The notes beneath the pieces were generated by a model. It had not been told where the DNA came from and made no database searches. It saw nothing but the letters and a program-made list of their open reading frames with translations. The position numbers and the translations under genes are program-made. Of a DNA stretch of 64,000 bases, positions 1 to 64,000 are shown one piece after another. The DNA is from Variovorax boronicumulans NBRC 103145 (lineage in GTDB: Bacteria; Pseudomonadota; Gammaproteobacteria; Burkholderiales; Burkholderiaceae_C): NCBI RefSeq assembly GCF_001591345.1, contig NZ_BCUS01000001.1:62001-126000 (forward strand). Direction: 5' to 3'. How positions within the stretch are numbered: the first letter of the stretch is position 1; each line of letters begins with the position of its first letter.

Positions 1-208
1 TTTCCAGGTCTTTCACGTGGCGGCTCACGGTCGAGGTGCCTATGTTCAGCTCCAGTTCGGCCGCCGCCATGCCGCCGCAGTCGACCACGCTCTTGAACAC
101 CTTGAGCAGGCGCAGGTCCATGTCGCTGAGCTGCCCCAGCACGGCGCGGTTGCGGGTGCCCTGGGCAGCGGTTTCGTCGGCGGGCGAGGCCTTGGCCTTT
201 ACTTGCAT
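1..208 (-). CDS. LysR-family transcriptional regulator, N-terminal part (cut by window edge)
   Basis: The first 69 codons of a leftward gene. After about 20 polar residues comes a typical LysR winged-helix start: MDLRLLKVFKSVVDCGG, then a recognition-helix region ending TSTVSRHVKDLE. This is the pattern of LysR DNA-binding domains, though the turn AAAELELNIGTS is slightly unusual (Gly-Met-Ala where most have a Phe-Ser-Ala type). The effector-binding half lies outside the window. It is divergent from the aminotransferase/semialdehyde dehydrogenase pair with 107 bases between the start codons, so by the usual LysR layout it probably controls that pair. The chosen ATG is the only in-frame ATG before the HTH. 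The family call is firm; the inducer is not known. Confidence 0.8.
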   Translation of the reverse strand, partial: MQVKAKASPADETAAQGTRNRAVLGQLSDMDLRLLKVFKSVVDCGGMAAAELELNIGTSTVSRHVKDLE

Positions 209-214
209 GAATCG

Positions 215-229
215 TCAAGTGAACATTGA
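215..229. promoter_or_regulatory. Possible LysR-type operator between divergent genes
   Basis: TCAA-N7-TTGA, a short interrupted dyad just upstream of the LysR start codon. LysR proteins commonly bind T-N11-A-like dyads in such divergent spacers. The arms are only 4 bp, so this may be chance. Confidence 0.25.
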
Positions 230-315
230 TATTGCGCCATTCTCCACACTGAAGGGTCTGCGAACAATCGGCGCATCCCTTCACCCCTCGGAGCCCGCCT
301 TGCGCGGGATGCGCC

Positions 316-1671
316 ATGACCCTCGCCACACCCGCTATCGAACCCACGCCCACCGCGCGCACCGACGCCGCCTGGCTCGAGGCGCACTGGATGCCCTACA
401 CCGGCAACCGCAACTTCAAGGCCGATCCGCGGATCATCGTGGAGGCCAAGGGCGCCTACTTCACCGACAACGACGGCCGCAAGATCTTCGACGGCCTGTC
501 GGGCCTGTGGTGCTCGGGCCTGGGCCATGGCCGCCCCGAGATCACCGAGGCGGTGAGCCGCCAGATCGCCAAGCTCGACTACTCGCCCGCCTTCCAGTTC
601 GGCCACCCGCTCTCGTTCGAACTGGCCAACAAGATCAAGGAACTGACGCCCGCCGGCCTGGACTACGTGTTCTTCACCGGCTCGGGCTCCGAAGCCGCCG
701 ACACCTCGCTGAAGATGGCGCGCGCCTACTGGCGCACCAAGGGCCAGGCCGGCAAGACGCGCCTGATCGGCCGCGAGAAGGGCTACCACGGCGTGAACTA
801 CGGCGGCATCTCGGTGGGCGGCATCGCGGCCAACCGCAAGCTGTTCGGCCAGGGCGTCGAGGCCGACCACCTGCCGCACACGCAGCTGGCCAGCAATGCC
901 TTCTCGCGCGGCATGCCCGAAAGCGGCGCCGAGCTGGCCGACCGCCTGCTCGACCTCATTGCGCTGCACGACGCCTCGACCATCGCGGCCGTGATCGTGG
1001 AGCCCTTCGCGGGTTCAGCCGGCGTGGTGATTCCGCCCAAGGGCTACCTGAAGCGCCTGCGCGACATCTGCACGGCGCACAACATCCTGCTGATTTTTGA
1101 CGAAGTGATCACCGGGTTCGGCCGCTGCGGCGCGCTCACGGGCGCCGATGCCTTCGGCGTCACGCCCGACATCATGAACATCGCCAAGCAGGTCACCAAC
1201 GGCGCGCAGCCGCTGGGCGCCGTGGTGGCCAGCAAGGACATCTACGACACCTTCATGGCCGCCGGCGGCCCCGAGTACATGCTCGAGTTCCCGCACGGCT
1301 ACACCTACGGCGCGCACCCCGTGGCCTGCGCCGCCGGCATCGCCGCGCTCGACGTGCTGCAGAAGGAAGACATGATCGGCCGCGTGCAGACGCTGGCCCC
1401 GCACTTCGAGAACGCCGTGCACAGCCTGAAGGGCAGCAAGCACGTGGCCGACATCCGCAACTACGGCCTCGCCGCCGGCATCACCATCGCCGCGCTGCCG
1501 GGCGAGCCCGCACGCCGTCCCTACGAGATCGCGATGAACTGCTGGAAGAAGGGCTTCTACGTGCGCTACGGCGGCGACACGATCCAGCTCGCACCGCCCT
1601 TCATCGCCGAGAAGGCCGAGATCGACCGCATGGTCAACGCCCTCGCCGACGCCCTCGCCGAAACCAACTGA
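316..1671 (+). CDS. Omega-amino acid:pyruvate aminotransferase (class III, beta-alanine type)
   Basis: A 451-residue fold-type I PLP aminotransferase of class III. Visible landmarks: the N-terminal MPYTGNRNFK, the GSGSEAADTSLK phosphate-binding turn, the cofactor-binding Asp262 in LLIFDEVITGFGR, and the Schiff-base Lys291 in IAKQVTNGAQPLG. This matches beta-alanine:pyruvate aminotransferases in length and motif order. Such enzymes move the omega-amino group of beta-alanine or similar amines to pyruvate, giving malonate semialdehyde and alanine. The next gene, 22 bases downstream, is the dehydrogenase that would consume that semialdehyde. Start at ATG 316 follows the family N-terminus. The exact amine donor (beta-alanine, taurine-like or aromatic amine) cannot be read from the sequence. 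Confidence 0.9.
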   Translation: MTLATPAIEPTPTARTDAAWLEAHWMPYTGNRNFKADPRIIVEAKGAYFTDNDGRKIFDGLSGLWCSGLGHGRPEITEAVSRQIAKLDYSPAFQFGHPLSFELANKIKELTPAGLDYVFFTGSGSEAADTSLKMARAYWRTKGQAGKTRLIGREKGYHGVNYGGISVGGIAANRKLFGQGVEADHLPHTQLASNAFSRGMPESGAELADRLLDLIALHDASTIAAVIVEPFAGSAGVVIPPKGYLKRLRDICTAHNILLIFDEVITGFGRCGALTGADAFGVTPDIMNIAKQVTNGAQPLGAVVASKDIYDTFMAAGGPEYMLEFPHGYTYGAHPVACAAGIAALDVLQKEDMIGRVQTLAPHFENAVHSLKGSKHVADIRNYGLAAGITIAALPGEPARRPYEIAMNCWKKGFYVRYGGDTIQLAPPFIAEKAEIDRMVNALADALAETN

Positions 1672-1693
1672 TCCCCTTTCGAGACATCCACAC

Positions 1694-3211
1694 ATGCAAC
1701 ACGACAAGAACGTCACCGCCACCATCGGCCACTTCATCGACGGCAAGCACGTCGGCGGCGGCAGCCGCGTGCAGCCGGTGTTCGACCCCGCCACCGGCCT
1801 GTCGGCCAAGAGCGTCGCGCTCGCCGACAAGCTCACGGTCGAGCAGGCCATCGCTTCGGCGCAGGCCGCCTTCCCGGCCTGGCGCAACACGCCGCCGCTC
1901 AAGCGCGCCCGCGTGATGAGCCGCCTGAAGACGCTGCTCGAAGAAAACGCCGACACCATCGCCGCGCTGATCACCGCCGAACACGGCAAGGTGCTGGCCG
2001 ACGCGCACGGCGAGCTGCAGCGCGGCATCGAGAACGTCGAGTACGCCAGCTACGTGCCCGAGCTGCTCAAGGGCGAGCACAGCAAGAACGTCGGCCCGTC
2101 GATCGACTCGTGGAGCGAGTTCCAGGCGATGGGCGTGGCGGCCGGCATCACGCCGTTCAACTTCCCGGTCATGGTGCCGCTGTGGATGTGGCCGATGGCC
2201 GTGGCCTGCGGCAACACCTTCGTGCTCAAGCCCTCGGAGCGCACGCCCTCCTCCACGCTGTTCATGGCCGAACTCGCGCTTCAGGCCGGCCTGCCGCCGG
2301 GCGTGCTGAACGTGGTCAACGGCGACAAGGAAGCGGTCGACACGCTGCTGATGGACCGCCGCGTGAAGGCCGTGAGCTTCGTGGGCTCCACGCCCATCGC
2401 CGAATACATCTACACCACGGGCACGGCCCACGGCAAGCGCGTGCAGGCACTCGGCGGCGCCAAGAACCACGCGGTGGTGATGCCTGATGCCGACATCGGC
2501 AACGCCGTGAGCGCGCTCATGGGCGCGGCCTACGGCTCGTGCGGCGAGCGCTGCATGGCGATCCCGCTGGTGGTGGCCGTGGGCGACGCCACGGCCGACG
2601 CGGTGGTCGAAGGCCTGAAGGTCGAGATCGCCAAGATGAAGGTCGGCCCCGGCACCGACAACGGCAACGACATGGGCCCGCTGGTCACCCAGCCGCACTT
2701 CGAGAAGGTCAAGGCCTTCGTCGACGCGGGCGTGGCCGCCGGCGCCAAGCTGGTGGTCGACGGCCGCGGCATCCAGGTCGAAGGCCACGAAGGCGGCTAC
2801 TACCTGGGCGCCTGCCTGTTCGACCACGTCAAGCCCGGCATGACGATCTACCAGGAAGAAATCTTCGGCCCGGTGCTCGGCGTGGTGCGCGTGAAGACGC
2901 TGCAGGAGGCGATGGACCTGATCGACGCGCACGAGTACGGCAACGGCACCTGCATCTTCACGCGCGACGGCGAGGCCGCGCGCTGGTTCAGCGACAACAT
3001 CCAGGTCGGCATGGTCGGCATCAACGTGCCGCTGCCGGTGCCCGTGGCCTACCACTCGTTCGGCGGCTGGAAGCGTTCGCTGTTCGGCGACCTGCACGCC
3101 TACGGCCCCGACGCCGTGCGCTTCTACACCAAGCGCAAGACCGTCACGCAGCGCTGGCCCTCGGCCGGCGTGCGCGAGGGCACGATGTTCTCGTTCCCCT
3201 CGAACCGTTGA
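1694..3211 (+). CDS. mmsA: CoA-acylating methylmalonate/malonate-semialdehyde dehydrogenase
   Basis: A 505-residue NAD-dependent aldehyde dehydrogenase. Catalytic Cys287 sits in GERCMAIP, the signature of the CoA-acylating methylmalonate-semialdehyde dehydrogenase subfamily, rather than the GQ(R/V)C of ordinary aldehyde dehydrogenases. The N-terminus HFIDGKHVGG and the TPFNFPVMVPLWMWP block also fit. The enzyme oxidises malonate or methylmalonate semialdehyde with CoA to acetyl- or propionyl-CoA with loss of CO2. It is transcribed with the upstream aminotransferase (22-base spacer), forming a two-step omega-amino acid breakdown unit. Its end is 15 bases from the stop of the convergent FAD oxidase, with no clear terminator between. 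Confidence 0.92.
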   Translation: MQHDKNVTATIGHFIDGKHVGGGSRVQPVFDPATGLSAKSVALADKLTVEQAIASAQAAFPAWRNTPPLKRARVMSRLKTLLEENADTIAALITAEHGKVLADAHGELQRGIENVEYASYVPELLKGEHSKNVGPSIDSWSEFQAMGVAAGITPFNFPVMVPLWMWPMAVACGNTFVLKPSERTPSSTLFMAELALQAGLPPGVLNVVNGDKEAVDTLLMDRRVKAVSFVGSTPIAEYIYTTGTAHGKRVQALGGAKNHAVVMPDADIGNAVSALMGAAYGSCGERCMAIPLVVAVGDATADAVVEGLKVEIAKMKVGPGTDNGNDMGPLVTQPHFEKVKAFVDAGVAAGAKLVVDGRGIQVEGHEGGYYLGACLFDHVKPGMTIYQEEIFGPVLGVVRVKTLQEAMDLIDAHEYGNGTCIFTRDGEAARWFSDNIQVGMVGINVPLPVPVAYHSFGGWKRSLFGDLHAYGPDAVRFYTKRKTVTQRWPSAGVREGTMFSFPSNR

Positions 3212-3226
3212 TGCGGTCTCCGCAGG

Positions 3227-4615
3227 TCAGGCCTTATCAGCCTTGCCTGCGGCGTTCGCGAGCTTGCTGAGCATGCGGTCCACCAGCCATGGCTGGCGGT
3301 CCTCATCCTCAGCGCGTTCCTTGCGGCGGATCGCGTTGCGCACGACGATCGAGCCCACATAGCGCATCGGCTCCGGCGGAAAGTAGCCCAGCGGCCCGTT
3401 CGTGATCGGGCTGCGCGTCCATGCGTTGTCCTGGTCGAGCACCAGCGACGACAGGATCTGCCCACCCATGTAGGTCGGCCCCACCCCATTGCCCGAGTAG
3501 CCGAAGCCGTAGTAGATGTGCGGCGCGCCGTCGAGCCTGCCGAAGAACGGAAAGCCCGTCACCGAGCGGTCGGACGGGCCGTTCCAGCTGGCGGTGATCG
3601 GCGTATTGCTCAATGCCGGGAAGAACGAATGCAGGGCCTGCGTGAGCTCGCCCTCGTACGGCGAGCGCTCGTCGAACACCTTGGCCATGCGACCACCCCA
3701 CGCGAAGGTGTTGCCGCCCTTGCCCAGCATGATGCGGCCGTCGACCGTGCTGCGGTAGTAGTACACGAAGGTGCGCGAGTCGAGCACCGACACGCCGTCG
3801 GTCAGGCCGATCTGATGCAGCAGCTCCGGGCAGCGCTCGGTGATGATCATGTCGCTCGACACGATGGCGATGGTCCGCTCGAACTGCGGGAAGCGGCTGG
3901 CCATCCACGCATTCATCGCGAGCACCAGTTTCTTCGCACGCACGCGCCCGGTGGGCGTGTGCACCAGCACGGGCTGGTCGGTGCTGAAGTCGAGCATCGG
4001 CGTGCGCTCGTGGATGCGGATGCCCATGGCCAGCGCCACGCGCCGCAGCCCGCGCACCAGCTTGCCCGGGTGCACGGTGGCGGCGATCGGCGAGTACACG
4101 CCGGCCAGGTTGCGCGCCGAGCCCGAGCGCCGCGCCACCTCGTCGGGTGGCAGCGCGTGGTACGAGTGGATGCCGCGCGCCTCCAGCGCCTGCATCATCG
4201 GATCGAGCGTGCCGATCTGCGCCTGCGAGGTCGCGGTGTAGAGCGTGCCGTCGCGCCGCAGCTCGGCGTCGATGCCGTGCGCCGCGCAGAAGTCGGCGAT
4301 GTGCCCCACCGCCGCTTCCGACGCCTTCACGAGACGCACCGCCTCGTCTTCGCCGAACAGCCGCCGCAGGGTCAGGAACTTGGCCGACCAGGTGAGCAGG
4401 CAACCGCCGTTGCGCCCGCTCGCACCGGCGCCGCACAGGTCGCTTTCGAGAATGACGATGTCGAGCGCGGGCGCCTGCAGCTTGGCCTGGATGGCCGTCC
4501 ACAGGCCGGTGAAGCCGCCGCCGACGATGCAGACGTCGGCGCTGGTTTCACCTTGCAGCGCCGGTGCCAGATCGCCGTCGTTGAAGAGCGCTTGTTCGAT
4601 CCAGAAGGGGCGCAT
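3227..4615 (-). CDS. FAD-dependent amine oxidase of the phosphonate cluster (DAO superfamily)
   Basis: A 462-residue DAO-type flavoprotein. Residues about 28-38 hold the dinucleotide fold CIVGGGFTGLWTA, followed by GAGASGRNGG, the turn shared with gamma-glutamylputrescine oxidoreductase (PuuB) and related amine oxidases. YGFGYSGNGVGPTYMGG near the C-terminus is the second FAD contact. It is the last gene of the leftward phosphonate run, 9 bases after the HD-domain oxygenase gene. Recurrent FAD oxidases of phosphonate clusters have been reported to release phosphonoacetaldehyde from aminoethylphosphonate or its N-methyl form; I infer a similar job here from position only. It could instead act on another primary or secondary amine. 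Start at ATG 4615 keeps the whole FAD fold. Confidence 0.8.
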   Translation of the reverse strand: MRPFWIEQALFNDGDLAPALQGETSADVCIVGGGFTGLWTAIQAKLQAPALDIVILESDLCGAGASGRNGGCLLTWSAKFLTLRRLFGEDEAVRLVKASEAAVGHIADFCAAHGIDAELRRDGTLYTATSQAQIGTLDPMMQALEARGIHSYHALPPDEVARRSGSARNLAGVYSPIAATVHPGKLVRGLRRVALAMGIRIHERTPMLDFSTDQPVLVHTPTGRVRAKKLVLAMNAWMASRFPQFERTIAIVSSDMIITERCPELLHQIGLTDGVSVLDSRTFVYYYRSTVDGRIMLGKGGNTFAWGGRMAKVFDERSPYEGELTQALHSFFPALSNTPITASWNGPSDRSVTGFPFFGRLDGAPHIYYGFGYSGNGVGPTYMGGQILSSLVLDQDNAWTRSPITNGPLGYFPPEPMRYVGSIVVRNAIRRKERAEDEDRQPWLVDRMLSKLANAAGKADKA

Positions 4616-4624
4616 CCGTGTGCC

Positions 4625-5197
4625 TTAAGCGGTGGTGAGGGCTTGCCGGTGTTCGGCGGAACTGATCTCGAGGTGGCGCACGAAGTGCGCGAGGCCAGGC
4701 ATGTCGGCATCGGCCAGCTTGGCCGTGTCGTCCCACTGCCGCAGGCGCACTGCGTCCATTGCATACGGCAGCGTCTCGAAGGCGTTGGCCTGCGCCTCGT
4801 CGAAGACGCCGCCCTGCAGTTGCAGGCTGCGCTTCGAGTCGGGCGACAGCGCCTCCAGGTAGCCGGGCACGCGCGCGCACAGGAATCGCTTGGCGTCCAC
4901 ATGCAGCCGGATCGGCTCCAGCGTGGCCGGACCGAACAGCGCGCGCAGGAACGGCAGGCAGCGGTACTGGTGCAGGTCGTCCAGCCCCTGCTGCGTCGGC
5001 GTGCCACCGAAGTCGTGCAGCAGGTGGCCCAGGTCGTGCAGCAGGGCGGCGGCGATCAGCGCACTGTCCGCGCCCTCCTGCTCGGCCAGGTGCGCGGACT
5101 GCAGCGCGTGCTCCAGCTGCGTGACCGGCTCGCCGTCGTACTGCGCATGGCCCTTGGTCTCGAAGAGGCCGACGATGTCGGGGATGCTGAGGCTCAT
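4625..5197 (-). CDS. PhnZ-like HD-domain phosphonate oxygenase
   Basis: A 190-residue HD-domain protein of the family tied to phosphonate operons. Counting from the ATG, all residues of the PhnZ diiron site have plausible equivalents: His30, His54-Asp55, His58, His76, His99 and Asp156. Tyr20 and Glu23 correspond to the PhnZ substrate-gating residues. PhnZ cleaves (R)-2-amino-1-hydroxyethylphosphonate with O2 into glycine and phosphate. The gene lies 2 bases after phnY and 9 before the FAD oxidase, so it is co-transcribed. The usual partner, the alpha-ketoglutarate-dependent hydroxylase that makes the hydroxy substrate, is not present in the window. Some members of this family have no proven activity, so the function is likely but inferred. 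Confidence 0.8.
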   Translation of the reverse strand: MSLSIPDIVGLFETKGHAQYDGEPVTQLEHALQSAHLAEQEGADSALIAAALLHDLGHLLHDFGGTPTQQGLDDLHQYRCLPFLRALFGPATLEPIRLHVDAKRFLCARVPGYLEALSPDSKRSLQLQGGVFDEAQANAFETLPYAMDAVRLRQWDDTAKLADADMPGLAHFVRHLEISSAEHRQALTTA

Positions 5198-5199
5198 GG

Positions 5200-6648
5200 T
5201 TACCAGGGCAGCGAGTAGGTCTTGGTGTTGGTGAAGCTTTTCATCGCTTCGAGCACGCCTTCCTTGTAGCCCAGGCCCGAGTCCTTGATGCCGCCGAAGG
5301 GCGTGAGCTCCAGGCGGTAGCCCGGCACCTCGCGCACGTTGACGCTGCCCACGTTCAGCTCGCGGATGAAGCGCGTGATGTAGTCCAGCCGGTTGGTGCA
5401 GATCGAGGACGACAGGCCGTAGGCCGTGCCGTTGGAGATGCGGATCGCCTCGTCGATGTTCTTGAAGCGGATGACCGGCGACACGGGGCCGAAGGTCTCG
5501 TGCTTGGCGACGGTCATCTCGGGGTCGACGTGGTCGAGCACGGTGGGCGAGTACAGCGCACCGCGGCGTTCGTTGCCGTACAGGAGCTTGGCGCCGGCGG
5601 CGATGGCTTCGTTCACGACCGCTTCGAATTGCTTGGCCGCTGCTTCATCGATCACGGTGCCCATGTCGGTGTCGGGGTCCATCGGGTCGCCGTATTTCAG
5701 TGCGCGGGTCTTCTCGACCAGCAGCTCGACGAAACGATCAGCCACGGCCTCGTGCACCAGCATGCGCTTCACCGCCGTGCAGCGCTGCCCCGAGTTCTTG
5801 TAAGAACCATTGGCAGCCAGCGTCGCCGCCTCCTCGATGTCCGCGTCTTCCATCACGATGATCGGGTCATTGCCACCCAGCTCCAAAATCTGGCGCTTGT
5901 AGGTGGCCTTGCCCGCGATGTACTTGCCGATGGGCACGCCACCCGTAAAGGTGACGAGGTCGACGTCGGCATTGGTCAGCAGCTCGTCGGCGATCTCCTT
6001 CGGGTCACCCGTGAGCACCGACAGCATCTGCGGCGGCAGGCCGGCTTCGTACAGGATGTCGGCCAGCAGGAAGGCCGTGAGCGGCGTCTTCTCGCTGGGT
6101 TTGAGCACGATGCGGTTGTTGGTCGCAATGGCCGGCGCCACCTTGTGGATCACCTGGTTCAGCGGGTGGTTGAACGGCGTGATGGCGGTGATGGCGCCCA
6201 GGAGCGGCTCGCGCATCGTGTAGACCTTGCGGCTCTTGCCGTGGTGCGTGAGGTCGCAGGAGAACACCTGGCCGTCGTCCACCAGCGCCTGGTTGGCGGC
6301 GAACAGCAGCACGTCGGAGGCGCGGCCCACTTCGTACAGCGAGTCCTTGCGCGACAGGCCCGACTCGAGCGTGATGGTGCGCGACATCTCGTCCAGGCGC
6401 GAGGCGATGATCTCGCCGGCGCGCATGAGGATCTTGTAGCGCTCGTAGCGCGTGAGCGTGGGCTTGTAGTCGCGGGCGATGCGCAGGGCGTTGCGCACGT
6501 CGTCCAGCGTGGCCTTGGGCACGGTGGCGATCACTTCGCCGGTGTACGGGTAGGTGACCTCGATGGTGCGGTCGCGGTGGACTTTCTCGCCCGCGATGCG
6601 CAGGGCTTCGCGGTGGACGGTGCCTGGCTTCAGGATGGCTTGGCTCAT
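5200..6648 (-). CDS. phnY: Phosphonoacetaldehyde dehydrogenase
   Basis: A 482-residue NAD(P)-dependent aldehyde dehydrogenase. Catalytic Cys290 lies in SGQRCTAVKR, the general base Glu in LELGGNDPI, and the cofactor region in TPFNHPLNQVIHKVAPAIA. The N-terminal block and TVHREALRIAGE fit the phosphonoacetaldehyde dehydrogenase subfamily. It would oxidise phosphonoacetaldehyde, made by PhnW, to phosphonoacetate. The downstream product is the substrate of PhnA, encoded just upstream (21-base gap), so the two steps are co-transcribed. This PhnY is unrelated to the oxygenase also called PhnY (PhnY*). Start at ATG 6648. Confidence 0.9.
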   Translation of the reverse strand: MSQAILKPGTVHREALRIAGEKVHRDRTIEVTYPYTGEVIATVPKATLDDVRNALRIARDYKPTLTRYERYKILMRAGEIIASRLDEMSRTITLESGLSRKDSLYEVGRASDVLLFAANQALVDDGQVFSCDLTHHGKSRKVYTMREPLLGAITAITPFNHPLNQVIHKVAPAIATNNRIVLKPSEKTPLTAFLLADILYEAGLPPQMLSVLTGDPKEIADELLTNADVDLVTFTGGVPIGKYIAGKATYKRQILELGGNDPIIVMEDADIEEAATLAANGSYKNSGQRCTAVKRMLVHEAVADRFVELLVEKTRALKYGDPMDPDTDMGTVIDEAAAKQFEAVVNEAIAAGAKLLYGNERRGALYSPTVLDHVDPEMTVAKHETFGPVSPVIRFKNIDEAIRISNGTAYGLSSSICTNRLDYITRFIRELNVGSVNVREVPGYRLELTPFGGIKDSGLGYKEGVLEAMKSFTNTKTYSLPW

Positions 6649-6669
6649 GAGTGCTTGCTCCGTGCGGTG

Positions 6670-8644
<1,975 letters not shown>

Positions 8645-8672
8645 GGGGCGTATTTTCCCGAAGGATCGTCAA

Positions 8673-8696
8673 CTGTCAACAATTTTTTATTGACAG
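8673..8696. promoter_or_regulatory. Predicted PhnR operator (CTGTCAA / TTGACAG dyad)
   Basis: Arms CTGTCAA at 8673-8679 and TTGACAG at 8690-8696 are perfect reverse complements around a 10-base AT-rich centre. The right arm contains the -35 hexamer of the rightward transport operon and the left arm a TTGACA read leftward. A further half copy, GTCAAC, lies at 8668-8673. Such placement suits repression of both arms by the neighbouring GntR protein. Binding is inferred. Confidence 0.55.
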
Positions 8697-8718
8697 TCAT
8701 CAATCAGCAACCTACATT
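8690..8718 (+). promoter_or_regulatory. Sigma-70-type promoter of the aminoethylphosphonate transport operon
   Basis: TTGACA (8690-8695), a 17-base spacer, then TACATT (8713-8718). The -35 is consensus and the spacing ideal. Transcription would start near 8725, about 80 bases before the ATG of the binding protein. Confidence 0.6.
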
Positions 8719-8804
8719 GCAAACACCGGATGGCGTTGCCCACCCTCGCGCCGGCGCCAGCCCTCACCCTTCTTCAGTGACAGCCAGCCTTTCAGGAGAA
8801 ACAG

Positions 8805-9842
8805 ATGACGATGAAACAAAGCACGCGCCGTCTCACGGCCGCCCTGTGTGTTGCGGCCCTCGGCCTCGTGTCCGGCAGTGCGTGGGCGCAAAAGACGCCG
8901 CTCCTGGTCTACACGGCGCTCGAGACCGACGCCATGAAGCTCTACAAGGACGCGTTCGAGAAGGCCAACCCCGACATCGAGGTGAAGTGGGTGCGCGACT
9001 CCACCGGCATCGTCACCGCCAAGCTGCTGGCCGAAAAAGCCAACCCGCAGGCCGACGTGGTGGCCGGCCTGGCCGCCAGCAGCCTGGCGCTGCTGCAGCA
9101 GGAAGGCATGCTGCTTCCTTATGAGCCCAAGGGCTTCAAGGAGCTGAACCCCGCGTACTCCGACGCCGCGCGCCCGCCCGCCTGGGTCGGCATGGACGTG
9201 TGGGCCGCCACCATCTGCTTCAACACGGTCGAGGCCAAAAAGCTCGGCCTGCCCAAGCCCGAGAGCTGGAAGGACCTGACCAAGCCCGTCTACAAGGGCA
9301 CGATCTCGATGCCGCACCCCGCCTCCAGCGGCACGGGCTACCTCGACGTGTCGTACTGGCTGCAGAACATGGGCGACGCCGAAGGCTGGAAGTACATGGA
9401 CGCGCTGCACCAGAACATCGCGCAGTACGTGCACTCGGGCTCCAAGCCCTGCAAGCAGGCGGGCGCGGGCGAGTTCCCCATCGGCATCTCGTTCGAGTTC
9501 CGCGCGCACCAGGTGAAGAAGTCGGGCGCGCCGGTCGACCTGATCTTCCCCAAGGAAGGCCTGGGCTGGGACATCGAGGCCACCAGCCTCATGAAGACCA
9601 GCACGAAGCTGGCGCAGGGCAAGCGCTTTGCCGACTGGATGGCGAGCAAGGAGGCCAACCAGATCAGCGCGCGCTGGTGGGCCGTGGTGGCCTACCCAGG
9701 CGTGGTCTCCAAGCTGGAAGGCATTCCGGACAACTACGAGAAGCTGCTGGCCAAGAACGACCTGAACTGGGCTGCGAAAAACCGCGAACGCATCCTCGCT
9801 GAATGGAGCAAGCGCTACGAAGGCAAGGCTGAGCCCAAATAA
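8805..9842 (+). CDS. phnS: 2-aminoethylphosphonate ABC transporter, substrate-binding protein
   Basis: A 345-residue periplasmic iron/thiamine-type binding protein. It has a Sec signal peptide with cleavage expected after ALGLVSGSAWA (about residue 28), then LLVYTALETDAMKLYKDAFEKA and DSTGIVTAKLLAEKANPQADV, typical of extracellular binding family 1/6 proteins. An AGGAG sits 6 bases before the ATG at 8805. It belongs to the set found beside phnW/phnY/phnA in Burkholderiales and should capture aminoethylphosphonate. The ATPase and permease genes follow. A short stem-loop separates it from the ATPase gene, which often allows more binding protein than membrane components to be made. Confidence 0.87.
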   Translation: MTMKQSTRRLTAALCVAALGLVSGSAWAQKTPLLVYTALETDAMKLYKDAFEKANPDIEVKWVRDSTGIVTAKLLAEKANPQADVVAGLAASSLALLQQEGMLLPYEPKGFKELNPAYSDAARPPAWVGMDVWAATICFNTVEAKKLGLPKPESWKDLTKPVYKGTISMPHPASSGTGYLDVSYWLQNMGDAEGWKYMDALHQNIAQYVHSGSKPCKQAGAGEFPIGISFEFRAHQVKKSGAPVDLIFPKEGLGWDIEATSLMKTSTKLAQGKRFADWMASKEANQISARWWAVVAYPGVVSKLEGIPDNYEKLLAKNDLNWAAKNRERILAEWSKRYEGKAEPK

Positions 9843-9849
9843 GCCCGAC

Positions 9850-9880
9850 GGCATCCCCCGGTTTTCAATTCAAGGGTGCC
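9850..9880 (+). promoter_or_regulatory. Intercistronic stem-loop after the binding-protein gene
   Basis: GGCATCC (9850-9856) pairs with GGGTGCC (9874-9880), seven pairs including one G-T wobble, with a 17-base loop. There is no T-run, so it is more likely an mRNA stabiliser or partial attenuator than a full terminator. Confidence 0.35.
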
Positions 9881-9919
9881 GCCGCAGCTGGTGACGCCCT
9901 CCAACGACGAGTGCGAAAA

Positions 9920-11062
9920 ATGGACATGACCGACACCCGCTTCATCGCCAGCCAGTTGACTCCCACCTCGGCCCCGCCCGCGGCCCTCGAGATCGTCGGC
10001 GTTCGCAAGGACTTCGAGACCTTCAGCGCGCTGCGCGACGTGCACCTGCGCGTGAACCCGGGCGAGATGCTGTGCTTTCTCGGCCCCTCGGGCTGCGGCA
10101 AGACCACGCTGCTGCGCATCATCGCGGGCCTGGAGACACAGACCGCCGGGCAGATCCTGCAGAACGGCAAGGACGTCTCGTGGCTATCGCCGGACAAGCG
10201 CGACTACGGCATCGTGTTCCAGTCGTACGCGCTCTTTCCCAACCTGTCGATCGCCGAGAACGTGGGCTACGGCCTCGTCAACAGCCGCGCGAAGCGGGGC
10301 GAGATCAAGTCGCGTGTCGACGAGCTGCTGAAGCTGGTCGGCCTGCCGACCTCGGGCGCCAAGTACCCGAGCCAGCTCTCGGGCGGCCAGCAACAGCGCG
10401 TGGCCCTGGCCCGCGCGCTGGCCACGCGGCCCGGCCTGTTGCTGCTGGACGAGCCGCTGTCGGCGCTCGACGCGCTGGAGCGCATCCGCCTGCGCGGCGA
10501 GATCCGCCGGCTGCAGAAGCAGGTCGGCATCACGACCATCATGGTCACGCACGACCAGGAAGAAGCGCTGTCGATGGCCGACCGCATCGTGGTGATGAAC
10601 CACGGCGTGATCGAGCAGGTCGGCACGCCGATGGAAATCTACGAACAGCCGGCCACGCCCTTCGTGGCCGACTTCGTGGGCAAGGTCAACGTGCTGCGCG
10701 CGATGGCGCTGGGCAACCAGCGCTTCCAGGTCGGCGACATGGAGCTGCAGTGCGACGCCTGCGACGGCGCCTTCGAGCCCGGCGACGCGGTCAACCTGTA
10801 CCTGCGGCCCGAAGACCGCGCGGTGGAGCACCTGCGCGAGGACACGCCGAACCGCCTGCAGGCCAAGGTCACGAAGGTCGAGTTCCTGGGCGGCCTGTGC
10901 ATTGCCGAAGTGACGGCCGACGCGCTGCACGGCCAGACGCTGGGCCTGCACTTCTCGCTGAACCAGCTGCACGACCTGGACATCCGCGAAGGCAACATCA
11001 TCGACATCGCCTTGCGCGCCAACCGCATCCGCGCCTTTGCCGCGCGCACGTCGAAGCCATGA
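9920..11062 (+). CDS. phnT: 2-aminoethylphosphonate ABC transporter, ATP-binding protein
   Basis: A 380-residue ABC ATPase. Walker A is GPSGCGKTT, the signature LSGGQQQRVALARAL, Walker B LLLLDEPLSALD, and the switch His is in MVTHDQEEAL. A C-terminal TOBE-like domain (about residues 290-375, NLYLRPEDRAVEHL onwards) is typical of importers of the spermidine/iron/phosphonate type. ATG 9920 is taken as start; a GTG nine bases upstream is possible. Its stop overlaps the permease start as ATGA, so the two are translationally coupled. It powers uptake of aminoethylphosphonate together with the flanking binding protein and permease. Confidence 0.88.
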   Translation: MDMTDTRFIASQLTPTSAPPAALEIVGVRKDFETFSALRDVHLRVNPGEMLCFLGPSGCGKTTLLRIIAGLETQTAGQILQNGKDVSWLSPDKRDYGIVFQSYALFPNLSIAENVGYGLVNSRAKRGEIKSRVDELLKLVGLPTSGAKYPSQLSGGQQQRVALARALATRPGLLLLDEPLSALDALERIRLRGEIRRLQKQVGITTIMVTHDQEEALSMADRIVVMNHGVIEQVGTPMEIYEQPATPFVADFVGKVNVLRAMALGNQRFQVGDMELQCDACDGAFEPGDAVNLYLRPEDRAVEHLREDTPNRLQAKVTKVEFLGGLCIAEVTADALHGQTLGLHFSLNQLHDLDIREGNIIDIALRANRIRAFAARTSKP

Positions 11063-12783
11063 ACACGCTGGCACACCCCCGCCCGGCATTCACCGCGCGC
11101 CCTGCCCTTCGCTGGAGCCGCGACGAGACCATCGCGCGCGCCATCCTGTTCGTGGTGATGGCGATGCTGTTCGTGTTCCTCATCGCGCCGCTGCTGACCA
11201 TCCTGGCCCACGCGGTGCAGGACAAGAACGGCCGCTTCGTCGGCCTGGCCCACTTCATCACCTACTTCCAGACGCCGAGCCTGCTGCGCGCGGCGTGGAA
11301 TTCGATCTGGGTGTCGGCTGCGGTGGTGATGATCTCGGTGCCCACGGCCTTCGTGTTCGCCTACGCGCTCACGCGCAGCCGCATGCCGGCGCCGCTGAAG
11401 GCGGTGTTCCGGCTCATCGCGCTCATTCCGCTGCTCGCGCCCTCGCTGCTGTCGGCCATTTCGTTCGTGCAGTGGTTCGGCAACCAGGGCGCGCTCAAGT
11501 TCCTGCTGGGCGGCGCCTCGATCTACGGCGCGCCCGGGATCATCCTGGCCGAGGTCTACAACACCTTCCCGCACGCGCTGATGATCCTGGTCACCGCACT
11601 GTCGCTGGCCGACGGCCGGCTGTACGAGGCGGCCACCGCCCTGCGCACACGGCCCCTGCGTCAGTTCATGACGATCACCCTGCCCTCGTGCAAGTACGGC
11701 CTGATCAGCGCGGCCACCGTGGTCTTCACCTACGTGGTGAGCGACTTCGGCGCGCCCAAGGTCATCGGCGGCAACTTCAACGTGCTGTCGGTCGACGTGT
11801 TCAAGCAGGTGGTGGGCCAGCACAACTTCTCCATCGGCGCGGTGGTGGGCATGCTGCTGCTCGTTCCGTCGATCATTTCCTTCGTGATCGACTACGTGGT
11901 GCGGCGCAAGCTGAAGGCGCAGCTCACGGCGCGCTCGGTGCCCTACACGCCCAAGCCCCGCAAGGTGGCCGATGCGCTGCTCACGCTGTTCTGCACCGTG
12001 GTCTGCAGCCTGCTGCTGGCGACCATCGGCATGGCGATCTACACCTCGGCGATCTCGCTGTGGCCCTACGACCTGTCGTTCACGCTCAAGCACTACCACT
12101 TCGTGCTGGTGGAAAGCGACATGGCCGCCGCCTACGGCAACAGCCTGCTCGTGGCCATGGTCACCGCGGTGGCGGGCTCGCTCATCGTGTTCGTGGGCGC
12201 CTACCTGATCGAGAAGACGCGCAACCTGGGCCTCATGCGCAAGGGCATGCACCTGATGGCGGTGCTGTCGATGGCGGTGCCGGGCCTGGTGCTGGGCCTG
12301 GGCTACGTGATGTTCTTCAACCATCCGTCCAACCCGCTGAACTTCCTGTACCAGACGATGGCGATCCTGGTCATCTCGATGGTGGTGCACTACTACACCT
12401 CGAGCCACCTCACGGCGGTGACGGCGCTCAAGCAGATCGACAACGAGTTCGAGGCCGTGTCGGCCTCGCTCAAAGTGCCGTTTTTCAAGACCTTCCTGCG
12501 CGTGACGGTGCCGGTGTGCCTGCCGGCCATCCTGGACATCGGGCGCTACTTCTTCGTGGTGTCGATGGCCAGCCTCTCGTGCGCCATCTTCCTGTACACG
12601 CCGGAGACCATCCTCGCGTCGGTCGCGATCATGCACCTGGACGACGCCGGCGACATCGGCCCGGCCGCCGCGCTGGCCAGCCTGATCGTCGTCACCTCGA
12701 CGCTGGTGTGCATCGCCTACGCGCTGCTCACGCGCGTGCTGCTCGCACGCACGCAGGCCTGGCGCAACCTCGGCCGCGGCTGA
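11059..12783 (+). CDS. phnU: 2-aminoethylphosphonate ABC transporter, double-length permease
   Basis: A 574-residue inner-membrane protein with about 12 predicted helices arranged as two binding-protein-dependent permease halves. An EAA-type loop appears in the first half near EAATALRTRPLRQFMTITLP and in the second near EFEAVSASLKVPFFKTFLRVTVP. In Salmonella-type systems two separate permeases are used; here one polypeptide carries both. The ATG at 11059 overlaps the ATPase stop. The phnW gene follows after 51 bases. A long upstream extension of the reading frame overlaps phnT and is not real coding. Confidence 0.87.
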   Translation: MNTLAHPRPAFTARPALRWSRDETIARAILFVVMAMLFVFLIAPLLTILAHAVQDKNGRFVGLAHFITYFQTPSLLRAAWNSIWVSAAVVMISVPTAFVFAYALTRSRMPAPLKAVFRLIALIPLLAPSLLSAISFVQWFGNQGALKFLLGGASIYGAPGIILAEVYNTFPHALMILVTALSLADGRLYEAATALRTRPLRQFMTITLPSCKYGLISAATVVFTYVVSDFGAPKVIGGNFNVLSVDVFKQVVGQHNFSIGAVVGMLLLVPSIISFVIDYVVRRKLKAQLTARSVPYTPKPRKVADALLTLFCTVVCSLLLATIGMAIYTSAISLWPYDLSFTLKHYHFVLVESDMAAAYGNSLLVAMVTAVAGSLIVFVGAYLIEKTRNLGLMRKGMHLMAVLSMAVPGLVLGLGYVMFFNHPSNPLNFLYQTMAILVISMVVHYYTSSHLTAVTALKQIDNEFEAVSASLKVPFFKTFLRVTVPVCLPAILDIGRYFFVVSMASLSCAIFLYTPETILASVAIMHLDDAGDIGPAAALASLIVVTSTLVCIAYALLTRVLLARTQAWRNLGRG

Positions 12784-12834
12784 ACGAACCCCTTCCCTCT
12801 CGCCCCTCATTTCCTTTCCCTGCCTGGAGACACC

Positions 12835-13965
12835 ATGAGTCAAGCCGCCCACCCCATCCTGCTCACGCCCGGCCCCCTGACCACCTCGGACCGCACCCGC
12901 CAAGCGATGCTGCGCGACTGGGGGTCATGGGACGCCGACTTCAACCAGATCACGGCGCGCATCCGCAAGGAGGTGCTGAACATCGTGCACGGCACGGGCA
13001 CGCACGAATGCGTGCCCCTGCAAGGCAGCGGCACCTTCTCGGTCGAAGCGGCCATCGGCACCATCGTGCCGCGCAACGGCCATGTGCTGGTGCCGAGCAA
13101 CGGCGCCTACTGCCAGCGCCTGGCCAAGATCTGCAAGGTGCTCGGCCGCAAGCTCACCACCATCGACTACACCGAAGAGAAGCAGGTTTCGCCCGCCGAC
13201 GTCGACCGCGCGCTCGCGGCCGACCCGTCCATCACCCACGTCGCCGTGGTGCACTGCGAAACCGGCGCGGGCGTGCTCAATCCGCTGCACGAGATCGCGC
13301 TGGTCGTCGCCAAGCATGGGCGCGGCCTGATCATCGATGCCATGAGCTCCTTCGGCGCGCTGGAGATCGATGCACGCAAGACGCCCTTCGACGCCGTGGT
13401 CGCGGCCTCGGGCAAGTGCCTCGAAGGCGTGCCGGGCATGGGCTTCGTGGTCATCAAGCGCAACACGCTGGAAAAATGCGAAGGCAACTGCCACTCGCTG
13501 AGCATGGACCTGTACGACCAGTGGGTCTACATGGAGAAGACCACGCAGTGGCGCTTCACGCCGCCCACGCACGTGGTGGCCGCGCTCGACACCGCCATCG
13601 CGCAGTACATCGAGGAAGGCGGCCTGCCCGCGCGCGGCGGGCGCTACACGCGCAACTGCAAGGCGCTGGTCGACGGCCTCGCCACGCTGGGCTTCCGGCC
13701 TTTTCTCGACCCGGCCATCCAGGCGCCGATCATCGTCACCTTCCATGCGCCCGACGATGCCAACTACGACTTCAAGACCTTCTATCAAGAGGTGAAGAAG
13801 CGCGGCTACATCCTCTACCCCGGCAAGCTGACGCAGGTCGAGACCTTCCGCGTGGGCTGCATGGGGCACTTCGGCGACGCAGGCATTCCGGGCGCGGTGG
13901 CGGCCATTGCCGACACGCTAAAAGCCATGGGCATCCGGCAGGTGACGGCGGCCGTCGCGGCCTGA
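12835..13965 (+). CDS. phnW: 2-aminoethylphosphonate:pyruvate aminotransferase
   Basis: A 376-residue class V PLP aminotransferase. The PLP lysine is Lys194 in [11 protein letters not shown], the same position as in the well-studied Salmonella PhnW. The N-terminus [19 protein letters not shown] and [17 protein letters not shown] are family landmarks. It converts aminoethylphosphonate and pyruvate to phosphonoacetaldehyde and L-alanine, the first cytoplasmic step. GGAG lies 6 bases before the ATG. No phosphonoacetaldehyde hydrolase (phnX) is beside it; the product must go to PhnY, encoded on the divergent arm. Confidence 0.94.
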
Positions 13966-13980
13966 AGAAGCTCTGCGCAG

Positions 13981-14002
13981 ACCGGCGCATTGCAGCGCCG
14001 GT
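13981..14002 (+). terminator. Stem-loop after phnW
   Basis: ACCGGCGC (13981-13988) and GCGCCGGT (13995-14002) form a perfect 8-bp stem with a 6-base loop, 15 bases past the phnW stop. No T-run follows, so termination efficiency is doubtful. It may mark the end of the phosphonate transcript. Confidence 0.4.
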
Positions 14003-14033
14003 CCTACAACGCCGGGGTGATGCGCTTCGCATA

Positions 14034-15485
14034 ATGCCCCGCATGACGGTTCTGCGCAGCGACATCCCTGCCCGCCTGGACCGCCTGCCGTGGTCGCGCT
14101 GGCACTGGCGCGTGGTGATCGCGCTGGGCGTGGCCTGGATCCTCGACGGCCTCGAGGTCACGCTGGTGGGCTCCATCGGCGCGGTGCTGGAGCGGCCCGA
14201 CACGCTCGGGCTCACGGCCGCAGAGATCGGCTGGTCGGGCTCGATCTACATCGCGGGCGCGGTGATCGGCGCGCTGATCTTCGGCCGGCTCACCGACCGG
14301 CTCGGGCGCAAGAAGCTCTTCCTGCTCACGCTCGTGGTCTACACGCTGGGCACGCTGGCCACGGCCTTCTCCCCCCACTTCGCCTTCTTCGCGCTGTGCC
14401 GCTTCGTCACCGGGCTGGGCATCGGCGGCGAGTACGCGGCCATCAACTCGGCCATCGACGAGCTCATTCCGGCGCGCGTGCGCGGGCGCGTCAACCTCGC
14501 GATCAACGGCAGCTTCTGGATCGGTGCGGCGCTCGGCGCGGCGCTGAGCCTGGTGCTGCTCGATGCGCGCGTGATCGGCCCCGTGTGGGGCTGGCGCGCG
14601 GGCTTCGCGCTGGGCGCGGTGCTGGCGGTGGCGATCCTGCTGGTGCGTCGGCACGTGCCCGAGAGTCCGCGCTGGCTCATCGCGCACGGGCGCGCGGATG
14701 AAGCCGAGCGTATCGTCGCGGGCATCGAGCGCGAAGTCGAAATGCAGCACGGCCCGCTGCCCGCCGCGCGCGGCCACGTGATGTACACCGCCGCGCGCCC
14801 CAACAGCCCGCCGATGCGCGAAGTGGCGCGCGTGCTGCTGCGGCGCTACCCGGCGCGCAGCGTGGTGGCGACGGCGCTCATGGTGTCGCAGGCCTTTTTC
14901 TACAACGCGATCTTCTTCACCTACGCGCTGGTGCTCACGCGCTTCTACGGCGTGGCCGAAGGCCGCGTGGCGCTGTACATCTTTCCGTTCGCGCTGGGCA
15001 ATGTGCTCGGGCCGCTGCTGCTGGGCCCGCTGTTCGACAGCGTGGGCCGGCGCAGGATGATTGCGCTGACCTATGTGCTGGCCGGCGTGGGCCTGGCGCT
15101 CACGGGCTGGGCCTTCATGCAGGGCTGGCTCGACGCGCGCAGCCAGGCGCTGTGCTGGTCGGCGGTGTTCTTCCTGGCCTCGGCGGCGGCCAGCTCGGCC
15201 TACCTGACGGTGAGCGAGGTGTTCCCGCTGGAGATGCGCGCCATGGCCATCGCGATCTTCTACGCCATCGGCATGGGCGCGGGCGGCTTCGCGGCGCCGG
15301 TGCTGTTCGGGATGCTGATCGAGACCGGCAGCCGCGGTGCGGTGATGGTGGGCTATCTGATCGGCGCCGTGCTGGTCATCGTCGCGGGACTGCTGGCGTT
15401 GCGCTACGCGGCCGATGCGGAACGCAAGCCGCTGGAGGAAGTGGCGCCGCCGCTGTCGTCGGAAGCCGGCGGCGAGCGGCCCTGA
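14034..15485 (+). CDS. MFS transporter, sugar-porter type (NiaP-like)
   Basis: A 483-residue major facilitator with 12 expected helices. The loop 2-3 motif GRLTDRLGRKK, GIGGEYAAINSAIDELIP after helix 4, and PESPRWLI before the central loop are marks of the sugar-porter branch, which also includes niacin (NiaP) and aromatic-acid carriers. The start may be ATG 14034 or ATG 14043. It lies 68 bases after phnW behind a stem-loop, so it may or may not belong to the phosphonate regulon. The substrate cannot be told from sequence; a small organic anion driven by protons is most likely. Confidence 0.8.
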   Translation: MPRMTVLRSDIPARLDRLPWSRWHWRVVIALGVAWILDGLEVTLVGSIGAVLERPDTLGLTAAEIGWSGSIYIAGAVIGALIFGRLTDRLGRKKLFLLTLVVYTLGTLATAFSPHFAFFALCRFVTGLGIGGEYAAINSAIDELIPARVRGRVNLAINGSFWIGAALGAALSLVLLDARVIGPVWGWRAGFALGAVLAVAILLVRRHVPESPRWLIAHGRADEAERIVAGIEREVEMQHGPLPAARGHVMYTAARPNSPPMREVARVLLRRYPARSVVATALMVSQAFFYNAIFFTYALVLTRFYGVAEGRVALYIFPFALGNVLGPLLLGPLFDSVGRRRMIALTYVLAGVGLALTGWAFMQGWLDARSQALCWSAVFFLASAAASSAYLTVSEVFPLEMRAMAIAIFYAIGMGAGGFAAPVLFGMLIETGSRGAVMVGYLIGAVLVIVAGLLALRYAADAERKPLEEVAPPLSSEAGGERP

Positions 15486-15491
15486 AGACGG

Positions 15492-16784
15492 CTACAGCGC
15501 GCAGGTGCGGAAACCGAAGAAACCGTCGTCGCTATCAGGCAACGCAAAGCCACGGCGACGTGGCGAGCGCAGGCGCGCACGCGTCGCGAACGAGGCGCCG
15601 CGCAGCACGCGCGCGCGGCCGAAGGCGGCCACCGGATCGAACTCGCCGCCGGCGCTCCACGGATCGGCCCGGAAGCCCGGCCAGGGCTGCAGCGTGCCCG
15701 CGGTCCACTCGTGCACGTCGGCCCAGCGGAAGCCCCGCCGCGCGGCCGTGTGGGCCGCGATTTCCCATTCGACCTCGGTCGCGATGCGGCGGCCAGCCCA
15801 GCGCGCCCAGGCGTCGGCCTCCCACCAGCTCAGGTGCACGGCGCTGTGGTGCCCGGCCGCGCGCACGGTGACACCGAAACGCTGCTGCAACACCGAGCCG
15901 CCGGTGCCGTTGCGGGCCACGCCGATCTGCTCCACATGGCGCGGCCCGCGCCGGCCTTCGGTCTGCGCGGCGAGCCAGCGCCAGCCGTCGCCGTGCCACA
16001 GCTCCTCGCGGTCGTAGCCGCCGTCGTCGACGAACTCGATGTACTGGTCCCAGGTGACGGGCTGGGCGTCGATCTCGAACTCGGGCACGTCGACGCGGTG
16101 CGCCGCGCCCTCTTGCGCAAACAGGAAGCCGCTGTGCTCGGGCAGGCCAAGCTCCCAGCGCGTGGCCGGCAGCAGCAGCGGCTCGCGCGTGACGGCGGTG
16201 GGCGGCTGCTCGATGTTCAGCGGCAGGCCCAGCGTCTGCGCCAGCACCACGAGCTGTTCGCCGCGCAGGTCTTCATGGAAGAGCGCGAGCCGGTAGAAGT
16301 ACAGGCCGGCATCGGTCTCGGCGGCGTTCTCTAGCAGCTCGAGCGTGCTTTCGAGGGTTTCGAGCAGGTAGGCCTTGGTCTGGCCCAGGCCGGGCAGGTC
16401 GGGCGACCAGCAGCGCTCGGCCGCACCCTGGGCCGGGTTCCACCAGTCGTCGGCGTCGGGGTCGATGGCGGCCAGCCGCGTGGGGCGCACGGGGCAGTCG
16501 ATGCCGAAGGCGCGCTGGGTGTTGCGCCCGATCCACCATTCGGCGAACCAGCCGATGTGGCCGGCCAGCCAGACCGGCGGCAGCACGGCAGGCTGCTGCG
16601 GCACGCGCATGCTTTCGCCCAGCGCCTGTTCGAACAGGGACAGCAGGTGCAGCGTGTGGTTACGGGCGTCGATGAGGGCCAGCGAGAGCAGGTCGCGGCC
16701 GGCGCGGCGCATGTCGGGCGAGTCGATCGACAGGGGCGGGCTCGCCGCACCGAAGGGCGTCGAAGGCGGCGGGCTCGAAGACAT
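15492..16784 (-). CDS. EgtB/SenA-like sulfoxide or selenoneine synthase homologue with altered iron site
   Basis: A 430-residue protein with an N-terminal DinB-like helical bundle (about 30-190) and a C-terminal formylglycine-generating-enzyme fold (about 215-430, ending GFFGFRTCAL). This is the EgtB/SenA layout: non-heme iron enzymes joining a thiol or selenol donor to trimethylhistidine in ergothioneine or selenoneine synthesis. RNHTL near residue 40 resembles the selenoneine branch known from Variovorax. Expected iron ligands are His76 (AGHIGW), His170 (FHED) and a third His four residues later; here that residue is Arg174. No egtD, senB or senC is in the window. It may be a diverged paralogue with a new or lost activity. 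Confidence 0.7.
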   Translation of the reverse strand: MSSSPPPSTPFGAASPPLSIDSPDMRRAGRDLLSLALIDARNHTLHLLSLFEQALGESMRVPQQPAVLPPVWLAGHIGWFAEWWIGRNTQRAFGIDCPVRPTRLAAIDPDADDWWNPAQGAAERCWSPDLPGLGQTKAYLLETLESTLELLENAAETDAGLYFYRLALFHEDLRGEQLVVLAQTLGLPLNIEQPPTAVTREPLLLPATRWELGLPEHSGFLFAQEGAAHRVDVPEFEIDAQPVTWDQYIEFVDDGGYDREELWHGDGWRWLAAQTEGRRGPRHVEQIGVARNGTGGSVLQQRFGVTVRAAGHHSAVHLSWWEADAWARWAGRRIATEVEWEIAAHTAARRGFRWADVHEWTAGTLQPWPGFRADPWSAGGEFDPVAAFGRARVLRGASFATRARLRSPRRRGFALPDSDDGFFGFRTCAL

Positions 16785-16951
16785 GGGCCATTATGGCGAC
16801 CGCCCGACAGGCCCTCTGCCGACGCGGATTCCGGGTAAACCCGAGTTTGTGTCAAGGCAATACTAAGGTTCACCGAGATACCATTGCGGGCTTTGCGCGC
16901 AGCCCCCACCAGGGGCCGGCGCTTCACCTTGGGCTTCGCGGGAGACACCCC

Positions 16952-17491
16952 TTGTCTGTATTCCTCAAATTCGCGGCCGTCATGGACTGGGTCAGCGAAA
17001 AATTCGGCAAATTTGCCGGCTATGCGGTTCTGGCCGCGTCGCTCATCTCGGCCGCCAACGCCTTCGTCCGGTACGGCTTCGACTTCAGCAACAACGCCTT
17101 CCTCGAGATCCAGTGGTATCTGTTCGCCGCCACCGTGATGCTCGGTGCGCCGGTGGTGCTGCGCTACAACGAGCACGTGCGCGTGGACATCCTCTACGGC
17201 AAGCTCAAGGGCCACGGGCCGGTGTATGTCGACCTGTTCGGCCTGACCTTCTTCCTGCTGCCGGTGATGGGCCTCATGACCTACCTCACCTGGCCGTTCT
17301 TCTGGAACACCTGGGTGTCGGGCGAGATGTCGGGCAACATCGGCGGGCTGATCCGCTGGCCCGCCGCGCTGCTGATGCCCGTGGGTTTCTGCACGATGTT
17401 CCTGCAAGGTGTCGCCGAGATCATCAAGCGCATCGCCTACCTGCGCGGACTGATCGAGATGAACACGCACTACGAGAAGCCGGTGCAGTGA
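16952..17491 (+). CDS. dctQ: TRAP transporter small permease (DctQ type)
   Basis: A 179-residue membrane protein with four expected helices, the DctQ size and layout. The start is taken as TTG 16952 because GGAG (16941-16944) lies 7 bases upstream at normal spacing; ATG 16982 is the alternative and lacks such a site. The frame stays open further upstream but that part has no family similarity. It works with the large permease (next gene, 64 bases downstream) in a sodium-driven, binding-protein-dependent importer. The matching binding protein is probably the convergent gene at 19686-20765. Confidence 0.85.
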   Translation: MSVFLKFAAVMDWVSEKFGKFAGYAVLAASLISAANAFVRYGFDFSNNAFLEIQWYLFAATVMLGAPVVLRYNEHVRVDILYGKLKGHGPVYVDLFGLTFFLLPVMGLMTYLTWPFFWNTWVSGEMSGNIGGLIRWPAALLMPVGFCTMFLQGVAEIIKRIAYLRGLIEMNTHYEKPVQ

Positions 17492-17555
17492 TGGCGTTCG
17501 TCGCGCTTCGCCAGACCGCCCCGACCTTTCCCGCACCGCAGGACACGTAGACATC

Positions 17556-19094
17556 ATGCACATGGAAAATTTTGCCCCGATCATGTTCGCGGGGCTCGTG
17601 GTGATCATGCTGATCGGGTTTCCGGTCGCGTTTTCGCTCTCGGCCCTTGGCCTGATCTGCGGCTTCTTCGCCATCGAGATGGGCTGGTTCCCGGCCGGCT
17701 TCATGGCCAACCTGCCGCTCAACGTGTTCGGCATTTTGTCGAACGAGACGCTGCTGGCCATTCCGTTCTTCACGCTCATGGGAGCGGTGTTGGAGAAATG
17801 CGGGCTCGCCGAGGACATGCTCGACTCGATGGGCCAGCTCTTCGGCCCGATCCGCGGCGGCCTGGGCTACTCGGTGATCATCGTGGGCTTCATCCTCGGC
17901 GCCATCACCGGCACGGTGGCCGGCCAGGTGATCGCGATGGCGATGATCTCGCTGCCGGTCATGATGCGCTACGGCTACAACATGCGCTACTCGACCGGCG
18001 TGCTCGCCGCCTCGGGAACCATCACGCAGCTGGTGCCGCCCTCGCTGGTGCTGATCGTCATGGCCGACCAGCTCGGCACCGACGTCGGCCAGATGTACAA
18101 GGGCGCCTGGGGCCCGTCGATCCTGCAGGTGGTGATCTTCGCGATCTACACCTTCCTGGTCTCGCGCATCCGCCCGCACTACGTGCCCGGCCTGCCCGCC
18201 ACGGCGCGCACGCTGCACGGCTGGGCGCTGTGGGGCAAGTGCCTGCGCGGCATCATCCCCTCGGCCATCCTGATCTTCGCGGTGCTCGGTTCGATGGGCG
18301 GCCTGCCCTTCATGGACAAGGCCATCGCCACGCCGACCGAGGCCGGCGCCATGGGCGCGGTGGGCGCGCTGGTGCTGGCGCTCATTCACCGGCGCCTGAA
18401 CTGGGCGCTGATGAAGGACGCGATGGAAGGCACCATGCGCCTCACGGCGATGGTGGTGTTCATCCTGATCGGCTCGCGCGTGTTCTCGCTGGTGTTCCAG
18501 GGCGTGGACGGCGCCAAGTGGATCGAGCACATGCTCTCGGGCCTGCCGGGCGGCCAGATCGGCTTCCTGATCGCGGTCAACATCTTCGTGTTCTTCCTGG
18601 CGTTCTTCCTCGACTTCTTCGAGATCGCCTTCATCATCCTGCCGCTGCTGGGCCCCGTGGCCCACAAGCTGGGCATCGACATGGTGTGGTTCGGCGTGCT
18701 GCTGTGCGTGAACATGCAGACCTCGTTCATGCATCCGCCGTTCGGCTTTGCGCTGTTCTACTTGCGGGGCATCGCCGACACCCTGTTCAAGAACGGGGCG
18801 CTGCCCAAGAAGGTGGAGTCGCGCGACATCTACCTGGGCGCCGTGCCCTGGGTCGTGATGCAGCTGCTGCTGGTGGCCATCGTGATCTTCTTCCCGCAGA
18901 CGGTGACCGTGTTCCTCGAGAAGGAAAAGGTCGTCGATATCGACAAGGTCAACCTCGACATGCCGGTCGACCCGAACGCGCCGCCCGCCACCGACAACGG
19001 CGTGAACATGGAAGACCCGTTCGGCAACCAGAAGACGCCCGAGGAAACGCCGGCGCCGGCGGCCCCGGCGGCGGGCGAAGCTTCCAAGCCGTGA
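17556..19094 (+). CDS. dctM: TRAP transporter large permease (DctM type)
   Basis: A 512-residue membrane protein with about 12-13 helices. GFPVAFSLSALGLI at the N-terminus, GAITGTVAGQVIAMAMISLPVM, and SGTITQLVPPSLVLIVMAD are DctM landmarks. It is longer than most DctM proteins because of a soluble tail of about 55 residues (from KVVDIDKVNLDMP), rich in Pro, Ala, Asp and Glu, with no recognised domain. Its stop codon overlaps a GTG start of the next small membrane-protein gene. It forms the translocation channel of the transporter with DctQ. Confidence 0.9.
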   Translation: MHMENFAPIMFAGLVVIMLIGFPVAFSLSALGLICGFFAIEMGWFPAGFMANLPLNVFGILSNETLLAIPFFTLMGAVLEKCGLAEDMLDSMGQLFGPIRGGLGYSVIIVGFILGAITGTVAGQVIAMAMISLPVMMRYGYNMRYSTGVLAASGTITQLVPPSLVLIVMADQLGTDVGQMYKGAWGPSILQVVIFAIYTFLVSRIRPHYVPGLPATARTLHGWALWGKCLRGIIPSAILIFAVLGSMGGLPFMDKAIATPTEAGAMGAVGALVLALIHRRLNWALMKDAMEGTMRLTAMVVFILIGSRVFSLVFQGVDGAKWIEHMLSGLPGGQIGFLIAVNIFVFFLAFFLDFFEIAFIILPLLGPVAHKLGIDMVWFGVLLCVNMQTSFMHPPFGFALFYLRGIADTLFKNGALPKKVESRDIYLGAVPWVVMQLLLVAIVIFFPQTVTVFLEKEKVVDIDKVNLDMPVDPNAPPATDNGVNMEDPFGNQKTPEETPAPAAPAAGEASKP

Positions 19095-19612
19095 GCGACG
19101 CCCGCCCCGGCGACGCCCCGAACGACCACCCCGCGACGACAGAAGGCGGCCCGCTCGAAAGCGCCGCCTTCCCGCCGCTGCTGCGCACGCTGGCAGTGGT
19201 GCTGGTGGTCGATCTCTTCGCTTTCGCGCTGTGGAGCCTGCCCTCGCTGCGCACCACCAGCTGGTCGGCCACCAGCCTGTTCGTCTTCGGCGTGGCGGGC
19301 CTGTGCGTGATCTGGGTCGGCTACTGGATCGTCTACAGCCGCACCCGCCTCGAAGGCGACGTGCTGACGCAGACCTGGCTGTGGAACAAGCGCGTGAGCG
19401 CGCAGGACGTGGCGCAGCTCAAGCTGGTGCACATCCGCATGCTCGAGCGCGTGATCGCACCGCGCCTGCTGGTGCGCCGGCGCTTCGGCGGCATCACCTG
19501 GTTCCATGCCTACGATCCGCAGGTGCTGATCGCGTTCGGCGAACAGGTGGCGATGCGCACGCTGCCCTCCGCGCCACCGCCCTCCCCCGAACCTGACCCT
19601 GAGCCCAAATGA
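19091..19612 (+). CDS. Uncharacterised small membrane protein coupled to dctM
   Basis: A 173-residue protein begun by GTG 19091, overlapping the dctM stop as GTGA. After a polar N-terminus it has two hydrophobic helices (about residues 32-52 and 60-80), then a soluble part of about 85 residues with alternating charged and aliphatic residues (GDVLTQTWLWNKRVSAQDV), which could be a small beta-rich PH-like domain. It ends in a Pro-rich tail. I do not recognise a family with certainty. The overlap argues for joint translation with the TRAP permease, so a role in transporter assembly or regulation is possible. Confidence 0.7.
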   Translation: MSDARPGDAPNDHPATTEGGPLESAAFPPLLRTLAVVLVVDLFAFALWSLPSLRTTSWSATSLFVFGVAGLCVIWVGYWIVYSRTRLEGDVLTQTWLWNKRVSAQDVAQLKLVHIRMLERVIAPRLLVRRRFGGITWFHAYDPQVLIAFGEQVAMRTLPSAPPPSPEPDPEPK

Positions 19613-19646
19613 AAAAAGCCCCGCCGAAACCGGCGGGGCTTTTTTC
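19612..19646. terminator. Bidirectional Rho-independent terminator
   Basis: A-run, AGCCCCGCCG, loop AAAC, CGGCGGGGCT, T-run. The stem is about 9-10 bp, G/C rich, flanked by A on the left and T on the right, so it works for the rightward dctQM operon and for the leftward binding-protein gene ending at 19686. Confidence 0.92.
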
Positions 19647-19685
19647 TTGTGAGGTGCGAAGCGCCGGGTTGCGGCGCCGCGTGCC

Positions 19686-20765
19686 TTACAGCTTCTGCTG
19701 TTGCATGAAGCGGTCGAAGGTGCCTTCGGTGTAGCGGAACCAGGCGTTCTGGTCGGCCAGGAACTTGGACCAGTCGCTGTAGATCTTCTTCCACTCGGGG
19801 TTGCTGTTGTTCAGGTCCGAGTAGATCTGCTGGGCCGACTTGAAAGCGGCGTTCATCACGTCCTGCGAGAACGGACGCAGCTTGGTGCCCGAGCCCACGA
19901 GCTGCTTGAGCGCGATCGGGTTCTTGGCGTCGTACTTGGCCGTCATCGTGATGTTGGCGTGCGCGGCAGCCGCTTCGACCACGGCCTTGAAATCGGCCGA
20001 CAGGCTTTCCCATGCCTTGGTGTTGATGTAGAAGTCGAGCTCGGGGCCGCCTTCCCACCAGCCGGGGTAGTAGTAGAACGGGGCGATCTTGTTGAAGCCC
20101 AGCTTCTGGTCGTCGTACGGGCCGACCCATTCCAGGCCGTCCAGCGTGCCCTTTTCGAGCGCGGGGTACAGGTCGGCGCCGGGGATCGATTGCGGGATCA
20201 CGCCGAAGGGCTCGAGCACCTTGCCGGCGAACGGGTTGGTGCGGAACTTCAGGCCCTTCAGGTCGGCGACCGACTTGATTTCCTTGCGGAACCAGCCGCC
20301 CATCTGCGCGCCCGTGTTGCCGCCCGGCAGGTTGATGATGTTGTACTTGGCGTAGAAGGCGCGCATCAGCTTCAGGCCGTTGCCTTCGTACATCCAGGCG
20401 TTCTGCTGGCGGGTGTTCATGCCGAAGGGCACGGCGCAACCCAGGCAGAAGGTCGGGTCCTTGCCGTAGAAGTAGTAAGGTGCCGTGTGCGCCATTTCGA
20501 CCGCGCCGCTCTGGATGCCGTCGACCACGCCGAAAGCGGGCATCAGCTCGCCGCCCGCGTGCACGGAGATCTGGAACTTGCCGCCCGTCATGTCGCTCAC
20601 GCTCTTCGAGAACACCTCGGCGGTGCCGAAGATGGTGTCCAGCGACTTGGGAAAGCTCGATGCGAGACGCCAGCGAACGGTGGCTTGCGCGTGAACCGCG
20701 GGCGCGATGCCGGCAGCCAGAACGCCCGCGATGCCGGCGTTTTTGATGAGGGAACGACGATCCAT
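19686..20765 (-). CDS. TRAP transporter substrate-binding protein, TakP-like
   Basis: A 359-residue periplasmic binding protein. The N-terminus MDRRSLIKNAGIAGVLAAG carries a twin-arginine-type export signal. The body (SSFPKSLDTIFGTAE, TAPYYFYGKDPTFCLG, GGNTGAQMGGWFRKEI, PYYYYPGWWEGG-like block) closely resembles TakP, which binds alpha-keto acids as a dimer. ATG 20765 is chosen because a CGGAG is 8 bases upstream; a GTG three codons earlier overlaps that site. It is convergent with dctQM across a shared terminator, so binding protein and permeases are made from different promoters. Keto-acid binding is inferred from resemblance. Confidence 0.85.
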   Translation of the reverse strand: MDRRSLIKNAGIAGVLAAGIAPAVHAQATVRWRLASSFPKSLDTIFGTAEVFSKSVSDMTGGKFQISVHAGGELMPAFGVVDGIQSGAVEMAHTAPYYFYGKDPTFCLGCAVPFGMNTRQQNAWMYEGNGLKLMRAFYAKYNIINLPGGNTGAQMGGWFRKEIKSVADLKGLKFRTNPFAGKVLEPFGVIPQSIPGADLYPALEKGTLDGLEWVGPYDDQKLGFNKIAPFYYYPGWWEGGPELDFYINTKAWESLSADFKAVVEAAAAHANITMTAKYDAKNPIALKQLVGSGTKLRPFSQDVMNAAFKSAQQIYSDLNNSNPEWKKIYSDWSKFLADQNAWFRYTEGTFDRFMQQQKL

Positions 20766-20846
20766 TGAATTCACTCCGAGTGCTTTGGAAAAAACAAAAC
20801 GCGGCTTGTGACCGCGTCAGGGACTTTTGTGAGTCCTTTTGATTGT

Positions 20847-20865
20847 AAAAACGCGCTTACACGCG
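20847..20865 (-). terminator. Weak terminator after dxs
   Basis: Read leftward, CGCG, loop TGTAAG, CGCG, then five T. The stem is only 4 bp, but it lies 31 bases past the dxs stop with the T-run in the right place. Confidence 0.35.
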
Positions 20866-20895
20866 GTCGGCGGGGGTTTACCCTGCGACCTCTTG

Positions 20896-22740
20896 TCAAA
20901 CGAAGCGTTTCTTGATCGCGGCAGTAATGCCGTCGGCATCGAGACCGATCGATGCGAGCAGCTTGGCCGGATCGCCGTGCTCGATGAAGCGGTCGGGCAG
21001 GCCCAGTTGCAGCACCGGCTTCTGCACGCCCGCAGCCTGCAGGGCCTCGACCACCGCACTGCCCGCGCCGCCCATGATGGCACCCTCTTCGAGCGTGACG
21101 AGCGCATCGTGCGTGCCCGCGACCTGCAGCAGCAATTCGACGTCGAGCGGCTTGGCCCAGCGCATGTTGACCACGGTGGCGTCGAGCGACTCGGCCGCGG
21201 TGAGCGCCGGGTACAGCAAGGTGCCGAACGCGAGGATGGCGATGCGCTGGCCTTCGCGGCGGACTTCGCCCTTGCCGAAGGGCAGCGCGTCGAGCGTGAG
21301 GTGCGGCGTGGTGCCGGCGCCCGCGCCGCGCGGGTAGCGCACGGCCACCGGGTGGTTCTGTTCGTAGGCGCTCGTCAGCAGCTGGCGGCACTCGCGCTCG
21401 TCGGCCGGGCAGGCGATGCTCATGTTGGGAATACAGCGCAGGAACGGGATGTCGTACGCGCCCGCGTGCGTGGCGCCGTCGGCGCCCACGAGGCCCGCGC
21501 GGTCGAGCGCGAACACCACGGGCAGGTTCTGGATCGCCACGTCGTGGATCAGCTGGTCGTAGGCGCGCTGCAGGAAGGTCGAGTAGATCGCCACCACGGG
21601 CTTCAGGCCCTCGCAGGCCAGGCCGGCGGCGAACGTGACCGCGTGCTGCTCGGCGATGCCGACGTCGTAGTAGCGGTCAGGGAAGCGCTTTTCGAACTCC
21701 ACGAGCCCCGAGCCTTCGCGCATCGCGGGCGTGATGCCCACGAGGCGGCCGTCGTGCGCGGCCGTGTCGCACAGCCACTGGCCGAAGACCTGCGTGAAGG
21801 TCTGCTTGGCCGCCGTGGTCGACTTGACCAGGCCCACCTGCGGATCGAACTTGCCCGGGCCGTGGTAGGCCACCGGGTCGGCTTCGGCCAGCTTGTAGCC
21901 CTGCCCTTTTTTCGTGACCACGTGCAGGAACTGCGGGCCGTCCAGGTGCTTGAGGTTCTCGAGCGTGGGCACCAGCGAGTCGATGTCGTGGCCGTCGATG
22001 GGGCCGACGTAGTTGAAGCCGAACTGCTCGAACAGCGTGGCCGGCACGACCATGCCCTTGGCATGCTGCTCCAGGCGCTTGGCCAGCTCGAACAGCGGCG
22101 GCGCATTGCGCAGCACGCTCTTGCCGACGCTCTTGGCGGCGGCGTAGAAGTTGCCGCTCATGAGCTGCGCGAGGTAGCGGTTGAGCGCGCCCACCGGCGG
22201 GCTGATCGACATGTCGTTGTCGTTCAGGATGACCAGCAGCTTGCAGTCGCACACGCCCGCGTTGTTGAGCGCCTCGAAGGCCATGCCGGCCGTGAGCGCG
22301 CCGTCGCCGATGATGGCCACGGCATGGCGCTTCTCGCCCTTCTGCTTGGCGGCCATGGCCATGCCGAGCGCGGCCGAGATGCTGGTCGACGAGTGGGCGG
22401 TGCCGAAGGTGTCGTACTCGCTCTCGGTGCGCTGCGGAAAGCCCGAGATGCCGCCGAGCTGGCGCAACGTGGGCATGCGCTCGCGCCGGCCCGTGAGGAT
22501 CTTGTGCGGGTAGGTCTGGTGGCCCACGTCCCACACCAGCCGGTCGTGCGGCGTGTTGAACACATGGTGCAGCGCCACCGTCAGCTCGACCGTGCCGAGG
22601 TTGGAGCTCAGGTGGCCGCCGGTGCGCGAGACGTTGTCAAGCACGCAGGCGCGCACCTCGTCGGACAGCTGCTTGAGCTGGGCCCGGTCGTACTGGCGGA
22701 TCGGCGAAGGGTCGTGGAGAGTGGGAAGCAGCGGAGCCAT
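20896..22740 (-). CDS. dxs: 1-deoxy-D-xylulose-5-phosphate synthase
   Basis: A 614-residue thiamine-diphosphate enzyme of full length. [18 protein letters not shown] is the ThDP/Mg-binding motif; [21 protein letters not shown] belongs to the pyrimidine domain and carries the proton-relay residues; [18 protein letters not shown] is conserved near the N-terminus. It joins pyruvate and glyceraldehyde-3-phosphate to start the MEP isoprenoid pathway. It is the last gene of a leftward xseB-ispA-dxs operon, 22 bases after ispA, an arrangement common in Betaproteobacteria that links precursor and prenyl-chain synthesis. Confidence 0.96.
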
Positions 22741-22762
22741 GGAGGTGGGTTCTTTTTTCTTC

Positions 22763-23692
22763 TCAGCGGTCGCGGTCGACCACCATGTGGGCCAGGGCGC
22801 GCAATGCGGCAGTGTCGGGCAGGCCGCTCTTGTTCAGCGCGGCGATGGCATCGGCGAGCAGCTGGCTCGCCTGCGCGCGCGCGCCGTCCAGGCCGAGCAG
22901 CGACACGTAGGTGGGCTTGTCGGCCGCGGCATCCTTGCCGGCGGTCTTGCCCAGGGTTTGCGAGTCGGCGGTGACGTCGAGGATGTCGTCGACCACCTGG
23001 AACGCCAGGCCGATGGCGGCGCCGTAGTCGCGCAGTGCGGCCAGCGCGGCCGGCGACACGGTGCCGCAGGCGGCGCCCATCTCGACGCTGCCCTGCAGCA
23101 GCGCGCCGGTCTTCAGGCGGTGCATTTCGCGCAGCTGGGTTTCGTTCAGTGCGATGCCGACGCTGGCCAGGTCGATGGCCTGGCCGCCGGCCATGCCCTG
23201 GCTGCCAGCGGCGCGCGCCAGCAGGCGGCACAGCAGGGCCTGCATGGCCGCGGGCACCTCGTCGCCTTCGGGCGCGAGCAGTTCGAAGGCCAGCGCCTGC
23301 AGCGCGTCGCCCGCGAGCAATGCGTCGGCTTCGCCGAACTTCACGTGCACGGTGGGCTTGCCGCGACGCAGCACGTCGTTGTCCATGCACGGCAGGTCGT
23401 CGTGCACCAGCGAATAGGCGTGGATGAGTTCGGTGGCGCAGGCCGCTCGCAGCGCGGCGTGGGCGTTGCCGCCGACCGCTTCATTGGCCGCGAGCACCAG
23501 CAGCGGCCGCAGCCGCTTGCCGCCGTCGAGCACGGCATAGCGCATGGCGTCACCCAGCAGCACCGGCGCATCGACGCCGACCCAGCGCGACAGCGCCGCT
23601 TCGACCGTGGCCAGATGGGGCTCGGCCCAGTTGGCCAGCGTCTTCGCGTCCCAGGGGGTGGTGGCGGTGGAAGTCATCGGGACGGCGCTCAT
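22763..23692 (-). CDS. ispA: Farnesyl (short-chain polyprenyl) diphosphate synthase
   Basis: A 309-residue trans-prenyltransferase. The first Asp-rich motif is DDLPCMDND, after HAYSLVH; the second is DDILD, after [15 protein letters not shown] binds diphosphate. It condenses isopentenyl diphosphate with dimethylallyl/geranyl diphosphate to farnesyl diphosphate, feeding quinones and undecaprenyl carriers. ATG 23692 overlaps the xseB stop as ATGA; a second ATG five codons later is possible. It lies between xseB and dxs in one operon. Confidence 0.94.
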
Positions 23693-23955
23693 TCGGCCGT
23701 CCAGGGCTTGAGGCTGCCCGCGTCGAGCACCTTGATCTGGTCCTCGACCGCCTGCAGCTTGTCGCGGCAGAAGCCGAGCAATGCGGCGCCGCGCTGGTAG
23801 CTGCCCAGCAGCTGGTCCAGCGGGAGCTGGCCCGATTCGAGTTCTGCAACCAGTTGTTCCAGTTCCTGGAGCCCGGCTTCGTAGCTGGCGGGCAGCGGCC
23901 CGGTGTCGGGCGTGGCCGCCGGGCTGGTCGTGGAAGGAGAAGGCACCTTGGGCAT
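23689..23955 (-). CDS. xseB: Exodeoxyribonuclease VII small subunit
   Basis: An 88-residue protein with the XseB signature: [24 protein letters not shown], then [19 protein letters not shown], a two-helix coiled coil that wraps the large subunit. The first 20 residues are a Ser/Thr/Pro-rich unstructured lead. Start ATG 23955 is about 20 bases after a predicted transcription start. The xseA large-subunit gene is not in the window, as is usual. The nuclease degrades single-stranded DNA. Confidence 0.92.
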
Positions 23956-23981
23956 GCAACGAATCGTGGATGAAACGGAAC

Positions 23982-23987
23982 ATTTTA
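23982..23987 (-). promoter_or_regulatory. Predicted -10 of the xseB-ispA-dxs operon
   Basis: TAAAAT read leftward, 27 bases before the xseB ATG. No convincing -35 at 17 bases; the call rests on this hexamer and its position. Confidence 0.35.
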
Positions 23988-24108
23988 GGGCGGGGGCGCA
24001 ACGAACCGCCGGGCAGCCTGCGCACGCGCGCGCGACCCTTTGCAACACCCTGTATGACGCCCGGGGATGCGGGGCCAAAACCCGGCGGGCGCAAAAATGC
24101 CCCGCGGG

Positions 24109-24114
24109 TACAAT
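24109..24114 (+). promoter_or_regulatory. Predicted -10 of the Rieske oxygenase gene
   Basis: TACAAT followed by a C-rich start region, giving a leader of about 105 bases before the ATG at 24228. The leader has a long pyrimidine tract (24183-24200) and a small CTCCC/GGGAG stem (24198-24211). The -35 is weak. Confidence 0.35.
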
Positions 24115-24227
24115 CCCCGCTTCCCCCGCCGGTCACGCTGGCACACCTCTTCGGGCCGTCACCCTTGCAGACGGCGCCTTCCGTTTTTTCTTTTTTTCTC
24201 CCTGTGGGGAGCTTGGTCAGGTCCTCC

Positions 24228-25373
24228 ATGTCTGATTTAAGTCTTCAACTGCAGCAGGCCGCGAGCCAACTTCCAGTTACCGCGTATTTCGACGAGGCCT
24301 TGTACGCCCGCGAAATGCAGAACCTTTTCGCGCGAGGGCCCCGCTACGTCGGGCACCGACTGGCCGTGCCCGAGCCGGGTGACTTCCACACCCTGCCGCA
24401 AGAGCACCAGGGCCGCGCGCTGGTCCACACGCCCAAGGGCGTGGAGCTCATCTCGAACGTCTGCCGCCACCGCCAGGCCCTGATCCTGCAGGGCCGCGGC
24501 CAGCTCGACACCCAGACCGGCGGCAACATCGTCTGCCCGCTGCACCGCTGGACCTACGCCGCCAAAGACGCGCGCACCACCGGCACGCTGATCGGCGCCC
24601 CGCATTTCGACCAGGACCCGTGCCTGAACCTGCACAACTACCCGCTCACCGAATGGAACGGTCTTCTGTTCGAGAAGAACGCCGACGGCAGCGGCCGTGA
24701 CGTGGCGGCCGACATGGCGGGCCTGGGCCCGCAGGCCGACCTCGACTTCTCGGGCTACGCGCTCGACCGCGTCGAGCTGCACGAGTGCAACTACAACTGG
24801 AAGACCTTCATCGAGGTCTACCTCGAGGACTACCACGTCGGCCCGTTCCACCCCGGCCTGGGCAGCTTCGTCACCTGCGACGACCTGCGCTGGGAGTTCA
24901 AGCCCGAGTTCTCGGTGCAGACGGTGGGCGTGGCCAACCGCCTGGGCCGCGCGGGCAGCCCGGTCTACCAGAAGTGGCAGGAACAGCTGCTCAAGTACCG
25001 CGACGGCAAGCCGCCGAAGTACGGCGCGATCTGGCTCACCTACTACCCGCACGTGATGATCGAGTGGTACCCGCACGTGCTCACCGTGTCGACGCTGCAC
25101 CCGGTGAGCCCGACCAGGACGCTCAACATGGTCGAGTTCTTCTACCCCGAGGAAATCGTCGCCTTCGAGCGCGAATTCGTCGAGGCCCAGCAGGCCGCCT
25201 ACATGGAAACCTGCGTGGAAGACGACGAAATCGCCGAGCGCATGGACGCCGGGCGCCGCGCGCTCATGCTGCGCGGCGACAACGAAACCGGCCCCTACCA
25301 GAGCCCCATGGAAGACGGCATGCAGCAGTTCCACGAGTGGTACCGCAACGCGATGCAACAACCACGCGCCTGA
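24228..25373 (+). CDS. Rieske-type ring-hydroxylating oxygenase, alpha subunit
   Basis: A 381-residue Rieske non-heme iron oxygenase. The [2Fe-2S] ligands are Cys79, His81, Cys103 and His106. The catalytic domain starts with NYNWKTFIEVYLEDYHVGPFHPGL, which carries the two His of the mononuclear iron site and the bridging Asp. The length fits alpha subunits of monooxygenase-like members. Neither a beta subunit nor a reductase/ferredoxin gene is adjacent, so electron transfer partners must be encoded elsewhere. It is divergent from xseB, a neighbourhood I recall from other Comamonadaceae, which suggests a housekeeping rather than xenobiotic role. The substrate is unknown. Confidence 0.88.
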   Translation: MSDLSLQLQQAASQLPVTAYFDEALYAREMQNLFARGPRYVGHRLAVPEPGDFHTLPQEHQGRALVHTPKGVELISNVCRHRQALILQGRGQLDTQTGGNIVCPLHRWTYAAKDARTTGTLIGAPHFDQDPCLNLHNYPLTEWNGLLFEKNADGSGRDVAADMAGLGPQADLDFSGYALDRVELHECNYNWKTFIEVYLEDYHVGPFHPGLGSFVTCDDLRWEFKPEFSVQTVGVANRLGRAGSPVYQKWQEQLLKYRDGKPPKYGAIWLTYYPHVMIEWYPHVLTVSTLHPVSPTRTLNMVEFFYPEEIVAFEREFVEAQQAAYMETCVEDDEIAERMDAGRRALMLRGDNETGPYQSPMEDGMQQFHEWYRNAMQQPRA

Positions 25374-25382
25374 ACGCCGCCC

Positions 25383-25411
25383 GCCCCGCACCCGCCGGGG
25401 CTTTCTTTTTT
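25383..25411 (+). terminator. Rho-independent terminator after the Rieske gene
   Basis: GCCCCG (25383-25388), 7-base loop, CGGGGC (25396-25401), then TTTCTTTTTT. It lies 10 bases after the stop codon and separates this gene from the DMT transporter. Confidence 0.85.
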
Positions 25412-25430
25412 CTGATCTGGATGTCAATCG

Positions 25431-26363
25431 ATGCAAGCGCTGTGGATGGTGCTCGGGGCCTTTCTGTTCGCCACCATGAGCGTGGTCGTGAAGGTGGCCT
25501 CCGAATGGTTCAACAGCGGTGAGATGGTCCTGGGGCGCGGCCTCATCGGCATCGTGTTCCTCTGGCTGCTGGCGCGCAACCGCGGCACCTCGCTGGCCAC
25601 CAAATACCCCGGCATGCATGCCTGGCGCAGCACCATCGGCGTGGTGTCGCTGGGCGCGTGGTTCTACGCCATCGCCCACATGCCGCTAGCCACGGCCGTC
25701 ACGCTCAACTACATGAGCAGCGTGTGGGTCGCGGCCTTCCTGGTCGGCGGCGCGCTGCTGGCCTGGGTGCCGGTGCCCGGGCGCGACGGCCGCATCGAGC
25801 GCCCGCCGCTGCAGGGCCCGCTGGTGATGACGGTGCTCGCGGGCTTTGCCGGCGTGGTGCTCATGCTCAAGCCCACGGTGGGCGGCGGCGACGGCTTCGC
25901 GGGCATGCTGGGCCTGCTGTCGGGCGTCACGGCCGCCTTTGCCTACATGCAGGTGGTGGCGCTGTCGCGCATCGGCGAACCCGAGCTGCGCACGGTCTTC
26001 TACTTCGCGGTCGGCTCGGCCGTGGCCGGCGCCTTCGCCACGGCCGCGACCGGGTTTTCGGGCGGCAGCTCGTGGACGTGGCAGCATGCGCTGTGGCTGC
26101 TGCCGATCGGCCTGCTGGCCGCCCTCGGACAGCTGTGCATGACCCGCGCCTACGCCACCGCCAAGACCCAGGCCGGCACACTGGTGGTGGCGAACCTGCA
26201 ATATTCGGGCATCGTGTTCGCGGCCTTCTACAGCGTGGTGCTGTTCGACGACCGCATCGACGCCGCGGGCTGGGCCGGCATGGCGCTGATCATCGCCAGC
26301 GGCATCGCGGCCACCGTGCTGCGCCAGCGGGCCGTGCCGAAGGCGCCGGCCGAGGAACACTGA
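25431..26363 (+). CDS. DMT-superfamily (EamA) transporter
   Basis: A 310-residue membrane protein with ten expected helices in two EamA repeats. The first repeat opens with ALWMVLGAFLFATMSVVVKVA and the second with GLLSGVTAAFAYMQVVALSRIGEPE; both match the drug/metabolite transporter family. Members export amino acids, nucleobases or other metabolites. The ATG at 25431 is 20 bases after a terminator, so the promoter must overlap or follow it, or some read-through supplies expression. The sulfurtransferase gene begins 53 bases downstream. The substrate cannot be predicted. Confidence 0.85.
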   Translation: MQALWMVLGAFLFATMSVVVKVASEWFNSGEMVLGRGLIGIVFLWLLARNRGTSLATKYPGMHAWRSTIGVVSLGAWFYAIAHMPLATAVTLNYMSSVWVAAFLVGGALLAWVPVPGRDGRIERPPLQGPLVMTVLAGFAGVVLMLKPTVGGGDGFAGMLGLLSGVTAAFAYMQVVALSRIGEPELRTVFYFAVGSAVAGAFATAATGFSGGSSWTWQHALWLLPIGLLAALGQLCMTRAYATAKTQAGTLVVANLQYSGIVFAAFYSVVLFDDRIDAAGWAGMALIIASGIAATVLRQRAVPKAPAEEH

Positions 26364-26416
26364 ACGCAGCAGCCACGGCACCCATCGCCGAACCATTTTT
26401 CGAAGGAGCTCCCGCC

Positions 26417-27325
26417 ATGTACACCACCCTCATCTCCGTCGAACAACTCAGGCAGCTGCGCGAGGGCGACTCGCCCCTCATGGTATTCGACTGCAGCTTC
26501 GACCTCATGAAGCCCGAGGCCGGCGCGCAGCTGTATGCCGCTGCGCACATCCCGGGCGCGCAGTACGCCAACCTGGACACCGACCTCAGCGCCAAGCATG
26601 GCCTGCCCGGCGCGCGCGGCGACGTGGTGGTGGCGCAGGACGACGGCGTGCCCGCCTCGGGCGGGCGCCATCCGCTGCCCAGCCGCGAGAAGTTCGCGGC
26701 CTGGCTGTCGTCGGTGGGTTTTTCCAACACGATGCAGGCCGTGGTGTACGACCGCAACGGCGCCAACTACTGCGGGCGCCTGTGGTGGATGCTCAAGTGG
26801 ATGGGCCACGACGCCGTGGCCGTGCTCGACGGCGGCCTGCAGGCCTGGCAGGCCGCGGGCGGCGAAGTGACCGACCGCGAGGAGCCCGCGCGCTTCCAGT
26901 CGAATTTCGTACAGGGCGAGCCGATCGCCAGGCTCGTGACCACCGACACCGTGGTGCGCCGGCTCGGCCAGCCTGACCAGAACCTGATCGACGCGCGTGC
27001 CGGTGCACGTTACCGCGGCGAAGTGGAACCTCTGGACCCGATCGCGGGTCACATCCCCGGGGCCCTGAACCGGCCCTTCGCCGACAACATCGGTCCCGAC
27101 GGCAAGTTCAAGCCCGCCGCGCAACTGCGCGCCGAGTTCGAAGCACTGCTCGCAGGGCGCGATGCGGCGACCGTCGTCCACCAGTGCGGCAGCGGCGTGA
27201 GCGCCGTGCCCAACCTGCTCGCGATGCAGATCGCGGGGTTCGGGACGACCGCGCTCTATGCCGGCAGCTGGAGCGAATGGAGCAACACGCCGGGGCTGCC
27301 GACCCGGCAAGGCGCAGAACCATGA
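26417..27325 (+). CDS. sseA: Sulfurtransferase, tandem rhodanese (SseA type)
   Basis: A 302-residue tandem rhodanese. The N-terminal inactive domain contains AAHIPGAQYANLDTDLS; the C-terminal domain carries catalytic Cys257 in HQCGSGVSAVPN. The CGSG(V/T) loop is the mercaptopyruvate-sulfurtransferase type rather than the CRKGVT of thiosulfate rhodaneses. It moves sulfane sulfur from 3-mercaptopyruvate (or thiosulfate) to thiol or cyanide acceptors. AAGGAG is 8 bases before the ATG. Its stop overlaps the next ATG as ATGA, tying it to the Zrg-like cluster. Confidence 0.88.
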   Translation: MYTTLISVEQLRQLREGDSPLMVFDCSFDLMKPEAGAQLYAAAHIPGAQYANLDTDLSAKHGLPGARGDVVVAQDDGVPASGGRHPLPSREKFAAWLSSVGFSNTMQAVVYDRNGANYCGRLWWMLKWMGHDAVAVLDGGLQAWQAAGGEVTDREEPARFQSNFVQGEPIARLVTTDTVVRRLGQPDQNLIDARAGARYRGEVEPLDPIAGHIPGALNRPFADNIGPDGKFKPAAQLRAEFEALLAGRDAATVVHQCGSGVSAVPNLLAMQIAGFGTTALYAGSWSEWSNTPGLPTRQGAEP

Positions 27326-27912
27326 TGCACACCCTGCACACCCGACTTCGACGCACGTCGTCCGGCTTCGCACTGACCGCCGCCGCGCTGTTCGCGGCCG
27401 CCGCCCTTCCCGCACACGCCCAGCAACAGCACGCGCATGTGCACGGCCAGCTCAAGCTCGACGTGGCCATCGACGGGCCCACCATCGTGATCGCCATGGA
27501 ATCGCCGCTGGACAACATCGTCGGCTTCGAGCGCGCGTCCAAGACCGACGCCGAGAAGAAGACCGTCGAAGCCGCCATCGCCCAGCTGCGCGCGGCCGAC
27601 AAGCTCTTCACCATCGACCCCGCCGCCAACTGCAAGCTCGGCCCCGTCGACCTGCGCTCCGGCGCGCTCGGCCTGGGCAACCCCGACCCGGCCGAATCGA
27701 GCGGGCACGCGGACCTCGACGCCTCTTTTTCGTTCAACTGCACCCAGGCCGCCGCCGCGAAGTTCATCGACCTGAACCTGTTCTCGGCCTTCAAGGGCGC
27801 ACGCCAGATCGACGTGCAGATCGCCAGTGCGCAAGGCCAGTTCAAGCGCCAGCTGAAGCGCCCGAGCGGCGCGCAGGCGGCGCAGCCTTCCCGCCTGACG
27901 CTGGGCAAGTGA
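27322..27912 (+). CDS. DUF2796 periplasmic protein, ZrgA-like
   Basis: A 196-residue exported protein with a Sec signal peptide (cleavage after ALPAHA), then HAHVHGQLKLDVAIDGPTI, the opening of DUF2796 proteins. Two Cys (in NCKLGPVD and SFNCTQA) probably form a disulfide. In Vibrio the DUF2796 protein ZrgA is the zinc-binding component of a Zrg ABC transporter and carries a long His-rich loop; here that loop is reduced to a single His in ESSGHADLD, leaving only the N-terminal HAHVH cluster. ABC ATPase, permease and DUF3299 genes follow directly. Metal handling, most likely zinc, is inferred. Confidence 0.82.
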   Translation: MMHTLHTRLRRTSSGFALTAAALFAAAALPAHAQQQHAHVHGQLKLDVAIDGPTIVIAMESPLDNIVGFERASKTDAEKKTVEAAIAQLRAADKLFTIDPAANCKLGPVDLRSGALGLGNPDPAESSGHADLDASFSFNCTQAAAAKFIDLNLFSAFKGARQIDVQIASAQGQFKRQLKRPSGAQAAQPSRLTLGK

Positions 27913-27916
27913 CAGC

Positions 27917-28663
27917 GTGAGCACCCTCCCGCAGGCCGAGACCACGCACTTGCGCGTCGTGCTCGCCGCCGAAGCCCTGCGCTTCACCTGGCCCGGCGTG
28001 AAGACACCCTGCATCGACATCGAGGCCCTGCGCATCACGGCGGGTGAGTCCGTGTTCCTGCACGGCCCGAGCGGCTGCGGCAAGAGCACGCTGCTGTCGC
28101 TCTTGGCCGGCGTGCTGGTGGCCGACGAAGGCCGCGTCACGCTGCTGGGCCACGACTGGGCCAAGCTCTCGGGCACGCAGCGCGACCGCGCCCGCGTGGC
28201 GCACGTGGGCTACATCTTCCAGCAGTTCAACCTGCTGCCCTACCTGAGCGTGCTCGACAACGTGCTGCTGCCCTGCCGTTTCTCGGCGCGGCGCGAGGCA
28301 CAGGCTGCGCGCAACGGCAGCTCGCGCGACGAAGCAGAGCACCTGCTCGACCAGATGGGTCTGGACCGCGCGCTGTGGAAGCGCCAGGCGCTGCAGCTCT
28401 CGGTGGGCCAGCAGCAGCGCGTGGCCGCGGCGCGCGCGCTCATCGGCCAGCCCGAGGTCGTCATTGCCGACGAGCCCACCTCCGCACTCGACGAAGACCG
28501 GCGCGAAGCCTTCCTCGACGTGCTGCTCACGGCCTGCGCCGTGAACCACAGCGCGCTCGTGTTCGTGAGCCACGACCAGCGCATCGCACCACGCTTCGCG
28601 CGGCATGTGCTGCTGCCGGAGATCAACCGTGCGGCGAGCAACGCGATGGCGGTGGACGCATGA
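27917..28663 (+). CDS. ABC transporter ATPase of the Zrg-like cluster (LolD/MacB class)
   Basis: A 248-residue ATPase starting at GTG 27917, four bases after the DUF2796 gene. Walker A is GPSGCGKST, the Q-loop follows in YIFQQFNLLPYL, the signature is LSVGQQQRVAAARAL, and Walker B is VVIADEPTSALD. These place it in the LolD/MacB/FtsE class, which drives mechanotransmission-type permeases rather than classic channels. The signature has Val in place of the usual Gly (SVGQ), a common change in this class. Overlap with the permease gene as ATGA shows coupling. Confidence 0.87.
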   Translation: MSTLPQAETTHLRVVLAAEALRFTWPGVKTPCIDIEALRITAGESVFLHGPSGCGKSTLLSLLAGVLVADEGRVTLLGHDWAKLSGTQRDRARVAHVGYIFQQFNLLPYLSVLDNVLLPCRFSARREAQAARNGSSRDEAEHLLDQMGLDRALWKRQALQLSVGQQQRVAAARALIGQPEVVIADEPTSALDEDRREAFLDVLLTACAVNHSALVFVSHDQRIAPRFARHVLLPEINRAASNAMAVDA

Positions 28664-29922
28664 GAGCCCTCTTTTCCATTGCGTGGCGCAGCGCCTGGAA
28701 CCGCCGCTTCACGCTCGCGCTGACGGTGTTCTCGATCGCGCTGTCGACCTTCCTGCTGCTGGGCGTCGAGCGCATCCGCACCGAGCTGCGCGAGAACTTC
28801 GCGTCGTCGGTCTCGGGCACCGACCTCATCGTGGGCGCGCGCACCGGCTCCACGCAGCTGCTGCTGTACTCGGTGTTCCGCATCGGCGCGGCCACCAACA
28901 ACATCTCATGGAAGAGCGTGCAGGCCTTGCAGGCGCACCTCGGCGTCGACTGGGTGGTGCCGCTGTCGCTGGGCGATTCGCACCGCGGCTTCTCGGTGCT
29001 GGCGACCACGCCCGACTACTTCTCGCACTTCCGCTACGGCGACCGGCAGACGTTGAAGCTGCGCGAGGGCAAGCCCTTCGACGCGCTGTTCGATGCCGTG
29101 GTCGGTGCCGAGGTGGCCGACAAGCTCGGCTACCACGTGGGCCAGAAGATCACGCTGGCCCACGGCAGCGGCGAGCTCAACGTGGCCGAGCATGCCGACA
29201 AGCCCTTCACCGTGGTGGGCGTGCTCGCGCGCACCGGCACGCCGGTCGACCGCACGGTGCACATCGGCCTCGCTGCGATGGAAGCCATCCACCTCGAATG
29301 GGTGGGCGGCGCGCCGATGCCGGGCGTGAAGATCCCGGCCGAGCAGGTGCGCAAGTTCGACCTCACGCCCAAGAACGTGACGGCCGCGCTCGTGGGCCTG
29401 AAGAACCGCGCCGCCGTGTTCGGCGTGCAGCGCTGGATTTCGACGTACACCGGCGAGCCGCTGATGGCCATCCTGCCCGGCGTGGCGCTCGACGAACTGT
29501 GGAGCGTGATCGGCATCGGCGAGAACGCGCTGCTGCTGATGTCGGCCCTGGTCGCGCTCGTGAGCCTCGCGGGGCTGGTGTCGGTGGTGATGGCGGGCCT
29601 GAACGAACGCCGCCGCGAGCTCGCCGTGCTGCGCGCCGTGGGCGCGGGCCTGCGCCATGTGCTGGCGCTGCTGGCGCTCGAAGGCGCACTGGTCACCGTG
29701 CTGGGCGTGCTGCTGGGCGTGACGATGGCGGTGCTCGGCATCGCCCTGCTCTCGCCATGGCTGCAGGCGCAGTTCGGGCTGACGCTGAGCCTGTCCGAAC
29801 CTACACTGAACGAATGGCTGCTGACGGCGAGCCTGCTGGTCGCCGGCTGGCTCGCGAGCCTGCTGCCCGGCATCCGGGCCTACCGACTGTCGCTGGCCGA
29901 CGGCCTTTCTCCGAGAATCTGA
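28660..29922 (+). CDS. ABC transporter permease, FtsX/MacB type, of the Zrg-like cluster
   Basis: A 420-residue protein with one N-terminal helix (about 18-38), a periplasmic domain of about 230 residues, and three C-terminal helices, the FtsX/MacB layout. The C-terminal ELAVLRAVGAGLRHVLALLALEGALV coupling region and NERRRELAVLR are typical. It pairs with the overlapping ATPase gene. In the Zrg system of Vibrio the corresponding membrane protein is needed for growth in low zinc; direction of transport in this family is still debated. Confidence 0.85.
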   Translation: MRALFSIAWRSAWNRRFTLALTVFSIALSTFLLLGVERIRTELRENFASSVSGTDLIVGARTGSTQLLLYSVFRIGAATNNISWKSVQALQAHLGVDWVVPLSLGDSHRGFSVLATTPDYFSHFRYGDRQTLKLREGKPFDALFDAVVGAEVADKLGYHVGQKITLAHGSGELNVAEHADKPFTVVGVLARTGTPVDRTVHIGLAAMEAIHLEWVGGAPMPGVKIPAEQVRKFDLTPKNVTAALVGLKNRAAVFGVQRWISTYTGEPLMAILPGVALDELWSVIGIGENALLLMSALVALVSLAGLVSVVMAGLNERRRELAVLRAVGAGLRHVLALLALEGALVTVLGVLLGVTMAVLGIALLSPWLQAQFGLTLSLSEPTLNEWLLTASLLVAGWLASLLPGIRAYRLSLADGLSPRI

Positions 29923-29924
29923 CC

Positions 29925-30551
29925 ATGACGAAGACCTCCACACCCCGCGTGCTCACCGCCCTGTCGATGCTGCTGGCCGGCGCCGGCCTCGCAGCCGCCG
30001 CCTGGGCCGCCGAGCCCGCACCGAAGGACACCACTGCGACCAACCCGCTGGGCGGCAAGCCGGCCGCAGCCGCGCCGCAGGCCGCGTCGGGCCAGCCGCG
30101 CCAGATCAGCTGGGAAGAACTGGTGCCCAAGGACTGGGACCCGGCCAAGGCCTTCAAGGGCATCGACCTGAGCACGCTCGACGACGGCGACCCGCGCGCC
30201 AACGAGCTGCTGATGAAGATGCAGGAAGTGTCGAACAACGCGCCCACCAACCCCGCGCTCAACGGCGTGGAAGTGAAGATTCCCGGCTTCATCGTGCCGC
30301 TCGAAGAAGCCAAGGGCGAGGTCACCGAGTTCCTGCTCGTGCCCTACTTCGGCGCCTGCATCCACACGCCGCCGCCGCCGGCCAACCAGATCCTGCACGT
30401 CATTCCGCAAAAGGGCGCCAAGTTCCGCGCCATGGACACCGTGTGGGTCACCGGCAAGCTGCAGACGCTGCGCAACGACTCGATGATGGGCGTGAGCGGG
30501 TACCACGTGAAGGCCAGCAGCGTCACCAAGTATTCGGGCGGCGCCAAGTAA
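29925..30551 (+). CDS. DUF3299 exported protein of the Zrg-like cluster
   Basis: A 208-residue exported protein with a signal peptide (cleavage near AAWAAEP, about residue 29), a Pro/Ala linker, then ISWEELVPKDWDP and the core block PYFGACIHTPPPPANQ, which defines DUF3299. This motif, with one Cys and one His, is the most conserved element and could bind a metal. It is two bases after the permease stop and probably the last gene of the operon. Its partnership with DUF2796 and ABC genes is recurrent; its biochemical role is not known. Confidence 0.82.
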   Translation: MTKTSTPRVLTALSMLLAGAGLAAAAWAAEPAPKDTTATNPLGGKPAAAAPQAASGQPRQISWEELVPKDWDPAKAFKGIDLSTLDDGDPRANELLMKMQEVSNNAPTNPALNGVEVKIPGFIVPLEEAKGEVTEFLLVPYFGACIHTPPPPANQILHVIPQKGAKFRAMDTVWVTGKLQTLRNDSMMGVSGYHVKASSVTKYSGGAK

Positions 30552-30737
30552 CGACAGAGGTTCTTCCCCGGGCGATCGCCACGTCGCCCGGTGGTCTCGT
30601 GGTCCTGCGCCGACAGGACGGGCGGCGCACCGCCGACACAGACCGTTGCATCCGGGGCGCAGGCTGTGTCATCGCCTGCTCTGGCCCGCCGTTGAAGGAG
30701 TTCCGGGCACCCTGCCGGCGTCTTCAGGACATGCCAG

Positions 30738-33053
30738 ATGACACCCTCTCCCCACCGCCCCCTCCTTCAGCGGCGCCTCATGGCTTCGCTGTGCGTCGCA
30801 GCGTTGTTCGTTGCAGGCTGCGACAAGCCCGCACCGCCGCCTCCCACCGCTGAAGCACCGGCCACCCAGGCCCCCGCGCCCGTCGCCGCGCCGGTGCCCG
30901 CCGCCTACACGCCGCCTTCGGCCGAGCAGCTCTACCAGCTGGTCGCGCCGATTGCGCTGTACCCCGACAAGCTCGTCGCGCAGATCCTGGCCGGTGCCAC
31001 CTACCCCGATCAGATCACCGCGGCCCACGGCTGGCTGCAGCAGAACCCCACGCTCAAGGCCGGCCCGCTCGCCGATGCCGCCAACCAGCAGCCGTGGGAC
31101 CCGAGCGTGAAGTCGCTCACCGCGTTCCGGCCCGTGATGGACCAGATGGCCGGCAACATCGCGTGGACCACCTCACTGGGCAAGGCCTACTACAACGACC
31201 CGGCCGACGTGATGAACGCGATCCAGGTGATGCGCCAGCGCGCATCGAAGGCCGGCCGCCTCAAGAACAACGACAAGCTGCGCGTGGCGCGCGCCGCAAC
31301 ACCGCCCAACTACACGCCCGCGCCCGACATGCAGCCGATGTACGCGGGCCCCCTGGTGATCGAGCCGCCCGAGGAACTCATCACCATCGAGCCCGTGCAG
31401 CCCGACGTGGTGTACGTGCCGCGCTACGACCCGCAGGTGGTGTACGACATGCCCGTGGCCGTCTACCCCGGCTATGCCTATGCACCGCCGCCGGTGGTGG
31501 TCGAGCCCGGCTACAGCCGCGGCCAGGTGGCCGCGGTGGGCGCGCTGGCCTTCGGCAGCGGCGTGATCGTCGGCTCGGCGCTGGAGCGCCACGGCTGGGG
31601 CTGGAACGCCTGGAACATGAACTGGGGCGCACCGCGCTGGCGCGACCGCGCGGCACCGCCGCCCCCGGCCTACCGGCCTGCGGTGGTCTACAACAACAGC
31701 ACGTATGTCTCGCGCTCGACCACGGTGGTCAACAACGTGCGCAACGTCTACAACAACAACTACGCAGGCGATCGCAGCGGCGCGCCGATCGGCGCGCCGG
31801 CATGGCAGGCGGCGCAGCAGCAAGAGGAGCTGCAGCAACAGGCGCGTGCCCAGCAACAGCAGCAGCAACAACAAGCGCTGATGCAGCAGCAGGCAGCCCA
31901 GAACCAGGTGCGCGAACAACAGCAGGCGCAACAGGAACAGGCACGGCGCCAGCAACAGGTGCAGCAGGAACAGGCCTTGCGCCAGCGCCAGGACCAGCAG
32001 GAGCAAGCCCGTCGACAGCAGATGCAGCAGCAACAAGCGGCACAGAACCAGCAGCGCCAACAACAGGCCCAGCAAGAGCAGGCGCGTCGCCAGCAGCAGA
32101 TGCAGCAGGACCAGGCCCTGCGCCAACGCCAGGATCAGCAGGAACAAGCCCGTCGCCAGCAGATGCAGCAACAGCAGGCCACGCAAGAACCGCAGCGTCA
32201 ACAACAGGCCCAGCAGGAGCAAGCCCGTCGCCAACAGATGCAGCAACAGCAGGCCGTGCAGGACCAGCAACGTCAACAACAGGCGCAGCAGGAACAGGCA
32301 CGGCGTCAGCAGCAAGCGCAACAGGAGCAGGCACTGCGTCAACGCCAGGACCCGCAGGACCAAGCCCGTCGCCAGCAGATGCAGCAGCAACAGCAGGCCG
32401 CGCAAGAGCAGCAGCGCCAACAACAGGCCCAGCAAGAGCAGGCGCGTCGCCAGCAGCAGGCGCAGCAACAGGAACAGGCGTTGCGCCAACAACGCCAGGA
32501 CCAGCAGGAGCAGGGCCGCCGCCAACAGATGCAGCAGCAACAGGCGCAACAGGAACAGCTACGTCGCCAGCAGGAACAGCAGCAGGCCCAGGCCGCCCAG
32601 CAACAGCAACGGCAGGCGCAGCAGGAACAGGCCCGGCGCGCGCAGCAGATGCAGCAGCAGGCTCAACAGGAACAGGCCCAGCGAGCGCAGCAGATGCAGC
32701 AACAGGTTCAACAGGAGCAGGCCCGTCGCCAGCAGCAGCAGCAACAGCAACAACAGGCGCAGGCCCAGGCCGCGCAGCAGCAACGCCAGGCCCAGATGGA
32801 ACAGGCGCGCCAGATGCAGATGCAACAGCAGCAAGCCGCCCAGGCCCAGCAACGCCAGCAACAGGAGCAGATGCAGCGCCAGCAGATGCAGCAACAACAG
32901 CAGGCCGCGCAGAACCAGGCCCGCCAGCAGCAGCACCAGCAGGAACAGATGCAACGCCAGCAGGCGCAACAGCAGCAAGCCCAGGCTCAGGCCGCCGCGG
33001 CGGCAGCTGCCGCCCATCGCCGCCGCCCGGGCGATCCCAACGCACCGCAGTGA
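30738..33053 (+). CDS. DUF3300 lipoprotein with giant Gln-rich tail
   Basis: A 771-residue protein. Residues 13-28 are a lipoprotein signal with lipobox VAGC; Cys28 is followed by Asp29, which in enterobacteria favours inner-membrane retention. A Pro/Ala linker (29-56) leads to a DUF3300 domain (about 57-260: APIALYPDKLVAQILAGATYPDQI, then DVVYVPRYDPQVVYD). A Tyr/Asn-rich stretch (about 310-350) precedes a tail of about 400 residues made almost only of Gln, Arg, Ala, Glu and Met, in degenerate units like QQEQARRQQMQQQQA. The tail should form long charged helices or coiled coil. ATG 30738 is chosen because it keeps the signal. Function unknown; the tail suggests a scaffold or cell-envelope linker. 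Confidence 0.82.
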   Translation: MTPSPHRPLLQRRLMASLCVAALFVAGCDKPAPPPPTAEAPATQAPAPVAAPVPAAYTPPSAEQLYQLVAPIALYPDKLVAQILAGATYPDQITAAHGWLQQNPTLKAGPLADAANQQPWDPSVKSLTAFRPVMDQMAGNIAWTTSLGKAYYNDPADVMNAIQVMRQRASKAGRLKNNDKLRVARAATPPNYTPAPDMQPMYAGPLVIEPPEELITIEPVQPDVVYVPRYDPQVVYDMPVAVYPGYAYAPPPVVVEPGYSRGQVAAVGALAFGSGVIVGSALERHGWGWNAWNMNWGAPRWRDRAAPPPPAYRPAVVYNNSTYVSRSTTVVNNVRNVYNNNYAGDRSGAPIGAPAWQAAQQQEELQQQARAQQQQQQQQALMQQQAAQNQVREQQQAQQEQARRQQQVQQEQALRQRQDQQEQARRQQMQQQQAAQNQQRQQQAQQEQARRQQQMQQDQALRQRQDQQEQARRQQMQQQQATQEPQRQQQAQQEQARRQQMQQQQAVQDQQRQQQAQQEQARRQQQAQQEQALRQRQDPQDQARRQQMQQQQQAAQEQQRQQQAQQEQARRQQQAQQQEQALRQQRQDQQEQGRRQQMQQQQAQQEQLRRQQEQQQAQAAQQQQRQAQQEQARRAQQMQQQAQQEQAQRAQQMQQQVQQEQARRQQQQQQQQQAQAQAAQQQRQAQMEQARQMQMQQQQAAQAQQRQQQEQMQRQQMQQQQQAAQNQARQQQHQQEQMQRQQAQQQQAQAQAAAAAAAAHRRRPGDPNAPQ
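31812..33008 (+). repeat. Degenerate CAG/CAA-rich coding repeat
   Basis: About 1.2 kb of imperfect tandem repeats of CAG and CAA codons punctuated by CGC/CGT, GAG/GAA, GCC/GCG and ATG. The period is variable, roughly 36-60 bases, with units such as CAGGAACAAGCCCGTCGCCA recurring. Mixed synonymous CAG/CAA use shows it is maintained as coding sequence. The low density of stop-forming triplets leaves several other frames open across it. Confidence 0.9.
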
Positions 33054-33093
33054 ACCCGCGGCTCCTGCCGCGGGCGCACTGCGCGCTACGAAC

Positions 33094-34365
33094 TCAGTTC
33101 TTGCCGATCTCGGTCAGCAGCCGCGTCACGAGGTACAGGCGCGGCACGATCGAGTCGACCTCGATGTACTCGTCGCGCGCGTGGTAGCCGAAGCCCGCGA
33201 GGCCGAAGCTCTCGACCACCGTGGCCTTGCCCGAGCGGCCCGCGAAGCCCGCGTCGGTGCCGCCGCCGGTCATCGGCGTCAGCGCCAGTTCGCGGTCGAG
33301 CTCCTTGTAGATCGCCTGCGCCTTCTCGGCCAGCGCGCGGCCCTTGGCGCCCGCGACGAAGGCCGGGCGGCCCACCTCGACCTTCACCGTGGTCTCGGTG
33401 TCGGGAATCAGCTTGCCGCTGGCGATCTTGGCCTGCAGCGCCTCGGTGAGTTTCTTCTCGGCGCCGGGCTGGGTGATGCGGATGTCGCCCAGCGCCTGCG
33501 CCTTCTCGGTGATCTGGTTGATCGGGCCGGTGGCGCGCGCCACGGTCCAGTTCAGCGTCACGCCGGGGATGTCCTTGGCGAGGTCCTTGGTCTGCAGCAT
33601 CTGGTACGACAGCTCGTACAGCGCGTTGCGGCCCAGCTCGGGCGCGGCGCCGGCGTGCGCCGCGCGGCCCTTCACCTCGAGCGTGGCCTGCGCGATGCCG
33701 GCGGCGCCGAGCAGCAGCGACTCGCCCTTGGCCACCGCCTTGGCGGCCGTCGGCTCGAAAGACAGCACCGTGTCGTGCAGGTCGGCCGTCGTGGCGATGA
33801 GTTCGCCCGAGCCCACCGAGCCCACCTCTTCGTCGGGGTTCACGAGCACGGTGAGCGTGTCGTAGTCGCGCCAGCCCGCGTCGGCCAGGATCTTCAGCGA
33901 CGCCATCATCACCGCGAGGCCGCCCTTGTCGTCGGCGATGCCGGGGCCGTAGATGCGGTTGCCGTCCACCTTGTAGGGCTGGCTGTTCAGGATGCCCGGC
34001 GCGTACACCGTGTCCATGTGGCCCTGCAGCATGATCTTGCGCTTGCCCGTGCCCTTGATCGTGCCGATGACGATGTCGGCCCCCGCACCGGCCGATGCCT
34101 TGCGGCGCTCCGTCTTGAAGCCGGCCGCCTTCAGGCGCCCTTCGATCACGTCGGCCATCTTCATCAGGCCCTCGACATTCAGGCTGCCCGACTCGATGGA
34201 CACCATCTCCTTCAGGTTGTCGATGACGGCGGGCTGCGCCTTCTCGGCAGCGGCCAGGAGCTTCGCATCGGGTGCCGCCTGCGCGGTGGCCACGGCGCCG
34301 AGCGCCAGGCCGCAGGCCAGGGCGACGGAACGCAGGGAGAAGAAAGACGAGGTACGCATGGTCAT
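33094..34365 (-). CDS. M20 family zinc peptidase, glutamate carboxypeptidase (CPG2-like), exported
   Basis: A 423-residue M20 peptidase with an N-terminal signal peptide (cleavage after TAQAAP, about residue 29). The metal-binding blocks are LQGHMDTVY, GIADDKGG and NPDEEVGSVGS, with a dimerisation domain between about residues 210 and 320. These match carboxypeptidase G2, which removes C-terminal glutamate from folates and peptides in the periplasm. ATG 34365 is preferred over an upstream ATG that would put 16 non-signal residues in front. It is divergent from a methyltransferase gene. Confidence 0.87.
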   Translation of the reverse strand: MTMRTSSFFSLRSVALACGLALGAVATAQAAPDAKLLAAAEKAQPAVIDNLKEMVSIESGSLNVEGLMKMADVIEGRLKAAGFKTERRKASAGAGADIVIGTIKGTGKRKIMLQGHMDTVYAPGILNSQPYKVDGNRIYGPGIADDKGGLAVMMASLKILADAGWRDYDTLTVLVNPDEEVGSVGSGELIATTADLHDTVLSFEPTAAKAVAKGESLLLGAAGIAQATLEVKGRAAHAGAAPELGRNALYELSYQMLQTKDLAKDIPGVTLNWTVARATGPINQITEKAQALGDIRITQPGAEKKLTEALQAKIASGKLIPDTETTVKVEVGRPAFVAGAKGRALAEKAQAIYKELDRELALTPMTGGGTDAGFAGRSGKATVVESFGLAGFGYHARDEYIEVDSIVPRLYLVTRLLTEIGKN

Positions 34366-34501
34366 GAGAGTCTCTTTTCCTAGAGTGATTGGCGGGCGCC
34401 AGCATAGCGACATGGCGGGCGAAGCGGCGCAAATCGGCGACAGCGCCCGGGCGGCGGTTTACAGTGCGCCGCATCCTTCCACACGCCGCCTGTCCAAGAC
34501 C

Positions 34502-35140
34502 ATGAGCCTCGCGAACGACGCCAGATTCTGGGACCGCAGCTCGCGCCGCTACGCCAAGAGCGCCATCGCGGACGAGGCCGGCTACGCGCGCACGCTCGAG
34601 CGGACCCGCGCCCTGTTCAAGCCCGACGCGCGCGTGCTCGAACTGGGCTGCGGCACCGGCACGACGGCCCTGCGCCTTGCGGGCCACGTCCGCGCGTACC
34701 TGGCGACGGACATCGCCGAAGGCATGATCGCCATCGCCGAAGAGAAGCACGCCGCCGCCCCGGTCCCCGGCCTGGCGTTCCGCGTGGCGACCGCCGAGAC
34801 GCTGGCACCGAACGAAGGCCCCTTCGACGCCGTGCTGGGCTTCAACTACCTCCACCTGGTGCGCGACCTGCCCGGCACGCTGCGCCGCATCCACGCCCTG
34901 CTCGCACCGCAGGGCCTCTTCGTCTCCAAGACGCCCTGCCTCGGCGACATGACCCCGCTGCTGCGGCTGGCCTTGCTGCCCGCGATGCGTGCGATCGGGC
35001 TGGCGCCGCATGCCGGTGTGTTCCGGGCGGCGGAGCTGGGGGCTCATCTGCAGGCGGCCGGCTTCGAGGTGCTTGCGAGCGAGAACCACGCGACGAAGGG
35101 TGGCGAGAACCGCCCTTTCATCGTGGCGCGCAAGCGGTGA
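34502..35140 (+). CDS. Class I SAM-dependent methyltransferase
   Basis: A 212-residue Rossmann-fold methyltransferase. Motif I is VLELGCGTGTTAL (about residues 45-57), motif II YLATDIAEGMI, motif IV FDAVLGFNYLHLV, and post-motif LLAPQGLFVSKTP. The N-terminus SLANDARFWDRSSRRYAKSAI is shared with a family found widely in Proteobacteria. Start at ATG 34502; the frame is open further back but that part lies in the divergent promoter region. Substrate unknown, probably a small molecule. Confidence 0.83.
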   Translation: MSLANDARFWDRSSRRYAKSAIADEAGYARTLERTRALFKPDARVLELGCGTGTTALRLAGHVRAYLATDIAEGMIAIAEEKHAAAPVPGLAFRVATAETLAPNEGPFDAVLGFNYLHLVRDLPGTLRRIHALLAPQGLFVSKTPCLGDMTPLLRLALLPAMRAIGLAPHAGVFRAAELGAHLQAAGFEVLASENHATKGGENRPFIVARKR

Positions 35141-35316
35141 CCCGGGCTTCGGCGCGTGGCGTCGCCCCGCCCCCATCCGCTACCATCCGAGCCGCGGTGC
35201 AAGCCGCGCCCGGGCCCGCGGGAAGGGTTGAACCCACTTGCCTTCTTCATGACGATCCACAGCCTTTTGTGCAGCCGGATTTGCGGGTCATCGGCGCCTG
35301 ATGCACGGAGGTTTCC

Positions 35317-36969
35317 ATGAAGCGCATTCCCGCCCGGCCCGACATCGGCCACCTGAAGAAGCAGGCCAAGGAACTGATTGCCCTCTACCGAAGCAACGAC
35401 CCCGAGGCCTTTCACCGGTTTCGCAGCGCCTTGCCGGCTGCGTCGGGCAAGACCGATGCCGCCCTCGCAGCCCAGGGCTTGCGCCTGCACGATGCGCAGT
35501 CGTGCGTGGCGCGCGAGTACGGCTTCGCCTCGTGGGCCGACCTGCAGGGCTTTGTCCACGCCCGCAGGGCGCAGGCCGATGACCCGGCCCAAGCAGTGCT
35601 CCATTGGCTGCGCCTCGTGTACGCGGGCGACATCGCCGGCGGCACGAACCGCGCACGGCCCGCGGTGGCCTTGCGTATGCGCGACGAGAACCCTGCCCTC
35701 GCGGCGGGTGGCGACCCTTGGGTGGCCTGCGCCATCGGCGACGAAGCCGCGCTGCGCCACGCCACCGCGCAAGACCCGGCATGGGTCCATCGCGCGGGTG
35801 GCCCGCTGCACCTGCCGCCGCTCGTGGCCGTCACGCATTCCGGCCTGATGCGACTGCCCGGCCATCGCGAACGCCTGCACGCGTGCGCGAAGTTCCTGCT
35901 CGACGCCGGCGCCTCGCCCGATCAGTCCGCCGGCAACCGCTGGCCTCCCGCATCGCTCGAAGCGCCGGCCGACACCGAGCGGCTTTCCGCGCTGTACGGC
36001 GCGGCCGGCCAGAACCACGACCCTGAGCTGACGAAGCTGCTGCTCGATGCAGGAGCCGACCCGAACGACGGCGAATCGCTGTACCACTCGCTGGACCAGC
36101 CTGCCTGCACGAAGCTGCTGCTGGAAGCCGGCGCGCGCGTGACGGGTTCGAACGCGCTGTACCGGGTGCTCGACCTGGACGACGTCCAGACGCTGCGCCT
36201 CCTGCTCGCACACGGCGGCGACGCGAACGAGCCGCCGCAGGGCCCGCCCATCTCGGACTGGGGTTCGCCGCTGCTGTGGGCCCTTCGTCGCCGCCGCTCG
36301 CCCGCACACATCGAAGCCCTGCTGACCGCCGGTGCACAACCGAACGTGTCCACGCCGGATGGCACGCCCGCACACACCATCGCCCTGCGCTTCGGGCTGA
36401 CCGAGGTCGCACAGCTGCTGCAGGCCGCGAGCGGCGACCCGGCGCCACTCCCCACCAGCGAGGCCTTCATCGCCGCATGCGCGCGCGGCGACGAAGCCAC
36501 GGCGCGCAAGCTGCAAGCGCAGCACCCTGGCCTCATCGGCTCGCTCGAGCCCACGCAGCTTCGCCTGCTGCCCGAGCTCGCGGCCCAGGGCTGCAGCGAT
36601 GCGGTGAAGGCGATGGTCGCGCTCGGCTGGCCGCTCGAAGTGCGTGGTGGCGACTGGGACGCCTCGGCGCTCAACCACGCCGTGTTCTGCGGCGATGCGG
36701 CGCTCACCCGGTTCCTGCTCGACCACGGTGCCGACTGGCAGGCGCCGCACGGCTTCGGCGACAACGCCTGCGGCACCTTGTCGTGGGCCTCGCTCAACGA
36801 GCCCGTCGAAGGCGGCGACTGGGTCGGCTGCGCCCAGGCCCTGGTGGCGCACGGCATGCCTCCGGCGCGGCCCGACCCGCAGAACGCGGACGGCGTGCTC
36901 CTCGGGGCGCGGCGCAGCGTGTTCTCGGACGAGGTCACGGACTTCCTGCTGGGCGCATCGATGGCGTGA
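35317..36969 (+). CDS. Ankyrin-repeat protein
   Basis: A 550-residue cytoplasmic protein. Residues 1-85 form an N-terminal module (LKKQAKELIALYRSNDPEAF, then HDAQSCVAREYGFASWADLQ) that precedes ankyrin arrays in many soil bacteria. From about residue 200 onward come imperfect ankyrin units with the typical LLLDAGADPNDG, LLLEAGARVTG, LLLAHGGDANE, ALLTAGAQPNV and FLLDHGADWQAP turns, at least eight repeats. GGAGG is 5 bases before the ATG. There is no signal peptide or catalytic domain, so it most likely binds another protein. No partner is evident from neighbours. Confidence 0.85.
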   Translation: MKRIPARPDIGHLKKQAKELIALYRSNDPEAFHRFRSALPAASGKTDAALAAQGLRLHDAQSCVAREYGFASWADLQGFVHARRAQADDPAQAVLHWLRLVYAGDIAGGTNRARPAVALRMRDENPALAAGGDPWVACAIGDEAALRHATAQDPAWVHRAGGPLHLPPLVAVTHSGLMRLPGHRERLHACAKFLLDAGASPDQSAGNRWPPASLEAPADTERLSALYGAAGQNHDPELTKLLLDAGADPNDGESLYHSLDQPACTKLLLEAGARVTGSNALYRVLDLDDVQTLRLLLAHGGDANEPPQGPPISDWGSPLLWALRRRRSPAHIEALLTAGAQPNVSTPDGTPAHTIALRFGLTEVAQLLQAASGDPAPLPTSEAFIAACARGDEATARKLQAQHPGLIGSLEPTQLRLLPELAAQGCSDAVKAMVALGWPLEVRGGDWDASALNHAVFCGDAALTRFLLDHGADWQAPHGFGDNACGTLSWASLNEPVEGGDWVGCAQALVAHGMPPARPDPQNADGVLLGARRSVFSDEVTDFLLGASMA

Positions 36970-36989
36970 AGCGGGACGGTGCCGCGCGC

Positions 36990-37817
36990 TCAGCGCACCA
37001 CCATCGCCCCGAACACCACGATCAGCAAGACCAGGTAGACCTTGGCGTGGATGCGGTCCGGAATGCGCCCGATCCACAGCGCGGCGACGCGGATGCCGAT
37101 CCACGAGCCCACCACGAGCGCCGCCGCCGCGCGCACGTCGACATACCCGACATGCCACGGCCCGAACGCCGGCGTCGAGGTGGCGGACAGGGCCACATAG
37201 GTGGCCGTGCCCGCCAGCGCCACCGGCAGGGACAGCGGGTTGGCCATGGCCGTCGCGCGGCTCATCTCGATGCCGCGACGGCGCATGAGCGGCACCGTCA
37301 TCACGCTGCCGCCGACACCGAGAAACGCGGCAACCCAACCGATCGCCAGGCCCGACAGCGCCGTGGCCGCGGGAGAGAGCGCCGCCTTGCTCGCCACGGG
37401 CGGCGAAAGAAAGCCGGGGCGCAGCCAGCAGTCCACGATCGTCAGCGCCAGGTACGCGGCAAATGCCCAGCGCAGCCATTCCCCGTGGACCGCCGTGGCG
37501 GCCATCGCACCCAGCACCGCACCGGCACCGATGACGCCCAGCAGCGGCCGGATGTGCGACCAGTCCAGCGTTCCTGCGCGCTGATGGCGCCATGTGGCCA
37601 GCAGCGCGCCGAAGACCATCACGCAGGTGGAGGTGGCCACCGCGATCTGCATGGCCGACTGCCCGACGGCGCTGTCGGCCGCATTCAGCTGGGACAGCAG
37701 CTGGTAGAGCAACGGGACCACGACGAATCCGCCGCCGAAACCGAACAGCACGGTGGTCACGCCCGTCAGGCATCCGCACACCACCAACATCACATACAAC
37801 GACACAAGGCACTCCAT
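36990..37817 (-). CDS. Sulfite exporter TauE/SafE family membrane protein
   Basis: A 275-residue membrane protein with about eight helices. GVTTVLFGFGGGFVVVPLLY in the first repeat and GWVAAFLGVGGSVMTVPLM in the second are the paired Gly-rich signatures of TauE/SafE permeases, which export sulfite, sulfoacetate or other organic anions. ATG 37817 is used; a GTG two codons upstream is possible. It is divergent from an AraC-type regulator 103 bases away, whose direct-repeat target may lie between. The transported anion is unknown. Confidence 0.83.
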   Translation of the reverse strand: MECLVSLYVMLVVCGCLTGVTTVLFGFGGGFVVVPLLYQLLSQLNAADSAVGQSAMQIAVATSTCVMVFGALLATWRHQRAGTLDWSHIRPLLGVIGAGAVLGAMAATAVHGEWLRWAFAAYLALTIVDCWLRPGFLSPPVASKAALSPAATALSGLAIGWVAAFLGVGGSVMTVPLMRRRGIEMSRATAMANPLSLPVALAGTATYVALSATSTPAFGPWHVGYVDVRAAAALVVGSWIGIRVAALWIGRIPDRIHAKVYLVLLIVVFGAMVVR

Positions 37818-37874
37818 CGACACGGAAAGAAGCCTCGAGGCTAGAGTTCGAGGGGCTGGCGCGCTTGCGATGTT

Positions 37875-37903
37875 CGGTCAACAATATTTGCGTTCCGGCC
37901 AAC
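37875..37903. promoter_or_regulatory. Possible AraC-type direct-repeat operator
   Basis: CGGTCAAC (37875-37882) and CGGCCAAC (37896-37903) are direct repeats 21 bases apart, two helical turns, the spacing used by AraC-family dimers. They lie between the divergent TauE and AraC genes. Inferred from pattern only. Confidence 0.35.
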
Positions 37904-37919
37904 CCACCGACCCGCTGCC

Positions 37920-38684
37920 GTGCGCAACCAGCCTCTCGACACCCTCGACCCCACGCCCCGCGCCGTGCTGGCCATCGGCACCGACTACGCGCCCGGCACC
38001 CTGCTCGAAATGCACAGCCACCGCCGCGCCCAGTTTCTCTACGGCGCGACCGGGCTGATGGAGGTGGGCACGGACGACGGCGCCTGGGTCGTGCCGCCGC
38101 ACAGCGGTGTCTGGATTCCGGCCGGCAAGCCGCACCGGGTGCGGATGGTGGGCGTCAGCACCCGCAGCCTCTACATCGAGCCGGCCGCCGCGCCGCGCGG
38201 CGGTCCGCAGTGCGAAGTGCTGGCGGTGTCGCCGCTGCTGCGGCAGCTGCTGATCGAGGCCATCGACGTGCCGGCGCTGTACGACGAACGCGGCCGCGAC
38301 GGCCTGTTGATGGCGCTGGTGCTGAAGGAAGTCGGCCGCGCGGCGGCCCTGCCCTTCTTTGCGCCGCTGCCGGGCGAGCCGCGGCTGGCGGCGCTGTGCA
38401 TCGCCTTCCTCCACGCGCCCGACGTGCGCACCTCGCCCCTGGCCTGGGCACGGCAGCTGCACCAGAGCGAACGCACCTTCAGCCGGTTCTTCCGCCTGCA
38501 CACCGGAATGGCGTTCGCCGAATGGCGCAGCCAGGCCTGCCTGCTCTCGGCCATGGCCCAGCTGGCGATGGGCCGGCCGGTGACCGCGGTGGCGCTTCAG
38601 CTGGGCTACGACAGCCCGGGCGCCTTCTCCACCATGTTCCGCAAGCGGCTCGGGCAGAAGCCGTCGGCGTTCATCGCGGCCTGA
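37920..38684 (+). CDS. AraC-family regulator with N-terminal cupin
   Basis: A 254-residue regulator starting at GTG 37920. Residues about 15-80 form a cupin effector domain (MHSHRRAQFLYGATGLMEV, VPPHSGVWIPAGKPHRV). The C-terminal 100 residues hold two helix-turn-helix units: SPLAWARQLHQSERTFSRFFRLHTG and TAVALQLGYDSPGAFSTMFRKRLGQKPSAF. It diverges from the TauE-type exporter gene, which it probably controls. The inducer is unknown. Confidence 0.88.
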   Translation: MRNQPLDTLDPTPRAVLAIGTDYAPGTLLEMHSHRRAQFLYGATGLMEVGTDDGAWVVPPHSGVWIPAGKPHRVRMVGVSTRSLYIEPAAAPRGGPQCEVLAVSPLLRQLLIEAIDVPALYDERGRDGLLMALVLKEVGRAAALPFFAPLPGEPRLAALCIAFLHAPDVRTSPLAWARQLHQSERTFSRFFRLHTGMAFAEWRSQACLLSAMAQLAMGRPVTAVALQLGYDSPGAFSTMFRKRLGQKPSAFIAA

Positions 38685-38758
38685 GGCGCAGGTTCTCGCC
38701 CGCGGCGATGCATGGCATTCTTCGCCTGCTTGCCACCGATTCACAGGGAGTGAAACCA

Positions 38759-39199
38759 ATGAAGCCTCGTCTGCCCAAGCACCGCGCCGTGCTGGCATGC
38801 CGCCTCGTCGCCTCCGCCTGCGCTGCGGCGACCTTGCTGACTGCAGTCCCCGCACAAGCCGCCGACACCTGGACCGAAATCGCCACCACCCCTCGCAAGC
38901 AGGTGCTGCTGCAACGCGATTCGGTCAAGCCGCATGGCGATGCCGTGGAAGCGTGGACGCTCTACCGCTACGACGAGCTGCAGACCGATGTGGGCAAGAC
39001 CCCGTTTCGCACCTCGCGCTATCTCTACGACTACGACTGCAAGGGCCGGCGCGAAAAGATGCGCCGTGTCGTCAGCCACAACGGGCCGCTGGAAGTGCAC
39101 GACATCGACCTCGCCCGGCGCAGCGAGTGGAAGGCCGTTGGCGGCCCGACCACGGTGAGCGGGATCGTGTTCAAGCGCGTGTGCGCGCAAGTGCGCTGA
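38759..39199 (+). CDS. Small exported protein, surface-adhesin E-like
   Basis: A 146-residue protein with a signal peptide (cleavage near VPAQAAD, about residue 35). The mature part of about 110 residues (DTWTEIATTPRKQVLLQRDSV, then DYDCKGRREKMRRVVSH) resembles the small beta-sheet proteins grouped as surface-adhesin E or CNP1-like in Betaproteobacteria. One Cys pair (in YDCKG and KRVCAQ) may bridge the ends. GGAG is 8 bases before the ATG. Role unknown; adhesion is only a family name, not evidence. Confidence 0.6.
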   Translation: MKPRLPKHRAVLACRLVASACAAATLLTAVPAQAADTWTEIATTPRKQVLLQRDSVKPHGDAVEAWTLYRYDELQTDVGKTPFRTSRYLYDYDCKGRREKMRRVVSHNGPLEVHDIDLARRSEWKAVGGPTTVSGIVFKRVCAQVR

Positions 39200-39201
39200 C
39201 C

Positions 39202-39222
39202 AAAAAAACGCACGGGTGCGTT
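39202..39222 (-). terminator. Leftward-reading terminator-like hairpin
   Basis: AACGCAC (39207-39213), GG, GTGCGTT (39216-39222) with seven A on its left. Read leftward this is a 7-bp stem followed by seven T. No leftward gene ends here, so it may end an antisense transcript or serve poorly for the rightward gene ending at 39199. Confidence 0.4.
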
Positions 39223-39291
39223 CCAGCAATGTGAAGAGGGCCTGAGGGCCTCACGTTGCCAGCAGGAACGGCCACTGCTACGATGCCCTTC

Positions 39292-39338
39292 CGCGGGAAA
39301 ACAGCCTCCCGCGCTGCAAAGCAAGACGGTGTCCCGTC
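39292..39338. promoter_or_regulatory. Two dyads in the chromate operon leader
   Basis: CGCGGGA (39292-39298) with TCCCGCG (39307-39313), and GACGG (39325-39329) with CCGTC (39334-39338). Both lie within 80 bases of the chrA start. They could be mRNA hairpins or binding sites for a ChrB-type repressor encoded elsewhere. Confidence 0.35.
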
Positions 39339-39369
39339 CAAGCGCTGGTGACCCTCAACGGAGTTTTCC

Positions 39370-40743
39370 GTGGACACCGCCTTGCCTGACGCCTCCTCTG
39401 CGCTTCCTGCGCCCCCTGCCCCCATTTCCTTTGCCGAAGCGCTTCGCTTCTGGCTCAAGCTCGGCTTCATCAGTTTCGGCGGGCCCGCCGGGCAGATTGC
39501 GATCATGCATGCGGAGCTGGTCGAGCGGCGGCGCTGGATCAGCGAGAAGCGCTTCCTGCATGCGCTGAACTTCTGCATGCTGCTGCCTGGCCCCGAGGCG
39601 CAGCAACTGGCCACCTACATCGGCTGGCTCATGCACCGCACGCGCGGCGGCCTCGCGGCCGGCGTCCTGTTCGTGCTGCCCTCGCTGTTCATCCTCATCG
39701 CGCTGTCGTGGGTCTACCTGCGCTTCGGCAACGTGCCGGTGGTGGCGGGCATCTTCTACGGCATCAAGCCGGCGGTGACCGCGCTGGTGCTGCATGCGGC
39801 GCACCGCATCGGCAGCCGCGCGCTGAAGAACCGGTGGATGTGGGGCATCGCCGCCGCGGCCTTCGTCGCCATCTTCGCGTTCGATGCGCCGTTTCCGGCG
39901 ATCGTGCTGGCCGCCGGCCTCATCGGCCACTTCGGCGCGCGACGGGCGCCCGAGGTGTTCGCACTCGGCGGCGGCCATGGCAGCGCGCAGCAGCACTACG
40001 GCCCGGCGCTGATCGACGACGACACGCCCACGCCGGCACACGCGCGCTTTTCGCGCGCGCACCTGCTGAAGATCCTGGGCATCGGCCTGGGCCTGTGGCT
40101 GCTGGCCATGGGCGTGCTCGTCGCGACCCAGGGCCTGCACGGCACGCTCACGCAGATGGGCGGGTTCTTCACCAAGGCCGCGCTGCTGACCTTCGGCGGC
40201 GCCTATGCCGTGCTGCCCTACGTCTACCAGGGGGCCGTCGAGCAGTACCATTGGCTTTCGGGCGCGCAGATGATCGACGGGCTGGCGCTGGGAGAAACCA
40301 CGCCGGGCCCGCTCATCATGGTCGTGGCCTTCGTCGGCTTTGTCGGTGGCTGGCTGACGCAGGTGCTGGGGCCCGATTCGCTGTTCCTCGGCGGCGCGCT
40401 GGCGGCGACCGTCGTCACCTTCTTCACCTTCCTGCCCTCGTTCATCTTCATCCTGGCCGGCGGGCCCGCCATCGAGGCCACGCACGGCCGGCTGGGCTTC
40501 ACGGCGCCGCTGTCGGCGATCACCGCGGCGGTGGTGGGCGTGATCCTGAACCTGGCGCTGTTCTTCGCGTACCACGTGCTCTGGCCGCACGGCTTCGCAG
40601 GCCGCTTCGACGCGATCTCGGCGGTGATGGCCGTGGCCGCGGTCATCGCCCTGTTCCGCTTCAAGGTCGGCGTGATGACGTTGCTCGGTGCCTGCGCGGC
40701 CATCGGGTTGGCGCTCACGTGGCTGTCTTCCTTGCCGCGCTGA
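39370..40743 (+). CDS. chrA: Chromate efflux transporter
   Basis: A 457-residue CHR-family membrane protein starting at GTG 39370 (CGGAG 6 bases upstream). It has two homologous halves: FWLKLGFISFGGPAGQIAIMH in the first and FFTKAALLTFGGAYAVLPYV in the second, each followed by a Gly-Pro turn (LLPGPEAQQLA and LGETTPGPLIM). This double-length form expels chromate from the cytoplasm. The next two genes overlap or abut it and encode a superoxide dismutase/rhodanese fusion and a ChrB C-terminal protein, completing a resistance operon. Confidence 0.93.
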   Translation: MDTALPDASSALPAPPAPISFAEALRFWLKLGFISFGGPAGQIAIMHAELVERRRWISEKRFLHALNFCMLLPGPEAQQLATYIGWLMHRTRGGLAAGVLFVLPSLFILIALSWVYLRFGNVPVVAGIFYGIKPAVTALVLHAAHRIGSRALKNRWMWGIAAAAFVAIFAFDAPFPAIVLAAGLIGHFGARRAPEVFALGGGHGSAQQHYGPALIDDDTPTPAHARFSRAHLLKILGIGLGLWLLAMGVLVATQGLHGTLTQMGGFFTKAALLTFGGAYAVLPYVYQGAVEQYHWLSGAQMIDGLALGETTPGPLIMVVAFVGFVGGWLTQVLGPDSLFLGGALAATVVTFFTFLPSFIFILAGGPAIEATHGRLGFTAPLSAITAAVVGVILNLALFFAYHVLWPHGFAGRFDAISAVMAVAAVIALFRFKVGVMTLLGACAAIGLALTWLSSLPR

Positions 40744-40753
40744 AGGAGTTCCC

Positions 40754-41680
40754 ATGGACGCCCGACCCCAACCATTGCCCTTCGACCCCGCCACGCTGCG
40801 CGGCCTGTCGCAGAAGCTTCTGAACAGCCACCACCAGAACAACTATGGCGGCGCCGTCAAGCGCCTCAACGCCATCCGCGCGCAGCTCGCCACGGCATCT
40901 TTCGCCGCCATGCCCGGCTTCGCGCTCAACGGCCTCAAGCGCGAAGAGCTCATCGCCAGCAACTCGATGCTGCTGCACGAGCTGTACTTCGCCTCGCTCG
41001 GCGGCGACGGCCGGACGATGGAGCCCGCCATGGCGCTCGCCCTGGCGGCAAGCTTCGGCAGCGTCGACCGATGGCGCGAAGAGTTCGCCGCCATGGGCAA
41101 GGCGCTCGGCGGCGGCTCGGGCTGGGTGCTGCTCACCTTCCAGCCGCGCGAGGGCACGCTCGTCAACCAATGGGCTGCTGGCCACACCCATGCGCTGGCA
41201 GGCGGCACGCCGCTCCTGGCGCTGGACATGTACGAGCACGCCTACCACCTGGACCACGGCGCCGCCGCCGGCGCGTACGTCGATGCCTTCATGGCGAACG
41301 TCGACTGGGCCCCGGTGTACGCGCGCTACCAGCAGGCGGTGCACGCCGCCAGCGAATCCTTCGGCGCGGCGCAGGACGACGTGGCCGGCTCGATGCTGCT
41401 CGACGTGCGCCGTGCCGGCGTGTTCGCGCAGGCCACGTCGATGCTCCCCGGCGCCCGCTGGCGCGACCCGGCGGCGGTCGAGCACTGGGCCGCCGAACTG
41501 CCGGCCGACCGCGCGCTCGTCGTCTACTGCGTGTACGGCCACGAGGTGGGGCGCAGCACGGCCCTGCGGCTGCGCGCCGCGGGCCTGGATGCACGTTATC
41601 TGCGCGGCGGCATCGACGGCTGGCAGGCCGCCGGCCGGCCGCTCCAGCCCAAGCCTGCCGACCCAGGAGCCACGCCATGA
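40754..41680 (+). CDS. Iron/manganese superoxide dismutase fused to a rhodanese domain (ChrC-ChrE type)
   Basis: A 308-residue fusion. Residues 1-200 are an Fe/Mn superoxide dismutase with predicted metal ligands His26 (SHHQNNY), His75 (HELYF), Asp158 and His162 (DMYEH); the spacing equals that of E. coli FeSOD, though the usual Trp after the Asp is replaced by Met-Tyr. Residues about 215-300 are a single rhodanese domain with active-site Cys259 in CVYGHEVGRS. In other chromate operons these are separate genes, chrC and chrE. AAGGAG lies 5 bases before the ATG. It would remove superoxide made during chromate reduction; the rhodanese role is not established. Confidence 0.88.
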   Translation: MDARPQPLPFDPATLRGLSQKLLNSHHQNNYGGAVKRLNAIRAQLATASFAAMPGFALNGLKREELIASNSMLLHELYFASLGGDGRTMEPAMALALAASFGSVDRWREEFAAMGKALGGGSGWVLLTFQPREGTLVNQWAAGHTHALAGGTPLLALDMYEHAYHLDHGAAAGAYVDAFMANVDWAPVYARYQQAVHAASESFGAAQDDVAGSMLLDVRRAGVFAQATSMLPGARWRDPAAVEHWAAELPADRALVVYCVYGHEVGRSTALRLRAAGLDARYLRGGIDGWQAAGRPLQPKPADPGATP

Positions 41681-42135
41681 AATGGATCACCCGCGAACGC
41701 CCGAAGATCGACCGCATCGCCTGCCCGTGGTTGATCCTGCGCTTCATCGACCGCGAGGCCGAGTTTCTCTACGTGCCGCCGGCCGACGTGCTGGCCATGG
41801 CGCAAAGCACCGGCGCCACGCCCTACGACATTCCGGGCGTGGAGATGAGCCACGTCGGCGAGCGCTGCAGCTTCGATGCCTTCCTCGCGAAGTACCGGCT
41901 CGCCGACCCTGCGCTGCACCAGATGGCCGACATCGTGCGCGGTGCGGACACCTCGCGGCTCGACCTCACGCCGCAGTCGGCAGGGCTCTACGCCATCTCG
42001 CTGGGCCTGTCGCGCGTGTTTGCCGACGACCACGCCATGCTGCAGCACGGGCTGGTGATGTACGACGCTCTGTATGCGTGGTGCAGCGAAGGCCGCGGCG
42101 AGACGCACAACTGGCCGCCGAAGATGCCGGGTTGA
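41677..42135 (+). CDS. ChrB C-terminal-domain protein
   Basis: A 152-residue protein matching only the C-terminal half of ChrB: ITRERPKIDRIACPWLILRFIDREAEFLYVP, then DIPGVEMSHVGERCSFDAFL. Full ChrB is about twice as long and its N-terminal half carries the DNA-binding, chromate-sensing function. The ATG at 41677 overlaps the preceding stop as ATGA. Alone, this domain is more likely an enzyme-like accessory than a repressor. Cys17 and Cys in ERCSF are possible metal or oxidant contacts. Confidence 0.85.
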   Translation: MKWITRERPKIDRIACPWLILRFIDREAEFLYVPPADVLAMAQSTGATPYDIPGVEMSHVGERCSFDAFLAKYRLADPALHQMADIVRGADTSRLDLTPQSAGLYAISLGLSRVFADDHAMLQHGLVMYDALYAWCSEGRGETHNWPPKMPG

Positions 42136-42287
42136 AACGGATCGACGAACGACGAACCAACACGGGTGACGATGGCCTGTCTTGCCGGAAGCACGCTAAC
42201 ATTTCGCCCGGCTCCGCCGCACCACCCGGGTCGGACCCTTGAGCGCACAGCGACAACCCAGGGTGTCACCGCAAATGGAGCGTCCCG

Positions 42288-42584
42288 ATGTGGAGCATCC
42301 TGGCCGACCTTGTCGTCGGCATCTTCGATTTCGTTCTCGATGTCCTGCTGTTCCGCGGCCTGCGCCGCAAGCACGGCCAGCGCAACCGCAGCGTGGCGGA
42401 AGACACCGTCGAGGTCGCGCGCTTCGATTTCGTCACGCTGACTTTCATCGCGCTGGTCAGCGTCGGCTTGATGCTGATCCTGGCGATCGGATTCGATGTG
42501 CCGGTGGGCTGGAGCGTGGGCATCGGCATCACCGTCGGCGCAATCTGGGGCCTCTGGCGGTACGCCCAGCTGGTTCGTGAGTGA
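42288..42584 (+). CDS. Small uncharacterised membrane protein
   Basis: A 98-residue protein with a hydrophobic start (ILADLVVGIFDFVLDVLLF), a basic loop RGLRRKHGQRNR, and two further helices (about 47-65 and 72-90). GGAG sits 7 bases before the ATG at 42288. No family is recognised. It is followed by a small exported protein gene 35 bases on; the two could share a transcript. Confidence 0.6.
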   Translation: MWSILADLVVGIFDFVLDVLLFRGLRRKHGQRNRSVAEDTVEVARFDFVTLTFIALVSVGLMLILAIGFDVPVGWSVGIGITVGAIWGLWRYAQLVRE

Positions 42585-42619
42585 GTGATGCGCACATGAA
42601 GCATTCAAGAGGGTCAACG

Positions 42620-42994
42620 ATGCAGGGCACGGCTCGTTTCGCACGCCTGGTCACCGGGGTTTCGATCGCAGCGGCCGCCTTGCTGATCGCCAGTTCCGCG
42701 GCAGCACAGTCCCTCGCCTGCAACGGCTACCTCGTCGGAAAAGGGGCGTCGCCCGCGACCTTGCTCCAGACCTGCGGCGAGCCGGTCTACCGGCAAGCGG
42801 TCTGCGTGCCGATGGTGCAGCTCGGCTGGGTCCTCACGCCCTATCGGCCGGGCAGCCCCGAGGCGGTGCTGGCCAATCAATGCGTACCGATGGAGGAATG
42901 GACCTACGACCGCGGGCCGGGCACCTTCTTCGGCATCGTGCGCATCTACAACGGCACGATCGAATCGGTGCGCGATGGGGACCGCGGCCGTTAG
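42620..42994 (+). CDS. Exported DUF2845 protein
   Basis: A 124-residue protein with a signal peptide (cleavage after SSAAAQ, about residue 30) followed by LACNGYLVGKGASPATLLQTCGEP, the DUF2845 pattern (a Cys-containing G-x-S-x-x-x-V/L-x-x-x-CG-x-P block). A second Cys pair follows (AVCVPM, NQCVPM). ATG 42620 is supported by GAGGG 8 bases upstream; earlier in-frame starts exist. Many Proteobacteria carry such periplasmic proteins of unknown role. Confidence 0.65.
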   Translation: MQGTARFARLVTGVSIAAAALLIASSAAAQSLACNGYLVGKGASPATLLQTCGEPVYRQAVCVPMVQLGWVLTPYRPGSPEAVLANQCVPMEEWTYDRGPGTFFGIVRIYNGTIESVRDGDRGR

Positions 42995-43202
42995 GGAGCG
43001 GTCGACCGATCGGCGCGCCCGAAACGCCCGGCAACATCTCCGGTACCCACTACAGGGGAGGACGCCCGCGCAACGGCGTTGACGACGATGCCTGGCAGGG
43101 CCACCATGGCCCATCGTCCCCGTCACGCATGCCCGAACAGGCAACGGACTCGTTGGAGCAAGGGAGCAGGCCCGCTCTGTTCAGAGCTTTCAAGGAGTTC
43201 CC

Positions 43203-44018
43203 ATGGCCGACGAAAGCGACAAGGTGTTCGCGGGCTCGATCCCGAAGTTCTACGACACGCTGATGGTCCCCCTGATCTTCGAGGGCTACGCCGTCGACGC
43301 GGCCGCCCTGGTCGCTGCGTTCTCGCCCGGCGCGGTGCTGGAAACGGCGGCCGGCAGCGGCGCGGTCACGCGGATGCTGGCACCCCAGCTTGGCGCCGGT
43401 GCGCGCTACGTGGTGACCGACCTCAACCCCGCCATGCTCGACTACGCCGTCACCCGGCAGGCGAGGGACAACCGCATCGAATGGCGGCAGGCCGACGCGC
43501 TCGCCCTGCCGTTCGAGAACGCCTCCTTCGATGTGGTCCTGTGCCAGTTCGGCGCCATGTTCTTCCCGGACCGGGTCGCCGGCTACAGCGAGGCGCGTCG
43601 CGTGCTCAAGCCCGGCGGGCGCTTCGTGTTCAGCGTCTGGGACCGCATCGAAGACAACGCCTTCGCCGACGACGTCACCCGCGCCGTCGCCACCGTGTTC
43701 CCGGACGACCCGCCGCGCTTTCTCGCGCGCACGCCGCATGGCTACCACGACGTCGCGCAGATCCGCGACGACCTGCGCCGCGCGGGGTTCACCGACATCG
43801 AGGTCCAGACGCACGAGAAGCTGAGCCACTCGCCCTCGGCACGCGAGGTGGCGGTGGCCTACTGCCAGGGCACGCCGCTGCGCAACGAGATCGAGGCGCG
43901 CGATGCGAGCCTGCTCCAGCTTGCGACCGACCGCGCGGAGGAGGCGATTGCCAGCCGGCATGGCACCGGGCCGGTGGCGGGCAAGATCCAGGCGCACGTC
44001 ATCGTGGCGACGGGCTAG
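43203..44018 (+). CDS. Class I SAM-dependent methyltransferase (UbiE-like)
   Basis: A 271-residue methyltransferase. Motif I is VLETAAGSGAVTRML (about residues 44-58), an unusual Ala-Ala in place of the common Gly-x-Gly start; then VVTDLNPAMLDYA, FDVVLCQFGAMFFPD and RVLKPGGRFVFSVWD. These place it in the methyltransferase 11/UbiE group. AAGGAG is 7 bases before the ATG. Neighbours give no hint of the substrate. Confidence 0.83.
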   Translation: MADESDKVFAGSIPKFYDTLMVPLIFEGYAVDAAALVAAFSPGAVLETAAGSGAVTRMLAPQLGAGARYVVTDLNPAMLDYAVTRQARDNRIEWRQADALALPFENASFDVVLCQFGAMFFPDRVAGYSEARRVLKPGGRFVFSVWDRIEDNAFADDVTRAVATVFPDDPPRFLARTPHGYHDVAQIRDDLRRAGFTDIEVQTHEKLSHSPSAREVAVAYCQGTPLRNEIEARDASLLQLATDRAEEAIASRHGTGPVAGKIQAHVIVATG

Positions 44019-44036
44019 ACACGCGCAACGCGCGGG

Positions 44037-44387
44037 CTACGTCCGCAAGATCTTCTCGATCGCCTTGCCCTTGGCCAGCTCGTCGACCAGCTTGTCCATG
44101 TAGCGGATCTTCTGCATCAGCGGGTCTTCGACTTCCTCGACGCGCACGCCGCACACCACGCCCTTGATCAGCGCGCGGTTCGGGTGCAGTGCCGGGGCCT
44201 GCGCGAAGAAGGTCCTGAAATCGTTCTGCTGTTCGATCTGCTGCTGCAGCCCCGCGGGGTCGTAGCCGGTGAGCCAGCAGATGACCTGATCGACTTCGTC
44301 CTTCGTGCGCTGCTTGCGCTCCGCTTTCTGGACGTACATCGGGTACACCTTCGCGAACGGCATCGCGAAAATCTTGTGCTCAGGCAT
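44037..44387 (-). CDS. DUF2200 family protein
   Basis: A 116-residue soluble protein. [38 protein letters not shown] is the DUF2200 signature. The start is set at ATG 44387 because AAGGAG (44396-44401) is 8 bases away; an ATG six bases upstream is too close to it. Family members are widespread and their role is not known. Confidence 0.78.
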
Positions 44388-44441
44388 CGTCATTGCTCCT
44401 TCATGTCGGCCGGATGGTCGATTCTGGCCGGGTGCTCGTGG

Positions 44442-46831
<2,390 letters not shown>

Positions 46832-46874
46832 TCCGCATTCCTTCCCCCACCAATCTTCCCCACGAGAAATCACC

Positions 46875-48326
46875 ATGCGTGTCTTCAGTGCCTCCCTCGC
46901 GACCGAAACCAACACCTTCGGCCCGATGCCGACCGGCATCGCCTCCTTCAAGGACCGCGGCTACTTCCCCGCCGGCCAGCATCCCGATGCGCTGACGATC
47001 TACTCGGGTCCGCTGTGGGCCGCGCGCATCCGCGGCAAGGAAAAGGGCTGGACGCTGCTCGAAGGCATGGTGGCGGGCGCGCAGCCCAGCGGCATCACCA
47101 CGCGCCACGCGTACGAAACGCTGCGCGACGAGATGCTGAACGACCTGCGCGCCGCGCTGCCGGTCGACATGGTGCTGCTCGGCCTGCACGGCGCGATGGT
47201 GGCCGACGGCTACGACGACTGCGAAGGCGACATGCTGGCGCGCGTGCGCCAGATCGTGGGCCCTGACGTGGTGATCGGTGCGGAGCTCGACCCACACAAC
47301 CACCTCACGCCCGCCATGGTGGACAACGCCAACGTGATGGTCTCCTTCAAGGAGTACCCGCACACCGACGTGCTCGAACGCGGGTTGGAGCTGGTCGACA
47401 TCTGCGCCGCGGCCGTGGAAGGCAAAGTCAAGCCGGTGGTCGCGATGGTCGACTGCGACATCATCGTCACCGTCCACACCTCGCGCGAACCGGCGCGCAG
47501 CTTCGTGCAGCGCATGCAGGCGCTCGAAGGCAAGGACGGCGTCCTCTCGGTCTCGCTCACGCACGGCTTCTCGTGGGGCGACGTGCCCGAGATGGGCACC
47601 AAGGTGCTGGTCTACACCGACGGCGACCAGGCCAAGGCGAATGCACTCGCACGCCAGCTGGCCGACGAAGTCATCAGCATGCGCGACGGCCTCACGGTCA
47701 ACTACCCCAGCATCGACGACTCGCTCGACGAGGCCCTGGCCTTCGACGGCGGCCCCGTGGTGCTGGCCGACGGCGCCGACAACCCCGGCGGCGGCGCGGC
47801 GAGCGACTCCACCTTCATCCTGCGCCGCATGCTGGAGCGCGGCATCACCAACGCGGCCCTGGGCCCGATGTGGGACCCGATCGCCGTGCGCATCGCCTTC
47901 GACGCCGGCGTGGGCGCCAGGCTGCAGATGCGCATCGGCGGCAAGATCAGCCCGCTGTCGGGCGATCCGCTCGACCTTGAATGCACCGTGAAGGCGCTGC
48001 AGGAAGACCTGGTGATGACGGGCCTGTCGAACACGCCCACCGCCATGGGCGACTGCGCGCTGGTCGAGGTGAACGGCATCGACATCGTGCTGATCACACG
48101 GCGCAACCAGGCCATGGGCACCGACCTGTTCACGCAGCTGGGCTGCGACCTGGCGGCCAAGAAGATCGTCGTGGTCAAGTCGTCGCAGCACTTCTACGCC
48201 TCGTACTCGCAGGTGGCCAAGCATGTGATCTACGCCGGCGCACCCGGCGCCGTGACGCTCGACCTCACCACCCTGCCGTACCGCAAGGCTCGCCTGCCGA
48301 AGTGGCCCATCGGCGTCGCCGCCTGA
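46875..48326 (+). CDS. M81 family metallopeptidase (MlrC-like)
   Basis: A 483-residue protein of the M81/MlrC family. RVFSASLATETNTFGPMPT at the N-terminus is the family start; LGLHGAMVADGYDDCEGDML and GAELDPHNHLTPAM contain the Asp/His residues expected to bind zinc, and LADGADNPGGGAASDST is a third conserved block. MlrC in sphingomonads finishes breakdown of microcystin tetrapeptide. Related genes beside dipeptide importers in Burkholderiales probably act on other small peptides or acyl-amino compounds. It is 43 bases after the FAD oxidoreductase and 49 before the binding protein, clearly one operon. Confidence 0.88.
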   Translation: MRVFSASLATETNTFGPMPTGIASFKDRGYFPAGQHPDALTIYSGPLWAARIRGKEKGWTLLEGMVAGAQPSGITTRHAYETLRDEMLNDLRAALPVDMVLLGLHGAMVADGYDDCEGDMLARVRQIVGPDVVIGAELDPHNHLTPAMVDNANVMVSFKEYPHTDVLERGLELVDICAAAVEGKVKPVVAMVDCDIIVTVHTSREPARSFVQRMQALEGKDGVLSVSLTHGFSWGDVPEMGTKVLVYTDGDQAKANALARQLADEVISMRDGLTVNYPSIDDSLDEALAFDGGPVVLADGADNPGGGAASDSTFILRRMLERGITNAALGPMWDPIAVRIAFDAGVGARLQMRIGGKISPLSGDPLDLECTVKALQEDLVMTGLSNTPTAMGDCALVEVNGIDIVLITRRNQAMGTDLFTQLGCDLAAKKIVVVKSSQHFYASYSQVAKHVIYAGAPGAVTLDLTTLPYRKARLPKWPIGVAA

Positions 48327-48375
48327 ACTCCCTCTTCTTCTTTTTTGTTTCGCCCCACCGACCGGAGAACCGACG

Positions 48376-49953
48376 ATGACCCGACGAACGCTTGCTGCCC
48401 TCGCTGCCCTGGCCCTTTCGGCCGCCAGCCTTCCCGCGCTCGCCCAGACGCCGCCCAAGACACTCAAGGTGGTGGCGCATGCCGACCTGAAGATCCTCGA
48501 CCCGACCTTCACCACGGCCTACATCTCGCGCAACTTCGGCCACATGGTGTACGACACGTTGTTCGCGCAGGATGCCACCGGCAAGCCGCAGCCGCAGATG
48601 GTCGAGAAGTACACGACTTCCAAGGACGGCAAGCAGTGGAGCTTCACGCTGCGCCCCGGCCTGAAGTTCTCCGACGGCGCCGCCGTGACCTCGGCCGACG
48701 CCGTGGCCTCGCTGCAGCGCTGGGCGGCGCGCGACAGCCTGGGCCGCGCCATGACGGCCGTCGGCGCCGAGTGGAAGGCGACCGACGCGCGCAACTTCAC
48801 GCTCACGCTCAACGAGCCCTTCGGCATGGTGCTCGACGCGCTGGCCAAGCCCTCGGGCTTTCCGCCGGTGATCCTGCCCGAGCGCATCGCCAAGCTGCCG
48901 GCCACCGCGCCTCTCACCGAGGTCGTCGGCTCGGGGCCCTTCATCTTCAAGCGTGACGAGTGGGTGCCGGGCAACAAGACGGTGTTCGTGCGCAACCCGA
49001 ACTACGTGGCGCGCAGCGAGCCGCCCAGCGGCCTGGCCGGCAGCAAGAAGACCAGCCTCGACCGCGTCGAATGGCTCTACCTGCCCGACGCCAACAGCGC
49101 GATCTCGGCGCTCAAGCGCGGCGAGGTCGACTACATCGAGCAGCTGCCGCCCGACTACATCGCGCCGCTGCGCACCGACAGCAACATCAAGATCGGCTCC
49201 GGAGGCGCCTATCAGGGCTTCCTGGTGATGAACCAGCTGCACCCGCCCTTCGACAACCCGAAGGTGCGCCAGGCGCTGCTGCAGGCCGTGAACCAGGAAC
49301 GCTTCGTCGCGGCCATGGGCTTCCCGCTGGACATGCGCATGGCCTACTGCGCCACCTGGTTCATCTGCGGCAGCCCCAACGACACCTCGGCCGGCGCGGA
49401 GCCCTTCCGCAAGGCCGACGTCGCCAAGGCGAAGAAGATGCTCGCCGACGCCGGCTACAAGGGCGAGAAGGTGGTGCTGATGGTGCCCAGCGACGTGCCC
49501 TACCTCAACGCCGAGGCGCTGATGGCCGCGCAGACCATGAAGAGCATCGGCCTGAACGTCGATGCACAGACCATGGACTGGGCCTCCATCGGTGCGCGCC
49601 GCGCCAAGCGCGATGCGTCCGATGCCGGCGGCTGGAACATGTACGTCACGGTGGCCGGCGAGTTCGACGTGAACTCGCCCATCAGCAACGCCTACCTGGG
49701 CGCGGCCTGCGGCAACACGCTGCCCGGCTGGCCCTGCGACAAGAAACTCGACGAGCTGCGCACCGCCTGGCTGAAGGAAACCGTGCCGGCCAAGCGCAAG
49801 GAACTGCTCGACGCCTTCCAGTCGCGTGCCTACGAAGCCGTGCCGTACATCAACGCGGGCCAGTACTCGGCCGCGTTCGCGGCGCGCGCCAGCATCAAGG
49901 GGCTGGACAAGATGTGGGCCGGCCTGCCCACCGTCTGGATGCTCGACAAGTAA
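48376..49953 (+). CDS. Dipeptide-class ABC transporter, substrate-binding protein (system 1)
   Basis: A 525-residue extracellular binding protein of family 5. The signal peptide ends at SLPALAQ (about residue 24). TTAYISRNFGHMVYDTLFAQD, YTTSKDGKQWSFTLRPGLKFSDG and DYIEQLPPDY are family blocks. CGGAGA precedes the ATG at good spacing. It has 45% or so visible layout similarity by eye to the second binding protein at 56139 (same opening DLKI(L/V)DP), so the two systems are likely duplicates that diverged. The ligand may be a peptide, glutathione-like compound or acylated amino acid. Confidence 0.9.
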   Translation: MTRRTLAALAALALSAASLPALAQTPPKTLKVVAHADLKILDPTFTTAYISRNFGHMVYDTLFAQDATGKPQPQMVEKYTTSKDGKQWSFTLRPGLKFSDGAAVTSADAVASLQRWAARDSLGRAMTAVGAEWKATDARNFTLTLNEPFGMVLDALAKPSGFPPVILPERIAKLPATAPLTEVVGSGPFIFKRDEWVPGNKTVFVRNPNYVARSEPPSGLAGSKKTSLDRVEWLYLPDANSAISALKRGEVDYIEQLPPDYIAPLRTDSNIKIGSGGAYQGFLVMNQLHPPFDNPKVRQALLQAVNQERFVAAMGFPLDMRMAYCATWFICGSPNDTSAGAEPFRKADVAKAKKMLADAGYKGEKVVLMVPSDVPYLNAEALMAAQTMKSIGLNVDAQTMDWASIGARRAKRDASDAGGWNMYVTVAGEFDVNSPISNAYLGAACGNTLPGWPCDKKLDELRTAWLKETVPAKRKELLDAFQSRAYEAVPYINAGQYSAAFAARASIKGLDKMWAGLPTVWMLDK

Positions 49954-49968
49954 GCCACGCGCACCGCC

Positions 49969-50904
49969 ATGGGCTACATCGTTCGACGCTTTCTTTCCAC
50001 GCTGCCGGTGATGGCGGTGGTGGCCGTGGTGGTGTTCCTGCTGATCCACCTCTCGCCGGGCGATCCGGCCGCGCTCATCGCGGGCGACCTCGCCACCACC
50101 GAGGACATCGACAAGCTGCGCGCCGCGCTCGGCCTGAACCTGCCGCTGTGGCAGCAGTTCGGGCTGTGGATCGGCAAGATCTTCACCGGCGACCTGGGCA
50201 CCTCGATCTTCACGCAGGTGCCGGTGACGCAGCTGCTCGGCCAGCGGCTGGAGCCGACGGTGTCGATCGCGGCGCTGACCATGCTCATCACGCTGGTGAC
50301 GGCCGTGCCGCTGGGCACGCTCGCGGCCTACTGCGCGGGCACCTGGATCGACCGCCTCGTGATGCTGTTCGCGGTACTGGCCTTCTCGGTGCCGGTGTTC
50401 CTCGTGGGCTACCTGCTGGTCTACACCTTCGCGGTGCAGCTGCCGTGGTTTCCGGTGCAGGGCTACGTGAACTTCTCCGAAGGCCCCGGCGCCTGGCTGC
50501 GCGCGCTGGTGCTGCCCTGCGTGAACCTGGCGCTGGTGTACATCGCGCTGGTGACGCGCATGACGCGCGCCACCGTGCTCGAGGTGCTGCACGAGGACTA
50601 CATCCGCACCGCGCGCGCCAAGGGCCTGGGCGTGCTGCCGGTGCTGGGCCATGCGCTGCGCAACGCGGCCATTCCCATCGCCACCACCATCGGCGCAGGC
50701 ATTGCGCTCTTGATCGGCGGCGTGGTGGTCACCGAGACGGTGTTCGCCATTCCAGGCGTGGGCCGGCTCGTGATCGATTCGGTGCAGCGCCACGACTACC
50801 CGGTGATCCAGAGCGTGCTGCTGCTGTCGGCGGGCGTGTACGTGCTGATCAACCTCCTGATCGACCTGAGCTACCGCCTGTTCGATCCGCGCATCCAGTA
50901 CTAG
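49969..50904 (+). CDS. Dipeptide-class ABC transporter permease (DppB type, system 1)
   Basis: A 311-residue permease with six helices. The N-terminus GYIVRRFLSTLPVMAVVAVVVFLLIHLSPGDPA, LGTSIFTQVPVTQLLGQRL and the EAA loop EDYIRTARAKGLGVLPVLGHALRNA are DppB features. It starts 15 bases after the binding-protein stop and is followed by the DppC-type gene 25 bases on. It forms half of the membrane channel. Confidence 0.92.
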   Translation: MGYIVRRFLSTLPVMAVVAVVVFLLIHLSPGDPAALIAGDLATTEDIDKLRAALGLNLPLWQQFGLWIGKIFTGDLGTSIFTQVPVTQLLGQRLEPTVSIAALTMLITLVTAVPLGTLAAYCAGTWIDRLVMLFAVLAFSVPVFLVGYLLVYTFAVQLPWFPVQGYVNFSEGPGAWLRALVLPCVNLALVYIALVTRMTRATVLEVLHEDYIRTARAKGLGVLPVLGHALRNAAIPIATTIGAGIALLIGGVVVTETVFAIPGVGRLVIDSVQRHDYPVIQSVLLLSAGVYVLINLLIDLSYRLFDPRIQY

Positions 50905-50929
50905 AACAAAGAACGAGCCTCACGACGCC

Positions 50930-51844
50930 ATGTCCACTGCCCTGCCCTTGCGCGAGGTCGATGCGCCGGTTCCCGCCGCCGTTGCCGACGCCGCCGAAGA
51001 CCCTCCTTTCGTACCGCCGCGCTGGCGCTGGGTGCGCAAGCACCCGACGCTGATCGTCGGCGCGCTGCTGCTCATCGCGGTGGCCGCGCTGTCCATCGCC
51101 GCGCCCTGGATCGCCACCCACGACCCGCAGGACATCGACCCGCTGGCGCGCATGCAGCCGGCCTCGGCCGAGCACTGGTTCGGCACCGACGCGCTGGGCC
51201 GCGACGTGTTCAGCCGCGCCGTGTGGGGCGGTCGCGTGTCGATGATCGTCGGCGCCTCGGTGGCCGTGCTCGCCACCTTCTTCGGCATCGCGCTGGGCCT
51301 GGTGTCGGGCTTCGTGCGCTGGGCCGACGGCCCGATCATGCGGGTGATGGACGGCCTCATGGCCATCCCCGGCATCCTGCTGGCCATTGCGCTCATGGCC
51401 GTGACGCGCGCCAGCCTCACCACCGTGATCATCGCCATCACCGTGCCCGAGATTCCGCGCGTGGTGCGGCTGGTGCGCTCGCTGGCGCTCACGCTGCGCG
51501 AGCAGCTGTTCGTGGAGGCCGCGCATGCGGTCGGCACGCGGCTGCCGGTGATCCTCGTGCGGCACGTGCTGCCGAACATCGTGGCGCCGCTGGTGGTGCA
51601 GGCCACCTTCGTGGCCGCCGCCGCCGTGCTCACCGAGGCCGCGCTGTCCTTCCTCGGCGTGGGCGTGCCTTCGCAGACGCCGAGCTGGGGCAACATGATG
51701 GCCGAGGGCCGCAACTTCGTGACCGTGGCGTTCCACATCATCCTGTACCCGGGCCTGCTGCTGGCAGCCACGGTGCTGGCCATCAACCTGCTCGGCGACG
51801 GCCTGCGCGATGCGCTCGACCCGCGCCTGGCGCGGCAGCTGTGA
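50930..51844 (+). CDS. Dipeptide-class ABC transporter permease (DppC type, system 1)
   Basis: A 304-residue permease. A Pro/Ala-rich cytoplasmic lead of about 35 residues precedes the first helix; [23 protein letters not shown] is the conserved DppC block and [21 protein letters not shown] the EAA loop. It partners the DppB-type protein encoded just upstream. The ATPase gene starts 13 bases after its stop. Confidence 0.92.
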
Positions 51845-51857
51845 AGAGGAACGCGCC

Positions 51858-53890
<2,033 letters not shown>

Positions 53891-53903
53891 AAGCATTGCC
53901 CTC

Positions 53904-55361
53904 ATGACCGACAAGACACCCCACTACGACCTCTTGATCCACGGCGGCACCGTGATCGACGGCACCAAGGCCCCGCGCTTCGACGCCGACGTGGGCATCG
54001 TCAATGGCCGCATCGCCGCCATCGGCAAGCTCGCGGGCCACACGGCCGACCAGACGCTCGACGCCACCGGCCGCATCGTCGCGCCGGGCTTCATCGACTC
54101 GCACACGCACGACGACCAGGCCGTGCTGTCGCATGCGCAGATGCCCTTCAAGGTGTCGCAGGGCGTGACCACGGTGGTGGCGGGCAACTGCGGCATCAGC
54201 GCTGCGCCGCTGCGCGCCGACATGGACCTGCCGATGCCGTTGAGCCTGCTCGAGACGCCGCCGGAAGACCGCTTCACGACGTTTGCGGCCTACCTCGACG
54301 CACTGCGCGCCACGCCCTCGTCGGTCAACGTGGCGGCGATGGTCGGCCACTCCACCCTGCGCGCCGTGACCATGTCCGACCTCGACCGCCCCGCCACCGC
54401 GCAGGAGATCGCCGCCATGCAGGCGCTGGTCGAGGAAGCGATGCAGGCCGGCGCCATCGGCCTGTCGACCGGCACCTTCTACCCGCCGGCCGTGAAGGCG
54501 ACCACCGAAGAGATCATCGAGGTCGGCCGCCCGCTCACGGCGCGCAAGGCGCTGTACGTGACGCACATGCGCGACGAGAGCGACCGCGTGATGGAGTCGC
54601 TGGAAGAAACCTTCCACATCGGCCGCGCGCTCGATATCCCCGTGGTGGTGTCGCACCACAAGGTGCAGAACACGCAGAACTTCGGCAAGACCAAGGTCAC
54701 GCTGCCCTTCATCCAGGAAGCGATGAAGCACCAGTGCATCGGGCTCGATTGCTACCCGTACACGGCCGGCTCCACCATGATCCGCACCGACCGCGGGATG
54801 ATGGACGGCCGCGTGCTCATCGCTTCGAGCGTGCCGCACCCCGAATGCGCGGGCCGCGACCTGAAGGACATCGCGGCCGAATGGGGCGTGTCGGGCGAAG
54901 AGGCCGCGCTGCGCCTGTCGCCCGGCAGCGCCATCTATTTCATGATGGACGAGGACGACGTGCAGCGCGTGCTCGCCTTCGACGAAACCATGATCGGCTC
55001 CGACGGCATTCCGCTGGGCGACAAGCCGCACCCGCGCCTGTGGGGCACCTTCCCGCGCGTGCTCGGCCACTACAGCCGCGACGTGGGCCTGTTCCCGCTG
55101 GAGACGGCCGTGTGGAAGATGACCGGGCTCACGGCGCGCAACTTCGGCCTGCACGAACGCGGCGCGCTCAAGGTCGGGCACCACGCCGACGTGGTGGTCT
55201 TCAATGCCGCCACGGTGCGCGACACCGCGAACTACGAAACGCCGACCGAACCTGCCGAAGGCATCGACGCGGTGATCGTGAACGGCGCCGTCACCTGGCG
55301 TCACGGCGTGCACAGCGGGGCGCGCAACGGGCAGGTGATCGTGCGCCAGGACGCGGCCTGA
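53904..55361 (+). CDS. N-acyl-D-amino-acid deacylase (D-aminoacylase type)
   Basis: A 485-residue amidohydrolase-superfamily enzyme. GFIDSHTHDD carries the first metal-binding His pair; Cys96 in AGNCGIS is the bridging Cys that replaces the carboxylated Lys in D-aminoacylases; His221 (THMRDES) and His251 (SHHKVQ) match the remaining zinc ligands, and Asp in MIGSDGIPL is the catalytic acid. This set is specific to N-acyl-D-amino-acid deacylases. It would release D-amino acids from N-acyl forms taken up by the importer encoded just upstream, giving substrate to the FAD oxidoreductase at the head of the operon. The terminator at 55441 follows. Confidence 0.88.
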   Translation: MTDKTPHYDLLIHGGTVIDGTKAPRFDADVGIVNGRIAAIGKLAGHTADQTLDATGRIVAPGFIDSHTHDDQAVLSHAQMPFKVSQGVTTVVAGNCGISAAPLRADMDLPMPLSLLETPPEDRFTTFAAYLDALRATPSSVNVAAMVGHSTLRAVTMSDLDRPATAQEIAAMQALVEEAMQAGAIGLSTGTFYPPAVKATTEEIIEVGRPLTARKALYVTHMRDESDRVMESLEETFHIGRALDIPVVVSHHKVQNTQNFGKTKVTLPFIQEAMKHQCIGLDCYPYTAGSTMIRTDRGMMDGRVLIASSVPHPECAGRDLKDIAAEWGVSGEEAALRLSPGSAIYFMMDEDDVQRVLAFDETMIGSDGIPLGDKPHPRLWGTFPRVLGHYSRDVGLFPLETAVWKMTGLTARNFGLHERGALKVGHHADVVVFNAATVRDTANYETPTEPAEGIDAVIVNGAVTWRHGVHSGARNGQVIVRQDAA

Positions 55362-55440
55362 CAGCGCGCACCTCGGCGGCGCCTGCACGGCGCCCGCCTT
55401 CGCATCCTGGTGCATGCGCAGCACCGGATCGGTGAACACG

Positions 55441-55464
55441 CCGGGCCTCAGGGGCCCGGTTTTT
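55441..55464 (+). terminator. Rho-independent terminator of the first peptide operon
   Basis: CCGGGCC (55441-55447), loop TCAGG, GGCCCGG (55453-55459), then five T. Perfect 7-bp stem, 80 bases after the deacylase stop. Confidence 0.88.
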
Positions 55465-55552
55465 CTTTCTCTCTTGCGTTTTCCCCCTCTGGCAGTGCGC
55501 CCCTAGGGGATTTCCCTCGACAGCTGGCCCGGAGCTTGCGTAGTTTGTCCAC

Positions 55553-55573
55553 ATAGTTGAACATTTCAACTAT
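55553..55573. promoter_or_regulatory. MarR-type operator in the leader of its own gene
   Basis: ATAGTTGAA (55553-55561) and TTCAACTAT (55565-55573) are perfect 9-bp arms around CAT. The site is 22 bases before the regulator ATG, where a bound dimer would block transcription start. It resembles operators of MarR proteins that sense aromatic or amine ligands. Confidence 0.75.
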
Positions 55574-55595
55574 TGAAGACTTCTACCAACCCGCC

Positions 55596-56132
55596 ATGCA
55601 CGCCCCGCTTCGCCTGAAAGACGACTACCTCAACGTACTGATCGACCTGGCGTCGCAGCGTACGCGCGACCGCGGCTCGCGCATCTACGAGATCGAGCTC
55701 GGCCTGTCGATCCGCGACGTGCGGCTGCTGCGCATGATCGGCGCCGCGCCCGGCATCACCATGGGCCAGCTGGTGCAGACCTGCGCCATCGAGAAGACGC
55801 TGGTCTCCAAGCTGGTGAGTTCGCTGGTGCAGCGCGAACTGGTCGAGCGCCAGATCGGCGCCGAGGACGCACGGCAGATCCGCCTGTGCCTGAGCCCCGC
55901 CGGCATCGACATGGTGCTGCGCGCCGAGCCCATCGGGCACGAGATGGAAGCGCGCTTTCTCGACTGCCTGAGCGTCGCCGACATCGAGAACCTGCGCCGC
56001 ATCATGCACAAGCTCATCGACGCCGAAGAAGGTTCGCGCGACATCTTCGAATTCCTGCTGGTGCAGCTGCGCGAAAGCAAGGAATCGCCCCCTTCCTCCC
56101 CCGGTTCTTCCGCTCCCTCCCGAAAGAAGTAA
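55596..56132 (+). CDS. MarR-family regulator
   Basis: A 178-residue regulator. The winged helix spans about residues 45-105: RDVRLLRMIGAAPGITMGQLVQTCAIEKTLVSKLVSSLVQRELVERQ, with wing EDARQIRLCLSPAG. A Ser/Pro-rich tail of about 20 residues ends it. ATG 55596 is chosen; an in-frame TTG at 55557 would start inside the operator. It lies 6 bases before the second binding-protein gene, so it is the first gene of the second importer operon and probably represses it and itself. Confidence 0.88.
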   Translation: MHAPLRLKDDYLNVLIDLASQRTRDRGSRIYEIELGLSIRDVRLLRMIGAAPGITMGQLVQTCAIEKTLVSKLVSSLVQRELVERQIGAEDARQIRLCLSPAGIDMVLRAEPIGHEMEARFLDCLSVADIENLRRIMHKLIDAEEGSRDIFEFLLVQLRESKESPPSSPGSSAPSRKK

Positions 56133-56138
56133 GGCTCC

Positions 56139-57737
56139 ATGGCAATCCACCTTTCACCGCGCCGCGTCGCGGCGGCTTCCCTGTCGGCGCTCGCCTTGTG
56201 CTTCGCCGCCACCGCGTCCGCCCAGACCGTGCTTCGCACCGTGCCCTCGTCGGACCTGAAGATCGTCGACCCGATCTGGACCACCGCCAACATCACGCGC
56301 AACCACGGCCTGATGATCTACGACACCCTCTTCGCGATGGACGAGAAGGGCGTCATCAAGCCGCAGATGGTCGACAAGTACAGCGCGAGCGCCGACAACA
56401 AGGTGTGGAGCTTCACGCTGCGCCCGGGCCTGAAGTTCCACGACGGCGCGCCGGTCACCTCGCAGGACGTGATCGCCTCGCTGGCGCGCTGGGCCAAGCG
56501 CGACACGCTGGGCCAGAAGATGTACGAGGCCATGGACAGCATCGCCGCCGACGGCCCCAACGGCTTTCGCATGACGTTCAAGCAGCCCTTCGGCGTGGTG
56601 CTCGACGCGCTCGGCAAGCCCAACCCGCTGGTGCCTTTCATCATGCCCAAGCGCGTGGCCGACACGCCCGCCGACAAGCAGATCGACGAGCTGGTGGGCT
56701 CGGGCCCCTTCACGCTCGCCAAGGAAGACTTCCGCCCGGGCGACCGCGTCATCTACCGCAAGAACACCGCCTACGTGCCGCGCAAGGAACCCGCTTCGGG
56801 CCTGGCCGGCGGCAAGGTGGTGCACGTCGACCGCGTCGAATGGGTGATGTTGCGCGACCCGCAGACGCAGGCCAATGCGCTGCTCAACGGCGAGGTCGAC
56901 ATGCTCGAGACCGTGCCCTCGTCCGGCTACACCGGCATGCGCACCAACGACAAGATCGAACTGGTCGACGTGATGCCGGCGGGCCCCTTCACGGTGCTCT
57001 ACAACCACAAGGTGCCGCCCTTCAACAACCCCAAGGCGTTGAAGGCCGCGATGCTGGCCATCAACCAGGAGGCGATGCTGCGCGCGCAGGTCACCTTCCG
57101 CGATTTCTACAAGCCCTGCGCCTCCATCTACCTGTGCGGCTCGCTCTATGCGAGCGACAAGACGGGCTTCTACACCGGCAAGCCGCAGTTCGAAGAGGCG
57201 CGCAAGCTGCTCAAGGAATCGGGCTACGACGGCAAGCCCGTGGTGATCCTGCTGCCGGGCGACGCGCCCGCGCTGAACAAGCTGCCCGCGGTGTACGGCC
57301 AGCTGCTCAAGCAGGTGGGCTTCAACGTCGACGTGCAGACCACCGACTGGGCCACGCTCGTGACCCGGCGCGCCAAGAAAGACCTGCCCGAGAACGGCGG
57401 CTGGAACGCCTTCATCACCTTCTGGGGCGGCGTGGACGCGAGCAGCCCCATCGGCTACAGCCCGCTGACCGGCAACGGCGACCAGGGCTACTTCGGCTGG
57501 CCCGTGGTGCCCGAGCTCGAGGCGCTGAAGACCAAGTTCATCGCCACCGCCGACCTCGCGCAGCGCAAGGAGATCGCCACGCAGATCCAGCAGGTCGTGC
57601 TCGAACACGGCGTGCTCGCCCCGCTCGGCGAAGGCAAGGCGCCCACGGCCGTGCGCCGCGGCACCATCACCGGCCTGCTGCCGTCGCCGGCGGTGCTGTA
57701 CTGGAACGTGCGCAAGACGTCCGCGCCATCGCCATGA
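56139..57737 (+). CDS. Dipeptide-class ABC transporter, substrate-binding protein (system 2)
   Basis: A 532-residue family 5 binding protein. The signal peptide ends at FAATASAQ (about residue 29). LKIVDPIWTTANITRNHGLMIYDTLFAMDEKGVIKPQMVDKYS parallels the opening of system 1, as does LNGEVDMLETVPSSGYTG. It begins six bases after the MarR stop. A strong stem-loop follows before the permease gene, suggesting a higher level of this protein than of the membrane parts. The operon ends with an amidase, so amides or amidated peptides are likely ligands. Confidence 0.9.
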   Translation: MAIHLSPRRVAAASLSALALCFAATASAQTVLRTVPSSDLKIVDPIWTTANITRNHGLMIYDTLFAMDEKGVIKPQMVDKYSASADNKVWSFTLRPGLKFHDGAPVTSQDVIASLARWAKRDTLGQKMYEAMDSIAADGPNGFRMTFKQPFGVVLDALGKPNPLVPFIMPKRVADTPADKQIDELVGSGPFTLAKEDFRPGDRVIYRKNTAYVPRKEPASGLAGGKVVHVDRVEWVMLRDPQTQANALLNGEVDMLETVPSSGYTGMRTNDKIELVDVMPAGPFTVLYNHKVPPFNNPKALKAAMLAINQEAMLRAQVTFRDFYKPCASIYLCGSLYASDKTGFYTGKPQFEEARKLLKESGYDGKPVVILLPGDAPALNKLPAVYGQLLKQVGFNVDVQTTDWATLVTRRAKKDLPENGGWNAFITFWGGVDASSPIGYSPLTGNGDQGYFGWPVVPELEALKTKFIATADLAQRKEIATQIQQVVLEHGVLAPLGEGKAPTAVRRGTITGLLPSPAVLYWNVRKTSAPSP

Positions 57738-57796
57738 CCGCGACATAGGCCGGCCCGCGCGCCCGCCCCTCTCCCCTTTCTGATCGCCACCCCTGA

Positions 57797-57822
57797 CCGG
57801 CTGCGCCTTGCGCGGCAGCCGG
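57797..57822 (+). promoter_or_regulatory. Intercistronic stem-loop after the system 2 binding protein
   Basis: CCGGCTGC (57797-57804) and GCAGCCGG (57815-57822), perfect 8-bp stem with a 10-base loop and no T-run. It lies 59 bases past the stop and 57 before the next ATG; a stabiliser or partial attenuator. Confidence 0.45.
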
Positions 57823-57879
57823 GCGGGACTTCCTTTGCCCGCGCCACACGCCCGGCCCCTCGTCAAGGACCTGATTCAC

Positions 57880-58821
57880 ATGCTCCACTTCCTGTTGCGC
57901 CGCGGACTGGCCACCGCGCCCGTGCTCCTGATCGTGGCCGTCATCGTCTTCCTGCTGCTGCGCATGACGCCCGGCGACCCCGCGGCGGCCATCGCCGGCG
58001 ACGCGGCCAGCGCACAGGACATCGCGCGCATCCGCGCCCAGCTGGGCCTGGATGCATCGATCGTGACGCAGTTCGTGCACTGGCTCGGCCAGGTGCTGCG
58101 CGGCGACCTCGGCTACTCGTTTTTCTACCGGATGCGCGTGACCGACCTGATCGGCCAGCGCCTGGAGCCCACGCTCTCGGTGGCGGCGGTGACGGTGGTG
58201 CTCACGGTGCTGATCGCCGTGCCGCTGGGCGTGCTCGCGGCCTCGCGGCGCGGCGGCCGGCTCGACCGCTTCATCATGGGCGCCTCGGTGCTCGGCTTCT
58301 CGGTGCCGGTGTTTGTGGCCGGCTACGTGATGATCTGGCTGTTCTCGATGCAGCTCGGCTGGCTGCCCTCACAGGGCTACCAGCGCATCGGCGACGGCGT
58401 GGGCCCGTGGCTGCGCCACCTGGCGCTGCCCTGCGTCACGCTGGCCGTGATGTACGCGGCACTCATCGCGCGGGTCACGCGCGCGGCGGTGTCGGAGGCG
58501 CTCACCGAAGACTACGTGCGCACCGCGCGCGCCAAGGGCATCGCCGAGTGGCGCATGCTGCTGCGCCACGCGCTGGCCAACGCGGCCGTGCCGATCGCCA
58601 CCGTCATCGGCCTGAGCGTGGCGGGCCTGATCGGCGGCGTGGTGGTCACCGAGACCATCTACGCGATCCCCGGCCTGGGCCAGCTCACGGTGGACGCCGT
58701 GCTCTCGCGCGACTACCCGCTGATCCAGGCGATCACCCTCTTCTTCTCGCTCGTGTACGTGGTGGTCAACCTGCTGGTGGACCTGAGCTACCTGCTGCTC
58801 GATCCGCGCATCCGGTACTGA
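57880..58821 (+). CDS. Dipeptide-class ABC transporter permease (DppB type, system 2)
   Basis: A 313-residue permease with six helices. LLRRGLATAPVLLIVAVIVFLLLRMTPGDPAAAI at the start, LGYSFFYRMRVTDLIGQRLEPT, and the EAA loop TEDYVRTARAKGIAEWRMLLRHALANA are DppB features. ATG 57880 is used; an earlier in-frame ATG would add 24 residues that include the intercistronic hairpin region. AAGGAC precedes it. The DppC-type gene follows after 21 bases. Confidence 0.92.
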   Translation: MLHFLLRRGLATAPVLLIVAVIVFLLLRMTPGDPAAAIAGDAASAQDIARIRAQLGLDASIVTQFVHWLGQVLRGDLGYSFFYRMRVTDLIGQRLEPTLSVAAVTVVLTVLIAVPLGVLAASRRGGRLDRFIMGASVLGFSVPVFVAGYVMIWLFSMQLGWLPSQGYQRIGDGVGPWLRHLALPCVTLAVMYAALIARVTRAAVSEALTEDYVRTARAKGIAEWRMLLRHALANAAVPIATVIGLSVAGLIGGVVVTETIYAIPGLGQLTVDAVLSRDYPLIQAITLFFSLVYVVVNLLVDLSYLLLDPRIRY

Positions 58822-58842
58822 CCTTCCTTCGAAAGCCCCGCC

Positions 58843-59793
58843 ATGACTTCGATCTCCCTGCGCGACGACGCGCCTGCCTCTGCCGCGGTTCCTCCCGCCG
58901 CACCCCGGGCCCCGGCCCGCTCGCTGCTGCGCCGCCTGCTCGCCAACGGCGGCGTGCGCATCGGCGGCGTCCTGCTGGCCACGATGCTGCTGCTGGCAGT
59001 GGCCGCGCCCTGGCTCGGCACCATCGACCCGAACGCGATGGACCCCGCGAACTCGCACCTGCCGCCCGGCGCGCGCGCCGAGTTCACCACGCTGGCGGGC
59101 GACAGCTTCGATCGCTTCTTTCCGCTGGGCACCGACAGCATGGGGCGCGACCTGTGGAGCCGCACGGCCTACGGGGCGCGCATCTCGCTGTCGGTGGGCG
59201 TGGCGGTGGCGCTGGGCTCGGTCGCGTTCGGCCTCGTGGTGGGCATGGTGGCGGGCTACTTCCGGCGCCTAGACGGCGTGATCATGCGGGTGATGGACGG
59301 GATGATGGCCATCCCCGGCATCCTGTTCGCGATCGTGCTGGTGGCCGTGTGGCGGCCCAGCCTGCTCACGGTGATCCTGGCCATCGTGGTGCCCGAGACG
59401 CCGCGCGTGGCGCGGCTGGTGCGCTCGGTGGTGCTGTCGGTGCGCGAAGAGCCGTACGTGGAAGCGGCCGTCGCGCTCGACACGCCGACCTGGAAGCTGA
59501 TGTTGCGCCACATCCTGCCCAACACGGTGGCGCCGCTGATCGTGCAGGGCACCTTCATCTGCGCGGCGGCGATGCTGGTGGAGGCCGTGATGTCCTTCCT
59601 GGGCATCGGCCTGCCGTCCGAGGTGCCGACCTGGGGGAACATCATGTCCGAAGGCCGCACGCACTTCACCTCGCACCCCTCGACCGTGCTGCTGCCCGGC
59701 CTCTTCCTGGCGCTCACGGTGCTGGCCGTGAACATGCTCGGCGACGGCCTGCGCGAGGCGCTCGATCCCAAGTTCAAGGCACGCGGAGGCTGA
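58843..59793 (+). CDS. Dipeptide-class ABC transporter permease (DppC type, system 2)
   Basis: A 316-residue permease. An Ala/Pro-rich lead precedes helix 1; FFPLGTDSMGRDLWSRTAYGARISLSVG is the DppC block and EAAVALDTPTWKLMLRHILPN the EAA loop. A segment FTTLAGDSFDRF before the block is an insert not seen in the system 1 protein. The fused ATPase gene starts two bases after its stop. Confidence 0.92.
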   Translation: MTSISLRDDAPASAAVPPAAPRAPARSLLRRLLANGGVRIGGVLLATMLLLAVAAPWLGTIDPNAMDPANSHLPPGARAEFTTLAGDSFDRFFPLGTDSMGRDLWSRTAYGARISLSVGVAVALGSVAFGLVVGMVAGYFRRLDGVIMRVMDGMMAIPGILFAIVLVAVWRPSLLTVILAIVVPETPRVARLVRSVVLSVREEPYVEAAVALDTPTWKLMLRHILPNTVAPLIVQGTFICAAAMLVEAVMSFLGIGLPSEVPTWGNIMSEGRTHFTSHPSTVLLPGLFLALTVLAVNMLGDGLREALDPKFKARGG

Positions 59794-59795
59794 GC

Positions 59796-61427
59796 ATGAC
59801 ATCCCCCACTTCCACAACATCTGCCGCGCCCTGCCTCGTGGTGCGCGACCTTGCCATCGACCTGCCCGCCGGCGCTGACCGCGCGCACGCGGTGCACGGC
59901 ATCTCGTTCGACGTGATGCCCGGCCAGGTCGTGTGCCTGCTGGGCGAATCGGGCTCCGGCAAGTCGGTCATCGCGCAGGCCGCGATGGGCCTGCTGCCCG
60001 CGTCGCTGCGGCCCTCGGCCGGGCGCATCGAGGTGCAGGGCGAGGACGTGCTCGCGGCCAGCCCGGCGCGGCTGCGCGCCCTGCGCGGCGCGCGCATGGC
60101 GATGGTGTTCCAGGAGCCGATGACCGCGCTCAACCCGGTGATGCGCTGCGGCGCGCAGGTCGACGAGGTCCTGGCCGAGCACACGACGCTGGGCGCCGCC
60201 GCGCGCCGCGCGCGCGTGCTGGCCATCTTCGAGCGCGTGCGGCTGCCCGAGCCGCAGCGCATCTACGACGCCTACCCGCACCAGCTCTCGGGCGGGCAGC
60301 GCCAGCGCATCGTGATCGCCATCGCGCTGATCCTGCGCCCGGCCCTGCTGATCTGCGATGAGCCCACCACCGCGCTCGACGTGACCACGCAGGCCGAGAT
60401 CCTCGCGCTCATCCGCGAGATGCAGCAGGAGAACGGCACGGCCGTGCTGTTCATCACGCACGATTTCGGCGTGGTGGCGGACATCGCCGACCAGGTGGTG
60501 GTGCTGCAGCTGGGCCGGCAGGTCGAGAGCGGCCCGAAGGACGAAGTGCTGCGCCGCCCGAAGGAGGCCTACACGCGCATGCTGCTCGACGCGGTGCCGC
60601 GGCTGGCGCCCGTGCTGCGCGCGCCCATCGACGCCCGGGCGCCGCTGCTCGATGCGCGCGGCGTGGGCAAGGTCTACCGCACGGGCAGTTGGCCCGGCAA
60701 GCGCCGCACGGTGCATGCGGCGGCCGACGTGTCGCTGAAGCTGCATGCAGGCGAGACGGTCGGCATCGTGGGCGAATCGGGCTCGGGCAAGTCGACCGTG
60801 GCGCGCTGCATCGCGCGGCTGATCGAGCCGACCGACGGCGACATCCGCGTGCCGGGCATCGAGGGCTCGCGTGGCGCGCAGCGCTCGGCGTTCCGGCGCA
60901 TGGTGCAGGTCGTGTTCCAGGACCCGAACCGCTCGCTCAACCCGCGCCGCACGGTGGGCCAGTCGATCGTCGAGGGGCCGGTGAATTTCGGCGTGCCGCA
61001 TGCCAAGGCCTGGCAGCGCGCCGAAGAGCTGATGGCGCTGGTGCGGCTGCAGCCCGAGGTGCTGCACCGCTACCCGAGCGAGTTCTCGGGCGGCCAGCGC
61101 CAGCGGCTGTGCATTGCACGCGCGCTGGCCTGCGAGCCGCGCGTGCTGATCGCCGACGAAGCCGTGTCGGCGCTCGACGTGTCGGTGCAGGACCAGATAT
61201 TGAAGCTGCTCGCGGAGATCCAGCAGCGGCTGTCGATCGGCATCCTGTTCATCACCCACGACCTGCGCGTGGCCAGCCAGATCTGCGACCGCCTGATCGT
61301 GATGCACAAGGGCCGCATCGTCGAGCAAGGCAGCGCACACGACGTGCTGCTGTCGCCGCGCGAGGCCTACACGCGCACGCTGCTGGCCGCGGCGCCGGGC
61401 CAGGGCTATGCGTTCGGAGGCGGCTGA
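59796..61427 (+). CDS. Fused dipeptide-class ABC transporter ATPase (DppD-DppF type, system 2)
   Basis: A 543-residue tandem ATPase. The first cassette has Walker [10 protein letters not shown], signature [15 protein letters not shown] and Walker [13 protein letters not shown]; the second has [24 protein letters not shown] and [12 protein letters not shown], where the usual Pro of Walker B is replaced by Ala. Both lack the Cys-rich oligopeptide C-terminal motif of the system 1 ATPases. In system 1 these are two genes, so the neighbours show both forms side by side. It powers system 2. Confidence 0.92.
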
Positions 61428-61490
61428 GCGCCGTCCTCTTCCTCTCTTTCAACCCACCTTCATCCCACCACCCACAGAAGAAACGAAGAC

Positions 61491-62876
61491 ATGACCACAC
61501 CCCTGTACGAACTCAGTGCCCTCCAGTTGCTCGAACGCTACCGTGACCGCGCCTTGTCGCCGGTCGAAGTGACGCAGGCCGTTCTTGCGCGCATCGAGCG
61601 CTGGGAGCCGCACATCCACGCCACCTACGGGCTGGACGCCGAAGCCGCGCTCGCATCGGCGCGCGCCTCCGAGGCGCGCTGGGCCCAGGGCAAGCCGCAG
61701 GGCGATCTCGACGGCGTGCCGGTCACGCTGAAGGAGAACATCGCCACGCGCGGCACGCCCACGCCGATCGGCAGCGCCGCCACCGTGCTGGCGCCCGCCG
61801 CGGCCGACGCCCCCGCCGCCGCGCACCTGCGCGAAGCCGGCGCGGTGATCGTGACCAAGACGACGATGCCCGACTTCGGCTTTCTCGGCGCCGCGCCGTC
61901 GAGCTTCCACGCGCTCACGCGCAACCCATGGGACCTGGGCCGCAACACCGGCGGCTCGAGCTCGGGCGCCGGCGCCGCGGCTGCCGCGGGCTACGGCCCG
62001 CTGCACCTGGGCACCGACATCGGCGGCTCGGTGCGCATCCCAGCCAGCTTCTGCGGCGTGTTCGGCCTCAAGCCCAGCCACGGCCGCATCCCGGTCGACC
62101 CGCCCGCCGCGGCGCGCGTGATCGGACCCATGACGCGCACCGTGGCCGACGCCGCGCTCTTGATGCAGGTGGTGACGCGCCCCGACGCGCGCGACTACAT
62201 GAGCCTGCCGCCGAACGACTTCGCATGGCAGCGCCTCGAGCGCAACGTGAAGGGCCTGCGCATCGGCCTGTGGACCGAGACCATGGGCGGCTGGCCCATC
62301 GATGCGGAAGTCAAAGAGGCGGTGCTGGCCGCGGCGCGCCTGTTCGAGCAGGCCGGCGCCATCGTCGAGCCGCTGGCCGACTGGACCACGCTGGACATGC
62401 GCATGGGCATGGCCCACTTCTTCACGATGCGCTGCCGCGTCGACCTGGCCGCGATGGCGCCGGAGCGCGCGAAGCTCGCGGCCGGCTACATCCACCAGGC
62501 GGCGGAGTTCGCGGCCTCGCTCACGCCCGAAGACACCTTCCGCGCCTTCACGCGCATGCAGGCCTTGCGCGCGGCCACCGTGGCGGCCACGCAGCCCTTC
62601 GACTACGTGCTGTCGCCGGTGTCGCCGGTGCTGCCCTTCGCGGCGGAGGCCATCAACAGCGGCTCGGAAAACCTGCTGAAGGACTCGCACTTCACGTCGG
62701 TGTTCAACCAGTCGGAACAACCGGCCGCCTCGATCAACTGCGGCCATGCAAAAAATGGCCTGCCGATCGGCCTGCAGATCGCGGGGCGTCGCTTCGACGA
62801 CCTGGGCGTGCTGCAGATGGCGCGCTTCTACGAATCGGTGCGTCCGGCACAGGCGCGCTGGCCCGAGCCGGCCTGA
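61491..62876 (+). CDS. Amidase (amidase-signature family)
   Basis: A 461-residue amidase-signature hydrolase. The catalytic triad is visible: Lys81 in VTLKENIATRG, cis-Ser156 in GGSSSGAGAAAAAG, and nucleophile Ser180 in GTDIGGSVRIPA. The spacing of 24 residues between the two Ser equals that in fatty acid amide hydrolase. It is cytoplasmic (no signal) and follows the ATPase by 63 bases at the end of the MarR-controlled operon, so it probably hydrolyses the amide bond of what system 2 imports. The exact amide is unknown. Confidence 0.92.
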   Translation: MTTPLYELSALQLLERYRDRALSPVEVTQAVLARIERWEPHIHATYGLDAEAALASARASEARWAQGKPQGDLDGVPVTLKENIATRGTPTPIGSAATVLAPAAADAPAAAHLREAGAVIVTKTTMPDFGFLGAAPSSFHALTRNPWDLGRNTGGSSSGAGAAAAAGYGPLHLGTDIGGSVRIPASFCGVFGLKPSHGRIPVDPPAAARVIGPMTRTVADAALLMQVVTRPDARDYMSLPPNDFAWQRLERNVKGLRIGLWTETMGGWPIDAEVKEAVLAAARLFEQAGAIVEPLADWTTLDMRMGMAHFFTMRCRVDLAAMAPERAKLAAGYIHQAAEFAASLTPEDTFRAFTRMQALRAATVAATQPFDYVLSPVSPVLPFAAEAINSGSENLLKDSHFTSVFNQSEQPAASINCGHAKNGLPIGLQIAGRRFDDLGVLQMARFYESVRPAQARWPEPA

Positions 62877-62895
62877 CCGGGCTGGGTCAGGCGAA

Positions 62896-63114
62896 TCAGT
62901 CCGGCGCGTTCATCACGCGGTCGAACTCTTCGTCGGCCGGCACGTTGTCGGCATCGAGCTCGCTGGCATCGGTGAGGTCGATGCCCGTTTCGTCCGACAG
63001 GTCGTCGGACGCATCGGCTTCGAGTTCGTCGAAGTCGTCGGCAGGCGTGCTGTCGTCATCGTCGTCTTCGGACGACGAGGCGGAGCGCGCGGTGGCATCG
63101 GCTTGGGGCGTCAT
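62896..63114 (-). CDS. Small, very acidic uncharacterised protein
   Basis: A 72-residue protein. About 40% of residues are Asp or Glu, in runs such as SSSEDDDDDSTPADDFDELEAD, with almost no aromatic residues. ATG 63114 is supported by GAGGA about 8 bases upstream; a longer frame upstream lacks a site. Such short acidic proteins recur in Comamonadaceae without a known function. It is convergent with the amidase gene. Confidence 0.6.
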   Translation of the reverse strand: MTPQADATARSASSSEDDDDDSTPADDFDELEADASDDLSDETGIDLTDASELDADNVPADEEFDRVMNAPD

Positions 63115-63245
63115 GATCGAATTCCTCGGCAGATGAGTAAACGGCCCTCTATGGTGCGCCTGTTTTGCCCCTTGCGGTGGATCGACGGGCTGACGTCGGT
63201 GTCGGAAAGTTTCCCGTCCCCCGAGGCCACCCACACGCGTCGTCG

Positions 63246-64000
63246 TCAGTCTTTGTGGACGTGGCCGTGCTCGCCGTGTCCTTCATCGTGGCCGTGTTCG
63301 TGGCCATGCTCGCCGTGCGCCAAGCGGCTCACGAGCGTGACCAGCAGGATGCCGGCCGCGAGCCACGCGATCTGCGCCGCGGTCTGGCGCGCGGGCAGGC
63401 GCTTTTGCAGCTGCGGAATCAGGTCGGCCAGCGCCACGTAGACGAAGCTGCTGCCCGCCAGCACCAGGAAGTACGGCAGCCAGCCATGCAGCTGGTCGAC
63501 CAGCCACCAGCCCGCGATGCCGCCGAGCATGGTCATGGTGCCCGCGAGCGACACCTTCACCAGCGCCGCGCGCGAATTGGCCGAGCTCTGGCGCAGCACC
63601 ACGAGGTCGCCGATGTGGTGCGGCACCTCGTGCGCGAGCACGGCCAGCGCGGCCACGAGGCCCAGGCGGATGTCGGCCACGAAGGCCGAGGCGATCAGGA
63701 TGCCGTCGCCGAAGCAGTGCACGCTGTCGCCGGTGAGCACGGCCCAGCCGCCGCCGCCCGTGGGGGGCGCGTGGTGGTGATGGGCGTGCGAATGGCCGTG
63801 GTGATCGTGGTCGTGGTGATCGTGGGCGCCCTCTTTCGCCGGTGCGGCATCGCCATGGTGATGCTCATGCCCGTGGTGCCACAGCTCGGCCTTGTCGAGC
63901 AGAAAGAAGAACACCAGCCCGAACAGCAGCACCGCGAACAGCAGCGCGGGCTCGATGCGGCTTTCGAAGGCCTCGGGCAGCAGGTGCATGAAGGCGGTGG
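63246..64000 (-). CDS. ZIP-family metal transporter, C-terminal part (cut by window edge)
   Basis: At least 251 residues of a leftward ZIP transporter; the frame continues to the window edge (TTAFMHLLPEAFE is an internal helix), so the true start lies outside. A cytoplasmic or periplasmic loop is strongly His-rich (HHGHEHHHGD, then HDHHDHDHHGHSHAHHHH). The metal-site helices are VHCFGDGILIASAF and LAVLAHEVPHHIGDLVV, the classic ZIP pair with His, Asp, Glu ligands. The C-terminus ends in a second His/Glu-rich tail. Zinc or another divalent metal is the likely cargo. Confidence 0.88.
   Translation of the reverse strand, partial: TAFMHLLPEAFESRIEPALLFAVLLFGLVFFFLLDKAELWHHGHEHHHGDAAPAKEGAHDHHDHDHHGHSHAHHHHAPPTGGGGWAVLTGDSVHCFGDGILIASAFVADIRLGLVAALAVLAHEVPHHIGDLVVLRQSSANSRAALVKVSLAGTMTMLGGIAGWWLVDQLHGWLPYFLVLAGSSFVYVALADLIPQLQKRLPARQTAAQIAWLAAGILLVTLVSRLAHGEHGHEHGHDEGHGEHGHVHKD

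Follow-up and report, generated by a model that had tools for sequence, protein, structure and literature searches.

What has become of a SenA-type enzyme whose iron site has lost a histidine? This question is raised by a gene on the minus strand of the window, that is, the whole stretch of 64,000 nucleotides under analysis, which encodes at 15492..16784 a SenA-derived protein of 430 amino acids lacking both the third iron ligand and the counterpart of Tyr377 of MthEgtB. The genes of the window were taken from a codon-usage caller for G+C-rich DNA, and the reading frame of this one begins with M1 at position 16784 and contains no internal stops. Pfam searches returned a DinB_2-like domain at residues 47-165 (16290..16646, minus strand), with a score of 21.9 bits, below the cut-off of 24.8, and an FGE-sulfatase-type domain from residue 207 to the C-terminus (15495..16166, minus strand; best Pfam stretch 207-350; PF03781, E 4.3e-24). 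Solved SenA matched far better than FGE, and the closest solved relatives in phmmer searches were the SenA structures 8k5i and 8ryz; the OvsA structures 8ux5 and 8u41 gave E values of 3.5e-35 and 3.4e-34 respectively. The protein scored 359.3 bits with the NCBIfam SenA model (NF041186), under the equivalog cut-off of 420, and 155.8 bits with the EgtB model (TIGR03440), under the cut-off of 360. An AlphaFold model built with 34 near relatives had a mean pLDDT of 48.9 and was unusable.

SenA is presented in the available part of PMC10891094 as an iron-dependent enzyme that joins hercynine and a selenosugar. A preliminary description of the locus had read the iron-binding HxxxH pair of the family as His170-x-x-x-Arg174, and this reading is borne out by the translation, H170-E-D-L-R174-G-E176. 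Sequence alignment identified His76 (codon 16557..16559) and His170 (16275..16277) as the counterparts of MthEgtB His51 and His134, and Arg174 (16263..16265) as the residue that replaces the third ligand, MthEgtB His138, all on the minus strand. The alignment with SenA that had been proposed as a check was carried out with phmmer and placed Arg174 opposite the second His of HEAMH in 8k5i; a substitute His ligand beside it is ruled out, as residue 173 is Leu and residue 175 is Gly.

The same position was then inspected in close homologues. Among 80 loci and the query, residue 174 was Arg in 75 sequences, Cys in 5, Leu in 1 and His in none of the 81, and a sequencing, frame or assembly error at this position was rejected on these counts. 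His170 was conserved in 80 of the 81 sequences and His76 in 74, the others having Tyr (3), Arg (2), Lys (1) or a gap (1). The residue tables used 79 of the 81 close homologues; L115-L118, further Variovorax members, were dropped, and L172 and L173, absent from the first tables, were recovered later. A loss peculiar to the window was likewise rejected, the altered triad being widespread in the homologues and in the wider clade; the change to Arg174 characterizes an entire lineage and is not a one-off. The search for an Arg174-bearing homologue with proven activity found none, and to our knowledge no Arg174 member of the clade has been assayed so far. One of the loci, L002, comes from a record titled Sphingomonadales bacterium and holds an 87% identical gene, probably through bin contamination.

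The preliminary description had considered the rest of the protein intact, which holds for the reading frame and fails for the active site of the FGE domain, where Tyr376, Asn412 and Trp358 are lost. In the phmmer alignment with 4x8b, where MthEgtB Tyr377 is residue 378 of the chain (a shift of one, deduced from His51 being residue 52), this Tyr falls on the first Tyr of PYRDYS. The column is 376 here, and the window protein has Trp in it (codon 15657..15659, minus strand). Since this column holds Leu or Met in 17 Variovorax-type EgtB rows, the equation of column 376 with Tyr377 is drawn solely from MthEgtB. The available part of PMC10903977 reports that the Y377F change in MthEgtB sharply reduced sulfoxide synthase activity. 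By analogy with EgtB, Tyr376 would be catalytic in SenA. Tyr376 occurred in 30 of 30 SenA sequences outside the clade of the window protein. Inside the clade, 12 of the 18 proteins that keep three His have it, and so do none of 138 lost-triad proteins; two further lost-triad members read later, G448 and G483, retain it. We defined the full set as His76, His170, His174 and Tyr376. Ten further positions outside this definition (N412, W358, A177, Y379, S380, N224, D223, F365, F388 and R418) were constant in 58 of 58 full-set rows.

Many of these columns have been released in the 64 rows nearest to the window protein. Trp376 was found in 63 of them, N412 was retained in none, W358 in 7, A177 in 4 and Y379 in 21, and the commonest replacements were Ala at 414 (57 rows), Gln at 177 (53) and Gly at 412 (43). 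His76 and His170 were kept in 56 and 57 rows, more often than the other released columns, and Arg174 in 44, the alternatives at 174 including Cys, Ile, Val and Leu. R87, R165, E171, W360 and R411 were present in 64 of 64.

Inspection of the window genome (6.7 Mb in 287 contigs, rated 100% complete) provided a further line of evidence. A second, canonical SenA copy accompanied by senB, which the preliminary description had suggested looking for, did not turn up: this genome returned no SenA over the cut-off and no senB match. It has its own EgtB, of 523 bits, which adjoins EgtD on contig C64. A third FGE-type protein lies on contig C59 (L125 1489-2466); its nearest family is PvdO, at 146 bits, far under the PvdO cut-off of 500.

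The loss of the third ligand, of the Tyr377 counterpart and of further pocket columns, taken with the missing senB match, makes the loss of selenoneine synthesis very likely, and we hold with high confidence that the window protein is not a selenoneine synthase. The opposite view, that selenoneine or its sulfur analogue is still made despite the changes, can appeal to the preserved family and to the many core residues kept, but it would have to accommodate the loss of Y379 together with that of the third ligand, the Tyr377 counterpart, N412 and W358 in a genome without a senB match, and we regard it as scarcely credible. The interpretation that we prefer, to which we assign a probability of roughly 0.7, is that the window protein is an orphaned SenA that makes no selenoneine and has been kept for another function.

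At genus level, a model of the close homologues matched 100 of 101 genomes with no stops, three of the matches being partial, and the one genome without a match is a 73%-complete assembly. The nearest named locus belongs to Variovorax sp. Root473 (97% identical), and the label Variovorax for the genus group was deduced from such named relatives. SenA over the cut-off and senB were found in an identical subset of 27 of the 101 genomes. Residues were read in 81 sequences and a few others of the genus; since their SenA scores reach at most 374 bits among the matches listed, nearly all of the 100 genus members appear to be altered.

The neighbourhood of the gene was examined by a family scan. The gene calls of the window agree with the earlier statement that the vicinity holds no genes for ergothioneine or selenoneine, the EgtB-EgtD pair being on contig C64, and senC (selD) was not among the scanned neighbours in the window. 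The divergent neighbours are genes for the small and large TRAP permease subunits (16982..19094, plus strand); the large one scores over the cut-off for dctM and the small one, which had no NCBIfam match, was named by position. They are followed by a gene for a dctP-like TRAP solute-binding protein (19686..20765, minus strand; 61.8 bits, below the cut-off of 175) and by dxs and farnesyl diphosphate synthase genes (20896..23677, minus strand). The TRAP small-subunit cluster was present in 67 of 81 loci, the window included, and the dxs cluster in 51 of 81. Across the loci no conserved co-directional partner was seen and the 3' side was variable, so that the surroundings of the gene pointed to no function. 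TRAP neighbours occur beside full-set members too, for example L160 and L162; in L185 the full-set senA adjoins senB and selD with folE2 upstream, and the altered genes of L198 (scanned) and L204 (from clustering) directly follow folE2. One ancestral locus that lost senB and selD would explain these shared TRAP and folE2 neighbours.

Several other genes were noted around these loci. On the far side, genes of ModE-like and tungstate type were named by reading their sequences. The window carries 2-aminoethylphosphonate genes at 9920-13965, where PhnT2 and PhnW exceed their cut-offs; they lie upstream of the MFS gene that adjoins the SenA-derived gene. A protein like carboxylate-amine or glutamate-cysteine ligases, again read from sequence, is encoded near the altered gene in L158 (2793-3905) and L163 (35-913).

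The alignment was matched at E 1e-60 by 175 of 399 genomes of the bacterial family, a part of which was read for residues, and the clade representatives ranged by degrees from proteins with three His to losses of many kinds. The final tree, a quick-search tree of 187 rows built without the triad columns and column 376, held all 141 clade rows together with a support of 100 and no other SenA inside, set apart from EgtB and including 16 full-set members; the window protein thus belongs to the SenA clade by descent. Of the 80 named loci 26 entered the trees, together with 14 out of 20 Variovorax SenA and 4 EgtB, and ten near-duplicate rows were omitted; in the first quick-search tree stars marked 39 of 121 inner branches. 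The 64 nearest rows form a subtree around the window protein with a weak support of 68. On the final tree the triad must have switched between its intact and lost states at least 16 times, and column 376 between Tyr and another residue at least 11 times, counts that cannot separate gain from loss. Twelve lost-triad members in 80 genomes exceeded the NCBIfam SenA cut-off of 420 bits (G191, G301, G196, G491, G304, G146, G311, G231, G352, G170, G275 and G166), so that the NCBIfam model alone can overstate selenoneine synthesis.

The state of the active site was then compared with the genomic context. For 120 genomes, each with one clade member, we noted the state of the triad, the residue at 376, whether senB is present and whether another full-set SenA exists. 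All 16 full-set members were the sole full-set SenA of a genome with senB, and 102 of the 104 remaining members were in genomes that either have no senB or carry another full-set SenA. Among these 104, members with three His and no Tyr376 (n = 20) comprised 11 in genomes without senB, 8 with another full-set SenA and 1 sole copy with senB, and members with a lost triad (n = 84) comprised 48 without senB, two of which retain Tyr, 35 with another SenA and 1 sole copy with senB. Data processing returned a Fisher p value of 5e-18 for 16 of 16 against 2 of 104 sole copies with senB, a figure that ignores kinship. The two rule-breakers, G301 (L192, triad HRL) and G478 (L280, HHH with Trp376), have senB in genomes where no full-set SenA was found, and incomplete assembly or a broken pathway is suggested for both.

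The definition of the full set had been made on the first 80 genomes, where 12 of 12 full-set members and 67 of 68 others obeyed the rule. As the three supported sister pairs of an earlier tree were not enough for a test, 40 genomes were added, chosen before their residues were seen; 4 of 4 full-set members and 35 of 36 others obeyed again, in a sample that is not random, since the additions came mostly from genera of members already read. The final tree contains 114 of the 120 genomes and offers six supported independent sister pairs. Out of 200 pairings, 191 had all six in agreement with the rule; in the other nine, five agreed and one showed no difference (sign test p: median 0.031, at most 0.0625).

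Some particulars of the search are given here. The senB search did not include G106, whose L212 lies outside the clade. The second SenA of G488 is in pieces on two contigs, and those of G304 and G210 lie off the senB contig. The senB matches of G164, G213, G489, G244 and G364 each contain one internal stop and may be decaying or mis-assembled; G244 is a full-set genome. An extra SenA-type match over the cut-off (473.5 bits) was observed at G198:C12:17553-18977, besides the one near senB.

The possibility that the gene is dying, a functionless leftover of a sen cluster, was evaluated from substitution rates (NG86). Six pairs of the Variovorax group gave dN/dS values of 0.17, 0.25, 0.15, 0.15, 0.12 and 0.12, and five further pairs of Arg174 proteins gave 0.07-0.11, as low as the values for EgtB (0.15-0.19, three pairs) and Variovorax SenA (0.23-0.25, four pairs). 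Full-set clade members gave 0.09-0.16 at high dS (four pairs). Eight other altered pairs ranged from 0.15 to 0.37. A dying gene would agree with the released active-site columns, with the missing senB match and with one altered pair of relatives at 0.70, but not with the low dN/dS elsewhere, the stop-free matches throughout the genus, the five residues constant in all 64 nearest rows or the repeated arrival at Trp376, and we judge it highly improbable. At column 376 all 91 Trp codons are TGG and the 60 Tyr codons are TAC or TAT, and of the 17 maximal subtrees that contain no full-set member, 9 have Trp as their most frequent residue there; this repeated arrival by two base changes points to selection, although the count may be inflated by errors in the tree. 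In all probability the window protein is kept by selection. Its sequence combines the loss of catalytic residues with retention of the protein under selection, the pattern of a pseudoenzyme.

The two retained histidines leave room for a metal enzyme of another kind. The preliminary description had proposed altered metal chemistry or a non-catalytic role, and its second half stands as far as selenoneine synthesis is concerned: the third His, the Tyr377 counterpart and other columns are gone, and the loss tracks the absence of senB or the presence of another SenA. Its first half would take the form of a His76/His170 dyad that holds iron or another metal, with Arg174 shaping an open site for a different reaction. 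Such a two-His site may persist, given how often His76 and His170 are retained among the 64 nearest rows, where N412, W358 and A177 have largely gone, and Arg174 itself prevails there. According to the accessible part of PMC13426267, H138 mutants of the evolved MthEgtB variant CHF1 kept some non-native activity and H51 and H134 mutants had none, and W377 is named for the modelled evolved enzyme; the same part reports that H138 mutants of another variant, CHF2, lost nearly all activity without azide. However, 14 of the 64 rows have lost the first or second His as well (patterns HRI, RHC, HRL, NHR, RVT, RHR, KHC, HYC and YHR), residue 174 is not uniformly Arg, and elsewhere in the clade all three triad positions vary. 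An altered metal enzyme therefore appears unlikely to us, if far from negligible.

Since these 14 rows lose a further His and the replacing residues vary, binding of a ligand independently of metal is favoured for the orphaned SenA. We think it probable that the window protein works without iron, and consider the chances even that it binds a ligand rather than catalyzing a new reaction. Once the partnership with SenB was gone, the carbon-selenium chemistry would have been released from constraint and the pocket rebuilt, with Tyr376 becoming Trp, Asn412 Gly, Phe/Tyr414 Ala and Ala177 Gln; the rebuilt pocket would most likely bind another small ligand without a three-His iron.

A ligand could be sought in the ergothioneine pathway, where the protein might act as a partner or regulator of EgtB or bind hercynine or ergothioneine. 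EgtD was matched in 55 of the 70 genomes tested, among them all 12 full-set genomes, and the window genome has both EgtB and EgtD. Against this, 15 genomes with altered members have no EgtD match at E 1e-30; four of 99-100% completeness (G139, G466, G159 and G269) have no EgtD and one SenA/EgtB-type match each at E 1e-50. As the altered protein is kept where hercynine is seemingly not made, a role tied to hercynine or EgtB is disfavoured, uptake apart, and we hold it to be distinctly improbable. The odds given to these alternatives overlap with that of the orphaned SenA and do not sum to 1.

A broader and more tentative proposal, which we rate at somewhat less than even, is that one SenA clade already possessed a second function, independent of iron, when the losses began, and that its chemistry was shed again and again within one bacterial family, depending on the partner, to turn a metalloenzyme into a binding protein. 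Where senB is missing or another SenA takes over, Tyr376 would often change to Trp, the iron ligands would be lost afterwards and the second function would remain. The presence of senB and of a second SenA predicts the integrity of the active site, thus offering a natural experiment on how a function can outlast the chemistry of an enzyme. If the remnant's function is found, it may bring to light a role of SenA that has been overlooked.

Among the literature matches listed, no inactive SenA or EgtB and no SenA-derived pseudoenzyme was found, a result that falls short of proof of absence as subscription papers were mostly outside the search. With SenA (NF041186; 8k5i, 8ryz) the window protein shares an alignment over residues 32-429, a common clade, His76 and His170, but it scores under the cut-off, has lost the third His, Tyr376, N412, W358 and Y379 and has no sen genes beside it. 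With EgtB (TIGR03440; 4x8b) it shares the superfamily and the positions of the His ligands, whereas it reaches 156 bits against a cut-off of 360 in a genome that has its own EgtB. OvsA, a selenoxide synthase (8ux5, 8u41), aligns with the protein but is more distant than SenA and shows H-x-x-x-H. In the evolved MthEgtB variants, as described in the accessible part of PMC13426267, the same ligand position, His138, was changed and W377 is named for the modelled enzyme, but these are laboratory variants acting on non-native substrates, with His138 replaced by Asp, Glu or Ala and not by Arg. Pseudoenzymes are a known kind of protein; the unusual part here is the close link between the partner gene, the second copy and the state of the active site.
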